DNA from: Archangium sp.
Lineage (GTDB): Bacteria; Myxococcota; Myxococcia; Myxococcales; Myxococcaceae
Assembly: GCA_030695565.1 (NCBI GenBank)
Contig: JAUYRZ010000067.1
Coordinates: 1-64,000 of the forward strand
Direction of reading: 5' to 3'
DNA length: 64,000 nt
The translations under genes and the position numbers were made by a program. How positions within the stretch are numbered: the first letter of the stretch is position 1; the number at the start of each line of letters is the position of its first letter. The notes under the pieces are model-generated. The model did not search any database. It saw only the letters and a list, made by a program, of their open reading frames with translations, and was not told the DNA's origin. This document shows positions 1-64,000 of the stretch, piece after piece.

Positions 1-465
1 TGCGCGGCCCAGCACGGTGGTCTTCAGCAGCGCCTTGTCGTCGGGCTTCATGTGCGCGACGAGGGCCTTCACGTAGTCGACCCAGAGGGTGTGCCAGCTC
101 TGCTCGGGCTTCTCGGCGATCCACTTGCCGAGGAACTCGTACGCGGGGCTCGCTTTCTCGAGGCCGATGCTCTTGGAGGCCTCCATGATCGCCTCCCGCT
201 CCTTCGCGTCGATGGCGCCATCGGCCCACGCAACTTCGATCACCGGGTAGAGCGACATCACCAGGGTGGCCGCGCCGCCCAGCTTCAGGTCGGAGAGCGC
301 CCCCAGCACCTTTTCGTCGGTGATGCCCGTGAGCTTCTGCAGCTCGTCCTTCGAGGTCTCCCTCGCGGCGGCGTCTTTGAGCTTCTGGACGAGTTCCTTC
401 TCGTGCTGCTGAAAGAACTGTTCCTCGAGAGCCTTGCGGCGGTCGTCCATGGAGTCGGTAGACAT
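1..465 (-). CDS. TerB-like protein, C-terminus outside window
   Basis: The gene reads leftwards out of the window, so only the first 155 residues are visible. The ATG at 465 is followed by a Lys/Glu-rich helical stretch (residues 1-55). A helix containing YPVIEVAWADGAIDAKE lies at about 73-89 and a second Trp/acidic helix at 115-140. The 'W.DG.ID..E' pattern is typical of TerB-fold (tellurite-resistance-like) proteins, in which acidic residues of paired helices may bind metal. No signal peptide or membrane segment is seen, so it is probably cytoplasmic. The function is unknown. The next gene on the same strand starts 54 bases upstream of this one's 5' end and may be co-transcribed. Confidence 0.7.
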   Translation of the reverse strand, partial: MSTDSMDDRRKALEEQFFQQHEKELVQKLKDAAARETSKDELQKLTGITDEKVLGALSDLKLGGAATLVMSLYPVIEVAWADGAIDAKEREAIMEASKSIGLEKASPAYEFLGKWIAEKPEQSWHTLWVDYVKALVAHMKPDDKALLKTTVLGRA

Positions 466-519
466 GCTTCTGTGTTTGCCAGCGCAGGCCCTCGACTTCA
501 ACTGCCAACCTCTCCCCTA

Positions 520-909
520 CTACCGCCGGCTGGCGCGGGCCTTCACGTCGACCGTGGAGTGGGTGAGCCAGTAGCGCAGGTCTTCGGTCAGGCCCCCCTT
601 CTGGGCCGCGGTCTCCGGAGAAGTGGGCAGACCAAGCACCAGCTTGGGGCGCTCTTCCCGCTCGCGGAGGATGCGCACCACGAAACGTTGGGTGACCGGG
701 GGCAGCACGGTCACGTCAGGCACGTAGACCACCGCGCGGGAATTGGTGACCGCACGCTCGAGCGAGGCCGCATCTTTGGCTTCAATCAACCCGGCACCGG
801 CGATCTCCTGCGTCGCGGCGACGGCGAGCGCGCGGCGATCGGCTTCGGTGCCGCCGTAGAGCAGCGCAGACACCCGGTTCTTCTTGAGCGCGTCGAGCGA
901 GTAGGTCAT
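520..909 (-). CDS. Small protein resembling a degenerate sigma54-activator AAA+ domain
   Basis: A 129-residue protein starting at an ATG at 909. The central stretch VVYVPDVTVLPPVTQRFVV followed by RILREREERP parallels the Walker B/sensor region of sigma54 enhancer-binding AAA+ domains ('FLDEI..LP...Q..LLRVLQE.E'). LTEDLRYWL near residue 110 matches their 'FREDLYYRL' motif. No Walker A loop, GAFTGA loop or helix-turn-helix is present, so it cannot be a normal activator. It may be a stripped-down regulator or interaction module. It sits 21 bases downstream of the response regulator-cyclase gene on the same strand, which suggests a shared transcript. The family assignment rests on motif reading only. 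Confidence 0.65.
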   Translation of the reverse strand: MTYSLDALKKNRVSALLYGGTEADRRALAVAATQEIAGAGLIEAKDAASLERAVTNSRAVVYVPDVTVLPPVTQRFVVRILREREERPKLVLGLPTSPETAAQKGGLTEDLRYWLTHSTVDVKARASRR

Positions 910-930
910 CGGCTTCTTTCTAACTGGATT

Positions 931-2409
931 CTAAAAGCGCCGCTGCGCGGAGAGCGCATCGTCGAGCTCCGGTGTGACACGGAAGAGCGGCACCGGGTGG
1001 GTCTTGCCTTTCACGCGCACCGGAATGAGCGGCTCGAGCGTGCCGACGTGAGCGAGCGCGGTGGCGGTGCCTTCGCCGACCAGAACCTCGCCGGGGCCCG
1101 CGAGCGCGCAGAGCCGGCTGGCCACGTTCACCGTGTCGCCGATGCAGGTGTATTCGGTGCGCCGGGCGTTCCCCAGGCTGCCGGCGAGCACCGGCCCGGT
1201 GTTGAGCCCGATGCCCAGCTCGAACTGCGGCCCTTCGGGGTCGAGCGCATTCAAGGCTCGCAGCTCAGCGTGCATGCGCAGCGCCGCGCTCACCGCTGAG
1301 GCGACGTCGTCTTCATGACGAACCGGCGCGCCCCACACCGCCATCAACCCGTCCCCCAGGAACTTGTCGAGCGTGCCGCCCCACTCCAGCACCGCGTCGG
1401 CGAGCCGGCCGAGCACGTCGTTGAGCATGCGCATCACTTCTTCAGGAGGGCGCGACTCGGCGAAGGCGGTGAAGTTGCGGAGGTCGGCGAACAGCACGGT
1501 CACTTCGCGCTTCTCACCGGTGAGCACGATGTCGCCGTGCCGGAGGATCTCCTCGACCACCGCGTCGGAGGTGTACCGCGCGAAGAGCCTTCGCATGCGT
1601 TCGGTCTCGCGCGTGCGGCGGAGCACCGTCTCGACGCGCGCCCCGAGCTCTTCCATCGAAGCGCCCTTGTTCACGTAGTCGTCGGCGCCTTCACGCAGGC
1701 CCTTCACCCGCTGCGTGTCGGCGTCGTTGGCGGTGAGGATGATCACCGGCAACGAGTGGGTGGGGCCCGTCTTGAGCCTTCGGCAGACTTCGCTGCCATC
1801 GATGCCGGGCATGTCGAGATCGGTCAGCACCAGGTGCGGCTTGATGACGTCGATCTGCTCGAGCGCGAGGAACGGATCGTTGAAGCAGGTGACCTCGTAG
1901 CCCTGCGCGGTGAGCGCCTCCTGCACCAGCGCGCACGCCAGCTCGCTGTCGTCGATCACCATCAGGCGAAGGCCGTTGGCGGGCACCGCGGTCTCGGTGG
2001 TGCTCGCGGGCTCGGGCGGGCTGGGCGACATGCGGGCCTGCAGCCCCAGCGCTTCGTAGAGCTGTTTGTGATCGAGGGCGCTTTGCTCGACCAACACCTC
2101 GCCGATGCGTTTGCCGGTCTTCTGCTGCGAAGCGAGGGCCGCCTCCACCTGCGCTTCGCTCACGTAGCGGAGCCCGACGAGGATCTCCCCGAGCGGCGGG
2201 CGATCGAGCACCACCGCGTCGCCCTTCTGCACGGCGAGCGACAAGGCGCGCTGCAGCTGGCCGCGGGTCAAGTAACCCAACGAGAGCAGCGACTCACCGA
2301 CGCGGCTGCCGGTCAACGGCTGCAGGGCCAGCGCCTCCTGCACCTGTCCCTCGGTGACGAGGCCCTGCTGAATGAGGAAGTCGCCGAAGCGGCGAACGGG
2401 GTCGGTCAT
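931..2409 (-). CDS. Response regulator fused to class III adenylate/guanylate cyclase, with four N-terminal repeats
   Basis: A 492-residue signalling protein. Residues 8-120 hold four short repeats of the type 'hGE.Lh..Ghh...Q...AL', like the N-terminal domain of GspE/PilB. A CheY-like receiver spans about 148-265: MVIDDSE acidic pocket, TDLDMPG with the phospho-accepting Asp near 197, and the conserved Lys of YVNKGAS near 248. A class III nucleotide cyclase domain follows from about 295: [10 protein letters not shown] and [14 protein letters not shown] supply the two metal-binding Asp residues, near 309 and 353. It should make cAMP or cGMP under control of a cognate histidine kinase. No kinase gene is nearby. 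I chose the ATG at 2409; a GTG five codons earlier is also open. Confidence 0.92.
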
Positions 2410-2497
2410 GAAGCGAGGAACCACAGTGTACTCAATGCCCGCGCGGCTTCACGTTTCTGAGCTTTCCCTGCGCGGCGAAGCCGGGGAAGTTGGGAAG

Positions 2498-3925
2498 ATG
2501 AACGAAGCAGGCAGCAATCGGCCCTCGGAGGTCGCCCAGCTGAGGCATCTGCTGGAGTCGCCCCAGCGCGGCCTGAACATCTGCTCCATCAGCGGGCCGG
2601 GGGGCGTGGGGAAGAGCTTCCTCCTCTCGCACGTGCTGGCCGACTTCGAGCTCGGCGCTGCGGGGTACGTGCACCTGTCGGTGAACGCGGCCAACATCGA
2701 GGCCCGCTCCGACTTCTTCGCCGTACTGGAGCAGCTCTTTCGCCGCAGCCTGCCGCCGCCGGCGGATCCGAAGAAGGACTACTTCCCCCACTTGCGGCGC
2801 GTGGCGCAGCTGCATCGGGAGGTGATCGAGCGCGCCTCCGCCGAGCTGAAGAAAAGCGGCGTGCCCGACCTGGTTCGAGACTCCGTGCTGGCATTGCTCA
2901 AGGCAGGTCACGTGCTGAACGCCGCGGTGCCGAACGGATCACGTCATCTCAAGGTCGCCTCGGGTCGGCTCACCGGGTGGCTGGGGGCGGCCGCGAAGGT
3001 GGGGCAGGTCGCGCTCCAGGGGGCCCAGGCCCTCGATGAAGAAGACGTGGAGCGCGCGCTCGACTTCGCGTGGAAGCAGGCGCGCGAGCTGAAGAGCCTC
3101 ACGGAAGGGGTGGGAAGGCTGCGGCAGATTCTGGGCTTTGCTGATCAAGACCGGGTGCGCCGCGAGCTCTTCGCCTTCACCGCCGAGCAGCTGGTCACCG
3201 ACCTCTCGGCGGCGATCGGCGGCTACCAGGCCAAAGACAGGCTCACGTTTCTCCACGGCCAGATCGACGGAGCGAAACGGCTGCTGCTGGTGATCGACGA
3301 CTACGAAATTCTCTCTCCCTTGTTGAGCGAGTTTCTGGTCGGGGCGTTCGTGCCTCGACTCGCTGCGGCGGGTTTCGACACGGTGATGGTGGTGCTCTGC
3401 CGCGACGACCTCGAGGCGACGCACGAAGGGTGGGCGCAACACAGCAAGCAGTACCTGCGCCCGCCCGTAAAGCTCTCGGCGTTCGACGAACCGACGGCCA
3501 CGCAGCTGCTCGCCCAGGCGGGCGTTCCAGAAGAACGCAGGCGCGCCCTGTACGAGGCGACGCAGGGCTACCCCTTTCTGCTGACCCTGGCGATCGAAGA
3601 GGCGGGCGCGGCGGGCGCGGACTCCGCGTTGTTCCTGCGCAAGTTCTTCGATCGCACCACGCGGTGGATGTCGCCCCGCGAGCGCGAGTGGTTCGAGCGC
3701 ATCTGCTACCTCGAGCGCGTCGACGAAGACACGCTGGGGCCGCTCTTCCCGGGCGAAGACGTGGGGAAGATCGTCGACTGGTTCGAACGCGAGCCGTCAA
3801 TTCGGGATCCGAGCACGGCGTTCTGGCGCGTGCGCCCGCTCGTGAGGGAGAAGGTGCTGCGGTACCTCGAGGTGCGCGCGCCTTCCAAGCATCGTGAACG
3901 GCTCGCGCTGGCGGGCAGCCGCTGA
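2498..3925 (+). CDS. STAND/NACHT-like P-loop ATPase
   Basis: A 475-residue protein. GPGGVGKS (residues 33-40) is a Walker A loop. LLLVIDDYE (about 262-270) is a Walker B strand with two Asp, as in AAA_16/STAND ATPases. The region after residue 300, with TATQLLAQAGVPEERRRAL and YEATQGYPFLLTLA, resembles the winged-helix/sensor part of these ATPases. The reading frame is open further upstream, into the divergent cyclase gene. MNEAGSNRPS at 2498 is preferred because it lies clear of that gene and has a purine-rich stretch just before it. There is no obvious C-terminal repeat sensor, and the effector or partner is unknown. The hairpin at 3942-3964 follows directly. Confidence 0.85.
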   Translation: MNEAGSNRPSEVAQLRHLLESPQRGLNICSISGPGGVGKSFLLSHVLADFELGAAGYVHLSVNAANIEARSDFFAVLEQLFRRSLPPPADPKKDYFPHLRRVAQLHREVIERASAELKKSGVPDLVRDSVLALLKAGHVLNAAVPNGSRHLKVASGRLTGWLGAAAKVGQVALQGAQALDEEDVERALDFAWKQARELKSLTEGVGRLRQILGFADQDRVRRELFAFTAEQLVTDLSAAIGGYQAKDRLTFLHGQIDGAKRLLLVIDDYEILSPLLSEFLVGAFVPRLAAAGFDTVMVVLCRDDLEATHEGWAQHSKQYLRPPVKLSAFDEPTATQLLAQAGVPEERRRALYEATQGYPFLLTLAIEEAGAAGADSALFLRKFFDRTTRWMSPREREWFERICYLERVDEDTLGPLFPGEDVGKIVDWFEREPSIRDPSTAFWRVRPLVREKVLRYLEVRAPSKHRERLALAGSR

Positions 3926-3941
3926 TCAGCCCTCTCCCCGA

Positions 3942-3964
3942 CCCTCTCCCCCTCGGGGAGAGGG
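3942..3964. repeat. Dispersed palindrome copy (terminator-like)
   Basis: Perfect 10-bp arms CCCTCTCCCC / GGGGAGAGGG around the loop CTC, 16 bases after the ATPase stop codon. No T-run follows. It belongs to the intergenic family seen throughout this window. Confidence 0.85.
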
Positions 3965-4085
3965 AGGCAGCGGGTGGGCGGGTCGGGATCAGCTTCACGA
4001 GGTCGAAGCTCACCTCACGGCGATCGCCGGAACGTTGACGCACATGTCGGAGCCCAGTCCGGAGTCGCGCAAGCCCCTGAACTGA

Positions 4086-5915
4086 ATCGACGTCGACAGC
4101 GACGGCGATCGGCTGCCCGACAGCTGGGAGCGTGGTGCGAGCCTGACCGCGCAGCGCGACTCCGATGCCGATGGCACGCCTGACTACCGCGACCTCGACT
4201 CCGACGGAGACCTCATCAGCGACGAGCTCGAAACGAACCTCACCGGCACCCTGGTGGACACCGACGGTGATGGCACGCCTGACGTGCTCGACCTCGACTC
4301 CGATGAAGACGGCATCGCCGACTTCCGCGAGTCGTCGGATGACTTCGATCACGACGGCCTGGGCAACTGGCGCGACCTCGACTCCGACGGTGACGGCCTG
4401 ACCGACACCTGGGAGAAGGGCCCGACCAGCGTGCCGCGCGACTCCGACCTCGATGGACACCCTGACTTCATCGATCTCGACAGCGACGGCGACACCATTC
4501 CCGACAGCGTCGAGCGCGGCATCATCTCGGGTGTGTTCGCCGATACCGATGGCGACGGCACGCTCAACCTGCTCGACCTCGACAGCGACAACGACTGCAT
4601 GCCCGACATCGACGAGCCCTTCTTCTCCACCGACGCCTCGATGCCTCGTGGCAACCCGAGCGACAACTGTGGAGTGGGCGGCGCGTGCAACGTGGCCACG
4701 GGCGCCTGCATCGTGCCCTGCACCACCGACGCGGACTGCGGTGGCTTGAGCAGCGGCGACATCTGCGAGCCCACCACGCGCACCTGCGTGAACGGTTGCC
4801 GCGGCCTCAACGGCAACGGGTGTCCGGCCTCGCAGTTCTGCACCTCGGCGACGGTCGCCGCGGGCATCTGCGAGCTGGACAGCGACGGCGACGGCCTGGT
4901 CGACCGGCTCGAGCTGCAGCTGGGTCTCGACCCGATGCAGGGCGACAGCGATGGCGATGGCATCGGCGATGAGGTCGAGAGCAACGGTGGCGTGGTGGTC
5001 GATACCGATCACGACGGCGTCGTCGATGCCCTCGATGGCGACAGCGATGGCGACGGCATTCGCGACCTCACCGAAGGCGCGCCGAACTACCGCAACCTCG
5101 ACTCCGATGGCGATGGCTACCCCGACTCCGTCGAGCTCGCGGTCGACACCGACGGCGACGGCCTGGCCGACTACCTCGACCTCGACTCCGACGGGGACGG
5201 CGTGACCGACGCGCAAGAGCTGGCGTTCGGTACGGCCCGCACCAACGTCGACTCGGATGGCGACGGCATTCCCGACGGCGTGGAGCTCGGGGTGGACACC
5301 GATGGTGATGGCGTCATCGACGCGCTCGACACCGACAGCGACGCCGATGGCCTGGTGGACGCGCTCGAAGCCGGCGCTGATGCGAAGCACCCGGTCGACA
5401 GCGACCACGACGGCAAGCCCGACTACCAGGACACCGACTCCGACGGCGACGGCATTCCCGACGCGGTCGAGCGGGGCAGCACGGCCAACGGCACCGACAC
5501 CGATGGTGACGGGGTGACCGACGTCCTCGACACCGACTCCGATGGTGACGGGGTGAACGACGCGGCCGAAGCGGGTCAGAACCCCGCCCAGCCGATCGAC
5601 ACCGACGGTGATGGCCTGGCCGACTTCCGCGACGTCGACAGCGACAACGACTGCATCAGTGACGAGGTCGAAGAGGCGAGCAGCCGGTTGGTGGCAGGTG
5701 CACCTTCGGGCGACGCAGACCTCAACTGCCCGGCTTCGGCGCCGATGTGTGACACCACCGTGGGCCGCTGCGTGTTGCCGGAGAACGCAGTGCCGGTGAC
5801 CCGTGCACGGTTGCAGGGCGCCGGTGGCAACGCGGGTTGCAGCTCGGTGGGTGGATTCACCGGCCTGCTCGGGTTGCTGATGCTGGGCCTGCGCCGCCGC
5901 CGTTCGGCTCGCTGA
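4086..5915 (+). CDS. Thrombospondin type-3 repeat protein with MYXO-CTERM tail; 5' end missing
   Basis: The frame encodes about 27 Asp-rich repeats of the form D(S/T)DGDG..D. These are TSP3-type calcium-binding loops, alternating with 'DxLDLDSDGDG' linkers. A Cys-rich insert of about 70 residues lies between repeats 11 and 12 (4660-4880). The C-terminus ends with a Gly-Cys, a hydrophobic helix (GFTGLLGLLMLGL) and RRRRSAR, the MYXO-CTERM signal for surface sorting. The repeats begin right after an in-frame TGA (4083-4085), with no signal peptide and no start codon. The first conventional start in frame is a GTG at 4254. This suggests a deletion, a nonsense or frameshift mutation, or a sequence error at the 5' end. 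It is most likely a calcium-binding surface protein, now possibly broken. Confidence 0.8.
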   Translation: MDVDSDGDRLPDSWERGASLTAQRDSDADGTPDYRDLDSDGDLISDELETNLTGTLVDTDGDGTPDVLDLDSDEDGIADFRESSDDFDHDGLGNWRDLDSDGDGLTDTWEKGPTSVPRDSDLDGHPDFIDLDSDGDTIPDSVERGIISGVFADTDGDGTLNLLDLDSDNDCMPDIDEPFFSTDASMPRGNPSDNCGVGGACNVATGACIVPCTTDADCGGLSSGDICEPTTRTCVNGCRGLNGNGCPASQFCTSATVAAGICELDSDGDGLVDRLELQLGLDPMQGDSDGDGIGDEVESNGGVVVDTDHDGVVDALDGDSDGDGIRDLTEGAPNYRNLDSDGDGYPDSVELAVDTDGDGLADYLDLDSDGDGVTDAQELAFGTARTNVDSDGDGIPDGVELGVDTDGDGVIDALDTDSDADGLVDALEAGADAKHPVDSDHDGKPDYQDTDSDGDGIPDAVERGSTANGTDTDGDGVTDVLDTDSDGDGVNDAAEAGQNPAQPIDTDGDGLADFRDVDSDNDCISDEVEEASSRLVAGAPSGDADLNCPASAPMCDTTVGRCVLPENAVPVTRARLQGAGGNAGCSSVGGFTGLLGLLMLGLRRRRSAR

Positions 5916-5923
5916 AGGTGTCT

Positions 5924-5961
5924 CGTGCCGCTGAACGATCGTTCATTCGTTCAGCGGCACG
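5924..5961. terminator. Bidirectional hairpin between convergent genes
   Basis: A perfect 14-bp inverted repeat, GTGCCGCTGAACGA / TCGTTCAGCGGCAC (5925-5938 and 5947-5960), with an 8-base loop; a flanking C-G pair extends it. It lies between the stop codons of the repeat protein (5915) and the leftward gene ending at 5985. There is no T-run. It differs in sequence from the CCCTCTCCC family. Confidence 0.8.
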
Positions 5962-5984
5962 GTGGTTTCAGAAGTGGCGGGGCG

Positions 5985-7106
5985 TCAGAAGCGACCAACG
6001 ACCGTCAGCCCGCCGCCGCCCTGTGGGAGTGCGAAGAAGGACACTTTCGGTGCGGTGGGGGCCAGCCCCAGTGCGTTGCCGATGAGCATGCCTCCGCCGA
6101 TGCCGAGCCCAAGGATCGCGATGGACGCGAAGGTGATGGCAGCTCCCTGGGTGCCGAAAGGATCCAACCACGGCAATGTCGCGAAGGTCGCGATGGCCGC
6201 TGCGAAGCCGATGCCGAGCGGAATGAGCCCCCACAATTCCATGCGCGGCGACTTGCCGTTCACCAGGTCGGTGTGCACCGCCGACCCCACCAGCAAGGCG
6301 ACGCCCAGACCCACCAGGCCGATGGCCGCGATGCTCGTAAGGCCCCCGTAAACCGCGGTGAATTCGGCCGAGAAGAGCACGGGCGGCATCCAGCCCACGA
6401 TCGCGATGACAGAGAGCGGAATGAGACCCCACCAGGTCATCATCGCGCGCGGTACGGGCTCGTCGAGGAGCGTGGCCGAGCCCGTCGAGGTGGTGAAGGG
6501 CGGCTCGGTGAACGTGACGGGCTGGGAAAGCGGAGGGGGAACCAAGGTGGCGACCTGCCGCCCTGTGTCGACTGGGGCCGACATGTCGAGTTGCACCGTC
6601 TGGGCCTGGCCGCTCTTCACGAGCACTTCAGCGCGGCTCACCTGCCCGTCTGCGCCCGTCGCCTCAAGGGCATGTCGGCCGATGGTGAGCTTCGTGGTCA
6701 AGGGCAGGGGGCCGAAATCGGCGCCGTCGATGCGCAGGGTGGCCCGGGAGAGCGTCGTCGACACCTCGACAGAGCCTGGCGGCACGCTTTCGCGGGCCTC
6801 GTCGAAGAGCGCCAGCGCCGCGGGAGGTGCCCGCTCCTTGTCGAGCTTCACTTCGCCGTCGGCCTGCAGCGCGAGCACGAACGCTGCGCGCGCCTTGTCC
6901 TTCTTCCCCTGCGCGAGCAGCACCAGCCCACGCAAGACCTGCAGCCGCCCGGTCTCGCGCGCGTCGCTGGTGCGCGTCAAAACCTGGTCGGCCATCTTGA
7001 GCGCGAGCTTCAAGTCGCCGTCGCCGTAGAGGCTCTCAGCCTCCGACAGCGACTGCGCAAACACGAGACCCGGCACCAGAAAACACAGCACCAACAATCG
7101 ATTCAT
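5985..7106 (-). CDS. Exported TPR/PEGA membrane protein
   Basis: A 373-residue protein with a signal peptide (MNRLLVLCFLVPGLVFAQ, cleavage after AQ likely). A short helical TPR-like part (EAESLYGDGDLKLALKMADQ) follows. At about residues 115-180 is a beta-rich PEGA-like domain (ATLRIDGADFGPLPLTTKL). The C-terminal third has four or five hydrophobic segments from about 225 to 365. The start ATG overlaps the stop of the upstream kinase by four bases (ATGA), indicating translational coupling. It probably acts in the envelope with the kinase and the outer-membrane protein of the same run. No enzymatic motif is seen. Confidence 0.85.
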   Translation of the reverse strand: MNRLLVLCFLVPGLVFAQSLSEAESLYGDGDLKLALKMADQVLTRTSDARETGRLQVLRGLVLLAQGKKDKARAAFVLALQADGEVKLDKERAPPAALALFDEARESVPPGSVEVSTTLSRATLRIDGADFGPLPLTTKLTIGRHALEATGADGQVSRAEVLVKSGQAQTVQLDMSAPVDTGRQVATLVPPPLSQPVTFTEPPFTTSTGSATLLDEPVPRAMMTWWGLIPLSVIAIVGWMPPVLFSAEFTAVYGGLTSIAAIGLVGLGVALLVGSAVHTDLVNGKSPRMELWGLIPLGIGFAAAIATFATLPWLDPFGTQGAAITFASIAILGLGIGGGMLIGNALGLAPTAPKVSFFALPQGGGGLTVVGRF

Positions 7107-8761
7107 TGAGCCATCTCCACGAGCACCTTCAGCGGCTTTCCCGCGACGACCGTAATGTCACGGGAGACCGGCTCCGCACCAACGCGACGAAAGACGACCC
7201 GGTGCGGGCCAGCTCTCAAGGACTGAACGAAGGGCGTCGCCTGCTGCCGCTCGCCGTCGATGTCGACGTACGCGGGCACCGGGCCGCCCCTGGCCTTGGC
7301 GACGAAGGTGACCTCGGCGCTCCCCCGGAGGCTGGGCCTGTCAGCTGGCAGCTTGTCCGCGACGGGCAGCTTGTCCGCGACGGGCAGCTTGCCGGCGACG
7401 GGCAGTTTGCCGGCGACGGGCAGCTTGTCGGCGACGGGCAGTTTGTCGGCGACGGGCAGCTTGTCGGCGACGGGCAGCTTGTCGGCGACGGGCAGTTTGT
7501 CGGCGACGGGCAGTTTATCGGCGACGGGCAGTTTGTCGGCGACGGGCAGTTTGTCCGCGACGGGCAGTTTGTCCGCGACGGGCGTGGTCGGCACGACGGG
7601 GTTCGGCTCGACGAGGGGCTTCTGCTCGACGACCGCCGTGCCCGCAGACGACCACGGCGCCCACGCGACAAGCCCGCCCACGACGACGATCACGACGAGA
7701 CTGGAGGCAATCAGCACCGGCCAGCGGCTGCGCGGAACGTCGATCTCCTTCTCTGCGGCAGGCGGCGCGGTCCTGGCCGATGCCGGCCGCGGTGTCGCGA
7801 GGGCGTGCACTGAAACCACACGCTTGGACGCGCCCGCGACGGGTATCGGCGGCCCGCTGGTCCACGCGGCCTCGAGTGCCCGGTAGAAGTCCCGCGCCGA
7901 AGCGTGGCGCTGGGCGGGGTCCTTCGAGAGGCCCTTCTGCAGCACCTCGCCCACGCCCGGCGGCAAGGCGATCAACGTCGCGGCGTCGGGCGGCACAGAG
8001 TCGACGTGCAGCCGCATCAGCTCGAAGTCGGTCTCTGCGTGAAAGACGGGCCGGCCGGTCACCAGCTCGAAGCAGATGGTTGCGAGTGCGTAGAGATCGG
8101 TGGCGGCGGTCGCGTGCCGGCCGGTGATCTGCTCAGGCGCCATGTAGCGCGGCGTGCCCATGAGCATGCCGGTGCGGGTCATCGTGTTGTTGGTTTCGCG
8201 CGCGACGCCGAGGTCGAGCAGCGTGACGTGTCCGTCAGGCGACACGAAGATGTTCGCGGGCTTCAGGTCGCGGTGCACCACCTGCTGCCCGTGCATGAAC
8301 TGCAAGCCCTCACAGATCTGCTTCAAGATCGGCAGCAGTTGGTCGTGCCCGAGCCGCTGGTGCTCGTTGAGCAGGTCGGAGAGCGTCGACCCTTCGAGAA
8401 ACTTCATCACGATGAACGGCGTGCCGCCGTGCTCGCCCACCGCGTAGACGGGCACGAGGTTCGGGTGGTCGAGTCGCGCCATGATGCGCGCCTCGCGGGC
8501 GAAGCGCGCCACGAGGTCGGCCTCGTGCAGCAGGTGCTTCGACATCATCTTGATGGCGACGCGGCGGCCCAGATCGAGATCTCTGGCCAGGAACACCGAA
8601 CCCATGCCGCCCTGGCCCAGCATGCGCTCGATGGCCCACTTGCCTTCGATGACTTCAGGCGCGGTGTTGCCCGCGTGGGTCGACTCCAGCGAGTGCGGCC
8701 AGCCGCACTGTGCGCAGAGAGCTGGGTCGTCGAGGCGGGCCTGACACGAGGGACAATCCAC
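7103..8761 (-). CDS. Hanks-type Ser/Thr kinase with zinc ribbon, TM segment and LPVADK repeats
   Basis: A 552-residue kinase. An N-terminal zinc ribbon (CPSC and CAQC, residues 3-19) precedes the catalytic domain (about 40-300), which has GQGGMGSVF, AIKMM with the ATP-binding Lys, and VVHRDLKPANIFV. The metal-binding motif reads DLG instead of DFG. A membrane helix lies at about 347-369. Outside it are 13 tandem six-residue LPVADK units (about 392-470), then a PEGA-like domain. GTG at 8761 places the zinc ribbon at the very N-terminus and has GGAGG upstream, though 15 bases away; the alternative is a TTG at 8800. It lies downstream of the outer-membrane protein gene and is coupled to the next gene. 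Confidence 0.9.
   Translation of the reverse strand: MDCPSCQARLDDPALCAQCGWPHSLESTHAGNTAPEVIEGKWAIERMLGQGGMGSVFLARDLDLGRRVAIKMMSKHLLHEADLVARFAREARIMARLDHPNLVPVYAVGEHGGTPFIVMKFLEGSTLSDLLNEHQRLGHDQLLPILKQICEGLQFMHGQQVVHRDLKPANIFVSPDGHVTLLDLGVARETNNTMTRTGMLMGTPRYMAPEQITGRHATAATDLYALATICFELVTGRPVFHAETDFELMRLHVDSVPPDAATLIALPPGVGEVLQKGLSKDPAQRHASARDFYRALEAAWTSGPPIPVAGASKRVVSVHALATPRPASARTAPPAAEKEIDVPRSRWPVLIASSLVVIVVVGGLVAWAPWSSAGTAVVEQKPLVEPNPVVPTTPVADKLPVADKLPVADKLPVADKLPVADKLPVADKLPVADKLPVADKLPVADKLPVAGKLPVAGKLPVADKLPVADKLPADRPSLRGSAEVTFVAKARGGPVPAYVDIDGERQQATPFVQSLRAGPHRVVFRRVGAEPVSRDITVVAGKPLKVLVEMAQ
7352..7585. repeat. 13 tandem copies of an 18-bp coding repeat
   Basis: Units of the form CTTGTCGGCGACGGGCAG (plus strand) repeat 13 times without a gap inside the kinase gene, encoding LPVADK (two units LPVAGK). 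Units differ only at a few third positions (CTT/TTT, TCG/TCC/GCC), so the array is recent or homogenised. The length keeps the reading frame. Confidence 0.95.
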
Positions 8762-8807
8762 GCGCGAACCTTGCCACCTCCGCCCTGAGGACCGGAGCAA
8801 TTCGTTC

Positions 8808-10424
8808 TCAGAAGACCTTGTTGAGCCAGACCTGTAAGCCCACGCCGAAGCGGCCGTTCGACAACACGGCGAAGTCGACGAACAGGTCGAGCTGGAAGAA
8901 CCCGAAGAGCAGCAGGTGCACGCTCGGCCCCGCCCCCACCCCCGCGCGCGGAATGGCGAGCCCCGTGTCTCGCTGCTCGTCGCCCCAGACCAGGCCCTTG
9001 GTGAAGACGCCGGCCTTGATCACGTCGCGCAGCAGGCTGTGGCGGTACTCGATGCGCACGCCCGCGGCGCTGCGCAGCCACACGTCGCCGAACACCGCGG
9101 GCAGGTGTTGGCCCATCGCTTCTTCGAAAGGAAAGAGTACGTCGCCGCCCATCCACGTGGCGCGCCCGCGCAACCAGAGGTCGTGCCAGCCGAAAGGAAC
9201 CACCAGCTGGTAGTCGAGCCGCGCTTCACCAAACAGCGGCAGGTCGAAGCGCCCCAGGTTGGCCGAGAGTCGCCCTCGCACCGCCAGCGCATGGCGTCGA
9301 TCCCAGCGGCCTGCTCCGTCGAAGAAGGTCAGCTCGAGCCTCGCGTCAGCGTAGGCACGCAGGCGCGCCTCATCGTCGAGCGGAATGCCTGCCTCGAGCC
9401 GGCCCTCGCCGAGGTGATACTCGCCGACCCAGAAGTGCTGCAGGCCCCCGCCCACTTGCAGCGTCATCAGCCGGTGCGGGTGCAGCTGAACGTTGCCTGA
9501 GACTTCGGTGCGCACCGAGAGGTAGCTCTCGAGACCGAAGTCACGCCGCTGGCGGATCAGCAACTCGCTCGACAGCAGCACGAAGGGGCGCGTGTCGGAG
9601 GCATCGAGCGGTGGCGCGTACCACAGCGCTTCAGCCGCCACGCGCGAGGGGAACACGTAGACGTGATTGCGAGGGATGTCGTTGCGCAGCGCCAGCCCGC
9701 CCGAGAGCGCGACCCGCCAGCGATCGTCGTGCAGCGCGCCAGACGCACCCTGCGTGTTGACGCCCAGCTCGAGGCCGTTCAAGTAGCTGGTGCGCACCGA
9801 GAGACCGACGCCGGTGTTCCACGCGGGTGGGCCGAAGGTGATGCGCAGCTCGTAGCGGCGGCCGGGTCGAACCAGCGCACGCCCGGCGATCAACAGCGAA
9901 GGCGTGGCGTCGAGCTGCGCGCTTTCGTGTGGAGGGGGCGTGGTCTCCACCAACTCCCAGACCGGAGGCTCGATGCCCAACGCCGCGGAGCGTTCGGCCA
10001 CCTCGCGCTCGAGGTGCGGCCGGTTGAACACTTCGCGCGGCAGATTGAGCGCCAGCCGAAAGCGCAACATGCGCACGGTGAAGCGGCCGCGAAAGATCAC
10101 CCGCTCGAGCTGGCCCTCGTCGATGTGCAGGGTCAGGCCGTCGGGGTCGACCGTCGCGGAGACCTCGGCCAGCTCGTAGCCGCTGCTGAGGAGAAACGCG
10201 TGGACTTGTGCCGCGAGCTGGCCCGCTGTCACGAGGTCGGGGCGAGCACCTTCAGGGAACTGCAGAATATTCGCGTAGACGGTGTCGGGCAGCACGAGGT
10301 TGCCCTCGATGCGCACGGGGAATGGTGCAGTGCCTGCGTCAGCCTGGGTGACGAGCAGGCTGAGCAGGAGCGGCCAGATCACGGTGACGACGATCACGGG
10401 GGCGTGCTGCGTTCGCCCTTCCAA
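8808..10424 (-). CDS. Outer-membrane beta-barrel protein with POTRA-like domains (BamA/TamA-like)
   Basis: A 538-residue protein with an N-terminal hydrophobic export signal (IWPLLLSLLVTQADAG). Next comes a POTRA-like region (about 35-165: GNLVLPDTVYANILQFPEGA, then LHIDEGQLERVIFRGRF). The remainder is an alternating beta-barrel sequence ending in VWLNKVF, with the terminal Phe expected by the BAM machinery. It resembles D15/Omp85 surface antigens but is shorter than BamA (about 800 residues). It may be a TamA-like or autotransporter-type protein, or a porin of that fold. The start is a TTG at 10424; a GTG at 10397 is an alternative but would give a signal peptide without positive charge. It is first or second in a leftward run with the kinase. 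Confidence 0.8.
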   Translation of the reverse strand: MEGRTQHAPVIVVTVIWPLLLSLLVTQADAGTAPFPVRIEGNLVLPDTVYANILQFPEGARPDLVTAGQLAAQVHAFLLSSGYELAEVSATVDPDGLTLHIDEGQLERVIFRGRFTVRMLRFRLALNLPREVFNRPHLEREVAERSAALGIEPPVWELVETTPPPHESAQLDATPSLLIAGRALVRPGRRYELRITFGPPAWNTGVGLSVRTSYLNGLELGVNTQGASGALHDDRWRVALSGGLALRNDIPRNHVYVFPSRVAAEALWYAPPLDASDTRPFVLLSSELLIRQRRDFGLESYLSVRTEVSGNVQLHPHRLMTLQVGGGLQHFWVGEYHLGEGRLEAGIPLDDEARLRAYADARLELTFFDGAGRWDRRHALAVRGRLSANLGRFDLPLFGEARLDYQLVVPFGWHDLWLRGRATWMGGDVLFPFEEAMGQHLPAVFGDVWLRSAAGVRIEYRHSLLRDVIKAGVFTKGLVWGDEQRDTGLAIPRAGVGAGPSVHLLLFGFFQLDLFVDFAVLSNGRFGVGLQVWLNKVF

Positions 10425-10463
10425 GTCTGGGGAGGAACGGCATCCGGCGCTCCGAACGGCCCG

Positions 10464-11597
10464 TCAGTGGCCGCCGACCCGGAACAGGGCCATCAGGATC
10501 TCGAACAAAATGAGCAGCACCACCATCGCCTCCAACGTCAACGCGCGGCCCGTATCGGTCTCGCCCTTGAGCAACCCATAGGTCTGCTGCAGCAGCCGGT
10601 GCTTGCGGGTGACCTGCTCCGACCAGTGTCTGATGCGCAGCTCCTTCATCGCGCCTTCGTAGACGCGGGCCAGGTACACATCGCCGACGATCTTGAGCGA
10701 GTTCTCCACCCGCTCGAGAAACTCGGACAGCTCGAAGAGCGTCTTCATCAGCTCGCGCGCGAGGCGTTTGTACGGGCTGAACAGCAAGCTCGCAGACCGC
10801 TGACCGACCACCTCGTACATGCGCTTCAACTCTCCATCGAGCACGTGGTCGTAGTAGCGGAGCTCGAGCAGCTGCGCGTTGGCGATCTCCAGCAGGTCGA
10901 CGATGTCTTCGCTGCCCGACGGCTCGTAGAGGAACGTCGCGTTCCACTCGAAGATCGCCAGGTCGTACGGGGTGTAACTGAAAGGGCGCGCCAGCACCTC
11001 GCGCTCTTCGGCCTCCGAGAGCGTCCCCTTCTCGCCCAGCAGCAGCCTCGCCAGCCCGGGCGCCGCCAGCACCTGTTGAGCGGTGGGCCGGCCCTCCAGC
11101 TCACGCACCAGGATGATGCTGTAGCCCTCGGTCTGTTCCCACAGGTGAGGGCCCTCGCAGTGAGGGGCAAGCAGCTTGCGCAGCTTGGTGACCTCCTCCA
11201 GCGCGAGGGCGTCGAGCAGCTTGCTGTCGTAGAGCTCGTCGGCGACGGGGATGAGCTCGTCGATGGTGGTGCCCTTCGGCACGGGCACGCGCACCGAAAT
11301 GGAGATGGCGCCGTGATTGAACAACGCGGCGCTCACCCGAACTTCGCGGCCCGCCTCCTGAACAGTGAGAGTCCGGGTCCCCAGATCCACCAACAGCGGG
11401 GGGTCGGAGAGCTGAATGAACTCGCTGCCTTCACGCCGGAGCGACAAACGGCGAATGCCCGCCCCGCCGTTGGAGATCAACGCCCGGCAGCCCTCCAGAT
11501 TGATGGTGTCCGCCACGTCGAAGATGCGCGTGCACAGCAGGTCTGCATCGAGCAACCGGAGCATGACCACGATATAGCCCTGAGCCGAACGCTTCAC
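10464..11597 (-). CDS. C-tail-anchored protein, RMD1/DUF155-like architecture
   Basis: A 377-residue protein with a mixed alpha/beta N-terminal half, a long helical region (about 245-345, likely coiled coil: ELMKTLFELSEFLERVENSL) and a single hydrophobic helix at the very C-terminus (EAMVVLLILFEILMALF). This order matches RMD1/DUF155 proteins, which end in a similar membrane helix, but I recognise it only at the level of layout. Start GTG at 11597, only 20 bases from the divergent acyl-CoA ligase start. It ends 39 bases before the outer-membrane protein gene, so all the leftward genes to 5985 may be one transcript. The role is unknown. Confidence 0.75.
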   Translation of the reverse strand: MKRSAQGYIVVMLRLLDADLLCTRIFDVADTINLEGCRALISNGGAGIRRLSLRREGSEFIQLSDPPLLVDLGTRTLTVQEAGREVRVSAALFNHGAISISVRVPVPKGTTIDELIPVADELYDSKLLDALALEEVTKLRKLLAPHCEGPHLWEQTEGYSIILVRELEGRPTAQQVLAAPGLARLLLGEKGTLSEAEEREVLARPFSYTPYDLAIFEWNATFLYEPSGSEDIVDLLEIANAQLLELRYYDHVLDGELKRMYEVVGQRSASLLFSPYKRLARELMKTLFELSEFLERVENSLKIVGDVYLARVYEGAMKELRIRHWSEQVTRKHRLLQQTYGLLKGETDTGRALTLEAMVVLLILFEILMALFRVGGH

Positions 11598-11617
11598 TCG
11601 TGCCCCGGGGGGCTCCC

Positions 11618-13276
11618 ATGAAAACTCAGCTCGATTTCATTCAAGACCACGAAGCGCAGCGCCCGAATGATCTGTGGCTGACGCAGCCGATGGGTGGCGG
11701 CCAGGTGAAGACGTACACCTTCGGCACCGCGCTCGACGAAGCGCGCCGGGTGGCCACCTACCTGCAGTCGCTCTCGTTGCCGCCGGGGAGCCGCATCGCC
11801 ATCTTCTCGAAGAACACGGCGTGGTGGCTGATGGCCGACCTGGCGATCTGGCTCGCAGGTCACGTCTCGGTGCCGATCTACCCCACCCTCACGGCGGCCA
11901 GCATCAAGCAGATCCTCGAGCACAGCGGCGCGAGCCTGGTCTTCGTGGGCAAGCTCGACGGCTTCCCCGCGATGGAGCCGGGCCTGCCTTCCAACGTGAT
12001 CCGCGTGGCGTTGCCGCTGGCGCCTGCGGTGCCGAACGCGACGAAGTGGGACGAGCTGGTGGGCAAACACGCGCCGCTGCAGGGCCGGGTCGCTCGCCCC
12101 GCCGACGATCTGGCCACCATCCTCTACACCTCGGGCAGCACCGGTGAGCCCAAGGGCGTGATGCACAGCTTCAAGACGATGGCCTCGGGCTTTGCGTTCT
12201 GTGACCTCGCGAAGATGACGCCTTCCGATCGCCTGCTCAGCTACCTGCCGCTCTCGCACGTGGCCGAACGCGCCGTGCTGGAGACCACCAACTTCAAGGT
12301 GGGTTACCAGGTCTTCTTCGCCGAAGGCCTCGAGACGTTCCTGCAAGACCTCGCGCGCGCCCGGCCCACGCTGTTCGGCACCGTGCCGCGGCTGTGGCTC
12401 AAGTTCCAGGCGGGCATCTTCACCAAGATGCCGGAACTCAAGCTCAACCGGCTGCTCAAGATTCCGATCGTCAACCGGTTGGTGAAGAAGAAGATCCTCA
12501 AGGGGCTGGGGCTCGACCAGGTGCGCTGGTGCGTGACCGGTTCTGCACCCACGCCGCCCGAGCTGCTGCGGTGGTACGGGCAGCTCGGCCTGAAGATCGG
12601 CGAGGTCTACGGCATGACGGAGAACTGGGCGATCTCCCACGTGGCAGAGCCCGGCGGCGACAACGCTGGCACCGTGGGCCGTGCGCAGGTCGGCGTCACC
12701 TGCCGCATCGCCGACACCGGGGAGATCCTGGTGAAGAGCCCGGGCACCATGCTGGGCTACTACAAGAACCCCGAGCTCACCGCGCAGACCATCGACGCCG
12801 AGGGTTTCCTGCACACCGGCGATCGCGGGCAGCTCGACGCCAGCGGCAAGCTCACCATCACCGGCCGCGTGAAGGAGCTCTTCAAGACCAGCAAGGGCAA
12901 ATACGTCGCGCCCGCGCCGATCGAGAGCCAGCTGCTTTCGCGCGGTGAGCTCGAGCAGGCGTGCGTGTCGGGGGCGAACCTGGCCCAGCCGTTCGCGCTC
13001 GTGGTGCTGGCGGAGCACTTGAGGAAGAAGTCACTCGGCGGGGAAGACAAGGTCGAGATGACGCGGCTGCTGCAGCTGCATCTGACTCAGCTCAACGCGA
13101 AGTTGGATCCCCATGAGCAGCTGGAGAAGCTCATCGTGATGCGCGAGGAGTGGACGGTGGACAACGGGCTGCTCACCCCGACGCTGAAGCTGAAGCGGTC
13201 GGCGATCGAGGCGAGGTATGCGCCGCAGGTGAACGAGTGGTTCTCGCTCAAAGAGAACATCGTCTGGGTGAACTGA
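11618..13276 (+). CDS. Long-chain fatty acid-CoA ligase (AMP-forming)
   Basis: A 552-residue ANL-superfamily enzyme that adenylates a carboxylic acid and transfers it to CoA. The AMP-binding P-loop YTSGSTGEPKG is at about 169-179. YGMTE (about 331-335) and LHTGDRGQLD bind adenylate. GRVKELFKTSKGKYVAP is the hinge with the C-terminal lid. The wording of these motifs is that of bubblegum/FadD15-type long-chain acyl-CoA synthetases rather than acetate or aryl ligases. I chose the ATG at 11618, preceded by GGGGGG; a GTG at 11600 is in frame. No beta-oxidation genes adjoin it. Confidence 0.92.
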   Translation: MKTQLDFIQDHEAQRPNDLWLTQPMGGGQVKTYTFGTALDEARRVATYLQSLSLPPGSRIAIFSKNTAWWLMADLAIWLAGHVSVPIYPTLTAASIKQILEHSGASLVFVGKLDGFPAMEPGLPSNVIRVALPLAPAVPNATKWDELVGKHAPLQGRVARPADDLATILYTSGSTGEPKGVMHSFKTMASGFAFCDLAKMTPSDRLLSYLPLSHVAERAVLETTNFKVGYQVFFAEGLETFLQDLARARPTLFGTVPRLWLKFQAGIFTKMPELKLNRLLKIPIVNRLVKKKILKGLGLDQVRWCVTGSAPTPPELLRWYGQLGLKIGEVYGMTENWAISHVAEPGGDNAGTVGRAQVGVTCRIADTGEILVKSPGTMLGYYKNPELTAQTIDAEGFLHTGDRGQLDASGKLTITGRVKELFKTSKGKYVAPAPIESQLLSRGELEQACVSGANLAQPFALVVLAEHLRKKSLGGEDKVEMTRLLQLHLTQLNAKLDPHEQLEKLIVMREEWTVDNGLLTPTLKLKRSAIEARYAPQVNEWFSLKENIVWVN

Positions 13277-13292
13277 GGCAGTTGATCCAAGT

Positions 13293-13314
13293 CCCTCTCC
13301 CAAAAGGGAGAGGG
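13293..13314. repeat. Dispersed palindrome copy (terminator-like)
   Basis: CCCTCTCCC / GGGAGAGGG arms around AAAA, 16 bases after the acyl-CoA ligase stop. Intergenic family member; likely terminates the ligase transcript. Confidence 0.85.
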
Positions 13315-13428
13315 GCCCGTCACTCAATCAACATGAAGTGATCCGCCTCAGATTGATGCCTTCGCGGTTCGCAGTGCCCCGCAATTGCAGGGACTCCCAC
13401 TGGCGCACTTGCTGCGTAGTGAAACGGG

Positions 13429-14433
13429 ATGAATCCGCTCCGTTGGCTGCTGCTGGTGCTTTGTGCAGCCAGTCTCTTCGTCATCTGGCCGCTTTGGCCC
13501 CCGCTGCTCCTCGCCGCGTGGACGGCCGCGCTCGCCCGCCCGCTGCTGGTGCGCCTCGAAAACGGCCTCAAAGGCCGTCGCCGCGCAGCCGCGGTGCTCT
13601 CGCTGCTCATCTTCGTGGTGCTCGCCCTGCCCCTCGCGCTGGTCGGCGTGGGCGTCATCACCGGCGCGCAGGAGCTCTTCGCCACGGTGAAGGCCTCGCC
13701 TTCCGCCACGGTCGCGCTGCAAACGCTGCTCTCGTCACCTGACGCCCCGCAGGCCCTGCCCACGACGCTGGCCGATCTCGCAGCGCTCACGCAGCGCTCC
13801 GGCGCGCAGGGCTTTGGCTTCTTGAGCGATCTCGCCGGAGCCGCCGCCACCGCCGTGGTCGGGCTCTTCATCTACTTCGCCGGCGCCTACGCCCTGCTGG
13901 TCGACTCGACCTCGGTCTGGGCGTGGATCAAGCTCAACTCCCCGCTGCAACCCGCGCACCTCGATCGACTCGCCGATGCCTTCCACGAGACGGGGCGCGG
14001 CCTGCTGGTCGGCGTCGGTCTGACCACGGCGACGCAGGGCCTGGCAGCGATGATCATCTACTTCGCGCTCGGCGTGCCCCGCGCCTGGGTGCTCGGCCCC
14101 ATCACGGGCATCGCCTCGGTCATCCCCATGGTGGGCAGCGCGTTGGTCTGGGGCCCCATCTCGCTGGGCCTCTTCCTCACCGATCACCCGATCAAGGCGC
14201 TCATCCTGGTGGGCCTGGGCATCGGCGTCATCAGCGTGATCGACAACCTGCTGCGCCCCATCTACGCGCGCATGGGGGCGTTGAAGATGCCCATGTTCCT
14301 GCTCCTCCTCTCGGTGTTCGGCGGGCTGGCGGCGTTCGGCACCTGGGGTGCGTTGATCGGCCCGTTGATCGTTCGCCTGGCGATCGAAGTGCTCGCCATC
14401 GTGCAGGAGGAAAAGCAGGTCGTGCCCGCGTGA
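13429..14433 (+). CDS. AI-2E family transporter (DUF20 type)
   Basis: A 334-residue integral membrane protein. Paired N-terminal helices (WLLLVLCAASLFVIWPLW) precede a soluble segment, then a cluster of five or six helices. The latter includes PRAWVLGPITGIASVIPMVG, IGVISVIDNLLRPI and FLLLLSVFGGLAAFGTWG, which carry the 'P..G..lG..l..iP.vG' and 'D....P' motifs of the AI-2E/YdiK/PerM family. Members are proposed exporters of signalling molecules or ions (Na+/H+ antiport in some); the substrate is not predictable here. The stop overlaps the GTG start of the next gene by four bases, so the two are translationally coupled. Confidence 0.93.
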   Translation: MNPLRWLLLVLCAASLFVIWPLWPPLLLAAWTAALARPLLVRLENGLKGRRRAAAVLSLLIFVVLALPLALVGVGVITGAQELFATVKASPSATVALQTLLSSPDAPQALPTTLADLAALTQRSGAQGFGFLSDLAGAAATAVVGLFIYFAGAYALLVDSTSVWAWIKLNSPLQPAHLDRLADAFHETGRGLLVGVGLTTATQGLAAMIIYFALGVPRAWVLGPITGIASVIPMVGSALVWGPISLGLFLTDHPIKALILVGLGIGVISVIDNLLRPIYARMGALKMPMFLLLLSVFGGLAAFGTWGALIGPLIVRLAIEVLAIVQEEKQVVPA

Positions 14434-15317
14434 CCCGGCTCGGACTTCCCGAGTTCGTCGCAACGCTGCGCCTGGCGTGGAGGACGGCTCGTCTGGCGGC
14501 CGCGCGTTTCCTCAAGATCGACGGCCTGGAGTGGGCAGCGGCCTTTTCCTTCAACGCCTTCTTCTCGCTCTTCCCGCTGATGATCCTGCTGGTCACCATC
14601 ACCTCGGCGTTCGTCGATGCGCGGCAGGCGGGAGAAGCAGCGCTCGGCTATCTGGGTGGCTACGTGCCGATCGGCGGCGAGCTGCGCAGGCACGTCTTCG
14701 AGGTGATCCAGGGCGTCATCGAGGGCCGGGCGCAGGCGAGCGCCTTTGCGCTGGTGATGCTCGTGTGGACTGCGCTGCAGTGTTTCACCACGCTCATCGC
14801 CGTCACCAACGCGGCGTGGGGCCATCCACCGCACAAGTGGTGGACCCTTCCCCTCAAGAGCCTGACGCTGCTCTCGATGCTGGCGGTGGTGACGCTGCTG
14901 GCGATGGGCTTCCCCCCGCTGGGCAAGCTGGTCCAGGGCGCGCTGCCCGCGAGCGACTTCGGCTCGTGGTCGTACGAGGTGGCGGTCGCGCTGCTGCCGC
15001 CGGTGATGACCTTCCTCACGTTGACGTTCTTCTACGGGCACGCGCCGCAGAAGACGATGCCGTGGAGAAAGGTGTGGCTGCCGGCGTCGTGCGCCACCGG
15101 GCTGCTGTTCGTGGCCCAGGCCTTGTTCGTCGTCTACGTCGGGCGGTTCGCCAGCTTGAACGCGTTGTACGGCGCGTTCGGGGGCGTGATGGCACTGATG
15201 TTGTGGATCTGGATCTCAGGGTGCATCTTCATCTTCGGAGCGTGTCTGTGCGCCGCTCGAGATGAGTTGGCTCGGGGCAAGTTCAAGAAGCAGAAACGAG
15301 TGAGGCCCTCACCCTGA
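14430..15317 (+). CDS. YihY/BrkB family inner-membrane protein
   Basis: A 295-residue protein with six predicted membrane helices. It has the family signature near the start (GLEWAAAFSFNAFFSLFPLM) and ends in a helix (GGVMALMLWIWISGCIFIFG) before a basic tail. Family members were once called ribonuclease BN in error; their function is still unclear (possible transporter). The reading frame is open far upstream inside the AI-2E gene. The GTG at 14430, overlapping that gene's TGA, gives the expected length (about 290) and fits translational coupling. It converges on the 1319-residue kinase gene 23 bases away. Confidence 0.92.
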   Translation: MTRLGLPEFVATLRLAWRTARLAAARFLKIDGLEWAAAFSFNAFFSLFPLMILLVTITSAFVDARQAGEAALGYLGGYVPIGGELRRHVFEVIQGVIEGRAQASAFALVMLVWTALQCFTTLIAVTNAAWGHPPHKWWTLPLKSLTLLSMLAVVTLLAMGFPPLGKLVQGALPASDFGSWSYEVAVALLPPVMTFLTLTFFYGHAPQKTMPWRKVWLPASCATGLLFVAQALFVVYVGRFASLNALYGAFGGVMALMLWIWISGCIFIFGACLCAARDELARGKFKKQKRVRPSP

Positions 15318-15340
15318 CCCGCACCCGAAGGGAGAGGAGA
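15306..15340. repeat. Degenerate dispersed palindrome copy
   Basis: Carries the CCCTCACCCTGACCC lead and GGGAGAGGAGATC tail of the family, but the left arm is eroded. It covers the end of the YihY gene and the 23-base gap to the convergent kinase gene. Confidence 0.6.
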
Positions 15341-19300
<3,960 letters not shown>

Positions 19301-19348
19301 GGCGTCAGTGTCGCACGGCAGACCCGGTTTCGGCGCGATCAGAAAAAC

Positions 19349-19969
19349 TCACACCGCGTTCTTTTGCTCCCACACCCCGCGCGCCCGGAAGACCTTTTCG
19401 ACGTAGGTGGCGTGGAGCGCGTGCAGCGGGGCGGCCAGCGGCGCGCCTTCGAGCAGCGCGATGGCTTCGGCGATGGCCTCGAGGGTGGAGCGGCCCGCTT
19501 CGAACTTCGACTCCCGCAGCCGGAGCACCTTGGTCAGGTTCTCCGGCAAGGCCAGCTTCGGCACCGCGTGGAGCGCGGGCAGCTTGGCGTACATGCGCCG
19601 CACCTGCCGCCAGGTGCCGTCGAGCACCACCAGTTTGGTCACCGCTGCGCCATCCCAGGGGGCGCTCTCGTCGGTGGGAAAGAGCACGTGGGTACCGGGG
19701 CCGCACTCGGCTGGCAGCGCGCTCTTCGCAGGCTCGGAGTTCTCGGTGAAGTCCAGGATGCGCAGGCGGGGCATGGCCATGGCGGCGATGCGGGCGGTGC
19801 CGGTGGACTTCCAGCTCTCCCGCTCGTGCCGCACCACCACCACTTCGGTCAGGGTGGGCACCACGGGGGTGACGCCGCAGATGCAGAAGGCATCGAGAAT
19901 CCAGCAGCGTTGGCAGCGGCCCGGCTGGCCTTTGTCGGTAGATGAACGCACGGCGAGGCGCTCATACAT
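19349..19969 (-). CDS. DTW-domain tRNA-uridine aminocarboxypropyltransferase
   Basis: 206 residues. N-terminal zinc-type cluster RCQRCWILDAFCICG, then VVLDGTWRQVRRMY, which holds the DxTW signature of the DTW family. LRESKFEAGRSTLEAIAEAI follows in the C-terminal part. Family members (TapT/YfiP, human DTWD1/2) transfer the aminocarboxypropyl group of S-adenosylmethionine to uridine in tRNA (acp3U). An ATG at 20002 is open, but it overlaps the start codon of the divergent regulator, so the internal ATG at 19969 is more likely. Length is within the family range (about 200-250). Confidence 0.85.
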   Translation of the reverse strand: MYERLAVRSSTDKGQPGRCQRCWILDAFCICGVTPVVPTLTEVVVVRHERESWKSTGTARIAAMAMPRLRILDFTENSEPAKSALPAECGPGTHVLFPTDESAPWDGAAVTKLVVLDGTWRQVRRMYAKLPALHAVPKLALPENLTKVLRLRESKFEAGRSTLEAIAEAIALLEGAPLAAPLHALHATYVEKVFRARGVWEQKNAV

Positions 19970-20000
19970 CCCCGGGCGGCGATCCGCTAAGGTCACTGCC

Positions 20001-21026
20001 ATGTCGCGCAGCGACTTCGACTTCGAATCACGACTGGTGCCCCTCGTTCTGGCGTACGCCCATCACAAGGGCATGCCCGTCGAGCCGCTCATCGTGAAGT
20101 ACAAGCTGCCGGCCGATGTGCTGGCCCACGCCCCGGGAAGGCTCCACCTCACCACGCCGGTCTCGGTGGTGCCGGCCATCGCCGATGAGATCGCCGCCGC
20201 ATTGAAGGATCCACACCTGGGACTCTCGTTGTCGGACTGGTTGCCGCGTGGCTCGTATGGCGTGGCCGAGTTCCTCACCCGGGTGGGGCCCACCCTGCGG
20301 CACTCCTTCGAGAACTTCACCCGCTTCAACGCGATCGTCGCTCCGAGCCAGTCGTTTCGGTTCGAGGAGGTCGAGGGTGAAGCGCGCTTCCACAACATCG
20401 TGCCCCAGCGGCCGGGCGCCGCGGGCCGGCACTTCGAGGAGTTCTCGGCTGCGGCGGTGTTGAAGACCGTGGTGTCGTTGGGTGGGGAGAAGCCCACGCA
20501 CGTCTGGTTCGTTCACGCCCGGCCTTCGGAGATCGACCTGGCGCGGTTGTCGGAGGGGGTCTTCACCCCTCGAATCACGTGGGACGAGCCGACCAACGGC
20601 TTCGCCCTCGACGCTTCGTTGCTCGACAAGCCGGTGAACGGTGGCGACGTGGCGCTGTATTCGTTTCTCGAGGAGCACGCGGTCGCAGCGCTCGCGACCC
20701 GGCCGCGCTCGGACGATCTGATCGACAAGCTGCGCCACCAGATTCGGGAAGCGCTCAAGAGGGGCGAACCGAACGTGGAGCGCCTGGCCACCCGGCTCAA
20801 CATGAGCGGCCGCACGCTGCAGCGGCGGCTGTCTGATCTGAAGACCTCGTTCCAGGAAGTGCTCGACGTGGTGCGGTTCGATCTCGCGCGGGCGTACTTG
20901 AAGGACGTGCGGCTGGACGTGAGCCAGGTGGCGTACCTGCTCGGCTACTCCGAGCTGCGAGCCTTCGATCGCGCGTTCCGAAGGTGGGCGTCCAAGTCGC
21001 CCACCGAGTGGCGAAGCGAGAGCTGA
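20001..21026 (+). CDS. AraC-family transcriptional regulator (arabinose-binding-like N-domain)
   Basis: 341 residues. The N-terminal two thirds match the 'Arabinose_bd' domain of OruR/ArgR-type AraC regulators, with alpha-helical SFENFTRFNAIVAPS in the middle. The C-terminal 90 residues form the double helix-turn-helix: VERLATRLNMSGRTLQRRL and VSQVAYLLGYSELRAFDRAF, ending in RRWASKSPTEWR. The target is unknown. It lies 21 bases upstream of threonine aldolase in the same direction, so it may share its transcript rather than control it. The start ATG is directly back-to-back with the DTW gene. Confidence 0.92.
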   Translation: MSRSDFDFESRLVPLVLAYAHHKGMPVEPLIVKYKLPADVLAHAPGRLHLTTPVSVVPAIADEIAAALKDPHLGLSLSDWLPRGSYGVAEFLTRVGPTLRHSFENFTRFNAIVAPSQSFRFEEVEGEARFHNIVPQRPGAAGRHFEEFSAAAVLKTVVSLGGEKPTHVWFVHARPSEIDLARLSEGVFTPRITWDEPTNGFALDASLLDKPVNGGDVALYSFLEEHAVAALATRPRSDDLIDKLRHQIREALKRGEPNVERLATRLNMSGRTLQRRLSDLKTSFQEVLDVVRFDLARAYLKDVRLDVSQVAYLLGYSELRAFDRAFRRWASKSPTEWRSES

Positions 21027-21047
21027 AACCAGGAACGAACACTGACG

Positions 21048-22049
21048 ATGATCGACCTCCGCAGTGACACCGTGACCCGCCCCACCGCCGCCATGCGTGA
21101 AGCCATGGCGCGAGCCGAAGTCGGAGACGACGTCTTCGGCGACGACACCACCGTCAACCGGCTGCAAGAAGTGCTCGCCGGCCAGCTCGGCTTCGAAGCG
21201 GGCCTGCTCTTCCCCTCGGGAACGCAGTGCAACCTCGCCGCGCTGATGGCGCACTGCCAGCGGGGCGACGAGTTCCTGGTCGGGCAAGACGCGCACACCT
21301 ACGTGCACGAAGGCGGAGGCGCCGCGGTGCTGGGCAGCATCCAGCCCCACCCGCTCGCGCACGAGCCCGACGGCACCATCGCGTTGAGCCGCATCGAATC
21401 GGGCATCCGCCCCAAAGACGATCACTACGCGCGCACGAAGTTGCTCGCGCTCGAGAACACCATCGGCGGCAAGGTGCTGCCGATGGGCTACGCGTCTGAA
21501 GCGACGACGTTGGCGCGAAAGCACGGTCTTGCCTGCCATCTCGACGGTGCGCGCCTGTTCAACGCAGCGGTGAAGCTCGAGCTCGACGCACGCACGCTGG
21601 TGAAAGGCTTCGACTCGGTCTCGGTGTGTTTGTCGAAGGGGCTGGGCGCGCCGGTGGGCTCGGTGCTGGTCGGCTCACGCGCGTTGATCAAAGAGGCGCG
21701 GCGGTGGCGCAAGGTGCTCGGCGGCGGCATGCGCCAGGCGGGCGTGCTCGCAGCGGCGGGCCTCTACGCGCTGGAACACCATGTGGCACGACTGGCCGAC
21801 GATCACCTGAACGCGCAGGCGCTGGCGGAAGGCCTGCGAGGCATTCCCGGGCTCGAGGTGGAAACGCCGCAGACGAACATCGTCTGGGTCGACGTCGCGC
21901 AGCCCCTCGCGGCGAGGCTGGTGCCTGAGCTGAAGGAAAAGGGCGTGCTGGCGACGGGGAGCACTCGAGTGCGTTTCGTCACGCACCTCGATGTGACTGA
22001 GGCCGACATCGTGACGGCCATCGGCGCCGTGCGAGCCATCGCCGCCTGA
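21048..22049 (+). CDS. ltaE: Low-specificity L-threonine aldolase
   Basis: 333 residues, a PLP fold-type I enzyme that cleaves L-threonine or L-allo-threonine to glycine and acetaldehyde. MIDLRSDTVTRPTAAMREAM is the family's classic N-terminus. EVGDDVFGDD follows, with HLDGARLFNA (the Asp that binds the PLP ring nitrogen), and the Schiff-base Lys in CLSKGLGAPVGS near residue 197. Length matches the family. The hairpin and T-run at 22141-22170 should terminate it. Confidence 0.96.
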   Translation: MIDLRSDTVTRPTAAMREAMARAEVGDDVFGDDTTVNRLQEVLAGQLGFEAGLLFPSGTQCNLAALMAHCQRGDEFLVGQDAHTYVHEGGGAAVLGSIQPHPLAHEPDGTIALSRIESGIRPKDDHYARTKLLALENTIGGKVLPMGYASEATTLARKHGLACHLDGARLFNAAVKLELDARTLVKGFDSVSVCLSKGLGAPVGSVLVGSRALIKEARRWRKVLGGGMRQAGVLAAAGLYALEHHVARLADDHLNAQALAEGLRGIPGLEVETPQTNIVWVDVAQPLAARLVPELKEKGVLATGSTRVRFVTHLDVTEADIVTAIGAVRAIAA

Positions 22050-22140
22050 GCGCACTCTCCCTGCGCAGGTCGGGGAGAGGGTCGGGGTGAGGCGCCTTTC
22101 GGAGTGCGGAGTGGGCCCCTCACCCGTCGCTTCGCGCCGA

Positions 22141-22170
22141 CCTCTCCCCGCGTCGCAGGGAGAGGTTTTT
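22141..22170 (+). terminator. Hairpin with T-run after ltaE (palindrome family, tandem with a second copy)
   Basis: CCTCTCCC / GGGAGAGG arms with a 9-base loop (22141-22165), followed by TTTTT: the most orthodox intrinsic terminator in the window. A second, imperfect copy (CTCTCCC ... GGGGAGAGGG with GTCGGGGTGAGG) lies at 22055-22092 in the opposite orientation. Together they fill the gap between the convergent genes. Confidence 0.85.
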
Positions 22171-22655
22171 CACTTCAACGTGTCGACGTACTCGCTGAGC
22201 AGGTCGAGTGACTTCTTCACGTCTCGCCCGCTCTCGCGCGTGGTGAACTCCTGGCGCAGCTTGCTCTGCTTCACCACCAGCGAGAGCGCGGCCACCCGTG
22301 CATCCTTGCCGGTGCCGTCGAACTTGATCGCGAGCGGATCTGCACCCGTGAGCTCCAGGCGAGACGTGCCGCCGCCGCCGTGGTGCGTGGCGATGAGCTT
22401 GCTGCCTTCGAACGAGTAGATGGTGGCCGAGGTGATGGTGGTGCGATCCGCCGCCGTGGTGGTCTCCAGCACCGCGGTGCCCGAAGCGACCAGGCGCAGG
22501 GTCACGAACTGAAGGGGCCCATCCTTCGCGTCGGTCTTCCAGGAGCCCTCCATCTTCTTGAGCCGCTCGAAGGCCGCGTTGGCGTCGACAGAAGGAGCCG
22601 CGACCGGGGGCGCGGCAGCGAGGGACAACGCGATGAGGAAGATGAGCGAGTGCAT
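22170..22655 (-). CDS. Exported small hypothetical protein
   Basis: 161 residues. Signal peptide MHSLIFLIALSLAAAPPVAA, then one beta-rich domain beginning FERLKKMEGSWKTDAKDG. The 'L..meGsW' start recalls the lipocalin-like DUF1579/THAP4-type families, but I cannot assign it. The ATG at 22655 has GGAGG six bases upstream. A longer reading frame to 22862 has no ribosome site and would put the signal peptide internally. Single gene, convergent with ltaE and divergent from the next gene. Confidence 0.85.
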   Translation of the reverse strand: MHSLIFLIALSLAAAPPVAAPSVDANAAFERLKKMEGSWKTDAKDGPLQFVTLRLVASGTAVLETTTAADRTTITSATIYSFEGSKLIATHHGGGGTSRLELTGADPLAIKFDGTGKDARVAALSLVVKQSKLRQEFTTRESGRDVKKSLDLLSEYVDTLK

Positions 22656-22749
22656 GGAGCCTCCAGGAGCGGGTGAGTCTAGGGTGCCGACGCGCTGCGC
22701 CCGCACCAAATTCGCGAACGGAGGGCCCGGGCGGCTACGCTCCCGGCCC

Positions 22750-23394
22750 ATGAGACACCTCCTCATCATTGGTGGGTTGTTGCTCAGCGCTCCGGCCTTC
22801 GCGGAGGAGCCCACCGCGCCCCCGGTCATGCCGACCGAAGTGGCCGAGCCGGCGCTCCCCACGGTGTTCCTCGATCAGGCCCTCAAGGTCGACGACCAGA
22901 ATCACGTGACGCAGGGGCGCGCGCAGGTGCCGCTGACGCCTCGTGAGGTCTTCATGAGACTCGAGCGCACCGACCTGGTGGAAAAGAGTGACGGCCTGGC
23001 GATGCGCAGGAAGTGGCTGATCATCGGGAGCGTCGCGCTCAGCTCGGCCGCCATCGTCGTCGGCAGCATCTTGATCGCCACCGCGCCGAGGCTCGCCAGC
23101 GTCGAGTGCGAGAGTTCGGTCAGCGTCTACAACGAGATCTGCGTGCCCCGCGCGAACGCGCACAACATCTCGGGCACCGTCACCATCGCCACCGGCGTGG
23201 TGGGCGCGTTGTTGATGGCGGGCTTCGCCTGGAACAGCAACCCCGCCGTGCTCGACCGCGATGAGACCGCTGCGTTGGTGAGCAGCTACAACTCGAAGCT
23301 CGCCCGTCAGCTGCGCCGGCCGCCCGCGGGCCTTCGTCTTCTTCCGGTCGTCACGCCCGATGGCGCTTCGCTCACCGCTGCACTTCGGTTCTAA
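22750..23394 (+). CDS. Exported protein with one internal membrane helix
   Basis: 214 residues. Signal peptide MRHLLIIGGLLLSAPAFAEE, a Pro-rich stretch, then a membrane helix (WLIIGSVALSSAAIVVGSIL, about 95-115), a pair of Cys (VECESS, EICVP) and a second hydrophobic segment (TIATGVVGALLMAGFAW). Not recognised. It probably forms a short operon with the TPR lipoprotein that starts 10 bases after it. This layout of repeated small envelope proteins is common in myxobacteria. Confidence 0.8.
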   Translation: MRHLLIIGGLLLSAPAFAEEPTAPPVMPTEVAEPALPTVFLDQALKVDDQNHVTQGRAQVPLTPREVFMRLERTDLVEKSDGLAMRRKWLIIGSVALSSAAIVVGSILIATAPRLASVECESSVSVYNEICVPRANAHNISGTVTIATGVVGALLMAGFAWNSNPAVLDRDETAALVSSYNSKLARQLRRPPAGLRLLPVVTPDGASLTAALRF

Positions 23395-23403
23395 GGCTCA
23401 CTC

Positions 23404-24156
23404 ATGAAGACCCTGCTCATCGCGTTCACCACGTTGGCGCTGCTCTCCTCCTGCACGGATCCCGAGCCCTTCAACGTGGCTCGGGTGAAGGGCAGCGAGC
23501 TGCTCAAGAAGGGCGACTTCCTCGCCGCGGCCGCGGAGTACGAGAAGTCGCTCGAGCTCAAGCCCGAGCAGGACGCCAAGGTGTGGGATCGCGCTGCCTT
23601 CGCGAACATGAAGGGCGGCAAGCTCGATCGCGCGGCCGAACTGCTGGAGAAGAGCCTCGACCGCCGGCCCGATCTCGCCGCCAAGAGCGACACGCTGCGC
23701 AACATCGCCGGCATGTACAAAGAAGGCGGGGACCTCGACGGCGCCGAGAAGTATTTCCAGAAGGCGGTGGTGCTCGACCCGAAAGATGAGCAATCGCTGG
23801 GCTGGTTGGCGTTCATCTCCTCGACGCGGGGTGGGGCGCAGTCGCAGGCGGCCGAGGCGCAGCCGGAGCACCTCAAGATCGCGCTGGAGCGCTACGACGC
23901 GGTCATCGCGATGAACCCCACGAAGGTCGACTCGTTCATCAACAAGCGCATCGTGCTGGTGAAGTACCTCGACCACCTCAACAAGCAGAAGCTCTCGATC
24001 CTGGCGGATGCCGAGAGCCAGAAGGCCGACAAAGAGGCGTACGCGTCAGCGCAGGAGCAGGCGACGGATACGCAGACGCGCATCGACGAGCTCAAGGTGT
24101 TGCTCGACTCGACCAGCAAGACCCTGGGCGAGCTGAACAAGGCCGCGAAGAAGTAG
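23404..24156 (+). CDS. TPR-repeat lipoprotein
   Basis: 250 residues. A lipobox at LLSSC (Cys 18) makes it a lipoprotein with Thr-Asp after the Cys. Three or so TPR units follow: GDFLAAAAEYEKSLELKPEQ, GKLDRAAELLEKSLDRRPDL, GDLDGAEKYFQKAVVLDPKD. After residue 190 a helical coiled-coil tail runs to the end. A scaffold role in an envelope complex is likely; no specific partner is evident. The palindrome at 24171-24196 terminates it, facing carB. Confidence 0.88.
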   Translation: MKTLLIAFTTLALLSSCTDPEPFNVARVKGSELLKKGDFLAAAAEYEKSLELKPEQDAKVWDRAAFANMKGGKLDRAAELLEKSLDRRPDLAAKSDTLRNIAGMYKEGGDLDGAEKYFQKAVVLDPKDEQSLGWLAFISSTRGGAQSQAAEAQPEHLKIALERYDAVIAMNPTKVDSFINKRIVLVKYLDHLNKQKLSILADAESQKADKEAYASAQEQATDTQTRIDELKVLLDSTSKTLGELNKAAKK

Positions 24157-24170
24157 GGTGCCCACCCTGA

Positions 24171-24196
24171 CCCTCTCCCAAACCAAAGGGAGAGGG
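24171..24196. repeat. Dispersed palindrome copy between convergent genes
   Basis: CCCTCTCCC / GGGAGAGGG arms with the loop AAACCAAA, preceded by CACCCTGA and followed by GGATC. Placed between the stop codons of the TPR lipoprotein and carB. Confidence 0.88.
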
Positions 24197-24206
24197 GATC
24201 ACGGCT

Positions 24207-27422
<3,216 letters not shown>

Positions 27423-27486
27423 GAGTGGGCCTGCTATCCGACGTGGCCACGAGACGAAAGAGCTTCTCCGCCTCTCCTCTTGCGCT

Positions 27487-27508
27487 CCCGCTCCCCGAAG
27501 GGAGCGGG
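27487..27508. repeat. Palindrome in divergent carB/TonB-receptor gap
   Basis: CCCGCTCCC / GGGAGCGGG arms around CGAA, with GCTC/GAGC variation on the family theme. Unusually, it sits in a divergent gap, 65 bases upstream of carB, where it could form in the 5' leader instead of at a transcript end. Confidence 0.65.
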
Positions 27509-27617
27509 CGGGGAGCTCACCCATTCGGGGTACCCGCAAGTGACACCCCCGTGACTCTCTGTCGGGCGACAAAAGAGACTTCGCTTCTGGGCATGCGTTA
27601 CTGCGGGCCGCTCCCTC

Positions 27618-29591
27618 ATGAAACTGCGCCTCCTCTTCGGTCTGCTCCCCTCCCTCGCCCTCGCGCAGAACGCCGACGTGGCGGATCTGTCGCTCGAATC
27701 GCTGCTCGACACCCCGGTCGAAGTGACCCGCGACGCGCGCTCCTCACGTGAATCGGCCAGCGTGCTGTTGGTGGTGACCCGCGACGAAGTGCTCTCTTCG
27801 GGCGCGCGCGATCTGCTCGAAGTGCTCCAGCTGGTGCCCGGCTTCACCTTCCACCAGGACGTCCAGGGCGTGGTGGGCGTGGCCTTCCGCGGCCTGTGGG
27901 GCAGCGAGGGCAAGGTGCTGATCATGCTCGACGGCCAGGAGATCAACGAGATCCTCTACACGGGCTCTCAGTTCGGTCACCACATCCTGGTCTCGCAGAT
28001 CGAACGGGTGGAGATCATCCGCGGCCCGGGCTCGGCGCTCTACGGCGGCTCCGCTGAGCTCGCCGTGGTCAACGTGGTCACCCGCGGCGGCAAGGAGCTC
28101 TCGGGCGCCTCGGTGATGGGCCGTTACGCGCAGGGAGAGACCGGCTTTCACGACTGGTCGCTGGGGGCCTCGGTGGGCGGGAAGCACGAGTCGAAGTCTC
28201 TCGAGTGGAGCCTGCACGCCGTGGGCGGTCAGGGCCGCCGCAGCCGGGGCACCTTCGACGACTTCTATGGCAACAGCGCTTCACTCGCTGATGATCAGCT
28301 CGATCCGTTCTTCATGACCGCGGGGCTCACGTACAAAGGGCTCAAGGCGCGGTTGCTCTACGACGACCAGACCATCGGCGCGACGGTGGGCTTTGGTGAA
28401 GCGGTGCCCGGCGCGAAGCTGCGGTTCCGCACCGCGCTCGCAGACCTGTCCTACGAAATGAAGCTGTCCGAGACGGTGACCCTCAAGCCGCGGCTCAACG
28501 CGCGTCTCCACATTCCCTGGCAGAGCCTCGATGACACCACCGACCTCTTCTACGACAAGAGCGCGGTGCGGGTGCTCGCGGGGGTGACCGCGAGCTGGAC
28601 GGCGGCCAGCTTCCTCACGGTGAGCGGCGGCGTGGAAGGCTTCGTCGATCACGCCTGGCTCAACGACACGCGCGCCATCGGAGCGCAGACGACGTTTGGT
28701 GACGACAACCAGGTCTCCTACGGCAACGTCGCCGGCTGGGTGCAGGGCCAGCTGAACACGCCCTTCGTCAACGTGACCGCGGGTGGCCGGCTGGAGTGGC
28801 ACTCGCGCGTGGGCGTGAACGTCGCCCCGCGCCTGGCGCTCACCCGGCAGTTCGAGCGGGTCAACGTGAAGCTGCTCTACGGCGGCGCGTTTCGCAGCCC
28901 GGGCATCGAGAACCTGAACTTAGGGCCCGGCTTGAAGGCCGAGCGCACGCACGTCGCCGAGGCCGAAGTGGGCGTCGAGCTGGGCGACGTCGGCTTCGTG
29001 AGCGTCAACGGCTTCTACACGGCGCTCGTCGCGCCCATCACCTACAACTACGACCTCGTCACCGACGAAGAGAGCTACCGCAACGCGGGCGCCCTCTCCA
29101 CGGCCGGCGCGGAAGCGCTGCTCAAGCTGCGGGGCAGCCGCGGGCATCTGAATCTCTCGTACGCCCTGGCCGTCCCCGTCGTCGCGGAAGATGTCGACAC
29201 CTACCTGCGGCCCGATGGCCGAACCACGCCCACCCTGCTGGGCATGCCCACGCACAAGCTCACGCTGTGGGGAAAGCTGGTGATGAACAAACACCTCTCG
29301 GTCGGCGGCAGCGCGGTGTTCCTGGGCGATCGTTACGCGTTCACCTCGGCGACCGACCTGCTCGACGGCACGGGTCAAATCGGGTGGGTCAAGGAGACCC
29401 TGCTGCTGACCGCCTGGCTCGGGATCGACTCCATCGGGGGCACCGGGTTCTCGGCGCAGCTGGGCGTGGGCAACGTGCTCGACGCACCGGTCCAGTACGT
29501 GCAACCGTACAACGGTGGCCTGGCACCCATGCCGGGGCGAGGCCGGGAGTACTTCGTGCGCCTGAGCTACGCGTTGGAGTTCTTGAAGTGA
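27618..29591 (+). CDS. TonB-dependent outer-membrane receptor
   Basis: 657 residues. Signal peptide [17 protein letters not shown]. The plug domain (about 40-150) has [46 protein letters not shown] and [14 protein letters not shown]. The rest is a 22-strand barrel pattern. The start ATG is preceded by 195 bases shared with carB, with no clear promoter. The substrate is not predictable; the plug is closest to iron/vitamin or carbohydrate receptors in layout. The TGA overlaps the GTG of the YfiR-like gene, so the two are coupled. Confidence 0.93.
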
Positions 29592-30115
29592 GATGGCTCG
29601 TGCTGAGCCTTCTGCTGTTCGCTGGCCAGAGCGCTGCCGCGGAGCGTGTGCCCGACGCGCTGGGGCTGATGGTGATGCTCAAGGTGGTCAGCTACGACGC
29701 TGCGTTCGGCACGCATGGCAGCGGTGAGTTCGTGGTGCTGGTGCCGTATGCGCCGGGCGACGAGAGCAAGGCCACCGCGCTGGCGGCGGTGGGTGGTGGG
29801 CTCGAGGTGAAGACCATCAAGGAGCGCACGCTGCGTTTCGTGCCGGTGCCGACGAAGGATCTTCCGGCGGCGAAGGGCACGGCGGTGTTGCTGTACTTCG
29901 GCTTTCCGCCCGACGCGCTCAAGACGGTGATCGAGAAGACGCAGCGCGAGAAGCAGTACGTGTTCACCTTCGAAGAGACGTCCGTGCATGACGGTGCGTT
30001 GCTCGGCGTGGGCCTCTCGAACGGAAAGCCCCAGCCGTTGATCAACATCGCGGCGATGCGTGGGTTGGGCGCCGACTTCGGCCCGGTCCTTCGGCTGGCA
30101 CGCACCTTCCAGTAG
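29588..30115 (+). CDS. YfiR-like (DUF4154) periplasmic protein
   Basis: 175 residues. Hydrophobic export signal (LVLSLLLFAGQSAAAE), then a domain whose layout (MLKVVSYDAAFG, VLVPYAPGDESKATALA, VLLYFGFP, FTFEETSVHDGALLGVGL, then PLINIAAMRGLGADFGPVL) matches YfiR/DUF4154, a periplasmic regulator family often found next to TonB receptors or diguanylate cyclases. GTG start at 29588, overlapping the receptor stop by four bases. It probably regulates or assists that receptor. The assignment is by pattern only. Confidence 0.75.
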   Translation: MRWLVLSLLLFAGQSAAAERVPDALGLMVMLKVVSYDAAFGTHGSGEFVVLVPYAPGDESKATALAAVGGGLEVKTIKERTLRFVPVPTKDLPAAKGTAVLLYFGFPPDALKTVIEKTQREKQYVFTFEETSVHDGALLGVGLSNGKPQPLINIAAMRGLGADFGPVLRLARTFQ

Positions 30116-30306
30116 CTTCAGGGTTGGGCCCGCATGTCGAAGAGCGGCCAGGACTCCGGCGAGACCACCACCTTTCACTCGGGTCCCCACGTCATGCCCG
30201 CGCTGGAAGGCGACGATCGCGCTCCCGGTCATCGACCTGAAGAGCCCGCGTTCTGCGCTGGCCAACAGCGCGGCGTCTTCCACTCGCGTGAAAACCCTCA
30301 CCCTGA

Positions 30307-30336
30307 CCCTCTCCCAGAGGGCCCAGAGGGAGAGGG
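30307..30336. repeat. Dispersed palindrome copy between convergent genes
   Basis: CCCTCTCCC / GGGAGAGGG arms with a 12-base loop (AGAGGGCCCAGA) that can itself pair, preceded by CCTCACCCTGA and followed by GGATC. It is just outside the preA stop. In the remaining part of the 230-base gap (30116-30295) I see nothing recognisable. Confidence 0.88.
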
Positions 30337-30345
30337 GATCTCATT

Positions 30346-31734
30346 TCAGCTGGTCAGCCCGCGCTTCTTGAGGGTCGACTCCATCGAGCCCGGGTTGATG
30401 TCGCGGCCCTGGGCCACGCGATCGTTCCAGGTCTCCGCATGGCCGATGGTACCGGGCACCTCGACCATCTCGATCGTCCCAGGCACCGGGCAGACCAGGT
30501 GGCACAGGTTGCAGCCCACGCACTCGACGTCGTCGATCACCGGCAGGTGACGGCCCACCGCGCCCGCGGCCTTCACGGGCACCATGGGGATGTTCTCCGG
30601 AATGTGCGTGTGGCCCGCCTTCACGTGCTCTTCATGCGTGCGGCCGGGGATGAGGATGCACTGGTGCGCGCCGTCCATGCAGGCGACGTGGCAGAGGTTG
30701 CAGCCGATGCAGCTGTCCGGGTTGATGCGCGCCTTCAGGTTGTAATTGAGGTCGAGATCTCCCCACTCCGCGTACGCGCCGATGGCCTTGCCGCGCAGCT
30801 CGTTGACCGACTTCATGCCCTTGCTGTCGAGGTAGTCCGACAGGCCCTCGATCATGTCTTCGACGATGCGGTAGCCGTAGTGCATCACCGCCGTGCACAC
30901 CTGCACCGAGGTCGCACCCAGCGAGATGAACTCTGCCGCGTCACGCCAGTTGCTGATGCCGCCGATGCCCGAGATGGCCATGTGCTTCGTCTGCGGGTTC
31001 TTCGCGAGCTGGCTCATCATGAACAACGCGATGGGCTTGACCGCCGGGCCGCAGTACCCGCCGTTGGTCGACTGGTTACCGACGCGCGGGTTGGGCACGA
31101 ACCTGTCGAGGTCGACGCCGAGCAACGACTTGACCGTGTTGATGAGCGAGATGGCCGGAGCGCCGCCCTTGGCCGCCGCTTCACCGGGCTCGTTGATGTC
31201 GCCGGTGTTCGGGGTGAGTTTGATGATGACGGGCGTCTTGGCGTATTCCATCGCCCAGCGGGTGATCTCCTCGAGCACCTTGGGCTCCTGCCCCACGGCG
31301 CTGCCCATGCCGCGCTCGCACATGCCGTGCGGGCAACCGAAGTTGAGCTCGAGACCATCAGCGCCGGTGTCTTCGGCCCGCTTGATGATCTCCTTCCAGT
31401 TCTCGCGCGTCTCGACCATCAGCGACGCGATGATGGTGTGCTTGGGGTAGCGCTTCTTGACCTCGTACATCTCCTTGAGGTTCACCTCGAGCGGGCGGTC
31501 GGTGATGAGCTCGATGTTGTTGAGCCCCATCATGCGCATGTTGCCGTAGTCGTTCGCCCAGAAGCGCGAGGTGACGTTGGTGACGGGGTCGCCGAGCGTC
31601 TTCCACACGGCGCCGCCCCAGCCGGCGTCGAACGCTCTCATGATCTGCGGCCCGGAGTTCGCGGGCGGTGCAGACGCCAACCAGAAGGGGTTGGGCGACT
31701 TGATTCCACAGAAGTCGATGCTCAGGTCAGCCAT
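30346..31734 (-). CDS. preA: NAD-dependent dihydropyrimidine dehydrogenase, catalytic subunit
   Basis: 462 residues. The FMN-binding dihydroorotate-dehydrogenase-like barrel occupies about 1-330, with LELNFGCPHGMCERGMGSAV bearing the active-site Cys loop and TSVQVCTAVMHYG near its end. Two 4Fe-4S clusters follow at the C-terminus: CIGCNLCHVACMDGAHQC and CVGCNLCHLVCPVPG. With PreT it reduces uracil and thymine to the 5,6-dihydro forms using NADH. It lies one base after the preT stop. Length and order of domains match E. coli PreA plus its Fe-S tail. Confidence 0.96.
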   Translation of the reverse strand: MADLSIDFCGIKSPNPFWLASAPPANSGPQIMRAFDAGWGGAVWKTLGDPVTNVTSRFWANDYGNMRMMGLNNIELITDRPLEVNLKEMYEVKKRYPKHTIIASLMVETRENWKEIIKRAEDTGADGLELNFGCPHGMCERGMGSAVGQEPKVLEEITRWAMEYAKTPVIIKLTPNTGDINEPGEAAAKGGAPAISLINTVKSLLGVDLDRFVPNPRVGNQSTNGGYCGPAVKPIALFMMSQLAKNPQTKHMAISGIGGISNWRDAAEFISLGATSVQVCTAVMHYGYRIVEDMIEGLSDYLDSKGMKSVNELRGKAIGAYAEWGDLDLNYNLKARINPDSCIGCNLCHVACMDGAHQCILIPGRTHEEHVKAGHTHIPENIPMVPVKAAGAVGRHLPVIDDVECVGCNLCHLVCPVPGTIEMVEVPGTIGHAETWNDRVAQGRDINPGSMESTLKKRGLTS

Positions 31735-31735
31735 G

Positions 31736-33082
31736 TCACTTCGCTCCCAGTGAGATCAGCATGTCGCGCACGGCAATCTTCGCTTCCTGCACGGCGTTGA
31801 CGACCTCTTTGCCGCCATTGACGCAGTCGCCGCCGCTCCACACCTTCTTGTTGCCGGTGCGCTGCGTCTTCGGGTCGACCGTGATGTTGCCGTGCTTGTC
31901 GAGCTCCACGCCGGTGAAGCCCTTCGCGATGGTGGTGGCCGTGGCCTGGCCGATGGCCAGCGCGACCAGCTCACACGCGACGTGCTCCTCGTGGCCCGTC
32001 ATCGCCTTTCCGTTCTCCGCGCGCGCCAACTTCACGCCCAGCAGCTTGCCGCCGTCACGCTCGAACTCTGCCACCACCCGATTTTCGATCAGCCGCACGC
32101 CGTGCTTCCGGGCGTAGGCGAGCTCGTGCACGTAGCCCGACATCGACTCCACGCCGCGGCGATAGACCATCGCCACGTCGGCCACGCCGAGCAGCTTGAG
32201 CTCATGCGCGATGTCGATGGCCGTGTTGCCGCCGCCGATCACCAGCGCGCGCTTCACGCCCTCGAGGGTCATCTTCGGGTCTGACTTGATCTTCTCGATC
32301 AGCTCGACCGCGCCGTACACGCCCTCCCCGTCTTCACCGGGGGCCTTCAGCTTGGAGTCAGCGCCCAGCCCCATGCCCAAGAACACGGCATCGAAGTCTT
32401 TGAGCAGCGCCTCGGCCGAGACCTCGCCCATGCCAGCCTGGCCCGCGACCACGGAGACCTCGGTCATCAGCTGCACGTCGCCCAGGCCCATCACCCACTG
32501 CATCTCTTCGAGCGCCTGGTTGCCTGACTGTTTGTAGGGCGCGATGCCCAACGAGTTGAGCCCGCCGGGGATGCTCTTCCGCTCGAAAATGACGGCCTGG
32601 TGGCCTTCGAGCGCCAGCAGACCCGCGGCGGCGATGGAGGCGGGACCGGCTCCGATGAGCGCGATCTTCTTGCCGGTGGGCGGCTTCTTCGCGGGCATCA
32701 GCGAGGCCATGGTGCGGTTCTCGAGCGTCTCTTCGGTGGCGAAGCGCTGGAGACGACCGATGGCGATCGGCTCACGGCCCCACGCGTTGTAGACGCACGC
32801 GCCGGCGCAGAGCACCTCGACCGGGCACACGCGCGCGCAGGACGCCCCGAGGATGTTCTCCTTGAGGATGGTGCGGGCAGCGCCGGTGGTGTTGCCGGTG
32901 CTGATCTTGTGAATGAAGTTCGGAATGTCGATGGAGGTCGGGCACGCCTTGATGCAGGGCGCGTCGACGCAATAGAGGCAGCGGTTGGCCTCGGTGACGG
33001 CTTCTGCAGCCGAATAAGCGGGCTTCGATTCGCTGAAGCGCTGCTCGAGGCGGCCGTCGGGCAGCACGGGGAGCGGGTGCAT
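31736..33082 (-). CDS. preT: NAD-dependent dihydropyrimidine dehydrogenase, electron-transfer subunit
   Basis: 448 residues. Cys motifs in the N-terminal domain (CLYCVDAPCIKACPTSID, ASCARVCPVEVLCAGACV) bind Fe-S clusters. An FAD dinucleotide fold (IALIGAGPASIAAAGLLALEG) and an NAD(P)H fold (ALVIGGGNTAIDIAHELKLL) follow. It passes electrons from NADH to PreA in uracil/thymine reduction. The ATG at 33082 has AGGAG six bases before it. preT and preA form one leftward operon; its control region lies in the decayed stretch from 33083. Confidence 0.95.
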   Translation of the reverse strand: MHPLPVLPDGRLEQRFSESKPAYSAAEAVTEANRCLYCVDAPCIKACPTSIDIPNFIHKISTGNTTGAARTILKENILGASCARVCPVEVLCAGACVYNAWGREPIAIGRLQRFATEETLENRTMASLMPAKKPPTGKKIALIGAGPASIAAAGLLALEGHQAVIFERKSIPGGLNSLGIAPYKQSGNQALEEMQWVMGLGDVQLMTEVSVVAGQAGMGEVSAEALLKDFDAVFLGMGLGADSKLKAPGEDGEGVYGAVELIEKIKSDPKMTLEGVKRALVIGGGNTAIDIAHELKLLGVADVAMVYRRGVESMSGYVHELAYARKHGVRLIENRVVAEFERDGGKLLGVKLARAENGKAMTGHEEHVACELVALAIGQATATTIAKGFTGVELDKHGNITVDPKTQRTGNKKVWSGGDCVNGGKEVVNAVQEAKIAVRDMLISLGAK

Positions 33083-33149
33083 CGAAACTCCTGGTTGAAG
33101 GGGTCGAGAGGGTCGCTTTCCGATCTCAACCTGTCAACGTCGGTGAACC

Positions 33150-33407
33150 ATGACGCAGTGGGACGAGGTGACAGCCCTCTTCGAACGTCAGCAGAAGGCA
33201 GGCCGGTTTCCCGGCGGGCACTGGTCGTGCGGCATCGCGGCCAGCTGATGTTGAATGGTGCAACGGGCGTGGCGCGCGGTCACCGCCCTTCCGAGCAGGA
33301 GTCGCCTGTTCCCGGTGGCGATCGTCACGAACGGAAATCGGGGGCCTTACGAGAGCCTCTTCCGCTTCGCAGCCATCGGCAGCGAGATTCGGCGCGCGGC
33401 TGGGTGA
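33150..33407 (+). pseudogene. Remnant of a beta-lactamase-family serine hydrolase (EstB-like)
   Basis: Three in-line fragments in two frames. From an ATG at 33150: VTALFERQQKAGRFPGG. Then, shifted (about 33217-33290): ALVVRHRGQLMLNGATGVARG and HRP. Finally (about 33285-33407): RLFPVAIVTNGNRGPYES and LFRFAAIGSEIRRAAG, then TGA. The first two are the N-terminal and the last the C-terminal signature of class C beta-lactamase-like serine hydrolases, which are about 400 residues long. The SxxK catalytic region and all the middle are gone, so the gene has a frameshift and a large internal deletion. It occupies most of the 440-base gap between preT and the next gene. The rest of that gap (33408-33522) holds only the dyad at 33420. 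Confidence 0.75.
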
Positions 33408-33419
33408 GGCCACGGAAAT

Positions 33420-33464
33420 CGGTTGTGACAACTGGCCGCCCTAATGGCCGTTTTGTCACAACCG
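33420..33464. terminator. Long inverted repeat after the decayed hydrolase
   Basis: A perfect 12-bp repeat CGGTTGTGACAA / TTGTCACAACCG (33420-33431 and 33453-33464), with an inner GGCC...GGCC pair, lies 13 bases after the pseudogene stop. It is probably the old gene's terminator, though a two-site operator for a regulator is possible (TTGTGACAA half-sites). Confidence 0.6.
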
Positions 33465-33522
33465 AATTTGCCTCTCATAGATGAGAAAGGACTGAAGGCT
33501 GTATCTCTGCCCTCTCCTGCTG

Positions 33523-34032
33523 TTGGTGGTGGTGATCGGCGTCTGGCTCCTCGCGCGAGCCCTGTTCTCTCGCCGCCTTCCGATCACGAAAGACCTTCCA
33601 CCTTTGCACCGCGGTGAGCTCGCACGCGGCGTGTTGATCGAGCACGACACCGTCGAGACGCGTACGGGGCCGACCACCAAGAGCATCGGGTTCTTCTCGC
33701 GCTACGGCTGGTACGACCTGCACGGGAAACTCCGCGAGCATCGCAGCGACGATCCGAAGTCGGGGTTGCTCAATCATTCCTTCGAGCTCGAACGACAAGA
33801 CGTCTTTCTCGTCGCCTATGACCCCGCTTCAAGGACCACGTCATCTTCTACGCAGACGGTCCCGCCCCGCCCGTCCAACGCTTGCGGGGGCCGAAGGTAC
33901 AAGGCGAAGAACCCGACCTTCAGGCAGATGATGGCCGCCTGCGGCATCGACGGCGCGGCGATCTACTCCGAGCCGCTTTGCGTCCCTGGCTGCGTGCTCA
34001 GAAGTAGTAGCGGGCCGACAACGTCGAGGTGA
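33523..34032 (+). CDS. Membrane-anchored hypothetical protein, possibly frameshifted
   Basis: The open frame gives 169 residues: an N-terminal hydrophobic anchor (VVVIGVWLLARALF, TTG/GTG start with no good ribosome site) and a soluble part with GELARGVLIEHDTVETRTG and RYGWYDLHGKLREHR. From about 33828 the neighbouring frame reads more naturally (FKDHVIFYADGPAPPVQRL) and would end at 34007, whereas codon use from about 33900 favours the first frame again. This suggests one or two small indels. The tail overlaps the convergent gene ending at 33998. Not recognised. A true protein or a decaying gene are both possible. Confidence 0.5.
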   Translation: MVVVIGVWLLARALFSRRLPITKDLPPLHRGELARGVLIEHDTVETRTGPTTKSIGFFSRYGWYDLHGKLREHRSDDPKSGLLNHSFELERQDVFLVAYDPASRTTSSSTQTVPPRPSNACGGRRYKAKNPTFRQMMAACGIDGAAIYSEPLCVPGCVLRSSSGPTTSR

Positions 34033-34825
34033 AGAGGTCCCACGGGTTGGCCACGAGCGAAGTGCTGAAGCGGCTGAGCGTGCGGCGCCCTTCTCGCGGG
34101 GGCCCATTCAGCGGCGCGCTCGAAGAGAACGTGCGGACCTCATGTGTGAAGCCAGCGCGCACTCCGGCTTCCAGAGACAGGTTCGGCAGGCCGATGAAGC
34201 TGAAGAAGATCTCCACGCCGGCCCTGAGGCACGCATCCCAGGTCATGGAGAGCAGCGGGTCTTTCAGATCGCCTGTGGTCTTCGTCGATCGACCCATGCG
34301 CAGCTCTGGCGCGATGAAGACGATGGTGTGCTCCGTGCTCGCGAGCACGATCGGCACGGAGAGCTGCAACAGCAACTCGGTGGTGGTCGGCCCGGTTTGG
34401 ATATCGCTGCCGTTCGCGACCGGGAGCTCCGACGAAGGGGCCGAGACCATGGCACCCAGTCCGAACTCGAGACCCAGGCGCGTGACGGGCGTCCACCAGC
34501 GCAAGCCGAGAATCGGCACTGACACGCGCACGAAGGGCGCAGGTACCGGCCCTCCAAAGGAGCTCATGGTGCTGTCTTCACTCGCCTGAAGTACGGGGGC
34601 CGTTCCCAGAAACCCGAAGCCCAGATGACCCTTCATTCGCGCGGCGGCGGTGAGGGGCGCGGGAGCGGGAGCAGGCACCGGTGCGACGGCCAGCGGCAGC
34701 GGCGAGGCGACCACGGGAGCAGTCGGAGCTCCCGCATCGATCGGCTCGACGAACCCCGCATCGGCGTCCTGCGCTTGCGCCGTCGCGGCCGAAAGACACA
34801 CCACCACCACCCAGGGCCATCGCAT
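33998..34825 (-). CDS. Exported barrel-like envelope protein
   Basis: 275 residues. Signal peptide MRWPWVVVVCLSAATAQAQ, a Pro/Ala linker (AVAPVPAPAPAPLTAAAR), then alternating polar/hydrophobic strands with Gly turns ending in LSARYYF, as in small outer-membrane barrels. Its ATG shares one base with the TGA of the upstream lipoprotein gene, so the two are co-translated. No family is recognised. Confidence 0.8.
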   Translation of the reverse strand: MRWPWVVVVCLSAATAQAQDADAGFVEPIDAGAPTAPVVASPLPLAVAPVPAPAPAPLTAAARMKGHLGFGFLGTAPVLQASEDSTMSSFGGPVPAPFVRVSVPILGLRWWTPVTRLGLEFGLGAMVSAPSSELPVANGSDIQTGPTTTELLLQLSVPIVLASTEHTIVFIAPELRMGRSTKTTGDLKDPLLSMTWDACLRAGVEIFFSFIGLPNLSLEAGVRAGFTHEVRTFSSSAPLNGPPREGRRTLSRFSTSLVANPWDLFTSTLSARYYF

Positions 34826-36207
34826 CAGAACTCCTGCCACCACGTGACGTCGTTGATCGGATCGGGCGTGAGCGCATGCACCCCGCTCGCGGACGCCGGG
34901 AGCAGGAACTGCGGCGCCAGAACTTCGTCGAGATCGCTCGACTGCAGACCCACCTGAAAGTCGGACCGCACCGCCAGCGAACTGCCATTGACGATGCGCA
35001 GTCGCGCCTCTGTAACCGAGGAGACATAGGAGACGGCCACCGAAGAGTCGTCGAGCTCGGTCACCGCCTTCAAGGTCGTCTGTTCGCGCAGGGTGCCGGC
35101 GTAGCTCAGCCCTCCATCGCGGGAGATCTCCCAGGCGTCGCCGCAGCCCGTGAAGAAGCGCGAGTGATCCCGCGTGGCCCAGAGGTTGTTGCACGCGCGA
35201 GGCTGCGTGCCTCCGAACGGACGGAGCAGCCCGGCGCGTGAAGGCAGGACCTCGACCGTGTCGCTTGCGGACACCACCAGCCAACCGCCATCGGCAGAGA
35301 CGAAGCCGAGATCGACCCGTTCAGCCGTGCTCTGAGCCAACACGGTGCCCGCGTCGATGGAGAGGTGAAGCCCCTGAGAGGACCCGCCGTAGACCCACGC
35401 CGTGTCACCCACGGGAATCGCTGCGCGCACGGCGAAGCTCACCGGCCACTCGGCCTCGAGCGTGAAGTCATCGAGCCGAAAGAAGCTCACGTACGCGTCT
35501 TGCGCCACCACGAGCCTGCTGCCCTCGATGCTCAGTCTTCGAGGGAGCCGTGGGAGTGCCTGGGTTGCGTCGACGCCGCCGTCCATGTCGAGCCTCATCA
35601 CGTTCGCGCTGAGGGCACCGATCGCAAACGCCCGGCCACTCGCGTCGCAACAGACGACGTCGGTCACTGCGAACGGCAGCTTCTTCGCCGGCAGCACCTC
35701 GATCGGCCACACATGAGACGTTTCACGGCACCCGTCGGAGACGCTCAGCTCAATCACCCACCGTCCTGGCTCAGAGACAGTGATCTGCACGGTCTGGGGC
35801 CCGATGGGGCTGATGATCGTGTTCGGCACGGGGTGGTCGCGGCCCGCGTCTTCCGCGTGAACCGACCACGCGCTGGTCAGTGGGTCGCGGTCGAAGTCCT
35901 GAACCTGCGCGGCGAGCCCGATCTTCTGGCCTGGGGCCAGCCTCCAGGTGAGGCCGGGAATGAAGCGGGAGTTGATCGACGGCGCGTTGAGGTTTTGGGC
36001 ACAGGCGTCGCCGCCATCGCGCCCGGCGTCCTGCGAGGCGGTGCACGAACAGGGCTCGAAGGTGCCGTTCCCGCGGCAGATCTGCGCGCCCACACGCCCG
36101 TCGGTGCAGGCACACGCCTCGGTCTTGCCGGGAATGCAGGTGTTCACACACGAAGCGCTCACCCCGCAGACCACGACCAAAACCACCACCACGCCCAGCT
36201 GCCGCAT
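34825..36207 (-). CDS. Cys-rich lipoprotein with a likely beta-propeller part
   Basis: 460 residues. Signal and lipobox at VSASC (Cys 20). Directly after it is a Cys-rich segment (CIPGKTEACACTDGRVGAQ, then CRGNGTFEPCSC) found in many myxobacterial surface lipoproteins. A PKD-like beta domain lies at about 75-165, then a repetitive WD/propeller-like region to the end. Surface exposure likely; ligand unknown. It is upstream of and coupled to the barrel-like gene. Confidence 0.82.
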   Translation of the reverse strand: MRQLGVVVVLVVVCGVSASCVNTCIPGKTEACACTDGRVGAQICRGNGTFEPCSCTASQDAGRDGGDACAQNLNAPSINSRFIPGLTWRLAPGQKIGLAAQVQDFDRDPLTSAWSVHAEDAGRDHPVPNTIISPIGPQTVQITVSEPGRWVIELSVSDGCRETSHVWPIEVLPAKKLPFAVTDVVCCDASGRAFAIGALSANVMRLDMDGGVDATQALPRLPRRLSIEGSRLVVAQDAYVSFFRLDDFTLEAEWPVSFAVRAAIPVGDTAWVYGGSSQGLHLSIDAGTVLAQSTAERVDLGFVSADGGWLVVSASDTVEVLPSRAGLLRPFGGTQPRACNNLWATRDHSRFFTGCGDAWEISRDGGLSYAGTLREQTTLKAVTELDDSSVAVSYVSSVTEARLRIVNGSSLAVRSDFQVGLQSSDLDEVLAPQFLLPASASGVHALTPDPINDVTWWQEF

Positions 36208-36365
36208 GGGCGCTCACCTACACGAGTGAAGCCACAGCGGCCAGACCGGCGCTGCCGCTCGCCGAAGCGCGATGACGAGCTGCGGCATTCCCCGCCGTTT
36301 GAGTCCTTGCCGGTCTGAAGGCCCGCCCGTAGCGTCCGCCGACTCTCAATCCGGAGGAACGCACC

Positions 36366-37232
36366 TTGGCGAACTCAGTCCGCGCAGGCCTCATTCAGTG
36401 CAGCAACCCGATCAACGACGAGTCGGTGCCGGTGAAGAAGGTGCAGCAGGCGATGCTGGATAAGCACATCCCGCTCATCGAAGAGGCCGCCAGGAAGGGC
36501 ACGCAGATCCTCTGCCTGCAGGAGATCTTCAACGGCCCCTACTTCTGCCCCGGTCAGGACAAGCGCTGGTACGCCGCCGCCGAGCTCATCCCCGGGCCCA
36601 CCACGCACGTGATGAGTGAGCTCGCGAAGAAGCACGGCATGGCGATCGTGGTGCCGCTCTACGAAGAGGAAATTCGCGGCGTCTATTACAACACCGCGGC
36701 GGTCATCGACGCCGACGGCAAGTACCTGGGCAAGTACCGCAAGCAGCACATCCCGCAGACCTCGGGCTTCTGGGAGAAGTACTTCTTCAAGCCCGGCAAC
36801 GGCGGCTACCCCGTCTTCCAGACCCAGTTCGCCAAGGTCGGCGTGTACATCTGCTACGACCGCCACTTCCCCGAAGGCGCGAGGGCGCTCGGCCTCAACG
36901 GCGCAGAGATCGTCTTCAACCCCTCAGCCACCGTCGCCGGCCTCTCGCAGTACCTGTGGAAGCTGGAGCAGCCCGCACACGCCGTCGCCAACGGCTACTA
37001 CGTCGGCGCGATCAACCGGGTGGGCACCGAAGCGCCGTGGAACATCGGCAAGTTCTACGGCACCAGCTACTTCGTGAACCCGCGCGGCAAGATCATCGCC
37101 GAAGCGAGCGAAGACAAAGATGAAGTGGTGGTGGCCGACCTCGACCTCGCCGCCATCGATGAAGTGAGGCAGACGTGGCAGTTCTACCGGGACCGCCGGC
37201 CTGACGCGTACCAGGACCTCACCCGCCCGTAA
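36366..37232 (+). CDS. Carbon-nitrogen hydrolase, probable beta-ureidopropionase
   Basis: 288 residues of the nitrilase superfamily. The catalytic triad is visible: Glu in LCLQEIFNGPYF, Lys in GKYRKQHIP, Cys in GVYICYDRHFPEG. In this family it would hydrolyse N-carbamoyl-beta-alanine (or its methyl form) to beta-alanine, CO2 and ammonia. N-carbamoylputrescine amidase (AguB) is close in sequence and cannot be ruled out by motif alone. The next gene, dihydropyrimidinase, supplies exactly this substrate, which favours the ureidopropionase call. TTG start at 36366 with GGAGG nine bases upstream. Confidence 0.9.
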   Translation: MANSVRAGLIQCSNPINDESVPVKKVQQAMLDKHIPLIEEAARKGTQILCLQEIFNGPYFCPGQDKRWYAAAELIPGPTTHVMSELAKKHGMAIVVPLYEEEIRGVYYNTAAVIDADGKYLGKYRKQHIPQTSGFWEKYFFKPGNGGYPVFQTQFAKVGVYICYDRHFPEGARALGLNGAEIVFNPSATVAGLSQYLWKLEQPAHAVANGYYVGAINRVGTEAPWNIGKFYGTSYFVNPRGKIIAEASEDKDEVVVADLDLAAIDEVRQTWQFYRDRRPDAYQDLTRP

Positions 37233-37252
37233 TTCAATACAGGAGCCAAACC

Positions 37253-38662
37253 ATGGGTCTCGTCATCAAGAACGGCAACATCGTCACTTCGAACAGCGAG
37301 TACACGGCTGACGTGTACTGCGACGCCGGGGTGATCAAGGCGATCGGCAAGGATCTCGAGGTGCCCGCGGGCACCACGGTGGTCGACGGTTCGGGTCAGT
37401 ACGTCTTCCCGGGCGGCATCGACGCGCACACGCACATGGAGCTGCCCTTCATGGGCATGGTGAGCTCCGACGACTTCTTCACCGGTACGGCGGCCGGCAT
37501 CGCGGGCGGCACCACCACCATCATCGACTTCATCATCCCCAACCGGAACCAGAGCCTCATCGAGGCGCGCGACTTCTGGATGAACAACGCCAAGAAGGCG
37601 GCGGCTGACTACGCCTTCCACATGGCGGTGACCTGGTTCAGCGACCAGGTGAAGAAAGACATGGAGCACGTCTACAAACACGACGGCATCCAATCGTTCA
37701 AGATCTTCATGGCCTACCGCGGCGCGATCGGCGTCGACGACATCGAGCTGGTGCAGGTGCTCGACGTGGCGCACTCCCTGGGCGCGTTGGTGACCTCGCA
37801 CTGCGAACACGGTGACGCGGTGGTGGCCCTGCAGAACCGCCTCGCGGGCGCGGGCAAGTTGGAGCCCAAGTGGCACGCGCAGAGCCGGCCTCCGTATCTC
37901 GAGGGTGAAGCGACCAACCGCGTCATCCAGCTCGCGCGCGTGGCCGCCGATGGGCGCAACGGTCACCCTGCGCAGGCCAAAGACTCGCAGCCGCTCTACA
38001 TCGTGCACCTCACCTGCAAGGAGTCGATGGACGCCGTCTACCGCGCGCGCCAGGAAGGTCAGCACGTGATGGTGGAGACGTGCCCGCAGTACCTGCTGCT
38101 CGACGACGCGGTGTACGAGAAGCCCGACTTCGAGGGCGCGGCGTACGTGATGAGCCCTCCGATTCGGCCGAAGGGTCATCAGGAGTACTTGTGGAACGCG
38201 CTGTCGAACGGCGCCATCCAGACGGTGGCGACGGATCATTGTCCCTTCCGCCAGGCTGATCAGAAGGTCGCGGGGAAAGACGATTTCCGGAAGATCCCCA
38301 ACGGGGCTGCGGGCATCGAAGACCGCATGTCGCTCATGTACACGTACGGCGTGGCGACGGGCCGCATCTCGCTGCAGCAGTTCGTGGACGTGACGTCGAC
38401 GCAGGCGGCGAAGATCTTCAACATGTACCCGCGCAAGGGAGCCATCGCGGTCGGCTCGGACGCCGACCTGGTGCTCTACGACCCGAAGGGCAGCAAGAAG
38501 ATCTCGGCCAAGACGCACCACCAGAAGGTCGACCGCAACATCTTCGAGGGCTTCGAGCTCAAGGGGAAAGTGGCGACCACGGTCGTCAACGGCAGGGTGC
38601 AATGGCAGGACGGCGACCTGCGCGTCGAGCGTGGGGCCGGCCGTTACATCAAGCGCACTTAG
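37253..38662 (+). CDS. hydA: Dihydropyrimidinase (D-hydantoinase)
   Basis: 469 residues, an amidohydrolase of the dihydropyrimidinase type. Metal-binding HxH in GGIDAHTHMELP, and the carboxylated Lys in SFKIFMAYRGAIG near residue 155. Further metal ligands are in VTSHCEHGDAV and IVHLTCK; TVATDHCPF is the C-terminal signature. It opens dihydrouracil or dihydrothymine to N-carbamoyl-beta-alanine or the isobutyrate analogue. Start ATG 20 bases after the hydrolase, so the two form an operon divergent from the lipoprotein pair. Confidence 0.95.
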   Translation: MGLVIKNGNIVTSNSEYTADVYCDAGVIKAIGKDLEVPAGTTVVDGSGQYVFPGGIDAHTHMELPFMGMVSSDDFFTGTAAGIAGGTTTIIDFIIPNRNQSLIEARDFWMNNAKKAAADYAFHMAVTWFSDQVKKDMEHVYKHDGIQSFKIFMAYRGAIGVDDIELVQVLDVAHSLGALVTSHCEHGDAVVALQNRLAGAGKLEPKWHAQSRPPYLEGEATNRVIQLARVAADGRNGHPAQAKDSQPLYIVHLTCKESMDAVYRARQEGQHVMVETCPQYLLLDDAVYEKPDFEGAAYVMSPPIRPKGHQEYLWNALSNGAIQTVATDHCPFRQADQKVAGKDDFRKIPNGAAGIEDRMSLMYTYGVATGRISLQQFVDVTSTQAAKIFNMYPRKGAIAVGSDADLVLYDPKGSKKISAKTHHQKVDRNIFEGFELKGKVATTVVNGRVQWQDGDLRVERGAGRYIKRT

Positions 38663-38665
38663 TCT

Positions 38666-38688
38666 CCCTCTCCCCTCCGGGGAGAGGG
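38666..38688. repeat. Dispersed palindrome copy
   Basis: CCCTCTCCCC / GGGGAGAGGG arms around TCC, then GTCGGGGTGAGGGG (the reverse orientation of the family lead). Follows the dihydropyrimidinase stop and ends just before the next gene. Confidence 0.88.
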
Positions 38689-38707
38689 TCGGGGTGAGGG
38701 GCCAGTG

Positions 38708-39742
38708 ATGCGAATCGAAAGCCTGACGGCAAAGCCCCTCTCGGTCCCCCTCACCAACCCGTTCGTAATCGCCTCGGCGAGAGTCGAGGTGACACCGAAC
38801 GTGTTGGTGGAAGTCGAAATCGTCGACGAAGTCACGGGCGCCCGCGCCACCGGGCGCGGTGAATGCGCCACGCTGCACCCGGTCACCGAAGAAACGCAGG
38901 CCTCCGTCCTGGGTCACCTCGCGAAGTGGCCCGCCTGGTCACCCGCTGAGCTCCGTGGCTCCGCCGCACAAGGCGTGCACACCGCGCTCGAAGACGCGTC
39001 CGCGAGGCTCCAAGGCCGACCTCTCCGCCACGCGCTGGCAGGCGATCGATCACCGGCCAACCAACTGATCACCGACATCACGCTGCCCATCGGTCCGCTC
39101 GACGAAATGGGGCAACTCGCGATCGCCTGGCGAGCCCGCGGCTTCACCTGCTTCAAGGTGAAGGTCGGCAAAGACGCCGACGCAGATCTCCGAGCGCTCG
39201 AACGCATCCACCACCTCGTGCCCGACGCGACCTACCGCATCGACGCGAACGCGGGCTACTCGGCCGCCGAAGCGATCGCCGTCGCGCGCGCGTGCATTCG
39301 ACTCGGCCTGATCATCGAGTGCTTCGAACAACCCTGCGGAAAACACGCGCTCGACGCGATGGCCGAGGTGGCCGCTGCCCTCGACATTCCGGTCATCGCC
39401 GATGAGTCCTTCCAGGGTCGCGCCGATCTCGAGCTGCTCGCCAAAGAACGGGCCGCCGACGGCATCAACCTCAAGCTCACGAAGCTGGGCTCCTTGAGAG
39501 AAGCAGTGGAGGTCGGCCGGCTCGCACGAGCGCAGTTCGGCCTGAAGCTCATGGTGGGCGCGATGGTGGAGACCCGCCTCGGAATCACGGCCGCCGCCAA
39601 CGTGGCCGCCGCGTTGGGGGGCGTGGAGTACCCCGACCTCGACACCGCATTCCTGCTCGCGGCCGACCCCTTCACCGGCGGCTACGTGGCCGACGGTCCT
39701 CGACTCTCACTCACCAACGGCCCCGGGCTCGACTGTCACTGA
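38708..39742 (+). CDS. Enolase-superfamily enzyme, dipeptide epimerase type
   Basis: 344 residues of the muconate lactonizing/dipeptide epimerase subgroup. The KxK acid-base pair is in CFKVKVGKD, metal ligands in YRIDANAGY, IECFEQPCG and VIADESFQG, and the second base in INLKLTKLG. Members epimerise dipeptides such as L-Ala-D/L-Glu from murein; related muconate enzymes differ at the C-terminus. Sequence alone does not fix the substrate. A hairpin separates it from the pyrimidine gene, so it may be independent of that pathway. ATG at 38708 (a GTG one codon earlier is open). It overlaps the convergent lipoprotein gene by 7 bases. Confidence 0.87.
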   Translation: MRIESLTAKPLSVPLTNPFVIASARVEVTPNVLVEVEIVDEVTGARATGRGECATLHPVTEETQASVLGHLAKWPAWSPAELRGSAAQGVHTALEDASARLQGRPLRHALAGDRSPANQLITDITLPIGPLDEMGQLAIAWRARGFTCFKVKVGKDADADLRALERIHHLVPDATYRIDANAGYSAAEAIAVARACIRLGLIIECFEQPCGKHALDAMAEVAAALDIPVIADESFQGRADLELLAKERAADGINLKLTKLGSLREAVEVGRLARAQFGLKLMVGAMVETRLGITAAANVAAALGGVEYPDLDTAFLLAADPFTGGYVADGPRLSLTNGPGLDCH

Positions 39743-40032
39743 GCGCAGCGCCACTCGCCGACGCTGGCGGTGCCCGTCTGGTCGAAACAGATCAGCGCGC
39801 CGTCAGCCCATCGGCCGTCGGGGAGCTGATCACCCACGCCGGGGTAGGAGCACCGCGCGCCCAACGTGCAGCTCGCTTGCTGGGCGCAGAGTGTTCGAGC
39901 GTCTTGCCAGGTGGGCGGACAGCCTTCGGGTTGCGCTGAGGCGACGACGATGGGCGCGGCAGAGACCTGCACTTCTTCTGCAGGACCACAGGCAGCAAGT
40001 ACGAGCGTGAGCAACGTGGCACGGAGCATCAT
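39736..40032 (-). CDS. Small Cys-rich lipoprotein
   Basis: 98 residues. Signal plus lipobox LVLAAC (Cys 15) and six further Cys in the mature part (CPPTWQDARTLCAQQASC, GARCSYPG, ICF, WRC), consistent with a disulfide-stabilised secreted fold. Convergent with the epimerase gene, divergent from the next. Not recognised. Confidence 0.78.
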   Translation of the reverse strand: MMLRATLLTLVLAACGPAEEVQVSAAPIVVASAQPEGCPPTWQDARTLCAQQASCTLGARCSYPGVGDQLPDGRWADGALICFDQTGTASVGEWRCAQ

Positions 40033-40114
40033 GTGCCCTTGGACACGCCAACGTCGTCGTGTGGGACACGTGAAGAACGTTGTCTCGCTGCGCGGGCGCT
40101 GGCACGGTGTGGGA

Positions 40115-40939
40115 ATGCGGTGGCTCTGGGGCGTGGTGGTGTTGGCCGGTTGCAGCGTAGCGCTCGAAGATTGGGGCCGCGCTTCGGGTCAGGCGCGCTG
40201 CGAGCGGGCTCAACGATGCGGAAGCCTGTCGCGCGCCATCGACTGCACCAGGCCCGGCGTCTGGTCAGACACCTCGATCGAGAAGCTCGAGTTCGACCGC
40301 CAACACGTGGGCTACTCCGCCTCCGCGGCTGCGGCGTGCATCGCACGGATCAAGGAGGACGTCTGCAGCGTGGTGAGTGACTTCACGCCTGAGTGTCGCG
40401 CCGCCTTCCCCGGAAAGTTGCAAGAAGGCGCTCCTTGCGGGCTCCCGCTGCGCGACGAGTGCGGGCCGGGGCTGGTGTGCCTGGTCGATGCGCCCTCGCT
40501 GTGTGGGCGATGCGTGACCGCGACGGAGCGAGGGCAGCCGCTCACCTCCGACCATCCGTGCGCCTGGGGTTTGGTCCGCGCCCCTGGAGCGGGCGACGCA
40601 GCCATCTGTGAACCTCGCGTGGGCCCTGGTGAGTCGTGCTCGCAGCGCGCATGCGTGGAGTGGCTCGCCTGCACCCGCGCGACGGGTACCTGCGAGCAAG
40701 GCGCCCCGTCGGTGACGAGCGCAATCGGTGAAGTGGGCGATGCGTGTGATGTACCGGACTTCAGAAGGTTCGACATCCGGACCTGTCTGCCGGGCCTCAT
40801 CTGCACCGACGGAGCCTGCGTCGCACTGAGCGCGTTCAATGCAGCGTGCGAAGAAGACGCCGACTGCTTGAGCCATCACTGCGGAGCCGAGGGGCTCTGT
40901 ACCGCTCCGCGCGCGCCGGATGCACCGCTCTGCCCGTAA
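40115..40939 (+). CDS. Cys-rich surface lipoprotein
   Basis: 274 residues. Lipobox VVLAGC (Cys 13) and about 25 Cys spread through the mature part in short CxxxC-type spacings (CGPGLVCLVDAPSLCGRC, CDVPD, CEEDADCLSHHCGAEGLC). These are the repeats found in large paralogous families of myxobacterial lipoproteins. The ATG at 40115 gives a good signal peptide. The function is unknown; the pattern suggests disulfide-rich ligand or matrix binding at the cell surface. Confidence 0.83.
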   Translation: MRWLWGVVVLAGCSVALEDWGRASGQARCERAQRCGSLSRAIDCTRPGVWSDTSIEKLEFDRQHVGYSASAAAACIARIKEDVCSVVSDFTPECRAAFPGKLQEGAPCGLPLRDECGPGLVCLVDAPSLCGRCVTATERGQPLTSDHPCAWGLVRAPGAGDAAICEPRVGPGESCSQRACVEWLACTRATGTCEQGAPSVTSAIGEVGDACDVPDFRRFDIRTCLPGLICTDGACVALSAFNAACEEDADCLSHHCGAEGLCTAPRAPDAPLCP

Positions 40940-41058
40940 CGTGCTCAGAGCGTCTTGAAGCTTCGGCACTCAGTTCATGTTTCAGTTCCAAGGTGGGTTT
41001 CGCCTTCGGGCGGCAACGCCAACGCAGCAGCCCGGCCCGGTAAACGAGGTGGTTCTTC

Positions 41059-43485
41059 ATGTGGTGGATCGCGATCGTCGTGGTGGTGCTGGCAATCTCG
41101 TACTTGCGCGCCACGGGCCGGGCCGCCGCCGAGCCCCCGCCTCAGGGCAACCTCATCATCTGGGTTCACCGCTCCGCGCACCTGGCGATCCTCGAAGCAG
41201 ACGGCGAGCACAGCATGGTCGGCCAGCGGATCAGCGAGAGCCTCCAGGGGGTGCTGGCGATGGAGACCCCCGACGGTCCCGTGCCGCTCTCGCGGGAGAA
41301 GGTCGACGCCTTCCCCCTCACTGCTGACCAGCTCTGGGCTTCAGCGGTGGGCGAGCTCGCACGTCGCGAGACCGACTTTCTCCCGCTGGGGCCAGGCCTG
41401 TTCATGTGCCGCACCCGGGACCGGCTGGCGCCTTCGCGGCTGCTGCTGCACGACCGCTTTCTCGCGCTGGGGCTGGGCGGCGCGCCCGTGGCGATCGCCC
41501 CCGATGAACACGTGCTGGTCGTCGCCGACGGCGCTGACGAGGCTGCGCTGAGCAAGCTGCTCACGCTGGCCGGGCAACACTTCTCCGGAAAGGAGTACCG
41601 CTCGCTCATCCCCGTCGTCCTGGAAGACGGGGAATGGTCTGACTGGGAGCCGACTCCCGCGTTGATGACCCGGGTGCGCGACATGAGGGCTCAGACGATC
41701 CTCAAAGACTTCCTCGCGCTGGGCCGTGGCGGCATCAGCACCGAGCCGTGCGCACACGCAGCCCAGACGAAGGACGGCCTCATCGCCGCGTGGGTCGAGG
41801 GCACCGAGGTGCTGCTGCCGAAATGTGATCGGCTGGTGCTGTTCGATGCGACCGAGTCGGGGCCGCTCCACCGCGTGGAGCTGGGCCCGGAGTTTCTGCA
41901 GATCCTCACGTTCATGCATGCCGAGCGCGTGCCCTTCATCCGTCGCGCCCTGCCGGCTCAATTTCCTTCGAAGTACGCCAGGCAGTTTCTGATCAACCAC
42001 GCAGGCCAGCCGAAGCACGCACCCAACGCGTCCACACCTGGCTTCGACGAGGTGCTCACGTCCGCGGCACGACCGGGGGGCGTGCTGCTGTCCACCGGGG
42101 ACGAGGTTCTGGAAAACGCTGACGAGCTCGACGCCCAGGCCATGCTCCCCGACGGGCGCGTGCGCAAGTTGACCCAGGCCGAACTGGAGAAGCTGATCAC
42201 GGTCCTTCCTCCGAGCGAGAACGCACGCCTCGAGCAGCAGTGGCTTCACGAGCTCGACGAGGCGCCTCCTTCGCTCACCCCCGAGGAGGTCGTCCTCATC
42301 GGTTCGTGGATCCTGGGCGGGAGCGAGGCAGGTACGCCCGAACAACTCGCGATGGGCGCGCGCTTCGCGTTGGCGCTGCAGGCAGAAGATCGCAACGAAG
42401 AGGCGCGAAAGCTGCTCGAGCAGGTGGTGAGCCAGGAGCCGACCAACGCCGGCTTCCACACCCAGCTGGGCGTCGTGCTCCTCGCCGAAGGCGACCGGGC
42501 GAAAGCGCGTGAACACTTCGACCGGGCGATCGCGCTCGACCCCACCAGCGCGATGCCGTTCGCGCACCGGGCCGAGTCGTGGCTGGAGGAGCTCGAGTAC
42601 GAGAAGGCCCAAAGCGATACCGCCCGGGCGGCCGAGCTGGCGACCGCGGCAGATGACTTCGTCTCGGCACTGCACGTGGGGCTGCTGGAGCAGGCCCTCG
42701 AGCAGGCGACGCAATCGGAAGAAGCAGCCTCCGAGCGGCCGGAGTCGAAGAGCGACGTGAGCGACCCCTCGCTGCTCGTGGAGAGCGGTCAGCGCGCGGC
42801 CTTGATGCCGGTGCTCCGGCCCGCGTCGTACCGGCACGGCTCGGCGCTCAACGTGAGGGCGATGATGGCCACCAACGGGCTGGGCGACGCGAAGGTGGTG
42901 ACGCAGGAGCCGCTCTCCTGGCCGCTCGAAGACGGCATCGTGACGGAGCTGGTCTACGACTACGGCACTCGCATGGTGCCGCTCACCATGCGCGAAGCGG
43001 CCGGCAACCTGGCGCACGAGCTCAAGCGGATCGCGCTCACCAACCTGGAGGCCGCGAGCATCGAGCCGCTCGAGGTGATGGCCCCCGGCGTCTGGCGCGC
43101 GGGTTGGATCGACGGGTTTCGGGCCTCGCGCCTCCTCACGCCGCAGTTGGTGCACGCGCTGGGTGAGCAGGGGCCGCTGATCGCCTTCACGCCCCGCTAC
43201 GACACCTTCATCCTCGCGCGGCGCGATGATCCGGCCGCGGTGACGAAAGCGCTCGAGCTGGCGAACGAAGACGTGGAGGAGCTGCGCGATGAGTACGCCT
43301 GGCGTGAGGCGCTCACCGCCACCCCGTGGCTGCTCACCGAGAAGGGCTGGACACCCTGGAAGGTCAGCGAGAACCACAGCCAGTACGCAACCTTCAAGGC
43401 GCTCGACCAGCGGCTCGAGCTCGCTCGCACGGCCTCGCTCCAGGGGCTCACGCAGTTCACCGCTCAGCCCGCCGCGAGTGCGTGA
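41059..43485 (+). CDS. Membrane-anchored TPR protein with two DUF1444-like regions
   Basis: 808 residues. An N-terminal anchor helix (WWIAIVVVVLAISYL) precedes a DUF1444-like (YtpQ-type) region (about 40-200: FPLTADQLWASAVGELARR, then VLVVADGA). The middle holds two TPR units (about 435-535: DRNEEARKLLEQVVSQEPTN, GDRAKAREHFDRAIALDPTS). A second region of the same type follows (about 610-800: LVYDYGTRMVPLTMREAA). The duplication is my reading and needs a profile search. Ribosome site GAGGTGG before the ATG. Likely an envelope-facing scaffold; partners unknown. Confidence 0.8.
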   Translation: MWWIAIVVVVLAISYLRATGRAAAEPPPQGNLIIWVHRSAHLAILEADGEHSMVGQRISESLQGVLAMETPDGPVPLSREKVDAFPLTADQLWASAVGELARRETDFLPLGPGLFMCRTRDRLAPSRLLLHDRFLALGLGGAPVAIAPDEHVLVVADGADEAALSKLLTLAGQHFSGKEYRSLIPVVLEDGEWSDWEPTPALMTRVRDMRAQTILKDFLALGRGGISTEPCAHAAQTKDGLIAAWVEGTEVLLPKCDRLVLFDATESGPLHRVELGPEFLQILTFMHAERVPFIRRALPAQFPSKYARQFLINHAGQPKHAPNASTPGFDEVLTSAARPGGVLLSTGDEVLENADELDAQAMLPDGRVRKLTQAELEKLITVLPPSENARLEQQWLHELDEAPPSLTPEEVVLIGSWILGGSEAGTPEQLAMGARFALALQAEDRNEEARKLLEQVVSQEPTNAGFHTQLGVVLLAEGDRAKAREHFDRAIALDPTSAMPFAHRAESWLEELEYEKAQSDTARAAELATAADDFVSALHVGLLEQALEQATQSEEAASERPESKSDVSDPSLLVESGQRAALMPVLRPASYRHGSALNVRAMMATNGLGDAKVVTQEPLSWPLEDGIVTELVYDYGTRMVPLTMREAAGNLAHELKRIALTNLEAASIEPLEVMAPGVWRAGWIDGFRASRLLTPQLVHALGEQGPLIAFTPRYDTFILARRDDPAAVTKALELANEDVEELRDEYAWREALTATPWLLTEKGWTPWKVSENHSQYATFKALDQRLELARTASLQGLTQFTAQPAASA

Positions 43486-43527
43486 AATGAGCGAGCAGTC
43501 AAAGTCAGCGCTGGTTAGCGAGCGTCC

Positions 43528-43938
43528 ATGAAGCTCGAAGAGAAGGGTCATTTCGCTCCACCACCTCGGCTGCCGCGATGGGCGCAGCTGCTCAGTGAAA
43601 GGTTGGCGAAGCAGCCGGGGGTCGAAGCGCGCACCCACTGGTTGCTCGGTGATGAGACCCAGGTCGATGGTGCCGACTTCTATCTGGGCCACGAGGAGCT
43701 CGGGCACCTCCACCTCGATGGGCAAGCGCACGTGGCGCAGACCAGCGCGGTGAGGAATGCACTGGTCGAGAAGGGGCTCGCCCACGCGTTTCGCTGGAGC
43801 CGCCAGTTCGTCACCGCCGACATTTCAGATGCCGCCGGGGTGGAGCGAGGCGCGTGGCTGTTCAGTCTTCGTCGCCGTCAGATCGAGGGCGTGTCCGAGG
43901 CGGAGTTGCTTCGCGAGGTGAACGAGTTCAAGACCTGA
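43528..43938 (+). CDS. DUF5519 (luciferase-like) family protein
   Basis: 136 residues without signal or membrane segment. The core FYLGHEELGHLHLDGQAHVA, the following helix (VRNALVEKGLAHAFRW) and SRQFVTADI match DUF5519, in which a conserved 'G..EiGHvH' loop and a terminal aromatic strand occur. Function unknown. It follows the TPR protein by 42 bases and may share its transcript. Confidence 0.75.
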   Translation: MKLEEKGHFAPPPRLPRWAQLLSERLAKQPGVEARTHWLLGDETQVDGADFYLGHEELGHLHLDGQAHVAQTSAVRNALVEKGLAHAFRWSRQFVTADISDAAGVERGAWLFSLRRRQIEGVSEAELLREVNEFKT

Positions 43939-44005
43939 AGAAGAAGAAGAACGCAGCGAGCTCCTTTCTCTGCACACCTCGAGGTGGCAAGGGGTCGAGT
44001 TCGCG

Positions 44006-44968
44006 ATGCGACGACTGACGGTATTTCTGGCGGTGGTGTCTCTGGCTCTTCCGGGCTGCACGAAGAAGGACGGGAAGGCCGCGGCGAAGCTGGTGGGCGG
44101 CGACGCGACCGGGCTCGACTTCGAATTCGAGGGGCCACCCGACGCGCAGTTCGAGTTTGGCTACAAGCTCTTCGCCGGCCCCGGGCGCGTTCACGTCGCC
44201 AACGAGCACTTCGGCAAGCTGCAGACCGACAAGTGCTTCAAGGTGACGGCGAAGACGCTGCCCGACGGCACCAAGGCGTGCCTCACCTTGCCGTGGAAGA
44301 TGGCAGAGTGGACCGCGTTCCCCCCGCGAGGCGAGTTCGGCGTGCTCTCGTCGTCGCAGACAGGAAGCGCGGTGACGCTCCGTTTCGTGGTTCCAGGCGC
44401 GAAGGCGGCGACCCTGGCAGGAAAACCGGTCACGCTCGATGCGCTGGGCGCCGGGCAGGGAGAGGTGGAGCTGGGTGAGGCCTTCTTCGCGGCCAACCGC
44501 GCAACGTCAGCCAGCTGGTCGGAGCCGATGCCGGTGGAGCTGGTGGTCGATGGCGCGTCGCGCTCCGTGCCCATGCCGTTCAACGGGGGCGCACTCATCC
44601 AGTCGTTCGTGAGCAGCCCCGATGCGAAGCGCGCGGGTGAGGGCCTGTTGTTCCTGCAGCAGCAGCCGCAACGCCCGGTGGAGTACGTGCGGGTGAGCGG
44701 CGCGACGACCCTGCCGCGCCTGATTGCCACCGAGACGCAGAGCGAGCGCGCGGGGAAGCTGCCCTGCTTCACCCGGCCGGTCTCGTTGTTCGACCGCACC
44801 GTGACGGTGAGCGATGTGGTCACGGGCAAGACGGTGGCAACCAAGCGCTTCAAGGCCGAAGAGCTGCGCTGCACCGGCATCTTCGCGATGAACGGACAGC
44901 CCAGGCGCCACTACGGCTACGAGGACCACGAGACGATCGTGAAGTGGCTGCGCACCGTGAAGCCCTGA
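44006..44968 (+). CDS. Lipoprotein, two beta-sandwich-like parts
   Basis: 320 residues. Lipobox LALPGC (Cys 18), then Lys-rich start (TKKDGKAAAK) and a beta-rich body. It contains a few scattered Cys (DKCFKVT, KACLTL, LPCFTRP, RCTGIF) that could pair. No known domain recognised. Ends about 100 bases before the dehydrogenase gene; the gap 44969-45073 shows nothing beyond the ribosome site. Confidence 0.8.
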   Translation: MRRLTVFLAVVSLALPGCTKKDGKAAAKLVGGDATGLDFEFEGPPDAQFEFGYKLFAGPGRVHVANEHFGKLQTDKCFKVTAKTLPDGTKACLTLPWKMAEWTAFPPRGEFGVLSSSQTGSAVTLRFVVPGAKAATLAGKPVTLDALGAGQGEVELGEAFFAANRATSASWSEPMPVELVVDGASRSVPMPFNGGALIQSFVSSPDAKRAGEGLLFLQQQPQRPVEYVRVSGATTLPRLIATETQSERAGKLPCFTRPVSLFDRTVTVSDVVTGKTVATKRFKAEELRCTGIFAMNGQPRRHYGYEDHETIVKWLRTVKP

Positions 44969-45073
44969 TCGACGCACTGCTTCATGTACCCAGCCTTTGC
45001 GCTACTCGCAGGCTCGATTCGGCCCCCGGGAAGAAGTAGAAGCGGCTCCTTCAGTTCCCTCCAGGAGATCGCC

Positions 45074-46579
45074 ATGCAGAAGCCCGCCAACCCGCCCTCT
45101 TTCAGCGCGAAGAGCTACGCCTTCACCGAGTACGTCAGCATCAAGAACTGGATCGGCGGCAACTGGCGCGAAGGCGCCACGGGCAACTGGCTGGACATCG
45201 AGAACCCGCGCCACGGCAAGGCGATGGGCAAGATGACCATCTCCACCGCGAAGGACGTCGACGCCGCGGTCGAGGCCGGCAAGAAGGCGTTCCCCCACTG
45301 GAAGGCCACCCCGATGCGCGAGCGCGCCCAGGTGCTCTTCCGCCTGAAGGCGCTGATGGAGCGCGACCTCGACGAGCTCTCCTGGCTGGTCAGCCACGAG
45401 AACGGCAAGACGTACGCGGAAGGCAAAGGCGACGTGGAGAAGGGCATCGAGTGCGTGGAGTTCGCCGCCTCGCTGCACATGATGGCCGACGGTGGCCAGC
45501 TCGACGTCAGCCGCGGCGTGAACTGCCAGGTGACCCACGAGCCGCTCGGCGTGGTGGCCGGCATCGTGCCCTTCAACTTCCCCGTGATGGTGCCGCTGTG
45601 GATGGCGCCCAACGCGATCATGGCGGGCAACGCGTTCATCTTGAAGCCCTCCGAGGTGGTGCCCTACGGCGCCATGAAGCTCGCGTCGCTCTGGCAGGAG
45701 GCCGGGCTGCCCGACGGCATCTTCAACGTGGTCAACGGCCAGCGTGAGACGGTCGAAGCGATCGTCGATCACCCGGAGATCAAGGCCGTCGGCTTCGTCG
45801 GCTCCACCAAGGTCGCGCAGATTCTGTACGCGCGCGGCGCGGCGACCGGCAAGCGCATGCTCTGCCTGGGCTCGGCGAAGAACCACGTGCTGGTGGCGCC
45901 CGACGCCGACGTCGCGCTCACTTCGTCGAACATCGTGGCCTCCAGCTACGGCTGCGCAGGCCAGCGCTGCATGGCCAGCTCGTTGATGGTGGCGATCGGT
46001 GACGTGCAGAAGATCATCGACGGCATCGCGGATCACGTTCGCAAGATTCGCCTCGGCGAAGACATGGGCTCGATCATCTCAGGCGCGTCGCGCGAGCGCA
46101 TCCTCAAGTACATCGAGGCAGCCGAGAAGGCGGGCGCGAAGGTCGTCGTCGATGGCCGCGGCAAGAACGTGCCGGGTCACGAAGGCCACTGGATCGGCCC
46201 CACCGTGCTCGACAACGTGACCATCGACATGCCCGCCGGCTGCGAGGAGATCTTCGGGCCGGTCTTGAGCATCGTGCACACCAAGACGCTCGATGAGGCG
46301 ATCAACCTGCAGCACAAGAGCCTCTATGCGAACGGCGCGGCCATTTTCACGACGTCGGGCGCTGTGGCACGTCAGGCCGCTGAACGGCTCGAGGCCGGCA
46401 TGGTGGGCATCAACGTCGGCGTGCCGGTGCCGCGTGAGCCGTTCTCGTTCGGTGGCTTCAATGCGTCGAAGTTCGGCCACGGCGACATCACGGGCTGGGA
46501 TGGCTTCCGCTTCTGGTCGCGCCCCAAGAAGGTGACCGAGAAGTGGGCCGCCGCGTCGGATGCGAGCTGGATGAGCTGA
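45074..46579 (+). CDS. mmsA: CoA-acylating (methyl)malonate-semialdehyde dehydrogenase
   Basis: 501 residues, aldehyde dehydrogenase superfamily. The subfamily mark is SAKNHVLVAPDADVA followed by the catalytic Cys in SYGCAGQRCMASS; FVGSTKVAQILYARG is the NAD-binding region. Oxidation of malonate semialdehyde (from beta-alanine) or methylmalonate semialdehyde (from beta-aminoisobutyrate) with CoA gives acetyl- or propionyl-CoA and CO2, the last step of uracil/thymine breakdown. Some members act in valine or inositol use. The ATG at 45074 has CAGGAG ten bases upstream. A palindrome and then the aminotransferase follow. Confidence 0.93.
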   Translation: MQKPANPPSFSAKSYAFTEYVSIKNWIGGNWREGATGNWLDIENPRHGKAMGKMTISTAKDVDAAVEAGKKAFPHWKATPMRERAQVLFRLKALMERDLDELSWLVSHENGKTYAEGKGDVEKGIECVEFAASLHMMADGGQLDVSRGVNCQVTHEPLGVVAGIVPFNFPVMVPLWMAPNAIMAGNAFILKPSEVVPYGAMKLASLWQEAGLPDGIFNVVNGQRETVEAIVDHPEIKAVGFVGSTKVAQILYARGAATGKRMLCLGSAKNHVLVAPDADVALTSSNIVASSYGCAGQRCMASSLMVAIGDVQKIIDGIADHVRKIRLGEDMGSIISGASRERILKYIEAAEKAGAKVVVDGRGKNVPGHEGHWIGPTVLDNVTIDMPAGCEEIFGPVLSIVHTKTLDEAINLQHKSLYANGAAIFTTSGAVARQAAERLEAGMVGINVGVPVPREPFSFGGFNASKFGHGDITGWDGFRFWSRPKKVTEKWAAASDASWMS

Positions 46580-46608
46580 GTCGAGCTCGAGTTGGCCCCT
46601 CACCCTGA

Positions 46609-46635
46609 CCCTCTCCCCGCTTCGCAGGGAGAGGG
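46609..46635. repeat. Dispersed palindrome copy inside a likely operon
   Basis: CCCTCTCCC / GGGAGAGGG with a 9-base loop, full lead CCCTCACCCTGA and tail GGATC. Lies 22 bases before the aminotransferase start, between two genes of the same pathway, so it may attenuate expression rather than end a unit. Confidence 0.88.
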
Positions 46636-46656
46636 GATCTTCTTCTGGAGACACTG

Positions 46657-48021
46657 ATGACCAGCCAGTACCTCGGATACCCGAACGAATTTGCCGCAGA
46701 GCCGATGCCGACCCAGCAGATGGTCGACCTCTGCAAAGAGCACACGCTCTACACGTGGTCGGCCGGCAGCACCGTCAACCCGCTGCCCATCGCGCGCGCT
46801 GAAGGCGTCTACCTGTGGACACCCGAGGGTCAGAAGATCCTCGACTTCAACGCGCAGCTGATGAGCGTGCTGGTCGGTCATGCGCACCCGCGGGTGATCG
46901 CGGCGATGAAGCGGCAGATCGACGAGCTGATCTTCGTCTACCCGCAGACCGCCACGCAGGTGCGCGCGCGCCTGGGCAAGTTGCTCAGCGAGATCGTGCC
47001 GGGCATGTCGAGCTTCTTCTTCACGCTCGGCGGCGCCGAGGCCAACGAGAACGCGGTGAAGATGGCGCGGCTCTACACCGGCCGGCACAAGATCCTCGCG
47101 CGGTACCGCAGCTACCACGGCGGCACCAACCTCACGATGAAGCTCACCGGCGACCCGCGTCGCTGGGCCAGCGAGCCCGGCGCTCCCGGCATCATCCACG
47201 TGATGGATCCGACGCCCTACGAGTTCAGCTTCGGCACCACCGACGAGGAGCGCTGCAAGAACCACCTCACGTACCTCGAAGAGACCATCAAGATGGAAGG
47301 CGGCCACACCATCGCCGCGATGATCGTCGAGACGGTGACCGGCACCAACGGCGTGCTGGTGCCGCCCAAGGGCTGGTTCAAGGGCCTGCGCGCGCTGCTC
47401 GACAAGTACGGCATCCTCCTCATCTGCGACGAGGTGATGGCGGGCGTCGGCCGCACCGGCAAGATGATGGCGTACGAGAACTTCGACGTGGTGCCCGACC
47501 TGGTCACCATGGCCAAGGGCCTCACCTCTTCGTACTTCCCGCTCGGCGCGGTCGGCATGAAGAAGGCCATTCACGAGCACTTCCAGAAGAACGTGTACTG
47601 GGGCGGCCTCACGTACAACAGCCACCCCGTCGGGCTCGCCACGGCCGAAGCGGTGCTGCGGGTGACCATCGACGAGAAGCTGGTGGAGAACTCCGCCAAG
47701 CTCGGCGCGGTGATGCGCAGCGAGATGGACCGGCTGCAGAAGAAACACGTGTCGATTCTCGAGGGGCGCAACATCGGCCTGTTCGGGATGATCGACCTGC
47801 GGAAGAACTCGAAGAACGAGCCGCTCGCGCCGTACAACGGGGCGCACCCCGCGATGGCGAAGCTGGCGGGCTTCTTCCGCGACAACGGGCTGTTCACCTT
47901 CACCCGATGGAACAACTTCACCTGCAACCCGCCGCTGACCATCACCGAGGCGCAGCTCAAGGAAGGCTTCGCGATCATCGATCGGGGCCTCGAGCTGACC
48001 GACGCGGTGTTCGAAGGGTGA
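46657..48021 (+). CDS. Class III aminotransferase, probable beta-alanine:pyruvate type
   Basis: 454 residues, PLP fold-type I omega-transaminase. IVETVTGTNGVLVPPKGWF and LLICDEVMAGVGRTGKMMAY hold the cofactor-binding Asp, and the Schiff-base Lys is in TMAKGLTSSYFPLGAVG. LGGAEANENAVKMAR marks the class. Sequence style matches taurine/beta-alanine-pyruvate aminotransferases. Next to mmsA and in the same region as dihydropyrimidinase and ureidopropionase, the best role is beta-alanine to malonate semialdehyde; taurine or GABA cannot be excluded. The ATG at 46657 follows GGAG. Confidence 0.9.
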   Translation: MTSQYLGYPNEFAAEPMPTQQMVDLCKEHTLYTWSAGSTVNPLPIARAEGVYLWTPEGQKILDFNAQLMSVLVGHAHPRVIAAMKRQIDELIFVYPQTATQVRARLGKLLSEIVPGMSSFFFTLGGAEANENAVKMARLYTGRHKILARYRSYHGGTNLTMKLTGDPRRWASEPGAPGIIHVMDPTPYEFSFGTTDEERCKNHLTYLEETIKMEGGHTIAAMIVETVTGTNGVLVPPKGWFKGLRALLDKYGILLICDEVMAGVGRTGKMMAYENFDVVPDLVTMAKGLTSSYFPLGAVGMKKAIHEHFQKNVYWGGLTYNSHPVGLATAEAVLRVTIDEKLVENSAKLGAVMRSEMDRLQKKHVSILEGRNIGLFGMIDLRKNSKNEPLAPYNGAHPAMAKLAGFFRDNGLFTFTRWNNFTCNPPLTITEAQLKEGFAIIDRGLELTDAVFEG

Positions 48022-48149
48022 AGCGCAGGGCCCTCATGCTGGTGTTGAGCGGGCTCGCGGGCACGGTGCTCTCGGCGAGCTCCTCGCGCGAGCAGCCCGT
48101 GGGCGTCATCGAGCCCGCGCCCCCGGCGCCCGGTGACGGAGGGTCGTGA
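48018..48149 (+). CDS. Short exported peptide
   Basis: 43 codons from a GTG that overlaps the aminotransferase stop by four bases. MKRRALMLVLSGLAGTVLSA is a good signal peptide; the mature part would be a short Ser/Pro-rich tail (SSSREQPVGVIEPAPPAPG). Just before the next gene (3 bases gap). Coding is likely but not certain; it could also be a translation-coupling leader. Confidence 0.5.
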   Translation: MKRRALMLVLSGLAGTVLSASSSREQPVGVIEPAPPAPGDGGS

Positions 48150-48152
48150 GTC

Positions 48153-49427
48153 ATGAACCGGCACACGCTGGCCCTCGTCAGCGTCGCCGTGGTCTTCATC
48201 GTCGGCGGCACGTGGCTGCTGCTGACCGATGAAGAATCACCAGCAGCACCGGCCTCGAGCGTGGAGCAGCCCAGTCCCGCTCCGAGGCCCCTTCCCGTCG
48301 CGACCATCAAGGTGGCCACTCCGGTGGAGCCGCTCGTTGTCGTCGAGCCGGTCGATGCGGGTGTGCTCGCCGAGGTGGAGATTGAAGTTCTAGAAGGCGG
48401 ACAGCAGCAGATCGGAGTCCGCGTCGAGATCGAGGGGCCTTCGGGCACCGTGGGCAGGCCCACCGACGTCATGGGCTACGCCCGCTTCACGCTCGAACCC
48501 GGCGCGTGGCGCATCACCTCGCCTCAACGGCGCGTCGATCGGATCGTCACGCTCGATGGAGGCCGCTCTGCGTCGCCGAGCGACACCATCGAGCTGGCCC
48601 TCACCACGCCGTTCGAAGTGAAGGCACCGCTCACCCGCTTCCGCCTCGAGCTGCCCGTGCTCCATCGGGTTCGGGGCCGGGTGGTCGACCTGCAAGGCGC
48701 ACCGGTCGCGGGCGCCACCGTGAAGTGGAGCCCGGTGGAGATCACCAAACGAGGCGAGACCCTCAGCGATGGCTTCGGTCAGTTCACCCTGGAGACCATC
48801 GGAGAGAAGGTGCAGGTGCAGGCGCAGCTGGGTCGAGCGCGATCGACGCGGCGCTCACTGAGCGTCGCGGGCGAGTTCACCCTCACTCTCGAGCCGTGGA
48901 CACTGCTCCAGGTCAACGTCATGGGAGGCGGATCCGATGTGGCGCGCCTGCGCGTGCTGCGGCACCACGAACTGGTCGCCGAGGGCATGGGAAAACAACC
49001 GCTCTGGGTGCCGTTCGGTGAACTCAACGTGCTGGCGCGGCGCAACTGGAGGGGCGCGGTCCAGACCGGCAAGACGTCGATCGTGGTGAAAGACGAGACG
49101 CCGCCCACCGCCGAGATCACGCTCAGTGCGTCTCCCCCGCTACGGGGCCGGGTCGTCGATGCGACGGGCCTTCCGGTCGCAGGAATCACGGTCCAGGCGC
49201 GTGAACTTCGGATGTTTCGGGAGGAAACAGGGGAGGTGCAGGTGGTCGCCTCGTTCGAGGGACTGACCGGACACGAAGGCGAGTTCAGCATCGCTCCCTA
49301 CCTCGTCGGCACGGCCGACCCCGTCTACCACGTGAGCGTGACCGGCCTCTGGCGCACCACACGCCCCGTGCTGGTGCGAATCGACGATGCGCCACTCGAA
49401 GTGCTGGTCGAGCCGGCGCCGAAATGA
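48153..49427 (+). CDS. Membrane-anchored protein with carboxypeptidase-regulatory-like domains
   Basis: 424 residues. N-terminal anchor (LALVSVAVVFIVGGTWLLL), a Pro-rich spacer (ASSVEQPSPAPRPLPVA), then at least two beta-sandwich domains of the CarboxypepD_reg type. The marks are RVRGRVVDLQGAPVAGATVK and, near residue 330, PLRGRVVDATGLPVAGITV, each with the 'G.V.d..G.Pv.ga.V' signature. Such domains form rods that hold adhesins or matrix proteins away from the membrane. Function otherwise unknown. Confidence 0.83.
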   Translation: MNRHTLALVSVAVVFIVGGTWLLLTDEESPAAPASSVEQPSPAPRPLPVATIKVATPVEPLVVVEPVDAGVLAEVEIEVLEGGQQQIGVRVEIEGPSGTVGRPTDVMGYARFTLEPGAWRITSPQRRVDRIVTLDGGRSASPSDTIELALTTPFEVKAPLTRFRLELPVLHRVRGRVVDLQGAPVAGATVKWSPVEITKRGETLSDGFGQFTLETIGEKVQVQAQLGRARSTRRSLSVAGEFTLTLEPWTLLQVNVMGGGSDVARLRVLRHHELVAEGMGKQPLWVPFGELNVLARRNWRGAVQTGKTSIVVKDETPPTAEITLSASPPLRGRVVDATGLPVAGITVQARELRMFREETGEVQVVASFEGLTGHEGEFSIAPYLVGTADPVYHVSVTGLWRTTRPVLVRIDDAPLEVLVEPAPK

Positions 49428-49516
49428 TGTTCGGCGGGCATTATGTTCGCCAATCATCATCTGTTCGCGCACTTGCGAGACCGCAATGGCCTGCCAGCCG
49501 GCTCGTAAGAGGCGCC

Positions 49517-49882
49517 ATGACTGACACGATCACGAAGAGCTGCACGGCTTGCTTCAAGGACATCGATGCGCGCGCCTTGCGTTGCTCGTTCTGCACTCAG
49601 CGGCAGGCCGACGTGGTCGGGCTGTATCGCGACGTGCCGGGCCGCGCGGTGGGAGGCGTCACCGCAGCGCTGGCCATGCACTTCAACTGGGATGTCACGC
49701 TGGTTCGCGTGGCGTTCCTGGTGAGCCTGGCGCTGCTCGGCCCCATCCCCGTCTGGGCGTATGTGGCGGTCTGGTTGATGACGCCGTTCGAGCAGGCCGG
49801 CAAGGCGCCGCTCAGCAAGGTCATCGATGGGCTGGGGAATCTGTTTTCGCCGCGGAATACGGGTGTTGAGCACGTCGAGTGA
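49517..49882 (+). CDS. Zinc ribbon-PspC domain membrane protein
   Basis: 121 residues. N-terminal zinc ribbon (CTACFKDIDARALRCSFC), then a PspC domain (VGLYRDVPGRAVGGVTAALA, then FNWDVTLVRVAFLVSLALLG and VAVWLMTPFEQ) with its two hydrophobic helices. PspC proteins sense or aid membrane stress; the added zinc ribbon is a variation. ATG at 49517 with AAGAGG just before. Confidence 0.85.
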   Translation: MTDTITKSCTACFKDIDARALRCSFCTQRQADVVGLYRDVPGRAVGGVTAALAMHFNWDVTLVRVAFLVSLALLGPIPVWAYVAVWLMTPFEQAGKAPLSKVIDGLGNLFSPRNTGVEHVE

Positions 49883-49888
49883 CCTGGC

Positions 49889-49924
49889 TCTCACCCTGAC
49901 CATCTCCCGAAGGGAGAGGGCACC
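49889..49924. repeat. Weak dispersed palindrome copy
   Basis: CTCACCCTGACC lead, CTCCC / GGGAG core and GAGAGGGC tail, between the convergent PspC and small membrane-protein genes. The left arm has one mismatch (ATCTCCC). Confidence 0.7.
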
Positions 49925-50242
49925 TCAGTTCGTTCGCGACATGAAGGCGAACAACAACCCCGCCGCCACGAACCAGAGCAACGACAGCCCGAGTCCGAAG
50001 AGCGCCTGCATGCGGCCTTCGAGCTCGGGCTTCATCGTGGTGCGCACCAGGCTGATGATGCTGGTCACCACGCTGGTGAGCACGCACAACACCGACAGCG
50101 GGAAGGTGCACATGCCCACCAGCGGCAGCACCGAGGCCACCGCGAACACCAGGGAACCGATGCCCGCGGCGAGCGCGATGATCGAGAACGGATCCGCGGG
50201 CCGGGTCGGGCCCTTCTCTTCGGGTCTCACAACTTCTCGCAT
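49925..50242 (-). CDS. Small membrane protein (DUF4190-like)
   Basis: 105 residues with a Pro/Lys-rich cytoplasmic start and three hydrophobic helices (SIIALAAGIGSLVFAVASVL, VCVLT-VTSIISL region, and LLWFVAAGLLFAFM). The 'PFSIIALAAGI.SLV' opening recalls DUF4190 proteins. Start at 50242 overlaps the end of the upstream zinc-ribbon gene by 16 bases, so the two are probably co-translated. Confidence 0.75.
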   Translation of the reverse strand: MREVVRPEEKGPTRPADPFSIIALAAGIGSLVFAVASVLPLVGMCTFPLSVLCVLTSVVTSIISLVRTTMKPELEGRMQALFGLGLSLLWFVAAGLLFAFMSRTN

Positions 50243-51591
50243 TCAGCCGCCCCTGAGATCACCCCGATGGGGATGACCTTCTTGCGGCCGTCTTCGATGG
50301 CGTTCCACTTCGAGGCAGGCACGGTGCAGGTATAGACCTTCTTGTCGTCGCCCTTGAGCGAGAGCGTGCACTTCTCGTTGCGGCTGCCTTCACGCTCCGA
50401 GCCCAACGACTGGCCTGCGCGCGACAGCGTGACCGGCGGCCAGTGGGGTGCGGGCTGAGTGCCCTGCCCCGAAGCCTTCGCGGTGCGGTTCACCTTCCAG
50501 CGATCGATCGTGAAGCGACAGCGGTCGTCGTAGATGGGCTCCGAGCGGTACCTGGTGTGGCACTCCTGTTTGCGCTCGAAAGTGCCGTCGCCGCGATCCA
50601 CGTCACGCGTGCTGCAGGTCTGCCCGTCGGCGATCTGCTTGGTGCTGCGCTGCTCACGTGAGCGGCTGACGCCATACGCGCCGCCAGGCATCGAGTCGCA
50701 CCACGCGCTCTCGCTCACCGCGGTCATGCGCTCGATGTCGATGGTGCGCTCCCAGGAGTGCGCCGTCACGGTGACGCCGACGTCTTTCTTCCAGAACATC
50801 GCCACCAGGCAGAAGGCGACCAGGGCGAGGATCACCCCGCCGATGATCCACGGCAGCTTCGAGCTCTTCTTCGCCGCTGCGGCCTGCCCCACCTTCGGAG
50901 CAGCGCTCGACCGATCCGCCACCCGGTTCACTTCGGCAGAACCATCGAGCGGACTTCCGCAGCTGCGGCAGTTGTGCGCCTTCGCGCCGTTGGGCGTCGA
51001 ACACGCAGGGCAGGTCTTGTCGGCGCCGTCGTACTCGTGGTTCGCCGCGATCTCCTGACCCGGAGGCGGAAAGTACCGGCGGCTGGCGTCTTGTTGCGCA
51101 CCACAGTTCGGGCAGAACCGGTTCGACTTGCCCAGGAGCGCCTTGGTCTCGCAGTAGCCGCAATCCCAGAACATCTCGAAGACGCCGACGGTCTTGCTGG
51201 TCTCCCCCGCGACCGGCTGCGCTTTCCCCTCGAGGCCCGCGCCCAGCTTGCCGCCGGTGATGCGCTTGAGCTCGCCGCGATCGAACCAGGCCGCGCCGCA
51301 GGCCTCGCAGAGATCGAGCTCGATGCCCTTGTAGACCAGCGGCTTCATGTGGCCCTTGCCACACGAGGTGCAGGCCAGCGGCTCGGTCTGCTTCTTCGCG
51401 GCGGCAAACCCCACCAGCGTCTGCAGATCCGTCAACGAGAGGCCGAGCGACTCGAAGAGCTTCTGCGCGGTGTCCCAGTCGGCCAACACGCCGGTGCACT
51501 TGCCGCAGACGTGGGCTTTCGTGCCCGGGCCGAAGACGTCGGCGGTGGAGGTCAGCGGCGTCGCATCTCGGGGGCAGAGCGGAGCAGGCAC
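50227..51591 (-). CDS. Multi-zinc-ribbon membrane protein
   Basis: 454 residues. Several C-x2-C pairs in the N-terminal half: CPRDATPL, VCGKCTGV, ACTSCGKGH, LDLCEACGAAWFDRGELKR (the last is the zf-TFIIB-like signature), CGYCETKALLGKSNRFCPNC and CPACSTPNGAKAHNCRSC. One membrane helix (LPWIIGGVILALVAFCLVAMF) separates this from a Cys-containing outside region. It may sense redox state or metal across the membrane; no enzyme motif is seen. GTG start at 51591. Confidence 0.8.
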   Translation of the reverse strand: MPAPLCPRDATPLTSTADVFGPGTKAHVCGKCTGVLADWDTAQKLFESLGLSLTDLQTLVGFAAAKKQTEPLACTSCGKGHMKPLVYKGIELDLCEACGAAWFDRGELKRITGGKLGAGLEGKAQPVAGETSKTVGVFEMFWDCGYCETKALLGKSNRFCPNCGAQQDASRRYFPPPGQEIAANHEYDGADKTCPACSTPNGAKAHNCRSCGSPLDGSAEVNRVADRSSAAPKVGQAAAAKKSSKLPWIIGGVILALVAFCLVAMFWKKDVGVTVTAHSWERTIDIERMTAVSESAWCDSMPGGAYGVSRSREQRSTKQIADGQTCSTRDVDRGDGTFERKQECHTRYRSEPIYDDRCRFTIDRWKVNRTAKASGQGTQPAPHWPPVTLSRAGQSLGSEREGSRNEKCTLSLKGDDKKVYTCTVPASKWNAIEDGRKKVIPIGVISGAAECEKL

Positions 51592-51608
51592 GCCACCAAG
51601 CTAAACGA

Positions 51609-52610
51609 TCAATTCCGTTCTGACTCGGTCGGCGTGGAGTGCCTCGCCAGAAAGTCCGCCACGCGCGGCAACACCTCGTCGGGCGCCCGCACACCGAGCA
51701 CCAGATCGCCGTGCCCGTAGTCGGTGGAGAACCCTTCGCGCAGCCCCACGCGCAGCAGCTCGACCGGGCCTGAGACCAGGTTCTCCACCAGGTGAGTCGC
51801 TTCAGGCGGCGCGAGGAAATCGCGCGCTCCGGCGATGGCCAACACGGGCGCGGTGATGACCTTCATGCCCTTGCGAAAGTCGAAGCCGTCTTCGCCGTCG
51901 AACGCGTTGGTGCGCACCCAGCGGGCGAACTGACGCCCCACCCCGCCGGGAATGTTGGCGGCCACGTGCGCGATCGCCTGGCGAATGACCACCGCGTCCA
52001 TGTTGTCGGCGCGCACCAGGTACTTGCCGATGGGATCCGGCGGAAGACCGAGCGGCCACGCGGCCCAGCCCGCGAGCCCGAGCGGAAGGGAGGGCAAGCG
52101 GAAGGTGGGGCCCAACGCAGCCACGAAACGCTGCACACCGGGTTGCACGTCGTACGTGAGCGGGCTGCCCAGGGTGACGATGGCGCGAATGGGCGCCTGG
52201 GGATTGCGGGCGAGGTGCGCGTACGCGAGCAGGCCACCGCGGGAGTGACCGACCCAGGTGACGCCGGTGGGCCCGGTCGACGTGATGGCACCCAGCGCCG
52301 CGGCGACGTCGTGTTCGGCTTCGAGATCGAACGTGGCGCCTTCGGAGCTTCCGGCCAGGCCTCCGCGCAGCTCGAGCACCCAGGTCTCGAACCCGCGCCG
52401 CGCCAGCGCCCGGGCGAACGAGTAGCGCTCGTCGAAGTCGAGGTTGAAGCGGTTGGTGCCCAGCGAGTGGCCCAGGATCACCGGCTCGACGAAGCGGCGC
52501 GGCCCCCGCGGGTGATAGCGGCCCAGCGCGATGGCCGTGCCGTCAGCGGTCGGCACCCGGTAGAGCTCGTCGGGTTTGAACACCAACGGCGGAGGGAGGC
52601 GGAAGGGCAT
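51609..52610 (-). CDS. Alpha/beta hydrolase
   Basis: 333 residues. Nucleophile elbow GHSRGG (Ser), acid in IAGARDFLAPP, and His in DYGHGDLVLG form the expected Ser-Asp-His triad. LGHSLGTNRFNLDFDE near residue 48 contains the oxyanion region. No signal peptide; likely cytoplasmic. The overall sequence resembles lysophospholipase/lipase-type hydrolases; the substrate is not inferred. The gap 52611-52757 has nothing recognisable except a G-run. Confidence 0.88.
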   Translation of the reverse strand: MPFRLPPPLVFKPDELYRVPTADGTAIALGRYHPRGPRRFVEPVILGHSLGTNRFNLDFDERYSFARALARRGFETWVLELRGGLAGSSEGATFDLEAEHDVAAALGAITSTGPTGVTWVGHSRGGLLAYAHLARNPQAPIRAIVTLGSPLTYDVQPGVQRFVAALGPTFRLPSLPLGLAGWAAWPLGLPPDPIGKYLVRADNMDAVVIRQAIAHVAANIPGGVGRQFARWVRTNAFDGEDGFDFRKGMKVITAPVLAIAGARDFLAPPEATHLVENLVSGPVELLRVGLREGFSTDYGHGDLVLGVRAPDEVLPRVADFLARHSTPTESERN

Positions 52611-52757
52611 GCGGGCTGGGCGCTCGTAGCACTCCTCGCGGCGTGGCCCCCATCACTGAACGGGCTGGCGACTCCGCCCCGGCCATTCCTCCAAAGATGC
52701 AGACCACCACCGTTCGCATCGAGCGGTGTGAGCTGTTCCAGCAGGGGGGGGAACGGT

Positions 52758-53501
52758 CTACGCGCGCGGATCGTGCAGCAGCACCGGCTTGAACTGCGCC
52801 GCGTCGCACGAAGCGAGCACGTAGCGCACGCCGCCGTGTTGCCCCACGAAGCCCGCTCCGATGCCGGGACCGTGCAGGTGGCCGTACACGCAGGTCTGCG
52901 GCTGCCATGCCTCGAGGGTCCTGGAGAACGCGGTCTCGATGCCGTTCGAATAGATGGGCGGAAAGTGCACCGCGCAGATGCGAATCAGCGGGGTGGCCGA
53001 CTTCGCCTCACGTTGCTTCGCGTCGTCGATGGACAGCTGCAGGCGATTGGTCTCGCGAACGATGTAGTCGGGCTTCTGCACCGCATCGCCCATCTCGCCA
53101 CCGGGCATGGGCGGCGCTTCTGGAGCCGTCCACAAACGAGAGCCGGCGATGAGGTACGGCCCCACCTGCACGGCTGAGTTCTGAATGAAGCCGGCGAAGC
53201 TCTTGAACGGCTCGAACAACTTCTTGAGCTTCGAGGTCGAGTCGCCCCACCAGAAGTCGTGGTTGCCGCGCAGCAACACCTTCTTGCCGGGGCGCGCGTC
53301 GATCCACGCGAGATCGTCCATCACCTCGCTGGGCCGGGTCGCCCAGCTGATGTCGCCGGCCACGATGATCGCGTCGTCGTTGGTGACCGAGGCGTCCCAG
53401 TTGCGCTGCAACGGCGCGGGGTGTTCCGTCCACCCGAACCTGTCCATGTCCTTCTTCCGCTCGGAAGGAAGGTGCGTGTCACCAATCGCGAAGAGCCGCA
53501 T
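52758..53501 (-). CDS. Metallophosphoesterase
   Basis: 247 residues with the five calcineurin-type motifs: DTHL near residue 8, VAGDISWA, GNHDFWWG, the late His-containing AVHFPP and GHLHGPG. It would hydrolyse a phosphoester using two metal ions. The start ATG at 53501 places the first motif at residue 8, as usual. The lipoprotein upstream ends seven bases away, so the two share a leftward run. Confidence 0.92.
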   Translation of the reverse strand: MRLFAIGDTHLPSERKKDMDRFGWTEHPAPLQRNWDASVTNDDAIIVAGDISWATRPSEVMDDLAWIDARPGKKVLLRGNHDFWWGDSTSKLKKLFEPFKSFAGFIQNSAVQVGPYLIAGSRLWTAPEAPPMPGGEMGDAVQKPDYIVRETNRLQLSIDDAKQREAKSATPLIRICAVHFPPIYSNGIETAFSRTLEAWQPQTCVYGHLHGPGIGAGFVGQHGGVRYVLASCDAAQFKPVLLHDPRA

Positions 53502-53508
53502 GTTCACT

Positions 53509-54297
53509 TCAGTAACGGCAGAAGGCGCCGCAGACGCCACCGTCGGTGGACAGCAGCTGCCCGGGTGCGCACTGGGCGGGCGAGGCCGGGCGGCAGTTGC
53601 CTGCGGTGGTGTTGCAGGTCTGGCTGCCTGCATCGGAAACGCCGGTGGGACACGGCGCGGTCGCGGTGCAGGTACACCGGCCGCTGGTGCCCGACGCCGC
53701 ACCACAGGTCAGCCGATCGAGGGGCTGACAGACCTGACTGCCAGCGCACGCGAGGCCACAACCGCCGCAGTTCATCGCGTCGGCGCTGGTGTCGATGCAT
53801 TCACCGGTGCAGCAGCGGGAGGCCGCGCCCGTGCCGCACTGGGTGCCATCAGCCAGCGGATTGTAGCGGCACATACCCGTCGAGGTGACACAGCTGCCGG
53901 TCATGGCCTGGCAGGCGTTGGGAGGGCTGTTGCACACCACCGCCGTTCCACGGGGACACACGCCGCCGGTGCAGACTTCTCCGGTGGTGCAGAGGTCGCG
54001 ATCGTCGCACGACACCCCGCCGCAATCGGAGTCAGCACAGTCGACCTGGTTGTCGCAGTCGTTGTCGCGGCCGTCGCCGCAGGCCGTCTCGCGCGCGGTG
54101 CACACGGAGGCGTCGGAGTTGCCCGCATCCCGGCCATCGAACCCGCCGTCGTACGACGTGCACAACCCCGCGTCGGAGCAGAAGTACCCCGCGCTGCAGG
54201 CCCCCGCCGAGTCGCAGGGCTGCGTCTCCGGGTCGAACTGCACCAGGAGCGAACAGCCAGAACACCACGCCAACAGCAGCAACCGGAGCCAACGCAT
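53509..54297 (-). CDS. Cys-rich surface lipoprotein
   Basis: 262 residues. Signal plus lipobox WCSGC (Cys 15), followed by CGDGRDNDCDNQVDCADSDC, an Asp/Cys segment seen in many myxobacterial lipoproteins (calcium-binding candidates), and numerous disulfide-type spacings. The reading frame is open to 54393, but the ATG at 54297 gives the right signal peptide. Function unknown. Confidence 0.85.
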   Translation of the reverse strand: MRWLRLLLLAWCSGCSLLVQFDPETQPCDSAGACSAGYFCSDAGLCTSYDGGFDGRDAGNSDASVCTARETACGDGRDNDCDNQVDCADSDCGGVSCDDRDLCTTGEVCTGGVCPRGTAVVCNSPPNACQAMTGSCVTSTGMCRYNPLADGTQCGTGAASRCCTGECIDTSADAMNCGGCGLACAGSQVCQPLDRLTCGAASGTSGRCTCTATAPCPTGVSDAGSQTCNTTAGNCRPASPAQCAPGQLLSTDGGVCGAFCRY

Positions 54298-54410
54298 GGC
54301 GGGCACTTTCTCCCAGACGCCCCTCGAAGGCGAGGCCAGTGACAAAGCGTCGCCAATGTTGCGATCGGCAGCGCGTGACATGGCTTCGTGCATCGGCCAT
54401 TGAGCCGGCC

Positions 54411-56261
54411 ATGCGCCGACTGAGCCTCGTCCTCGCCCTGGTTGCCTCCTCGTGCAGCGCTCCGCCCAAGCCGGGTAAAGGTGTGCCGCCCGAACATTTC
54501 TGCCCGGGGGCCGCCGGCTGCGAGAAGGGCAACGACGGCAACTTCACGGTGGGCATCGCCTCCATCGCCACCAGCCCCACCGGCTGGGAGCAGCCCCGCC
54601 CCGACTTCCTCGCGAGCAAAGGCGACATCTGCAACGAAGGAGCGCCGCGAGGCACTGACGGCCTGCCGCACTGCTCGGAGCTGATCGCCGACGCGTTCAA
54701 GGACTGCGGCAAAGACACCTTGTGCCCGGGCGTCACCGGCTACGTCGCGCCCGACGCCGACGGCTCACAAGGTGATGGTGTGCTCGACTGGTTCAGCGAC
54801 TGCGGCCGCGATCGCAAGTGCCCGGGCGACGTGGGCTACACCGCGCCCGACGCCGACGGCACTGAAGGCAATGGCAAGTTCGATGGCTTCTGGTTGGCGG
54901 GGTTCGGCAACAACATTCCGATGTGGAGCGTTCACGACGACACCTTCGCGCGCGCGGTGGTGATGACGAACGGCGACGTGAGCATCGCCATTCTCAGCAT
55001 CGACGCGGTGGGGCTCTTCAACGACGACATCGTGAAGATCCGCGCGCGGGTGGCGAAGAAGATGGTGAACCCGCCCGACTTCATCATGGTCTCCGCGACG
55101 CACACCCACGAGGCGCCCGACACCATGGGCCAATGGGGCCCGCGGCCCGTGTTCCTCCCCGAGCGTGGCGTCGACGACGTCTGGTTCGACAAGGTGGTGC
55201 TCGAGAACGCCGCGCAGGCGGTGGTCGACGCGGCCACCTCGGCGAAGCCGGCGAAGGTGTTCGCAGCCACCGGTCACCTCGGCGCCCGAACCCGCGAGAC
55301 GTTGCGTGACTCGAGAGATCCGCAGGTGATCGACGACACGGTGACCGTGCTGCGCTTCGCCGAGAAGGTGTCTGGCGACACCATCGGCACGCTGGTCAAC
55401 TACGGCAATCACCCCGAGAGCCTCTCCGACGTGAACAACCAGTCTTCGTCGGACTTCGTCTGGGGCATCCGCGAAGCGATGGAGAAGGGCGTCTTCAACG
55501 CCCAGGGCCAGCTGCTCGCTCCCGGCGCCGGCGGAACGTGCGTCTTCCTGCAAGGCAAGGTGGGCGGCTTGATGAACCCGCTGCAGGTCGAGGTCACCAC
55601 CGTCGATGGCGAGGTGGCCAAGCAGCGCAGCTACGCGAAGGTCAAGGGCATCGGCGATCTGGTGGCGAAGACGGCGCTCGACGCGCTGGGCGGCGCGCAG
55701 GAGATCACCGCTCCGCTGCTCGCGTTCGGTCACCAGCCGCTGCTGTTCAGGGTGGAGAACACCTCGTTCCAGCTGGTGTTCATCAACTTCAGCATCTTGA
55801 AGCGCCGGCTCTTCGACTTCGATCGCGTGAAGGTGATCAGCGAGACGAACTTTCCCAAGGTGCAGTCGGAGGTCTCGAAGATTCAGCTCGGGCCGGTGCG
55901 GTTCTTAGGGGTGCCGGGGGAGTTGTTTCCCGAGCTCGCCATCGGGTTCGATGCGGCGTTCGCCTACGGGCGGCCGCTGGTCTCAGAGAGCAATCCCAAC
56001 CCGCCGGATCTCTCGATGGCACCGGGGCCGCCGTATCTGCAGGAGCAGCTGGGCGGTGACATCAACATGGTCGTCGGGCTGTCGGGTGATGAGGTCGGCT
56101 ACCTGGTGCCGCCGTACGACTACAAGCTGCACCCGACCGCGCCGTATGCTGAGCAGGCGGAGGGGAATCACTATGAAGAGACCAACTCGTTGGGGCCTTC
56201 GACGGTGCCCACGTTGCTCGAGGCTGCGCAGAAGTTGATGAGCTGGGAACCGGGGCTGTAG
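54411..56261 (+). CDS. Neutral-ceramidase-like lipoprotein with calcium-loop inserts
   Basis: 616 residues. Lipobox ALVASSC (Cys 15). The N-domain matches neutral/alkaline ceramidases: VSATHTHEAPDTMG (metal-binding HxH) and TLVNYGNHPESLS (second His pair), then LGVPGELFPELA. Between the opening strand (FTVGIASIATSPTG) and the metal-binding part is a double insert, each copy with CPGVTGYVAPDADGSQGDGV-like sequence: two EF-hand-like loops absent from typical ceramidases. A lipid amidase at the surface is the best guess, but family resemblance is partial. Confidence 0.8.
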   Translation: MRRLSLVLALVASSCSAPPKPGKGVPPEHFCPGAAGCEKGNDGNFTVGIASIATSPTGWEQPRPDFLASKGDICNEGAPRGTDGLPHCSELIADAFKDCGKDTLCPGVTGYVAPDADGSQGDGVLDWFSDCGRDRKCPGDVGYTAPDADGTEGNGKFDGFWLAGFGNNIPMWSVHDDTFARAVVMTNGDVSIAILSIDAVGLFNDDIVKIRARVAKKMVNPPDFIMVSATHTHEAPDTMGQWGPRPVFLPERGVDDVWFDKVVLENAAQAVVDAATSAKPAKVFAATGHLGARTRETLRDSRDPQVIDDTVTVLRFAEKVSGDTIGTLVNYGNHPESLSDVNNQSSSDFVWGIREAMEKGVFNAQGQLLAPGAGGTCVFLQGKVGGLMNPLQVEVTTVDGEVAKQRSYAKVKGIGDLVAKTALDALGGAQEITAPLLAFGHQPLLFRVENTSFQLVFINFSILKRRLFDFDRVKVISETNFPKVQSEVSKIQLGPVRFLGVPGELFPELAIGFDAAFAYGRPLVSESNPNPPDLSMAPGPPYLQEQLGGDINMVVGLSGDEVGYLVPPYDYKLHPTAPYAEQAEGNHYEETNSLGPSTVPTLLEAAQKLMSWEPGL

Positions 56262-56284
56262 AGAAGTGAGCGCCCTCACCCTGC

Positions 56285-56305
56285 CCCTCTCCCAGAGGGA
56301 GAGGG
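56285..56305. repeat. Dispersed palindrome copy between convergent genes
   Basis: CCCTCTCCC / GGGAGAGGG around AGA, with the CCCTCACCCTG lead. Seven bases from the kinase stop. Confidence 0.88.
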
Positions 56306-56311
56306 AGAGAC

Positions 56312-58024
56312 TTATTTGACTCGCTTGAGCGTGCGAATCGCTTCGCCTGCTTCGTCCTGACCGCAGTTCTTCTCGTCCTTCGGCGTCTCCGAGAGCTCGC
56401 GCAGCGCCGGGATGATCTCTGCATCACCGAGTTCGCCCAACCGCACCGCCGCGCGCGCACGCACGCTGCACTCTGCCGACTGCAGTGAAGCCGCGTACCG
56501 CTCGGGCAACGAGAGCCCCTTGGTGCGCCCCGCGCCGTCGAGATACCGCAAGGCGCCCCACTGCCGCGCCGACGGGCCCTCCTTCGCGAACTGCCTGAGC
56601 ACCTCGTCAGAGAGCAACGGTGGCAACATCGAGAGCCACTCCACGACCTCGGGATCCGTCTCAGAGGCGGCGTACCCCTCGACCAACATCTCCAGCACCG
56701 CGGGCCGCGCTGGAAACAACGTCTGATACGGCGACTGCCGAATCATCGCGCGCGCATCGTCTTCCCTGCCCAGCTCGTGCAGCGCGCCCACTTTCACCGA
56801 GAGCAACACCGGGTACAGGCCCTTCGAGTCGGCCAGCACCGCGTCGATGGTGGTGAGCGCCTCGGCCGGTTTGCCTTCACGCAGCTCGGTCTCCGCGCGC
56901 TCGACGGTGGAGGGCGGAAACATCGCCCACGCCGCCGGCACCAGCAGCGTGAGCCCCGCCGTCACTGCCAGGCTCTGCTTGAACTGCTTGTCGAGCCGGC
57001 GCGCGAAGCGGCCCACCGTCTTCACGCCCTGCATGCCGCGCTGGCTGAAGCTGGTCGCGGTGTCTTTCACCGCGCTCAACGTCTGCGTGGTGACCGCGCT
57101 CAGCACGAGCCGCGTCTGCGTCGACAACGCCAGCTGATCAGCCGGCAACACACTGCGCAGCGCCTGCACCAGTGCCGCGCCGTCCTTCGGCCGGTTGACC
57201 GCCTTCTTTTCCAGGCACGACATGACCAACTTCACCAACAGCGGGAAGGGGCCCACGTGCGGCGCGACGGCATCGAGCGGCGGGGGGAGCTCGCGCACGT
57301 GCTGCTCGAGGTAATCGCGCGCTTCCGGGCCCTCGAACGGCAACCGGCCGGCGAGCATGCGGAAGGCGACCACTCCGAAGGCGTAGACGTCGGTGCGGGG
57401 ATCGACCGGCTGCGCCATCGCCTGCTCGGGCGCCACGTACGCGGGCGTGCCGATCGCCTGGCCAGGCAAGCTCATGAAGGGGTCGACGCCGGGTGGCAGC
57501 TCGGGGTGGGCAGGGCCGCTGTCGGTGTCGAGCTCCATCAGGCGCGCGATGCCGAAGTCGAGCAGGCGGGCTTGTTCTCCACGCGGCCCGGGGCCGATGA
57601 CGATGTTCTGCGGCTTCAGGTCGCGGTGAATGATGCCGCGCTCGTGCACCGCGGCGAGCCCCTCGGCCAGCTGCAGCAGCACGCGGATGGCGCGCCTGGG
57701 TTCGAAGGGGCCCAGGCGCAGCGCCTTCTCCAACGTCTCGCCTTCGGCCAGCTCGAGCACCAGCACCGTGCCGTCGCGTTTGTTGGTCTCGAAGTCGATG
57801 ACCCGCACCACCGAGGGGTGATCGACGGTGGACAGCAGCTGCGCCTCGCGACGGAAACGCTCGCCCATCGCCGGCTGTGCGGAGAGATCGCGCTTGAGCA
57901 CCTTGAGCGCGACCTGACGGCCCAGCGAGACCTGCTCGGCGAGGAAGACTTCGGCCATGCCGCCACCGCCCAGGTGACGGATGAGCTTGAAGCGGCCTCC
58001 GAGGACGAGCCGATCCTTCGACAC
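56312..58024 (-). CDS. Hanks-type Ser/Thr kinase with TM segment and helical C-domain
   Basis: 570 residues. Kinase domain (about 10-285): LGGGGMAEVFLAEQ, ALKVL (Lys), IIHRDLKPQNIVIG, LLDFGIARLM. A juxtamembrane part precedes one membrane helix (about 355-375: TAGLTLLVPAAWAMF). The exterior portion has TPR/HEAT-like helices ending in RAAVRLGELGDAEIIPALRE and GEAIRTLKRVK, so a protein-binding sensor is likely. GTG start at 58024. Not in an evident operon with its targets. Confidence 0.92.
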   Translation of the reverse strand: MSKDRLVLGGRFKLIRHLGGGGMAEVFLAEQVSLGRQVALKVLKRDLSAQPAMGERFRREAQLLSTVDHPSVVRVIDFETNKRDGTVLVLELAEGETLEKALRLGPFEPRRAIRVLLQLAEGLAAVHERGIIHRDLKPQNIVIGPGPRGEQARLLDFGIARLMELDTDSGPAHPELPPGVDPFMSLPGQAIGTPAYVAPEQAMAQPVDPRTDVYAFGVVAFRMLAGRLPFEGPEARDYLEQHVRELPPPLDAVAPHVGPFPLLVKLVMSCLEKKAVNRPKDGAALVQALRSVLPADQLALSTQTRLVLSAVTTQTLSAVKDTATSFSQRGMQGVKTVGRFARRLDKQFKQSLAVTAGLTLLVPAAWAMFPPSTVERAETELREGKPAEALTTIDAVLADSKGLYPVLLSVKVGALHELGREDDARAMIRQSPYQTLFPARPAVLEMLVEGYAASETDPEVVEWLSMLPPLLSDEVLRQFAKEGPSARQWGALRYLDGAGRTKGLSLPERYAASLQSAECSVRARAAVRLGELGDAEIIPALRELSETPKDEKNCGQDEAGEAIRTLKRVK

Positions 58025-58055
58025 GTGGCGGGGTGTACCAGATGCGGGTGAGGGC

Positions 58056-58850
58056 CTACTGACTGAAAGCCGCTGCGAGCTCGGCCAGCTTGTCGGTGTT
58101 CACGAAGTCGGCGTGCGCCGCCTTCGCCTCCGACCAGTACGAGGTCGTGTCGGGGTTGGCGAAGAGGCGAATCGGCCGCCCCGTGGCGTGCGCCCCGTTG
58201 ATCAGGTTCTCCAGCTGCCGGCGCTGCGTCGCGGGGATCGCACCGGCGCCGTCCCACTGCATGAAGGCGTAGTAGTTCACCGCGTAGAAGCCCCACTTCC
58301 CGTCGGCCGGCGGATCGTTCACGGAGAAGCTGTTGCTGTCGCGGATGTACGGCCGTGGCGCAGGAAGATCGACCAACGCGCGTTTGCCGGCGTCGTCACC
58401 GGTGAGGACCACGGTCACCGCGCCCGCTCGGGATTGGCCTGCGTCATCGAAGCGCGTGAGGAAGGCGTAGTCGGCGAGCTGGGCGGCGAGGGTGGACTGC
58501 AAGGCGGCGCTGCCGTTCTTGAGATCGAGCCAGAGGAAGAAGGGCTTGCCGTCTCCGTGCACGCTGCCGTTGTTGGCGGCCAGGCGCGCGGCGAGCGGTT
58601 CGAGGTAGAGCGACTTGAGCGAGCCCTTGTACGGCGCGCCGCCGTGCGAGACGCCGAGGTCCGTGCCATCGAGCCAGAGGTCGGCTTCCACGCTCTCGAA
58701 CTTCGCGTCGAGCGCGTCGAGCAGCGGGCGGGTGTGCTCGTAGTCGTTGTGCGCGTGCTTGAAGGTCGGGTTGAACGTCGGGCCCACGTCGATCTGAGGG
58801 AGGACCGGGGGGCAGGCGGACAGGAGCAGCGCGAGACAGAGACGACTCAT
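58056..58850 (-). CDS. GDPD/PI-PLC-superfamily lipoprotein
   Basis: 264 residues. Lipobox LLLSAC (Cys 13). The catalytic region has HAHNDYEHTRPLLDALDAKF, ESVEADLWL and VSHGG, as in glycerophosphodiesterase/PI-PLC folds. The 'HAHNDYEH' layout is that of the AIM6-like branch. A Ca/Mg-dependent phosphodiester role is plausible, but some branch members lack activity. Lipoprotein placement suggests a periplasmic or surface location. Starts 32 bases before the kinase gene's end and runs in the same direction. Confidence 0.85.
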   Translation of the reverse strand: MSRLCLALLLSACPPVLPQIDVGPTFNPTFKHAHNDYEHTRPLLDALDAKFESVEADLWLDGTDLGVSHGGAPYKGSLKSLYLEPLAARLAANNGSVHGDGKPFFLWLDLKNGSAALQSTLAAQLADYAFLTRFDDAGQSRAGAVTVVLTGDDAGKRALVDLPAPRPYIRDSNSFSVNDPPADGKWGFYAVNYYAFMQWDGAGAIPATQRRQLENLINGAHATGRPIRLFANPDTTSYWSEAKAAHADFVNTDKLAELAAAFSQ

Positions 58851-58870
58851 GGATTGGAGGTTAGCCGACC

Positions 58871-58898
58871 TCCCTCACCCTGACCCTCTCCCGGAGGA
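58871..58898. repeat. Partial dispersed palindrome copy
   Basis: CCCTCACCCTGACCCTCTCCC lead is intact, but the right arm is reduced to GGAGGA. It lies just upstream of the GDPD-like gene and after the stop of the PilT-like gene (both leftward). Confidence 0.6.
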
Positions 58899-58903
58899 CC
58901 ACC

Positions 58904-60340
58904 TCATGCGGCTCTGGGGTGCGCCACTCTCGAGAGTTGCTCTTCGAACCAGGCCCGATCGCGCGCGTTCGCCAGCGCGACTTCGGCGTCGATCTCGCCT
59001 CGCACGAACAGCTGCATCAAGGACTGATCAGCGGTGCGCGTGAACGATTCGCCCAGCGGGCCCAGGGTGCGATCACGCACCAGCGCCTTCACTGCCTCGG
59101 TGCCCGGGAGCAGCTCCCAACACAGGCTGCGGCCGCCGGTGCGATTGGGCACCAGGCTCTGGCCGAACACCCCGCGCAACATCGACGACAACGAGGTCGA
59201 ACCCATCGGCGTGAGGTCGACCAGCTTCTGCACCGCCGCCGCTGCCGTCTTCGAATGCACCACGCCCAACACCAGCCGGCCGCGATCTGCGAGCGCGAGG
59301 GATGCCGCCAGGGTGGCCGCGTCGTCGAGCTGGCCGACCACCACCAGATCCGCATCACCCCGGCGCGCATCATCCAACGCGGCCGCGAACGACGGCGCGT
59401 GCACGCCGATCTCCAGTTGCTGCACCAGGCCCTTCTTCGACTCGAGCACGTAGTCGATGGGGCTCTCCAACATGCAGACGTCGACCGGCCGGCTGTCGAG
59501 CGCGCTCTGCACCAGCGCCGCCACCGTGGTCGAAGTGCCCTGCCCAGCGCCGCCCGCCACCACCCACAGCCCACTGCCCCGCAGCACGTGAGCGAACTCG
59601 TCGGGCACGCCCAGCCCCGCAGGCGAAGGCACCTGCCGCGGCAGCGCGCGCACCACCACGCTCAACCCATCGCGCCCCTGCTGGCCCCGCACGTAGAACA
59701 CCGCGTCCTTCGAGACGTGGCTGAACTCGAAGTGGGTCTGCTTGCCGAGCGTCTCGCGCATCGACTGGGGCGCGAGCCCGTTCATCGCCTCACGAAGATC
59801 GTGAGCACTGAACGGCCCGAGATCCTCCAGGCAGTGCAGGCGGCCTTCGACGCGCACGAAGGCGCGCTTGTCTTCAGCGAGGTGCAGATGGCTGGCGTGC
59901 TTCTCGGCGAGCTGCGCGATGACCGCCATCAAGGTGGTGCGCGGCGCTTCGACCACGGGCGCGGGCGGAGGCGGAGACGCGGCCACGATGGAGTCCGACG
60001 AGAGGCCCTTGCTGGAGAAGATCAGCTCTTCACCACCGGCGGCCAGCTTCACCCGGGCGCGGAGATCTTCGCCCTTCATCTCCATGTGCGCCGAGAGCGT
60101 GCCTTGCGCGGTCTCGAACACGAAGTCGATGGGCTTGCCGGCGAGGAAGTCGGGCGTGCGATCGCGCGGAACGGTGTCTGCGAAGAGCAGGAGAATCTGC
60201 CCGGAGCGCAGTGTCTGCTTGAACACCGGCGTCGTGGCGCCATTCGCGTCGACGTAGAAGCCCGGGCTCTCCGAGTCCAATCGGAGCGTCGTTCCAGGGT
60301 GGGTGAAGAGGTACTCGGTGAGGCGATCGAGTCGAGCCAT
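58904..60340 (-). CDS. PilT/GspE-family protein with degenerate ATPase motifs
   Basis: 478 residues. An N-terminal domain of about 120 residues (beta-rich, PilZ- or C39-like in look) is followed by a PilT-like core. In the core each catalytic motif is altered: the Walker A reads GGAGQGTSTT (Thr for Lys, about 262-271), the Asp box reads ESPID where PilT has EDPIE, and the Walker B reads VVVGQLDD where PilT has VGELRD (Gln for the catalytic Glu). The His box reads LVLGVVHS. The flanks (SKKGLVQQLEIGVH, MLRGVFGQSLV) are otherwise PilT-like. I chose the ATG at 60340; a GTG at 60442 is also open. A non-hydrolysing partner or regulator of the type IV pilus or secretion motors is likely. Confidence 0.85.
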   Translation of the reverse strand: MARLDRLTEYLFTHPGTTLRLDSESPGFYVDANGATTPVFKQTLRSGQILLLFADTVPRDRTPDFLAGKPIDFVFETAQGTLSAHMEMKGEDLRARVKLAAGGEELIFSSKGLSSDSIVAASPPPPAPVVEAPRTTLMAVIAQLAEKHASHLHLAEDKRAFVRVEGRLHCLEDLGPFSAHDLREAMNGLAPQSMRETLGKQTHFEFSHVSKDAVFYVRGQQGRDGLSVVVRALPRQVPSPAGLGVPDEFAHVLRGSGLWVVAGGAGQGTSTTVAALVQSALDSRPVDVCMLESPIDYVLESKKGLVQQLEIGVHAPSFAAALDDARRGDADLVVVGQLDDAATLAASLALADRGRLVLGVVHSKTAAAAVQKLVDLTPMGSTSLSSMLRGVFGQSLVPNRTGGRSLCWELLPGTEAVKALVRDRTLGPLGESFTRTADQSLMQLFVRGEIDAEVALANARDRAWFEEQLSRVAHPRAA

Positions 60341-60416
60341 GCCGGTGCCCTGTGCAAACGACGCACCCGGTGAAGCAGGCGGTACTTCAGGGAGCGGCGA
60401 TCGAGGCGCGTGGTCT

Positions 60417-61658
60417 TCAGGGGCTGCCGGGTGCGTTGCCACCCGGCAATTCCGGCGCGGTGGCTCTCGGCGCAGGTGGCTGAATCATCTCGGCGGGGAC
60501 GAAGGCGACGATGCGCGCGCGGCGATCGAGCCCGATTTTGCGCCGGGCCTCGAGCGACTTGCGCTCCTTCTTCGAGCTCGCGTCGGTGCGGCCGGCGAGT
60601 TCGACCAGGCGCTCTTCGATGGCCGCCAATTCTTCATCGAGGAGCAAGGCCTGCACGTTGCGCAGCTTGCCCTTGCCCAGGGTGTTCTCGGTCGCGACCG
60701 GAATGGCCCGCACGGTCTCCAGGCGCACCGGGCTCTCGGGGGTCTCGCGGGTCAGCTCGAGCTCCACCAGCAGGCCGTCACGCTTGGTGCCGTTGGGCTT
60801 GTCGAAGTCTTGATTCGAGACGAGGTTACCGAGCGAGAAGACCACCAGCCCGCGGCCGCCCTGGCTGCGTTCGAGATACTCGATGGGCTGCAGCACGTGC
60901 GGGTGATGGCCGATCACCGCGAAGGCACCTGCGTCGATCATCTGCTGGGCGAGCTTCCGATCTTCCGGCGCAGGCGCGAACTTGTACTCGGCGCCCCAGT
61001 GAATGAAGACGATCAACGCGTCGACCTCGGCGGCCCGCTCGCGAATGGTGGCCAGGAAGGTGTCGATGCTGCGGCCTCCGATGATGGGCTCGATCAGGTA
61101 CGGCACCGAGGGCACGTGCGGGAGCGTCTCGTCTTTCTTGTTGTTGAACCCGTTGAGCCAGCGCGTCACCGCCAGAATGCCCACCCGCATGCCGCTCTTC
61201 TCGACCACCAGGGGCGCCCACGCGGTCTCGGCGTTCGCCCCTGCGCCCGCGGTGAGCAGCCCGGCCTCTTCGAGATACGAGCGAGTGGAGGTGATGCCTT
61301 CTTGATGCTGATCGAGGCAGTGGTTGTTCGCGAAGGTGGCGATGTCGACGCCCACGCGCTTGAGCGCTCCGAGCAAAGCGGGCCGCGCGTTGAAGACCAT
61401 CTCACCGCGCTCGGGCTTCTTGAGCACCACGATGGGCGTCTCGAGGTTGACCACCGCGAAGTCGGCGCGCTGCAGCGCGGGCGCGAGCGGGCCCAGCACG
61501 TGATCCCAGCCTTCGTTGTTGGCGTCGTCGCCCTCGCGGGCGTGCATGGTGGCCACGTACTTCACGGGGTCATGCGGGATGACGTCGCCGCCGAAGACGA
61601 AGGTGACCCGCGCGGGCGCAGCCTGGGCGAGCAAGGTGAAGACGAGCGTGGTGAGCAA
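60417..61658 (-). CDS. CapA-family (metallophosphoesterase-like) protein
   Basis: 413 residues. FVFGGDVIPHD, VVNLETPIV, ATFANNHCLDQH and IGHHPHVLQPIEYL are the CapA/YwtB signatures, a calcineurin-fold family linked to poly-gamma-glutamate surface polymers but also found elsewhere. A short hydrophobic signal (LTTLVFTLLAQAAPA) suggests export. TTG start at 61658. Lysine/Arg-rich tail (SSKKERKSLEARRKIGLDRR) at about 365-385. It ends 76 bases before the PilT-like start and could be co-transcribed with it. Confidence 0.87.
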   Translation of the reverse strand: MLTTLVFTLLAQAAPARVTFVFGGDVIPHDPVKYVATMHAREGDDANNEGWDHVLGPLAPALQRADFAVVNLETPIVVLKKPERGEMVFNARPALLGALKRVGVDIATFANNHCLDQHQEGITSTRSYLEEAGLLTAGAGANAETAWAPLVVEKSGMRVGILAVTRWLNGFNNKKDETLPHVPSVPYLIEPIIGGRSIDTFLATIRERAAEVDALIVFIHWGAEYKFAPAPEDRKLAQQMIDAGAFAVIGHHPHVLQPIEYLERSQGGRGLVVFSLGNLVSNQDFDKPNGTKRDGLLVELELTRETPESPVRLETVRAIPVATENTLGKGKLRNVQALLLDEELAAIEERLVELAGRTDASSKKERKSLEARRKIGLDRRARIVAFVPAEMIQPPAPRATAPELPGGNAPGSP

Positions 61659-61687
61659 GACGGCCGCAGTATGCGCTGATCAGGCCC

Positions 61688-62899
61688 TCAGGGGATCAGC
61701 GCCACGCCTTGCGGGTTGGTGAAGTTGAGGGTGCTGGCTCCCCCGTCCATCACGCCGGGATCGAAGGGCGCGCTCTGGTACAGCCGCGTCTTGCCGCTCC
61801 CGTCGTAGCTCGCGCGGGCGAGCGCGTCGGTGCCGTTGTCAGTCCAGTAGACCTGCTGCGCGCCGAGGTCGAGGGAGACCCCGGTCACCGTGGTGGCTTC
61901 CGTGACGCCGGGATCGATGGTGGTGACCGCCCCGCCATCGAGCGGAGCGCGCACCAACGCGAAGCCTTCACCCCAGAACATCAGGCCGGCGTTGAAGTCG
62001 ATCGCCAACGCGCGCGGGTTGCTGAAGGCATCGGTGGCGGTGTGCAGCACCACCCGGCCCGAACCATCAGCGCCGATCCGGTTGACGGTGTCGGTGCCTT
62101 CGTCGGTGAAGAAGAGAAACTGCCCGGAGGGCGCGACCACGACCGAGGTCGGATACGTGTTGCCCGTCATCGGAAGGAAGGTGGTGACCGCGCCGCCGTC
62201 GAGCTGTGCCTTCATGATTCGCCCGCTCTCGACCCAATAGAGGGCGCCGCGAGGCTCATCGAGCGTGAGCCCGGAGGGGTTCGAGAACGCGTCTGCCGCG
62301 GTGTAGAGGACCTGCTGGCCCGAGCCATCCGCCTCGACGCGGGACAGGCTGTCGGTGCCGTTGTCGAGCCAGTACACCCGGCCCTGCTGGTCGACCGCGA
62401 CCGAGGTCACGAAGTTGGTCAGCGGCGTTCCTTCGAACAGCGTCTTCACCCCACCGTCGTCGACCGCGATTTCGCGAACCGCCCAGCCGTCGCCGATCAC
62501 CGCACGAACCGGTGAAGCGCTCGCCGTCACGAAGTACGAGAAGTGCGAGATCTCTGCGACGATCGTCTCACCGACCCGGCGCGCGCCCGGCACGGCGGTC
62601 CATTGACCTCCGGGTTGCGCGGTGAGGAGGCGGGTCTGACCTGCGGCCGCGGGCAGCGTCACCGTGACCGGCAACGCGAAGGTCTGGCCGTGCGGCGTGA
62701 GCGCGAAGACCGTCGAGCCCGCGGTGGAAGGCGGCGCCGGAAAGCCAGTGGTGGCGGTGGCGATGTTCAGCTCGGCGGGCGCCGTCAGGGCACCGGCGGG
62801 AAGATCGAGCCGCGAGCCGCTCGGGCCCACCACCGTCTTCGCGTCCAGCACGGAGGTACAGCCTGAGCTCAGCAGCAGAACCAGCAAGGCGTTGCGCAT
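61688..62899 (-). CDS. ZU5-like/beta-propeller lipoprotein
   Basis: 403 residues. Lipobox LLLSSGC (Cys 14). The first part (about 25-140) looks like a ZU5 domain (SRLDLPAGALTAPAELNIAT). The rest has repeated blades of the YWTD/NHL type: AVDQQGRVYWLDNGTDSLSR, LDEPRGALYWVESGRIMKA, DLGAQQVYWTDNGTDALARA. It is a likely surface protein-protein interaction module; no enzyme. The ATG at 62899 gives the lipoprotein signal. It reads in the same direction as the ion-channel gene, with a gap of 71 bases. Confidence 0.85.
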   Translation of the reverse strand: MRNALLVLLLSSGCTSVLDAKTVVGPSGSRLDLPAGALTAPAELNIATATTGFPAPPSTAGSTVFALTPHGQTFALPVTVTLPAAAGQTRLLTAQPGGQWTAVPGARRVGETIVAEISHFSYFVTASASPVRAVIGDGWAVREIAVDDGGVKTLFEGTPLTNFVTSVAVDQQGRVYWLDNGTDSLSRVEADGSGQQVLYTAADAFSNPSGLTLDEPRGALYWVESGRIMKAQLDGGAVTTFLPMTGNTYPTSVVVAPSGQFLFFTDEGTDTVNRIGADGSGRVVLHTATDAFSNPRALAIDFNAGLMFWGEGFALVRAPLDGGAVTTIDPGVTEATTVTGVSLDLGAQQVYWTDNGTDALARASYDGSGKTRLYQSAPFDPGVMDGGASTLNFTNPQGVALIP

Positions 62900-62970
62900 G
62901 GTGGGCACTGTAGCCATCAGGGGAAGTCGCATGACGGCCTGAGTGGCTCGAGGTGGTCCCTTCCGTGTGA

Positions 62971-63984
62971 TCAGGACCGCAGCAGGAACGCCAGCGACAC
63001 CAGGTACGCCAGGGGCATGCCCGCGCGGAACCACACGTCGAGGCGGCGCGATGCTTCGGTGCGCTCGGTCTCCCACAGCCACAAGGAGACCGTCGACTGC
63101 GTGACGGACACGATGATGAAGAAGAAGGCGACCAGGTGCATCTGGTCGGCCAGGGTGATCACGTTCGTGTCGGGCAGCGCGTTGGCCACCACGTACTGGC
63201 TGGCGATCGCTCCGAACAACGCGCCCACGCCGACGCCGAAGCGCGGGTCGACGTTCACCGGCCGCATGAAGAAGGCGAGCCACGAGAGCAGCACGCAGGC
63301 CCACAAGCCGAAGAACAACTTGATGAAGAAGTTGGCCCCCACGCGGGTGAACGAAACCGCGGTGGTCAGGCGCGCGTAGCTGGCCTGGTCGCCCCTGGGC
63401 ACCGTGGGGTCTCCGAAGTTCGAGTGGTAGGTGCCCACGCCGGCCTCGCTGGAGAGCCGCTCGAAGTCCCAACCCGGCAGCAGGATCGAGGGTGACGCAG
63501 CCGAGTTGTCGCCGTCGGCCACGTAGCGCAGCGCCAGCGACTCGAGGTCTTCCTCTTCCACGATGATGGCCAGCTGGTGGTTGTCGAGCGGGTAGTCGGA
63601 GACGTCGAAGAAGCGAGTGATCTTCGCGACCACGCGCGTGTACGCGTGGCGCTCGCCGTTCGAGAGTTCACGCACCACGGGGTCGGTGCGGCTCTCGATG
63701 CGGCCGTCGACCACCGAGAAGGTCTCGTAGGGCTTGAGCTCCGGATCCTTCCAGCGGAACCACAGGTAGAAGTCGACGGTGAAGCTGTCGTCGCGAAGAC
63801 TGAACTCGTGAATCTGATTCACGAACACGCCCACCGTCACCAGCTTGGCGTTGGGGTCGTTGGGGATCGACGCGTGCGCCGGAACTTCCTGCCGGCGCGC
63901 GACGGCCTTTCCGTTACGAACCACCATGATGATGCCGACCATCAGCAGCACGGCGCACAGCACCAACATCAGGTTCCGACGCAT
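62971..63984 (-). CDS. Pentameric ligand-gated ion channel homologue
   Basis: 337 residues. An N-terminal hydrophobic segment (MLVLCAVLLMVGIIMVV) precedes a beta-sandwich extracellular domain: GVFVNQIHEFSLRDDSFTVD, FYLWFRWKDPEL and the loop signature FFDVSDYPLDNHQL. As in bacterial relatives (GLIC/ELIC), that loop lacks the two Cys of eukaryotic receptors. Four membrane helices follow: FIKLFFGLWACVLLSWLAFF, VGVGALFGAIASQYVVANAL (pore-lining position), HLVAFFFIIVSVTQSTVSLW and GMPLAYLVSLAFL. Pore ion and ligand are unknown. ATG at 63984 with AGGTG before it. Confidence 0.85.
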   Translation of the reverse strand: MRRNLMLVLCAVLLMVGIIMVVRNGKAVARRQEVPAHASIPNDPNAKLVTVGVFVNQIHEFSLRDDSFTVDFYLWFRWKDPELKPYETFSVVDGRIESRTDPVVRELSNGERHAYTRVVAKITRFFDVSDYPLDNHQLAIIVEEEDLESLALRYVADGDNSAASPSILLPGWDFERLSSEAGVGTYHSNFGDPTVPRGDQASYARLTTAVSFTRVGANFFIKLFFGLWACVLLSWLAFFMRPVNVDPRFGVGVGALFGAIASQYVVANALPDTNVITLADQMHLVAFFFIIVSVTQSTVSLWLWETERTEASRRLDVWFRAGMPLAYLVSLAFLLRS

Positions 63985-64000
63985 GGAGCGGCACCTAGCA

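Follow-up and report, generated by a model that had tools for sequence, protein, structure and literature searches.

The gene and its product

A gene for a PilT-like protein of 478 amino acids (MARLDRLTEYLF...HPRAA) occupies positions 58904 to 60340, on the minus strand, of the window, by which is meant the whole 64,000-nucleotide stretch of DNA analysed. A CapA-family gene (PGA_cap, PF09587; 60417 to 61658, minus strand) lies immediately upstream, separated from the ATG by 76 bp, and its product has, by eye, a signal-peptide-like start. The gene is followed on the same strand by one for a small protein that by eye resembles phosphodiesterases (58056 to 58850; HAHNDYEHTRPLLDAL; no Pfam match at E 0.01) and by one for a Ser/Thr protein kinase with a TPR/HEAT-like C-terminal tail (56312 to 58024). 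The ATG at 60340, given as the gene boundary in an earlier note on this DNA, is probably the true start, as the conserved N-terminus MARLDxL (here MARLDRL) is the point at which homology begins in all orthologues. Initiation at a GTG at 60442, which would give a longer open reading frame, is unlikely, since the added N-terminal stretch is unconserved and shares its DNA with the 3' end of the CapA gene.

PilT is the hexameric motor of pilus retraction in bacteria. The likeness of the window protein to PilT is far above chance. It matches the Pfam T2SSE family (PF00437) at 55.6 bits against a gathering cutoff of 24.9, as do nine of nine orthologues, and its closest sequence matches of known structure include PilT of Aquifex (PDB 2ewv, E 4.9e-43). 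The NCBIfam PilT/PilU model TIGR01420 is matched across its full profile with an E value of 4.7e-56, at a score of 190.5 bits that falls below the curated cutoff of 319.1 bits.

From its N-terminus, the protein comprises an N-domain, a disordered linker, a second N-domain and a RecA-like domain. Residues 1–102 (60035 to 60340, minus strand) form an extra copy of the PAS-like N-domain of PilT, predicted with a pLDDT of 92 and a TM score of about 0.8 to the N-domain of PilT4. This domain was folded and searched separately, the fold search with the whole model covering residues 129–470. A Pro/Ala-rich linker (residues 103–134; 59939 to 60034, minus strand) is predicted to be disordered, with pLDDT below 50 at residues 102–133. 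The PilT core, comprising the second N-domain and the RecA-like C-domain, spans residues 135–472 (58925 to 59938, minus strand). In a structure predicted from nine orthologues (pLDDT 82.8), residues 136–472 adopt the two-domain PilT fold, with a Z score of 36.5 and an rmsd of 2.7 Å over 336 residues to PilT4 (6ojy), in agreement with the claim of the earlier note that the fold is retained. The same note had aligned the core with PilT by eye along its length; the part that aligns is only residues 135–472 or so, and the N-terminal domain had gone unmentioned. Relative to the PilT retraction ATPases of A. aeolicus (2ewv) and G. metallireducens (PilT4, 6ojy), the core fold, the order of the motifs, the histidine of the His box and the C-terminal helices are shared, whereas the lysine of Walker A, the aspartate of the Asp box and the glutamate of Walker B are missing.

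Catalytic motifs and orthologues

The motif strings previously quoted for this protein (GGAGQGTSTT, ESPID, GQLDD and LVLGVVHS) are all present on the minus strand. At the Walker A position (GGAGQGTST, 59528 to 59554, within residues 263–272) the canonical GxxxxGK[ST] is not matched, threonine standing in place of lysine. The Asp box reads ESPID (59453 to 59467), with serine for aspartate, and the Walker B position DLVVVGQLDD (59321 to 59350) departs from the atypical Walker B with catalytic glutamate (GE[LM]RD) by Glu to Gln and Arg to Asp. The His box, LGVVHSKT (59246 to 59269), retains its histidine. The description of every ATPase motif as altered was thus only partly borne out: the catalytic residues just named are replaced, but the P-loop glycines, Glu292, Asp331 and His362 are kept.

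Orthologues were found in eleven genomes, four in one genus, one in a second and six in a third, all belonging to a single family of Myxococcota. No further orthologue was detected among 195 genomes of Myxococcota, and in a scan of 84,980 species only nine loci were hit, all of them in MAGs labelled as myxobacteria. In one genome (G118) the gene is split between contig ends and the P-loop is unreadable; motif counts therefore refer to the remaining ten. These ten form one clade with support of 100/100, which establishes a single origin. The Walker A lysine is absent from all ten (five Thr, five Val) and the three glycines are kept throughout. The Asp-box aspartate is Ser or Ala in 10/10, with Glu292 and Pro294 unchanged; the Walker B arginine is Asp in 10/10, with Asp331 unchanged; and His362 is invariant. 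The Walker B glutamate position is occupied by Gln (4), Glu (4), Ser (1) or Arg (1). All ten also carry Asp169 to His and Arg328 to Leu, while the N-domain arginines R223 (9/10) and R231 (10/10) are retained. In total, 52 of 121 residues invariant in canonical proteins are lost in all members of the clade. The residues that replace the catalytic ones are themselves constrained, as seen in the Thr or Val at the lysine position and the universal Asp in Walker B. Loss of the lysine is universal but loss of the glutamate is lineage-specific; the simplest reading of the alignment is that loss of the lysine preceded the splitting of the clade, the glutamate disappearing later in some lineages.

The gene is under purifying selection. 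Between the window gene and its nearest orthologue dN/dS is about 0.20 by the NG86 method, an estimate in which dS may be too low at high GC3, in which case the true ratio would be lower still; dN is 0.12, comparable to that of the neighbouring CapA gene (0.15). The clade nevertheless evolves faster than its canonical relatives, with a mean core identity of 54% against 73% in the canonical family.

Relation to canonical tandem-N PilT proteins

A PilT family with a duplicated N-domain, long Pro/Ala linkers and intact motifs, to which no name has been given, is widespread in Myxococcota (alignment A3; for example L013:1504-3042, L008:1324-2841 and L009:1543-3045). The window protein shares with these tandem-N proteins the architecture and an N-domain duplication starting MARLD, its N-terminal domain matching theirs at 99.5% in an hhalign profile comparison. 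It differs in its motifs, all four of which are canonical in the members read, and the core identity between the two is approximately 30%. At two loci inspected, the canonical genes did not lie beside CapA.

In a tree rooted with PilB-type ATPases, the degenerate clade grouped with the tandem-N PilTs with support of 94/81. The degenerate gene derives from this catalytically intact family, although a long stem, of 2.5 changes per site, makes its exact placement uncertain. The genomes bearing the degenerate gene that were searched (an 18-genome search and the A1 family scan) yielded no canonical tandem-N PilT, and the best hits that were read lacked the MARLD N-domain. This pattern suggests that the degenerate form may have replaced the canonical one in the genomes that carry it.

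Two other unusual PilT arrangements were observed. Locus L018 (genome G019, contig C4) encodes a PilT-like pair, one member of which has Arg for Lys in Walker A (GPKGSGRST) and an altered Walker B (VHVGELCT), and is possibly a second degenerate PilT. Elsewhere (L100:5397-7229 and L102:2-1564) a cyclic-nucleotide-binding-like domain, an N-domain that by eye is of GspE/MshE type and a PilT with intact motifs are fused.

Possible roles and alternatives

The branch to which the window protein belongs is genuine and conserved, a non-canonical part of a known motor family; a role in motor regulation specifically is put forward as a hypothesis. We consider there to be about an even chance that it is a conserved pseudo-ATPase that forms rings, is unable to hydrolyse ATP and serves as a non-motor partner of an active PilT-type motor. 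Judged from its motifs, such a protein would not hydrolyse ATP and would have little or no affinity for nucleotide. It would assemble as a PilT-like ring or pack against one, and would bias or report the state of one of the intact PilT-type ATPases of the cell rather than pull pili itself. Possible partners are encoded in the same genome, which has six intact PilT-family genes scoring over the cutoff in addition to PilB-type ATPases. With 52 of the invariant residues lost and a core so divergent from canonical relatives, however, the hexamer interfaces may not survive. The faster evolution of the clade and its absence from one congener, which shows it to be dispensable, also weigh against this reading.

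The role of a pseudo-ATPase in pilus or secretion motors had been called one not known to be described. Precedents do exist among engineered proteins: ATPase-dead PilT (K136A, with PilU) supports PilU-driven retraction in Vibrio (PMC6762196, PMC9815625), and a Walker A mutant of PilB without ATPase activity still supports exopolysaccharide in Myxococcus xanthus (PMC5544727). These make a dead PilT ring plausible as a modulator or signalling partner. The Vibrio case is alike in that a PilT-family protein works without its own ATPase, but the inactive PilT in that case was made by an engineered point mutation, and PilU is catalytically intact. The M. xanthus case is alike by analogy, a dead motor here standing beside a capsule-type gene, but it concerns an engineered mutant of PilB, from another subfamily. 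For a naturally ATPase-dead PilT family no report was found in the literature searched, which is weak evidence of absence.

CapA is the sole invariant neighbour, preceding the gene in 11/11 genomes of three genera. The wider neighbourhoods, including the downstream genes, differ between the genera: the kinase is a neighbour in genus g1, a CBS/cystathionine synthase gene occurs in genus g5, and the phosphodiesterase-like gene is a neighbour in g1 only. The gene is not located in a pilus cluster, a further point against the motor-partner reading. A function in anti-phage defence was rejected, PADLOC returning no match for the PilT-like protein or CapA and only generic kinase matches adjoining. 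The linkage to CapA suggests that the output of the proposed partner protein may bear on surface polysaccharide. It also underlies the main rival reading, that the pseudo-ATPase has left the pilus altogether and takes part in the homeostasis of polysaccharide or of the envelope, as a cytoplasmic scaffold or sensor alongside the CapA-type envelope protein. We regard this as doubtful though credible. CapA is common in genomes without the degenerate gene and thus can do without it; CapA seems to be an exported protein and the PilT-like one cytoplasmic, making direct contact unlikely; and the co-linearity may be plain synteny.

That the protein still binds ATP, and perhaps hydrolyses it slowly by way of a substitute for the Walker A lysine, seems improbable. 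The invariant glycine triad, Asp-box Glu, Asp331 and His-box His, together with the Walker B Glu in 4/10, speak for such an activity. Against these stand the replacement of the lysine by Thr or Val, of the Asp-box aspartate and of the Walker B arginine; no substitute lysine was identified, and an engineered PilT with Lys changed to Ala is ATPase-defective (PMC9815625).

Still less probable is a non-functional gene in the course of being lost, with canonical orthologues elsewhere. Its rapid evolution and patchy presence would fit such a course, as would the state of a genome of the same genus (G002) in which the CapA, phosphodiesterase-like and kinase genes follow one another directly, the stop of CapA overlapping the start of the gene after it; the PilT-like gene is thus cleanly missing there and hence dispensable. 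All ten readable orthologues, however, have frames that stay open along the whole gene or most of it, with GC3 of 0.86–0.96 and the low dN/dS already given, and share their substitutions down to 41% identity. The earlier view that the gene is full length and not decaying is upheld, and the possibility raised with it, of a recent mutant among canonical orthologues, fails on these common substitutions; the idea of a pseudogene is largely refuted by purifying selection across the clade. Errors of assembly or binning are refuted as the source of the gene, as is a frameshift in a canonical PilT, for although several of the genomes are MAGs, the same substitutions recur in genomes that different projects assembled independently, free of frameshifts.

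A more far-reaching form of the partner hypothesis, which we hold only tentatively and think rather unlikely in its entirety, is that this is the first naturally ATPase-dead branch of PilT: a dedicated pseudo-ATPase that arose from a tandem-N PilT, apparently in its stead, is co-transcribed with a CapA-type gene and couples the state of the pilus motor to surface polysaccharide. Pilus motor ATPases are usually recognised by their catalytic motifs. The analysis also exposes the tandem-N PilT family across Myxococcota. A conserved branch without the catalytic motifs would show that the PilT ring is put to use apart from ATP hydrolysis, as the engineered mutants of Vibrio and Myxococcus suggest, and would offer a natural system in which such hydrolysis-independent use could be tested.
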